Below, in pieces: positions 1-6,864 of a DNA stretch of 6,864 bases. A program made the translations under genes and the position numbers. This DNA is from an uncultured Pseudomonadota bacterium (GTDB taxonomy: Bacteria; Myxococcota; UBA796), in assembly GCA_913040875.1 (NCBI GenBank), contig CAJWHX010000184.1, positions 1-6,864 on the forward strand. The letters are read 5' to 3'. Position 1 is the first letter of the stretch; the number at the start of each line of letters is the position of its first letter. A model generated the notes under the pieces. That model had not been told where the DNA came from and made no database searches. It saw only the letters and a program-made list of their open reading frames with translations.

Positions 1-3000
1 GACAAAGCGGCGGCCAGTTCCACCGCCATCAGTGAGTCAAAGCCCAGGTCTGCTTGGAGATTGGTGCCCAGAGTGATTTTATCAGTCGATACACCGGCGA
101 CGGTAGCGATGGCTTTGTTGATTGCATTGGAAGTGCCACGTTTGGCTTCGGCTCGTGTCGGAGTCGCATCGATGATTTTTTGTAAGATCTCAGCAGAGGA
201 TTTTCGTTGCACCTTTCGCGTACGCGTTCTTGGAAGATCTGCATCGACGATGTGAATGACTGCTGGTCTTTGGTAGGGAAGAAGAGTCATGGCCTTCTTT
301 TTTATTGCATCGAGTGCGTCGCCCATTAGGTCATCTCGATTGAGCTTTTTAGCCTCATCACACTCAGAGTCAACAACTGCCAACAGCCCCAATCGTTCAC
401 CACCACGCGGATCGGATACCCCAACGAGGGTGTATTCTTTAATGAGACGAATGGTCCCCAGCGTGTGTTCGGCGTCATCCAAGTAGATGTTCTCTCCTGA
501 GGAGGTGACGACAACTTCTTTTGCCCTTCCAACGAGGAACAAACGTTTTTTGTGGTCCAACCGTCCCATGTCACCGGTGTGGAGCCATCCATCATTGTCC
601 AGCGCGTTCTCAGTCGCATTTGAGTTGTTGAAATAGCCTTGCATGACGTTTTCGCCGCGTGCCAAGACCTCTCCGACACCATTGTCATCTGGATTGATAA
701 TCTTGACTTCCACACCTGGGATTGTCTTTCCTACGGTGCCTACCTTAGCACCTGGAGCTCCAGAAGATACTGTTAGTACTGGAGCCGCTTCTGTCAATCC
801 ATAGCCTTCAGTGAGATGTAGTCCCAATCCAGAGAAGAACTTTTGCGTGTCTGGAGGTAGAGCGGCTCCGCCCGAGATGAGAAACTTGATGTTTCCACCC
901 AAGCGACCGTGAATTGGTGCAAAAAGCAATCGACCCACATCCAGTTTGGCATTTTTACCCAACCTACGATTCAATTCCAGCATGGCGTCGATAATGGCTT
1001 CAAATAGAGACCCTTGATCTTGGATCTGCCCTTTGATTCTACGTTCTAGAAGTTGCCAAAGTGCAGGTACTCCAACCATGGCTGTAACCTGTCCCGCCTG
1101 CAACCCATGACTCAGTTGCTCACCGGTGATCTCATCGAGGTAAATGATGCTGGCACCAAGGCTCAGAGGCATCAACAATCCGCAACTGAACTCAAACGTG
1201 TGGTGTAATGGAAGGACAGAGAGCAGTCGATCTTCACTAGAGATGGAAAAGAGTTTACCCAGAGAAGACAACATTGCCGTAAAGTTGCCGTGACTCAACA
1301 TGACTCCTTTTGGAATACCTGTGGTACCGCTGGTATACAGGATAGAAGCCAGAGTCTCAGTCGTGATGTCTGCACGTTCGGTAGTATTCTCTGCTCCCGG
1401 TATCTCTTCAGCCATGAACTGCATGTCGAGTTTCTCTACGGTGAGTTCATTCGCAAATGTATCCAAAGCCTCTTGATCAAAGATTCCAACGTTGGCTTGT
1501 GCAGAGGTGTCGATTGTGATCGCTTGGACAGAGGTCAATGCGACATCGAGCGGAACAGCCACGGCTCCAGCAACCAAGATTCCAAAATAGCAGATCGGCC
1601 AGGTGGGGTGATTCGCTCCGGATAAATACACTCTGTCTCCAGCCTGGACACCTGCCTTTTTCAAGCGTAAGGCGACAGAATGAGCGCGCACACGTAGTTC
1701 TTTGTAGGAGATTCTTGTAAAGCCATCGTCATGGGTTTGCATGAGCGCAGGGAGATGTTCGTATCGTTCAGCGATTTCATCGAGCATATCAACCAAATGG
1801 TCATAGGCTCGGAGTGGTTTGCTCTCTCGGTTTCGTTTTTCTTCAACCAGTGGAAATACATTCTCTACCAATCCAGGACAGTGGATATCGAGGATGTATT
1901 CACGCCAGTCGATATCGAGGGGCAACCAAGGGAGGAGTTGTTTTTCATCATCACTCAGTCGATCGTAGGCTTGATCTGTATGCAGTGTGGAGAATCGATA
2001 GTTGTGTGTAGCGGTAAACGGTACAAACTGGTCTGTAATTCGACCGGTGATTTCTAGACTCTTTACCAATCCATTGATCGATTTTCGTGCGGGTTTTGCA
2101 AGGGATGATAGTACGCCTGTCTCGAGTGGCTTCAACCACTTTCCAAGTTGCTGTACTTGTTTGGCTTGAATCTTGGGTCCGCGGTTCCAATACGTGTTGA
2201 CACTCACGGGGGTAGCTTCGATACGCTGCTGTACAGTAGCCAACAATGGATTCTTCCCTTCCTCTCGGATGCGTTTTCTTTTGTGTAGGGATACAAGCTC
2301 CACCAATCGATACATGGGTAGTGGATTGCTTGCCGAGGTTCCGTACTGATAGACTGTTTTATGGGTGTTTTCGAGCAACTCCGCACAGGACAACACCATA
2401 CCGATGGCGACCAAGTCTACAGGGATGACGTCGAGTACAGATTCCTTGGTCGTGGGAACCAATAAAGGACCTTGATTGATCAGGTAAATTAAGGGGGCGG
2501 ATGTATTGATACCTTCGTTCCAGCCTATTTTCGGGAAGTGAACTGCCGATTCAATAACCGCCGGGCGGACAATGCTAAATGTCAGTCCAGAGCGACAGAG
2601 GATTTGCTCTCCGATTGATTTTGTGTAGGTGTAAATGTTGTGCCAGCCCCAGAACTGAGCCCGTTCAGTACCTTCGACAACCAATTGGTCTTCGACGAAC
2701 TTTCGTTCCACTCGTTTGAGTTCTTTGTCAAGTGCTTTTCCTCGGGTGGGCTCACCCTTCGCTGTTAAGTTGTTTTTGGCAACATCTAAGAAGTCTGATT
2801 GACGAAAAGCATCTTGAGCCCGACGTTTGGCGTGGGTCACCATATCCATGCACTCTTTGATTTCCATGTCGGGATCCCAGTGCTTGATGTCGAGCGTATC
2901 CGCTTTTGGAAACGGAAAGGATAGGGGGTTTATCTCGTCTACAGTACCGGTTCTGTCACCAGCAACATAGCAAGTTGAGGTGTGTAAAAACTTGATGTCT

Positions 3001-3476
3001 CCCAAATCTTTGGCTAGAGCAACCAAGTTTTGCATACCAAACGCATTGACATCTAAGGATTTATCCAATGGCGGATTGAAGTCTACAACTCCACTTGAGT
3101 TGACAAGGATGTCTACCTTTCCGCGAAGCACATTTCTCAGGTCATCAGAGATACCACCAAAAGGATTGGTCACATCCCCATCGATGGCGGTGACCTTTTC
3201 ATTTAGGAACTCCATGTAAGCCGCTTTTGGATGTTGTTCACGAATGGGGTCAAAAGCTCCAGAGGTTGCAACCTCTGTTAAAAAACGCTGTTCAGAACTT
3301 TGTCGAATGGACCCGTCTGAGCGTTTTCTCGATCGCACGACCATATAAATGTGCTCGACATCAGGAAAGTGTGCCAAGACTAGTGACATCCAAACCTTTC
3401 CTAAAAATCCTGTTCCACCATACAAGAGTATGGTTTTGCCTTTTAACTGTTTCGTTACGTTCAAACTCTGTTCCAT
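1..3476 (-). CDS. Multidomain fatty acyl reductase - acyl-CoA/ACP ligase - acyl carrier protein (3' partial, runs off left edge)
   Basis: One open frame of 1158 codons from ATG at 3476 with no stop before the edge; I translated it throughout. Residues ~13-360 are an NADPH-dependent fatty acyl reductase (NAD_binding_4): Rossmann GGTGFLGK (20-27), TSTCY (166-170), catalytic Y282/K286 in YTYTK, then IVRPAV and DVIPVDLV. WGWHNIYTYTKSIGEQ resembles bacterial alcohol-forming FARs. Residues ~430-540 (YRF near 493, later IDWREY) look like the FAR C-terminal domain. Residues ~560-1095 are a FadD-like ANL ligase: YTSGTTG-PKG (714-724), EGYGLTE (890-896), TGD (967-969), VGRAKE (982-987), and PRTRTRK with the likely catalytic K1088. 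Residues ~1110-1158 begin an acyl carrier domain, with phosphopantetheine Ser1148 in LGFDSL. Inferred role: activate a fatty acid with ATP, load it on the carrier or CoA, and reduce it to a fatty alcohol. RBS AGGA lies 6 nt upstream. More domains, possibly an acyltransferase, may follow outside the window. Domain calls are confident; the product is inferred. Confidence 0.93.
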   Translation of the reverse strand, partial: MEQSLNVTKQLKGKTILLYGGTGFLGKVWMSLVLAHFPDVEHIYMVVRSRKRSDGSIRQSSEQRFLTEVATSGAFDPIREQHPKAAYMEFLNEKVTAIDGDVTNPFGGISDDLRNVLRGKVDILVNSSGVVDFNPPLDKSLDVNAFGMQNLVALAKDLGDIKFLHTSTCYVAGDRTGTVDEINPLSFPFPKADTLDIKHWDPDMEIKECMDMVTHAKRRAQDAFRQSDFLDVAKNNLTAKGEPTRGKALDKELKRVERKFVEDQLVVEGTERAQFWGWHNIYTYTKSIGEQILCRSGLTFSIVRPAVIESAVHFPKIGWNEGINTSAPLIYLINQGPLLVPTTKESVLDVIPVDLVAIGMVLSCAELLENTHKTVYQYGTSASNPLPMYRLVELVSLHKRKRIREEGKNPLLATVQQRIEATPVSVNTYWNRGPKIQAKQVQQLGKWLKPLETGVLSSLAKPARKSINGLVKSLEITGRITDQFVPFTATHNYRFSTLHTDQAYDRLSDDEKQLLPWLPLDIDWREYILDIHCPGLVENVFPLVEEKRNRESKPLRAYDHLVDMLDEIAERYEHLPALMQTHDDGFTRISYKELRVRAHSVALRLKKAGVQAGDRVYLSGANHPTWPICYFGILVAGAVAVPLDVALTSVQAITIDTSAQANVGIFDQEALDTFANELTVEKLDMQFMAEEIPGAENTTERADITTETLASILYTSGTTGIPKGVMLSHGNFTAMLSSLGKLFSISSEDRLLSVLPLHHTFEFSCGLLMPLSLGASIIYLDEITGEQLSHGLQAGQVTAMVGVPALWQLLERRIKGQIQDQGSLFEAIIDAMLELNRRLGKNAKLDVGRLLFAPIHGRLGGNIKFLISGGAALPPDTQKFFSGLGLHLTEGYGLTEAAPVLTVSSGAPGAKVGTVGKTIPGVEVKIINPDDNGVGEVLARGENVMQGYFNNSNATENALDNDGWLHTGDMGRLDHKKRLFLVGRAKEVVVTSSGENIYLDDAEHTLGTIRLIKEYTLVGVSDPRGGERLGLLAVVDSECDEAKKLNRDDLMGDALDAIKKKAMTLLPYQRPAVIHIVDADLPRTRTRKVQRKSSAEILQKIIDATPTRAEAKRGTSNAINKAIATVAGVSTDKITLGTNLQADLGFDSLMAVELAAAL
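3260..3277. repeat. Perfect 18-bp palindrome inside the acyl reductase coding region
   Basis: CAGAGGTTGCAACCTCTG is its own reverse complement. It lies about 200 nt into the acyl reductase gene and encodes residues around EVATSG, just after the Rossmann region. It could be an operator-like protein site or a small cruciform or hairpin, but it may equally be chance within coding sequence. Confidence 0.4.
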
Positions 3477-3482
3477 AGTGTT

Positions 3483-3486
3483 TCCT
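3483..3486 (-). promoter_or_regulatory. Shine-Dalgarno site of the acyl reductase-ligase gene
   Basis: AGGA followed by AACACT and the ATG at 3476 (6 nt spacing). It sits in a 46-nt gap after the TAA of the LarA-like gene. The gap shows no terminator hairpin with a T run, so the gene is probably co-transcribed with its upstream neighbours but has its own ribosome entry. Confidence 0.75.
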
Positions 3487-3522
3487 GTGGTCTTCAGCTG
3501 TGGTTCCGCAAAGAGGTTGGAG

Positions 3523-5154
3523 TTATTGTTGGTCCAATTCGGCGCGTTCTTCCTCGGTGAGTTCAACATCTGCCAGCATCAAAGGACAGATTCTAAAGCA
3601 GGTGATGGATGGGTCTACGGGAGCCGTTTCCTTGGCCATTCGAATGGCTTCTTGCATCGTCCGAGCCGTTTCATATCCCAAGATTTTGGGGATGTATTCG
3701 TTGTCGGCACCCACTACGATGACTCGGCTGCGATGCTTTCGTCCATTTTCACCCCAGTACCACATGTAAAATGGATGAGTCGGATGGTAGGCGTTGCCTG
3801 AACGATACATCTGAATGTATGCTGGATTGCGTGAGAACTCTCTTTCGAATCGCTTATGCAGTTCCATAGCGTCTCGTGTTTGCGGGAGTAGTTTATGGAA
3901 GAACTCTACATATGCGAGGTGCTGTTCTTTATCGAACTTGTCAGTGCATGGATGGGTAATGATGATGGTGCCACCCTTTTTCAGCAATGGGGCGCCGCGG
4001 TGGAGATTGTATAGGTATCCCTCAGCCATCACAGATACCAACAGTGGATTCAAAAATGCACCCACGTTGTATGGCGAGATGTACGGAATCGGGAAGATGA
4101 CAATGTCTGATTGACCTTTGACTGGGACGGCGAGCTGTTGAAAGCACTTTTCTAAGATGAGCTTATGTACGGCCTCAGTCTCTCCAGCATGAACGGCGAT
4201 TACTCCATATGGTGCGGGCACCTTTTCGAAGATGGCTTGTCGAGCTGGCTGTGGAAGGGTTTTGAGAGAGCGAATTAGAGCCTTCATTCCAAACTGTTCC
4301 ATTGGTGTAAGGTCATCTTCATTTTTACTCAAAAAGTCGAGGGGCTTTGCGAACATTCGATTGTTGATGGTACTTTCGATGTGGAAGACATCAATCTTTT
4401 CGTTGATGAATCGACCAATCGACTCCATTGCAGATGAGAGCGCACTGGACTTCTTGTCGGTAAAGTTGGGGTCCATGTACGATTTTGTTTTGCGCAATGT
4501 CGCAGGGTTATGGTGGGCTTTTAGCGTTTTGTATCCAGCCAATCCCGTTCCGACAGACTTAAAGCCACCGTTCATTGGTACAAAGGTGAGGTTGAGATAA
4601 ATCAAGAGGTCACTTTTTGCAGCGCGGGCGTTGATTTCGACGTCGTAGCCTTCCTTCGTTGTCCCGAGATGCACCATGCCGTCCGGTAACTCCGCATCGT
4701 GATTGTACAATCGATCGGGGGCATATTCGTTGTATATACGGTCTCCAACAATATGACGAATCTCTTCTTCTTTCATCGGACGGTGAAATGCAGTGGCAAC
4801 CACCATTTCAATATCGTCGATGGCATAATCTTCGAGCATTGCCAGAACAACTTCAAGCATTTGTTGCCGGATATCCGGTTTCGCCATGGGTGGCAGTGGC
4901 ATTGAAAGATCGTCAATAGCAATGGTGACTTTCATCCCAGGTTTCAGTTTTGCAAACAACGGTTCACTGTTTTCTGGATGATTGATTGCGTAGCGAATGG
5001 CCGCCTTAACATCATTGAGTGGCTCCATAGGGGGCTTTGGATAAATGACTCGAGTTCCAATAGGCAAATCGACTTCAACCAGTTGGTCTCCGCTAAACAA
5101 TACACGAGGCTTCGATTGGTGATTGATGGTCACGACGCAGGGGTGATTTGACAT
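3523..5154 (-). CDS. LarA-like (lactate racemase domain, DUF2088) protein, 543 aa
   Basis: Related to the nickel-pincer enzyme lactate racemase LarA. From the ATG at 5154, landmarks in order are: DDLSMPLPP (81-89), in the place of the LarA DDxTRPxP motif; ATAFHRPMKEEE (H124), matching the GTHRxMTxEE region; NHD (H152); PMNGGFKSVGTGLAGYKT (193-210); and AHH (213-215). LarA uses two catalytic histidines, a lysine and a nickel-ligand histidine. The PH-x-GFSGG histidine appears replaced by Met194, while the GGxK lysine and the last histidine look kept, so racemase activity is doubtful. The protein is longer than typical LarA (about 420 aa), with a charged insert near 223-310 and a C-terminal extension rich in aromatic residues near 444-468. 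No signal peptide or membrane segment is evident, so it is probably cytoplasmic. An in-frame TTG at 5175 would add 7 residues, but ATG at 5154 has AAGGA 7 nt upstream and is preferred. It sits between a HAD hydrolase and an acyl reductase-ligase, suggesting a lipid-pathway role. Substrate unknown. Confidence 0.85.
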   Translation of the reverse strand: MSNHPCVVTINHQSKPRVLFSGDQLVEVDLPIGTRVIYPKPPMEPLNDVKAAIRYAINHPENSEPLFAKLKPGMKVTIAIDDLSMPLPPMAKPDIRQQMLEVVLAMLEDYAIDDIEMVVATAFHRPMKEEEIRHIVGDRIYNEYAPDRLYNHDAELPDGMVHLGTTKEGYDVEINARAAKSDLLIYLNLTFVPMNGGFKSVGTGLAGYKTLKAHHNPATLRKTKSYMDPNFTDKKSSALSSAMESIGRFINEKIDVFHIESTINNRMFAKPLDFLSKNEDDLTPMEQFGMKALIRSLKTLPQPARQAIFEKVPAPYGVIAVHAGETEAVHKLILEKCFQQLAVPVKGQSDIVIFPIPYISPYNVGAFLNPLLVSVMAEGYLYNLHRGAPLLKKGGTIIITHPCTDKFDKEQHLAYVEFFHKLLPQTRDAMELHKRFEREFSRNPAYIQMYRSGNAYHPTHPFYMWYWGENGRKHRSRVIVVGADNEYIPKILGYETARTMQEAIRMAKETAPVDPSITCFRICPLMLADVELTEEERAELDQQ

Positions 5155-5161
5155 AATGAAT

Positions 5162-5166
5162 TCCTT
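5162..5166 (-). promoter_or_regulatory. Shine-Dalgarno site that fixes the LarA-like start
   Basis: AAGGA, then ATTCATT (7 nt), then ATG at 5154. This site lies downstream of the alternative TTG at 5175, so it can only serve the ATG. That is the main reason for the shorter 543-aa call. The gap to the preceding HAD stop is 38 nt. Confidence 0.8.
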
Positions 5167-5192
5167 ATTACACAAATGGTTGAATGCAACGG

Positions 5193-5897
5193 TTAATGAT
5201 TGGAATGAGATTTGCGAAATGATGCAGGGGGCTCATTGTTGATGTCTAGAATGGGCCAACGGTAGGCTTGGGCAAGTCGCTTCAGTTTTCGGGATGGATT
5301 GATGCAAAATGCATGACCGACTACGGACAGCATTGGAACATCTGAGAAGGAGTCTGAGTACGCATGGCACTTTTTGAGATCATATCCATGAATGTGTGCA
5401 TCTTCCACGATGATTTTGGCTTTCTCAGGACCGGCTACCAGTGGATGAAGCATCTTTCCAGTTGCATATCCATCTTTGAATTCCAATCGATTGGCGATGA
5501 AATAATCGGCGCCGAGATGTTGTGTGACATATCGAGTGGTTACGTCTAGTGAACCTGTGACGATAACCACTTTAAAGCCACCTTCTTTACACTGACGAAT
5601 GAGATCATGAGCACCTGAGTAAATGGCTGGTCGGATGATATCTTCAAAGACCTCTCTAGACAGCACTTCAATACGATCTTCTGTCATTCCTCTAAAATGT
5701 GAGAATAAGATCTCATTGAAGTTGCGTCGGTCTTGCATTTCGGCAACGGCCATTCTTGGTGCATCGAACAGTGCACGACCAAATCGTTGTAAGGTCTTTA
5801 GCGGGGAGGCTTGATTTAAAAGATAATACGCAGTCGGTTGGATAAGGCTTGTTCCAACCAATGTACCATCCAAGTCAAAATAGGCTGCTTTTGTCAT
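5193..5897 (-). CDS. HAD-IB family hydrolase (phosphatase-like), 234 aa
   Basis: HAD-superfamily subfamily IB hydrolase, the group that includes SerB and phosphatases linked to glycerolipid acyltransferases. All four motifs are present: motif I DLDGTLVG with nucleophile D8 and acid/base D10; motif II VTGS (113-116); motif III K159 in GPEKAK; and motif IV AYSDSFSDVPML with D182 and D186. Between motifs I and II lies a helical cap (about 16-100). The protein should therefore be a Mg2+-dependent cytoplasmic phosphomonoesterase. The start ATG overlaps the stop of the greB-like gene in ATGA, with GAGGAG 5 nt upstream. The LarA-like gene follows after 38 nt. Specificity cannot be read from the sequence. 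The operon suggests a lipid phosphate, such as an acyl- or alkyl-glycerol phosphate, rather than phosphoserine, but this is inference. Confidence 0.9.
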   Translation of the reverse strand: MTKAAYFDLDGTLVGTSLIQPTAYYLLNQASPLKTLQRFGRALFDAPRMAVAEMQDRRNFNEILFSHFRGMTEDRIEVLSREVFEDIIRPAIYSGAHDLIRQCKEGGFKVVIVTGSLDVTTRYVTQHLGADYFIANRLEFKDGYATGKMLHPLVAGPEKAKIIVEDAHIHGYDLKKCHAYSDSFSDVPMLSVVGHAFCINPSRKLKRLAQAYRWPILDINNEPPASFRKSHSNH

Positions 5898-6409
5898 GAG
5901 GACTCCTCAGTATTATCGGGGTTGTAACCATTGGGGTCTGGTCCGTAGTGGACAGTAATAATGTCGTATGTGACGGTTCCCTTTGGCAAAACCAAATCAA
6001 ATTCGTCGCCTTCTTCTTTACCCAGCAGTGCTCGTCCAATAGGAGATTGTACGGATACGAGCATACGTTCTGGATCGATTTCTTCTTTGTCCACTAAGCG
6101 AAGGGTCATGAGTTTACCATCTTCATCTTCTACGGTCACCAATGCACCAAAAGATACAATCGAACTCTTAGGCAGAGTGTCCGTATCAACGACTTTCACA
6201 TCCTTAATCTTCTGACGGAGAATCCGGAGTCGTTTGTCGATCATTCGCATTCTCTGTTTGCCATAAATATACGCGGCATTTTCAGATCGGTCTCCTTGAA
6301 GTGCGGCATCGTGCACCTCTTGGAGAACCATAGGACGCTCTTCATTCCAGAGAAAATTGATCTCCTCTGTAATGCTGTCGTATCCTCGCTTAGTGAACTG
6401 TCTGGTCAC
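5894..6409 (-). CDS. greB: Transcription elongation factor GreB-type, 171 aa
   Basis: Stimulates the intrinsic RNA-cleavage activity of backtracked RNA polymerase by inserting its N-terminal coiled coil into the secondary channel. The N-terminal part (about 10-75) is the Gre coiled coil, with the tip signature GDRSENAAYIYGK (39-51); D40 and E43 are the acidic residues that help position Mg2+. RMRMIDKRLRIL (53-64) matches GreB better than GreA. The C-terminal FKBP-like domain (about 80-155) has SPIGRALLGKEEGDE (122-136). The tail after residue 156 (GPDPNGYNPDNTEESS) is longer than in E. coli GreB, which has about 158 residues. The start is GTG at 6409, overlapping the FKBP stop in GTGA, with AGGA 6 nt upstream; no suitable ATG exists near the start of the domain. 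It is coupled at its end to the HAD hydrolase by ATGA. Confidence 0.95.
   Translation of the reverse strand: MTRQFTKRGYDSITEEINFLWNEERPMVLQEVHDAALQGDRSENAAYIYGKQRMRMIDKRLRILRQKIKDVKVVDTDTLPKSSIVSFGALVTVEDEDGKLMTLRLVDKEEIDPERMLVSVQSPIGRALLGKEEGDEFDLVLPKGTVTYDIITVHYGPDPNGYNPDNTEESS
5897..5909 (-). promoter_or_regulatory. Small hairpin covering the RBS and start of the HAD hydrolase
   Basis: The mRNA-sense sequence TGAGG-AGT-CCTCA can form a 5-bp stem with a 3-nt loop. The left arm and loop hold the GAGGAG Shine-Dalgarno, and the right arm ends on the A of the ATG. Because the upstream reading frame runs through it and stops at ATGA, translating ribosomes would open it, which is a typical arrangement for translational coupling. 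The stem is short, so the effect may be small. Confidence 0.45.
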
Positions 6410-6864
6410 TGGATATCCTGTAACTCAACGTCGAAAACGAGCATGCCTTCTGGTTTTCCAGGTGCACCTTTATAGGCTAGCTCTGTGGGAATCCAGAATC
6501 GGACTTTGTCTCCAACGACCATTAATTGGAGACCTTCGGTCCATCCAGCGATGACTTGATTGAGACCAAAAGTCGCAGGGCGTCCGCGCATTACAGAAGA
6601 GTCAAACATCTTTCCATCTGTCGTCCAACCGGTGTAGTGGACAGTGACCTTAGCCTCAGGTGCGGGTTTTTCAGTACCCGTTCCTTTACTCAGTACTTTA
6701 TATGCCAATCCAGACGCGGTTGTAGTAGCGTCTGCTGGAGGTGCCGCAACGTCCTCAGGTGCAGCGACCAGTCCTTTTCGTGCAATGTTTGCGTCGTCAC
6801 TTGTTTTACTCACAGTATTGTCCTCACTGGTTGTGTTTGTTTCTGTTTGTTCTGTCACAGTCTT
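6406..6864 (-). CDS. FKBP-type peptidyl-prolyl cis-trans isomerase (5' end unresolved)
   Basis: Catalyses cis-trans isomerisation of Xaa-Pro bonds. Numbering from the GTG at 6858, one FKBP domain covers about 48-150. The FKBP12 pocket is nearly complete: Y75 (YTGW), F85 and D86 (FDSS), F97, V102-I103, W106 (GWTEGLQ), Y129 (LAYKG) and F142. The first ~47 residues are a low-complexity Thr/Ser/Asp/Glu then Ala/Pro linker (DVAAPPADA). This linker often follows a signal peptide or lipobox in deltaproteobacterial exported FKBPs. No signal peptide is visible here, and the frame stays open for two more codons to the window edge, so the real start may lie outside. GTG at 6858 is the only in-window candidate before the domain. 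If the start is outside, the protein may be an envelope lipoprotein; if GTG is the start, it would be cytoplasmic. Its TGA overlaps the GTG of the greB gene. Confidence 0.92.
   Translation of the reverse strand, partial: KTVTEQTETNTTSEDNTVSKTSDDANIARKGLVAAPEDVAAPPADATTTASGLAYKVLSKGTGTEKPAPEAKVTVHYTGWTTDGKMFDSSVMRGRPATFGLNQVIAGWTEGLQLMVVGDKVRFWIPTELAYKGAPGKPEGMLVFDVELQDIQ
6416..6419 (-). promoter_or_regulatory. Shine-Dalgarno site supporting the GTG start of greB
   Basis: AGGA followed by TATCCA (6 nt) and GTG at 6409. The site lies inside the last codons of the FKBP gene, so entry is probably helped by ribosomes finishing that gene. It supports the GTG as a real start where no ATG is available. 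Confidence 0.65.

What the first reader, a model, noticed from the sequence alone, without database searches (positions are those of the whole stretch)
1..3476. Permuted fatty-acid-reducing megaenzyme: reductase first, then ligase, then carrier
The sequence directly shows an N-terminal alcohol-forming FAR domain (GGTGFLGK, Y282xxxK286, FAR_C-like IDWREY), a full long-chain ANL ligase (YTSGTTG, K1088) and an acyl carrier (Ser1148) in one frame. Known carboxylic acid reductases and NRPS terminal reductases have the reductase after the carrier. The reversed order, with a FAR instead of a thioester reductase R domain, suggests one chain that activates free fatty acid and yields a fatty alcohol by four-electron reduction. 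The nearest arrangement I can recall is the ElbD family of myxobacterial ether-lipid synthesis, so the architecture may not be new, but it is rarely characterised.
Basis: partly seen in the sequence, partly recalled or inferred. Interest (0 to 1): 0.72.

Follow-up and report, generated by a model that had tools for sequence, protein, structure and literature searches.

The report
Bacterial ether-lipid megaenzyme, ElbD family
This is most of a gene for a known type of bacterial enzyme chain linked to unusual (ether) membrane lipids; the new point is that it travels with a relative of nickel-cofactor enzymes whose job is unknown.

Summary
In detail: one unbroken minus-strand frame from 3476 to the window edge encodes FAR, ANL ligase and carrier, in that order. 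It is not a complete protein: the window appears to be a whole 6864-base contig that ends inside the carrier. The closest relatives (88-94% identity) are 1556 aa and continue with an acyltransferase (119 of 120 listed relatives) and an SCP2-like domain. This is the architecture of ElbD of Myxococcus xanthus, a known ether-lipid protein, so "free fatty acid to fatty alcohol" covers only part of it. The gene order HAD phosphatase - LarA homolog - ElbD mirrors elbB-elbC-elbD; a review calls elbC's product unknown. The middle gene belongs to LarAH14/15/16, a nickel-pincer-type family. Nineteen of 120 LarAH clusters share an exact contig length with an ElbD cluster (control mean 0.23). In 246 Planctomycetota genomes, all 15 with a full-length LarAH14/15/16 also carry ElbD; 17 carry ElbD. 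Verdict: the megaenzyme is a new member of a known kind; the LarA homolog as pathway partner is the new, testable part. Its reaction is not shown, and a residue that binds the NPN phosphate is missing.

The parts
3..3476 (-). elbD-like gene, N-terminal 1158 codons; 3' end beyond the contig
   Evidence: start ATG 3476 agrees with the start of relative P0001
2406..3419 (-). FAR NAD(P)-binding domain, residues 20-357 (GGTGFLG, Y282xxxK286)
   Evidence: PF07993 E 1.7e-40 (renumbered from ATG 3476); Y282 and K286 in 120 of 120 relatives; PDB 7eoz
1863..2069 (-). FAR C-terminal (Sterile-like) domain, residues 470-538
   Evidence: PF03015 27.1 bits, below cut-off 35.4; weak alignment to the C-terminal part of 7eoz
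213..1781 (-). ANL acyl ligase, residues 566-949 plus C-terminal lobe to K1088
   Evidence: PF00501 E 3.2e-74, PF13193 below cut-off; motifs; K1088 in 115 of 120 relatives, Glu aligned in 5
3..119 (-). acyl carrier domain from residue 1120, cut by the contig end (Ser1148 in GFDSL)
   Evidence: PF00550 E 1.7e-6, profile 4-41 of 67; Ser in 120 of 120
3523..5154 (-). LarA homolog of family LarAH14/15/16, in the elbC position
   Evidence: NF052592 764.4 bits vs cut-off 740; Foldseek best match 9q3k, prob 1.00
5193..5897 (-). HAD-IB phosphatase, in the elbB position
   Evidence: PF12710 2.7e-35; TIGR01490 130.3 vs 98.3 bits
5894..6409 (-). GreA/GreB-type transcription factor, 4-base overlap with the HAD gene
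   Evidence: PF01272 and PF03449; coordinates
6406..6858 (-). FKBP-type isomerase, 4-base overlap with gre; frame is open to the contig edge, so the start is uncertain
   Evidence: PF00254 3.1e-23

Best explanation
The gene is the 5' three quarters of an ElbD-family ether-lipid protein, last in a compact gene row FKBP-gre-HAD-larAH-elbD that looks like elbB-elbC-elbD with two housekeeping-type genes in front. Inferred action: the ligase adenylates a free fatty acid and loads it on Ser1148 of the carrier (or on CoA). The carrier-bound acyl can then go to the FAR domain, which reduces it with NADPH to aldehyde or alcohol, or to the acyltransferase beyond the contig end, which puts it on a glycerol-phosphate-type acceptor; the SCP2-like tail holds the lipid. 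So one chain could supply both halves needed for an ether lipid. Shown here: domains, order, catalytic residues, gene row, co-occurrence. Reported for M. xanthus by a review: ligase and carrier activity, and strong loss of ether lipids in elbD mutants. Inferred: FAR product, acceptor, lipid holding, channelling.
For: Domain order; acyltransferase in relatives; HX4D in 119 of 120, and FAR, carrier and most ligase residues conserved; FAR-type reductase; SCP2-like tail. A review gives ElbD as FAR1-like, ACS, ACP and AGPAT-like domains, elbB as a HAD-like hydrolase gene and elbC as unknown; ElbD homologs of sponge symbionts have the same four domains. Close HAD and LarAH clusters share exact contig lengths with ElbD clusters.
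Against: M. xanthus ElbD itself was not obtained, so there is no direct alignment. Acyltransferase and SCP2-like part lie outside the window and are taken from relatives. FAR_C is below Pfam's cut-off. The review says that neither acyltransferase activity nor fatty alcohols were detected with isolated ElbD and favours an aldehyde finding as what led to earlier proposals, so two of the steps have no biochemical support. [quoted passage not shown]
Confidence: 0.85

Rival explanations
1. A self-contained fatty-acid-to-fatty-alcohol reductase, for example for wax esters; what follows the carrier is accessory.
For: FAR-type reductase with conserved YxxxK; ligase and carrier in one chain.
Against: Acyltransferase motif in 119 of 120 relatives; no fatty alcohol detected with isolated M. 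xanthus ElbD according to a review.
Confidence: 0.1
2. An assembly join of two separate genes (a FAR and a ligase-carrier).
For: None beyond the unusual order.
Against: Relatives at 94, 89, 89 and 88% identity on different contigs cover the whole query; the same fusion occurs in 16 of 246 Planctomycetota genomes at 33-39% identity to P0102.
Confidence: 0.01
3. A carboxylic acid reductase or NRPS-type terminal reductase with shuffled domains.
For: The ligase part has distant matches to CAR and NRPS chains in the PDB.
Against: The reductase lies first and is FAR-type: 7eoz E 2.5e-41 against MxaA 5.6e-5.
Confidence: 0.03
4. The LarA homolog is a neighbour and co-inherited gene with no role in the lipid pathway.
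For: No biochemistry links them; a LarAH14 from Frankia showed none of seven activities assayed, and whether Frankia has ElbD was not tested; 2 of 17 ElbD genomes lack it; kinship could explain part of the pattern.
Against: Exact contig-length sharing 19 of 120 (control mean 0.23, maximum 2 over 600 shifts); 15 of 15 full-length LarAH genomes of 246 have ElbD, although in 13 of the 15 the two genes lie on different contigs or far apart.
Confidence: 0.35

Closest known systems
ElbD of Myxococcus xanthus (ABF88003.1) and the elb operon
   Same: FAR1-like, acyl ligase, carrier and AGPAT-like acyltransferase in one chain; HAD gene (elbB), elbC, then elbD, as described in PMC9131029 (passages).
   Different: The window is cut before the acyltransferase; the gene in the elbC position is here identified as LarAH14/15/16; gre and FKBP genes lie in front; elbE is not visible. 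Sequences were not compared. The accession is from PMC11868695; that it is MXAN_1528 is recalled.
ElbD-like NRPS-like clusters of sponge symbionts (PMC9426513)
   Same: Acyl-CoA-reductase-like, acyl-CoA synthetase, thiolation and acyltransferase domains, flanked by hydrolases/dehydratases (passages).
   Different: Acidobacteriota and Poribacteria; no LarA homolog mentioned in the passages seen.
Fatty acyl-CoA reductase of PDB 7eoz
   Same: NAD(P)-binding domain clearly, C-terminal stretch weakly.
   Different: A chain of 532 residues; here the FAR is fused to a ligase and carrier.
Single-histidine LarA homologs of Streptococcus plurextorum and Blautia wexlerae (9q2u/9q3k, 9q3j)
   Same: Best sequence and structure matches of the window LarAH; one catalytic His.
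   Different: Those have Asn for the second His and Lys near the NPN phosphate (PMC12611868, passages); here the loop is 4 residues shorter and the basic residue is Met85.

Membership tests
ElbD | N-terminal FAR1-like reductase | tested here: met
   PF07993; 7eoz
ElbD | Acyl ligase followed by carrier with Ser | tested here: met
ElbD | AGPAT-like acyltransferase after the carrier | tested here: inconclusive
   Window ends inside the carrier; present in 119 of 120 listed relatives
ElbD | Neighbour elbB (HAD-like hydrolase) | tested here: met
   HAD at 5193-5897
ElbD | Neighbour elbE | not testable with these tools
   contig ends inside elbD
ElbD | Direct homology to M. xanthus ElbD | not tested
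   its sequence was not obtained
ElbD | Needed for ether lipids | not testable with these tools
   needs experiment
Carboxylic acid reductase / NRPS terminal reductase | Reductase after the carrier, thioester-reductase type | tested here: not met
LarA superfamily (neighbour gene) | NPN-attaching Lys, Ni-ligand His, ribose-binding Asp | tested here: met
   K199, H215, D82 by alignment to 9q2u; kept in 15 of 15 Planctomycetota copies
LarA superfamily (neighbour gene) | Basic residue binding the NPN phosphate (Arg75 of LarA) | tested here: not met
   Met85; Leu or Ile in the 15 Planctomycetota copies
LarA superfamily (neighbour gene) | Two catalytic His (H108, H174 of LarA) | tested here: not met
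   H124 present, second His absent in a shorter loop; groups 14 and 15 are reported to lack it (PMC12611868, passages)
LarAH14/15/16 (NF052592) | Score over the curated cut-off | tested here: met
   764.4 vs 740 bits

The most novel reading that the evidence does not exclude
The gene of unknown function in the elb operon (elbC position) is a nickel-pincer-type LarA homolog, and ether-lipid synthesis is the role of the orphan family LarAH14/15/16. Boldest form, pure inference: with one acid/base histidine it does not racemise but moves a hydride within a substrate, for example from C2 of glycerol phosphate to an aldehyde-derived oxocarbenium (aldehyde from the FAR domain), giving 1-O-alkyl-dihydroxyacetone phosphate without alkylglycerone-phosphate synthase.
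Probability: 0.5. Interest if true: 0.78.

Novelty: new member of a known kind. Interest (0 to 1): 0.5.

Why it matters
According to a review, ether lipids of M. xanthus depend mainly on ElbD and most steps and enzymes of the route remain uncharacterised. If the LarA homolog is part of it, two open questions become one experiment: what elbC does, and what LarA homologs without the second histidine catalyse. The boldest form would be a nickel-organometallic step in membrane lipid synthesis.

Tried and rejected
Own genome: none held. The single genome-contig scan chose patterns that found 58 loci, all matching the ligase part (query residues from 525 on) at 26-32% identity, so no named myxobacterial ElbD locus was reached. 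Other searches for the LarA homolog: PF09861 in 4 genomes reached through loci (1 of 4); NF052592 in 9 genomes of the phylum of G001 (3 weak, none over cut-off), in 4 further genomes (1 weak), in 398 genomes of the phylum of G258, a Paracoccaceae record by title (0 at 1e-40), and in 193 genomes of the phylum of G003, an Omnitrophota record by title (0 at 1e-30). In some searches no control rang, so they do not prove absence. Ten ORFs near ElbD in Planctomycetota, chosen mechanically, gave no recurring lipid gene; five of the ten had no Pfam match. Promoter- and terminator-like sites in the window were not above the shuffled expectation (5 against 8.1, 7 against 6.2). Locus tags MXAN_1525-1528: four papers, none with MXAN_1527. 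Search for ElbD, ElbC or ElbB: 82 papers, 20 listed; the only listed paper holding ElbC together with ElbD is PMC9131029. No paper held has 'DUF2088' or 'lactate racemase' together with 'ether lipid'; of 106 papers the 20 listed hold no 'nickel-pincer'. A broad search for the multidomain architecture with SCP2 listed 12 of 21 papers, of which only PMC9131029 was opened. Novelty claims rest on these searches of an open-licence library only.

A script error: one search took an alignment row for the window, so its LarAH, HAD, Gre and FKBP queries were empty; found and repeated correctly. Only one search is used.
Full report
What is there. The minus-strand frame from ATG 3476 runs 1158 codons to the window edge. 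Pfam finds NAD_binding_4, a sub-threshold Sterile/FAR_C, AMP-binding, a sub-threshold AMP-binding_C and the first part of PP-binding. The upstream in-frame ATG at 3569 would overlap the preceding gene; relative P0001 begins at the 3476 start. The window's LarAH protein is listed with a longest contig of 6864 bases, so the window appears to be a complete contig and its edge a contig end.

Not an assembly join, and not complete. The search gave 4080 proteins at E 0.001 or better of 7993 scored, 120 listed. The best four cover all of the query at 94, 89, 89 and 88% identity and are 1556 aa long. Of the 120, all but P0075 (1267 aa) are listed with the acyltransferase PF01553. In an alignment of the 120 the HX4D motif is in 119, the FAR Tyr and Lys in 120, the carrier Ser in 120 and the ligase Lys in 115, with Glu aligned in 5.

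A further domain. The last 130 or so residues of P0001 match no fitting Pfam family. Of 24 relatives (chosen by me from 33 printed, themselves picked from the 120) 13 match SCP2 at E 0.1 or better, best 4.4e-5; the one shown in full was below the family cut-off (15.3 vs 21.3 bits). A profile of the 24 finds five PDB sequences at E 1 or better, best 3.7e-6, all SCP2 or SCP2-like domains by the entry titles. A model with mean pLDDT 91.9 matches SCP2-fold proteins with probability 1.00 and modest TM-scores of about 0.4-0.6, the top rows being the SCP2-like part of alkylsulfatases (that these carry an SCP2-like tail is recalled) and human SCP2. The passages I read name only FAR, ligase, carrier and acyltransferase.

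Reductase type. The FAR region matches 7eoz at 2.5e-41, with its C-terminal stretch weak (i-E 0.043), and MxaA only at 5.6e-5. That supports FAR type over CAR or NRPS type. It does not decide between aldehyde and alcohol as product.

Known system. PMC9131029 (passages) describes ElbD of M. xanthus as FAR1-like, ACS, ACP and AGPAT-like domains; elbB encodes a HAD-like protein, elbC a protein of unknown function; elbD insertion strongly reduces ether lipids; ligase and carrier activities were confirmed in vitro; FAR and acyltransferase activities were not. It also says that ElbD-like homologs of other phyla almost all lack FAR1, whereas 16 of 246 Planctomycetota genomes here have the full FAR form. 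The original report (Lorenzen et al. 2014) was not read. PMC9426513 (passages) reports the same four-domain gene in sponge symbionts. The window gene is filed as an ElbD-family member, with the acyltransferase criterion taken from relatives and no direct alignment to M. xanthus ElbD.

The gene row. In transcription order: FKBP, gre, HAD, LarA homolog, elbD, with 4-base overlaps between the first three and gaps of 38 and 46 bases before and after the LarA homolog (coordinates; families). HAD - LarAH - ElbD has the order elbB - elbC - elbD.

The LarA homolog. It scores 764.4 bits for NF052592, 'NPN-dependent hydroxyacid isomerase, LarAH14/15/16 family', cut-off 740. Its model (pLDDT 90.9) best matches 9q3k, a single-histidine LarA enzyme (TM 0.87 by target). 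It keeps D82 (ribose Asp), H124 (first catalytic His), K199 (NPN Lys) and H215 (Ni ligand), but lacks the second catalytic His, in a loop 4 residues shorter, and has Met85 where the compared enzymes have Arg or Lys near the NPN phosphate (alignments; conservation; 15 Planctomycetota copies). PMC12611868 (passages) states that groups 14 and 15 lack the His. PMC7583248 (passages) reports none of seven activities for LarAH14 of Frankia, suspects that groups 12, 13 and 16 do not use NPN, and suggests that homologs with one His might move a hydride to an adjacent site. PMC11770544 (passages) describes a LarAH15 of Phytophthora as a gluconate epimerase; how that number relates to this family is unresolved. 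NPN dependence of the window protein is therefore plausible, not shown.

Linkage in relatives. Protein hits carry the longest contig of each cluster. Exact length identity between the 120 listed LarAH and 120 listed ElbD hits occurs 19 times, against a mean of 0.23 and maximum of 2 over 600 shifts; HAD-ElbD 15 of 120 (mean 0.16, maximum 3); HAD-LarAH 14 of 120 (mean 0.49, maximum 4); five lengths are in all three sets (first done). This compares clusters, not verified contigs; other contigs of a cluster are not shown. Four of the 19 pairs bear the same group name on both sides: one Myxococcota, one Proteobacteria, two Alphaproteobacteria.

Of 246 genomes, 95 match ElbD P0102 at 1e-30, most of them only over the ligase part; 16 match over at least 1150 of its 1529 residues. 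One more, G032, has two pieces, residues 12-658 running to one contig end and 683-1366 from another contig start, which fits one gene split by the assembly; the second piece has ligase, carrier and acyltransferase. Of the same 246, 16 match NF052592 at 1e-30; 15 have a single full-length match of 689 bits or more (12 of them over the cut-off), and one, G049, has a divergent match in two pieces that I do not count. All 15 are among the 17 ElbD genomes; G068 (a weak LarA match of 42 bits only) and G153 (none) have ElbD without it. The other 229 have neither full-length gene (Fisher 3.8e-22, not corrected for kinship). Kinship matters: 9 of the 15 are in one order of which 10 genomes were searched and 3 in another. 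Within that second order, 4 of 9 genomes have LarAH and all 4 are among the 6 with an ElbD match at 1e-60, one of them (G853) only over residues 575-1384. Only 2 candidates per genome were scored for ElbD, so ElbD without LarAH may be undercounted. The two genes are near each other in 2 of the 15 (G032, G190); the other 13 have them on different contigs or far apart. A HAD homolog was found in 8 of 15 LarAH loci and in 3 of 14 full-length-ElbD loci, together in 11 of 15 genomes (some loci are short contigs). In G032 the order is ElbD, HAD, zinc alcohol dehydrogenase, LarAH, diacylglycerol-kinase-like. Pairwise identities of ElbD and LarAH correlate: r 0.91 in 13 Planctomycetota pairs (13 of 15; G146 and G176 were left out because the stretches with their ElbD were not in the ORF set) and 0.73 in the 19 contig-length pairs; shared vertical descent alone would also give this. 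The NPN-pathway gene larC (PF01969) is in 16 of the 17 ElbD genomes, missing in G056; the background rate in the phylum was not measured, and 6 of 14 control genomes have it.

Reading. The megaenzyme is a further ElbD and ordinary as such. Its frequent companion, a LarA homolog without assigned reaction, is a specific lead. I put 0.5 on a real role in ether-lipid synthesis and well under 0.1 on the specific hydride-shift mechanism in the section on the most novel reading.

Noticed in passing
P0001 residues 1425-1556 and relatives (beyond the window): ElbD relatives end in an SCP2-like domain not named in the passages read.
   Followed up: yes
L091 (G032): ElbD piece, HAD, zinc alcohol dehydrogenase, LarAH and a diacylglycerol-kinase-like gene in a row.
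   Followed up: partly
L098:426-1541, L101:8816-9913: An AIR-synthase-related protein lies directly next to the LarAH gene in two Planctomycetota loci.
   Followed up: no
G102, G015, G083, G135: Matches from ligase through acyltransferase without the FAR domain; none of these four genomes has a match to NF052592 at 1e-30.
   Followed up: no
P0001 residue 1088 column: Five of 120 relatives have Glu aligned at the ligase catalytic Lys; could be misalignment.
   Followed up: no
window 5894-6858: A GreA/B factor and an FKBP isomerase gene overlap by 4 bases and precede the HAD gene; whether they belong to the lipid operon is unknown.
   Followed up: no
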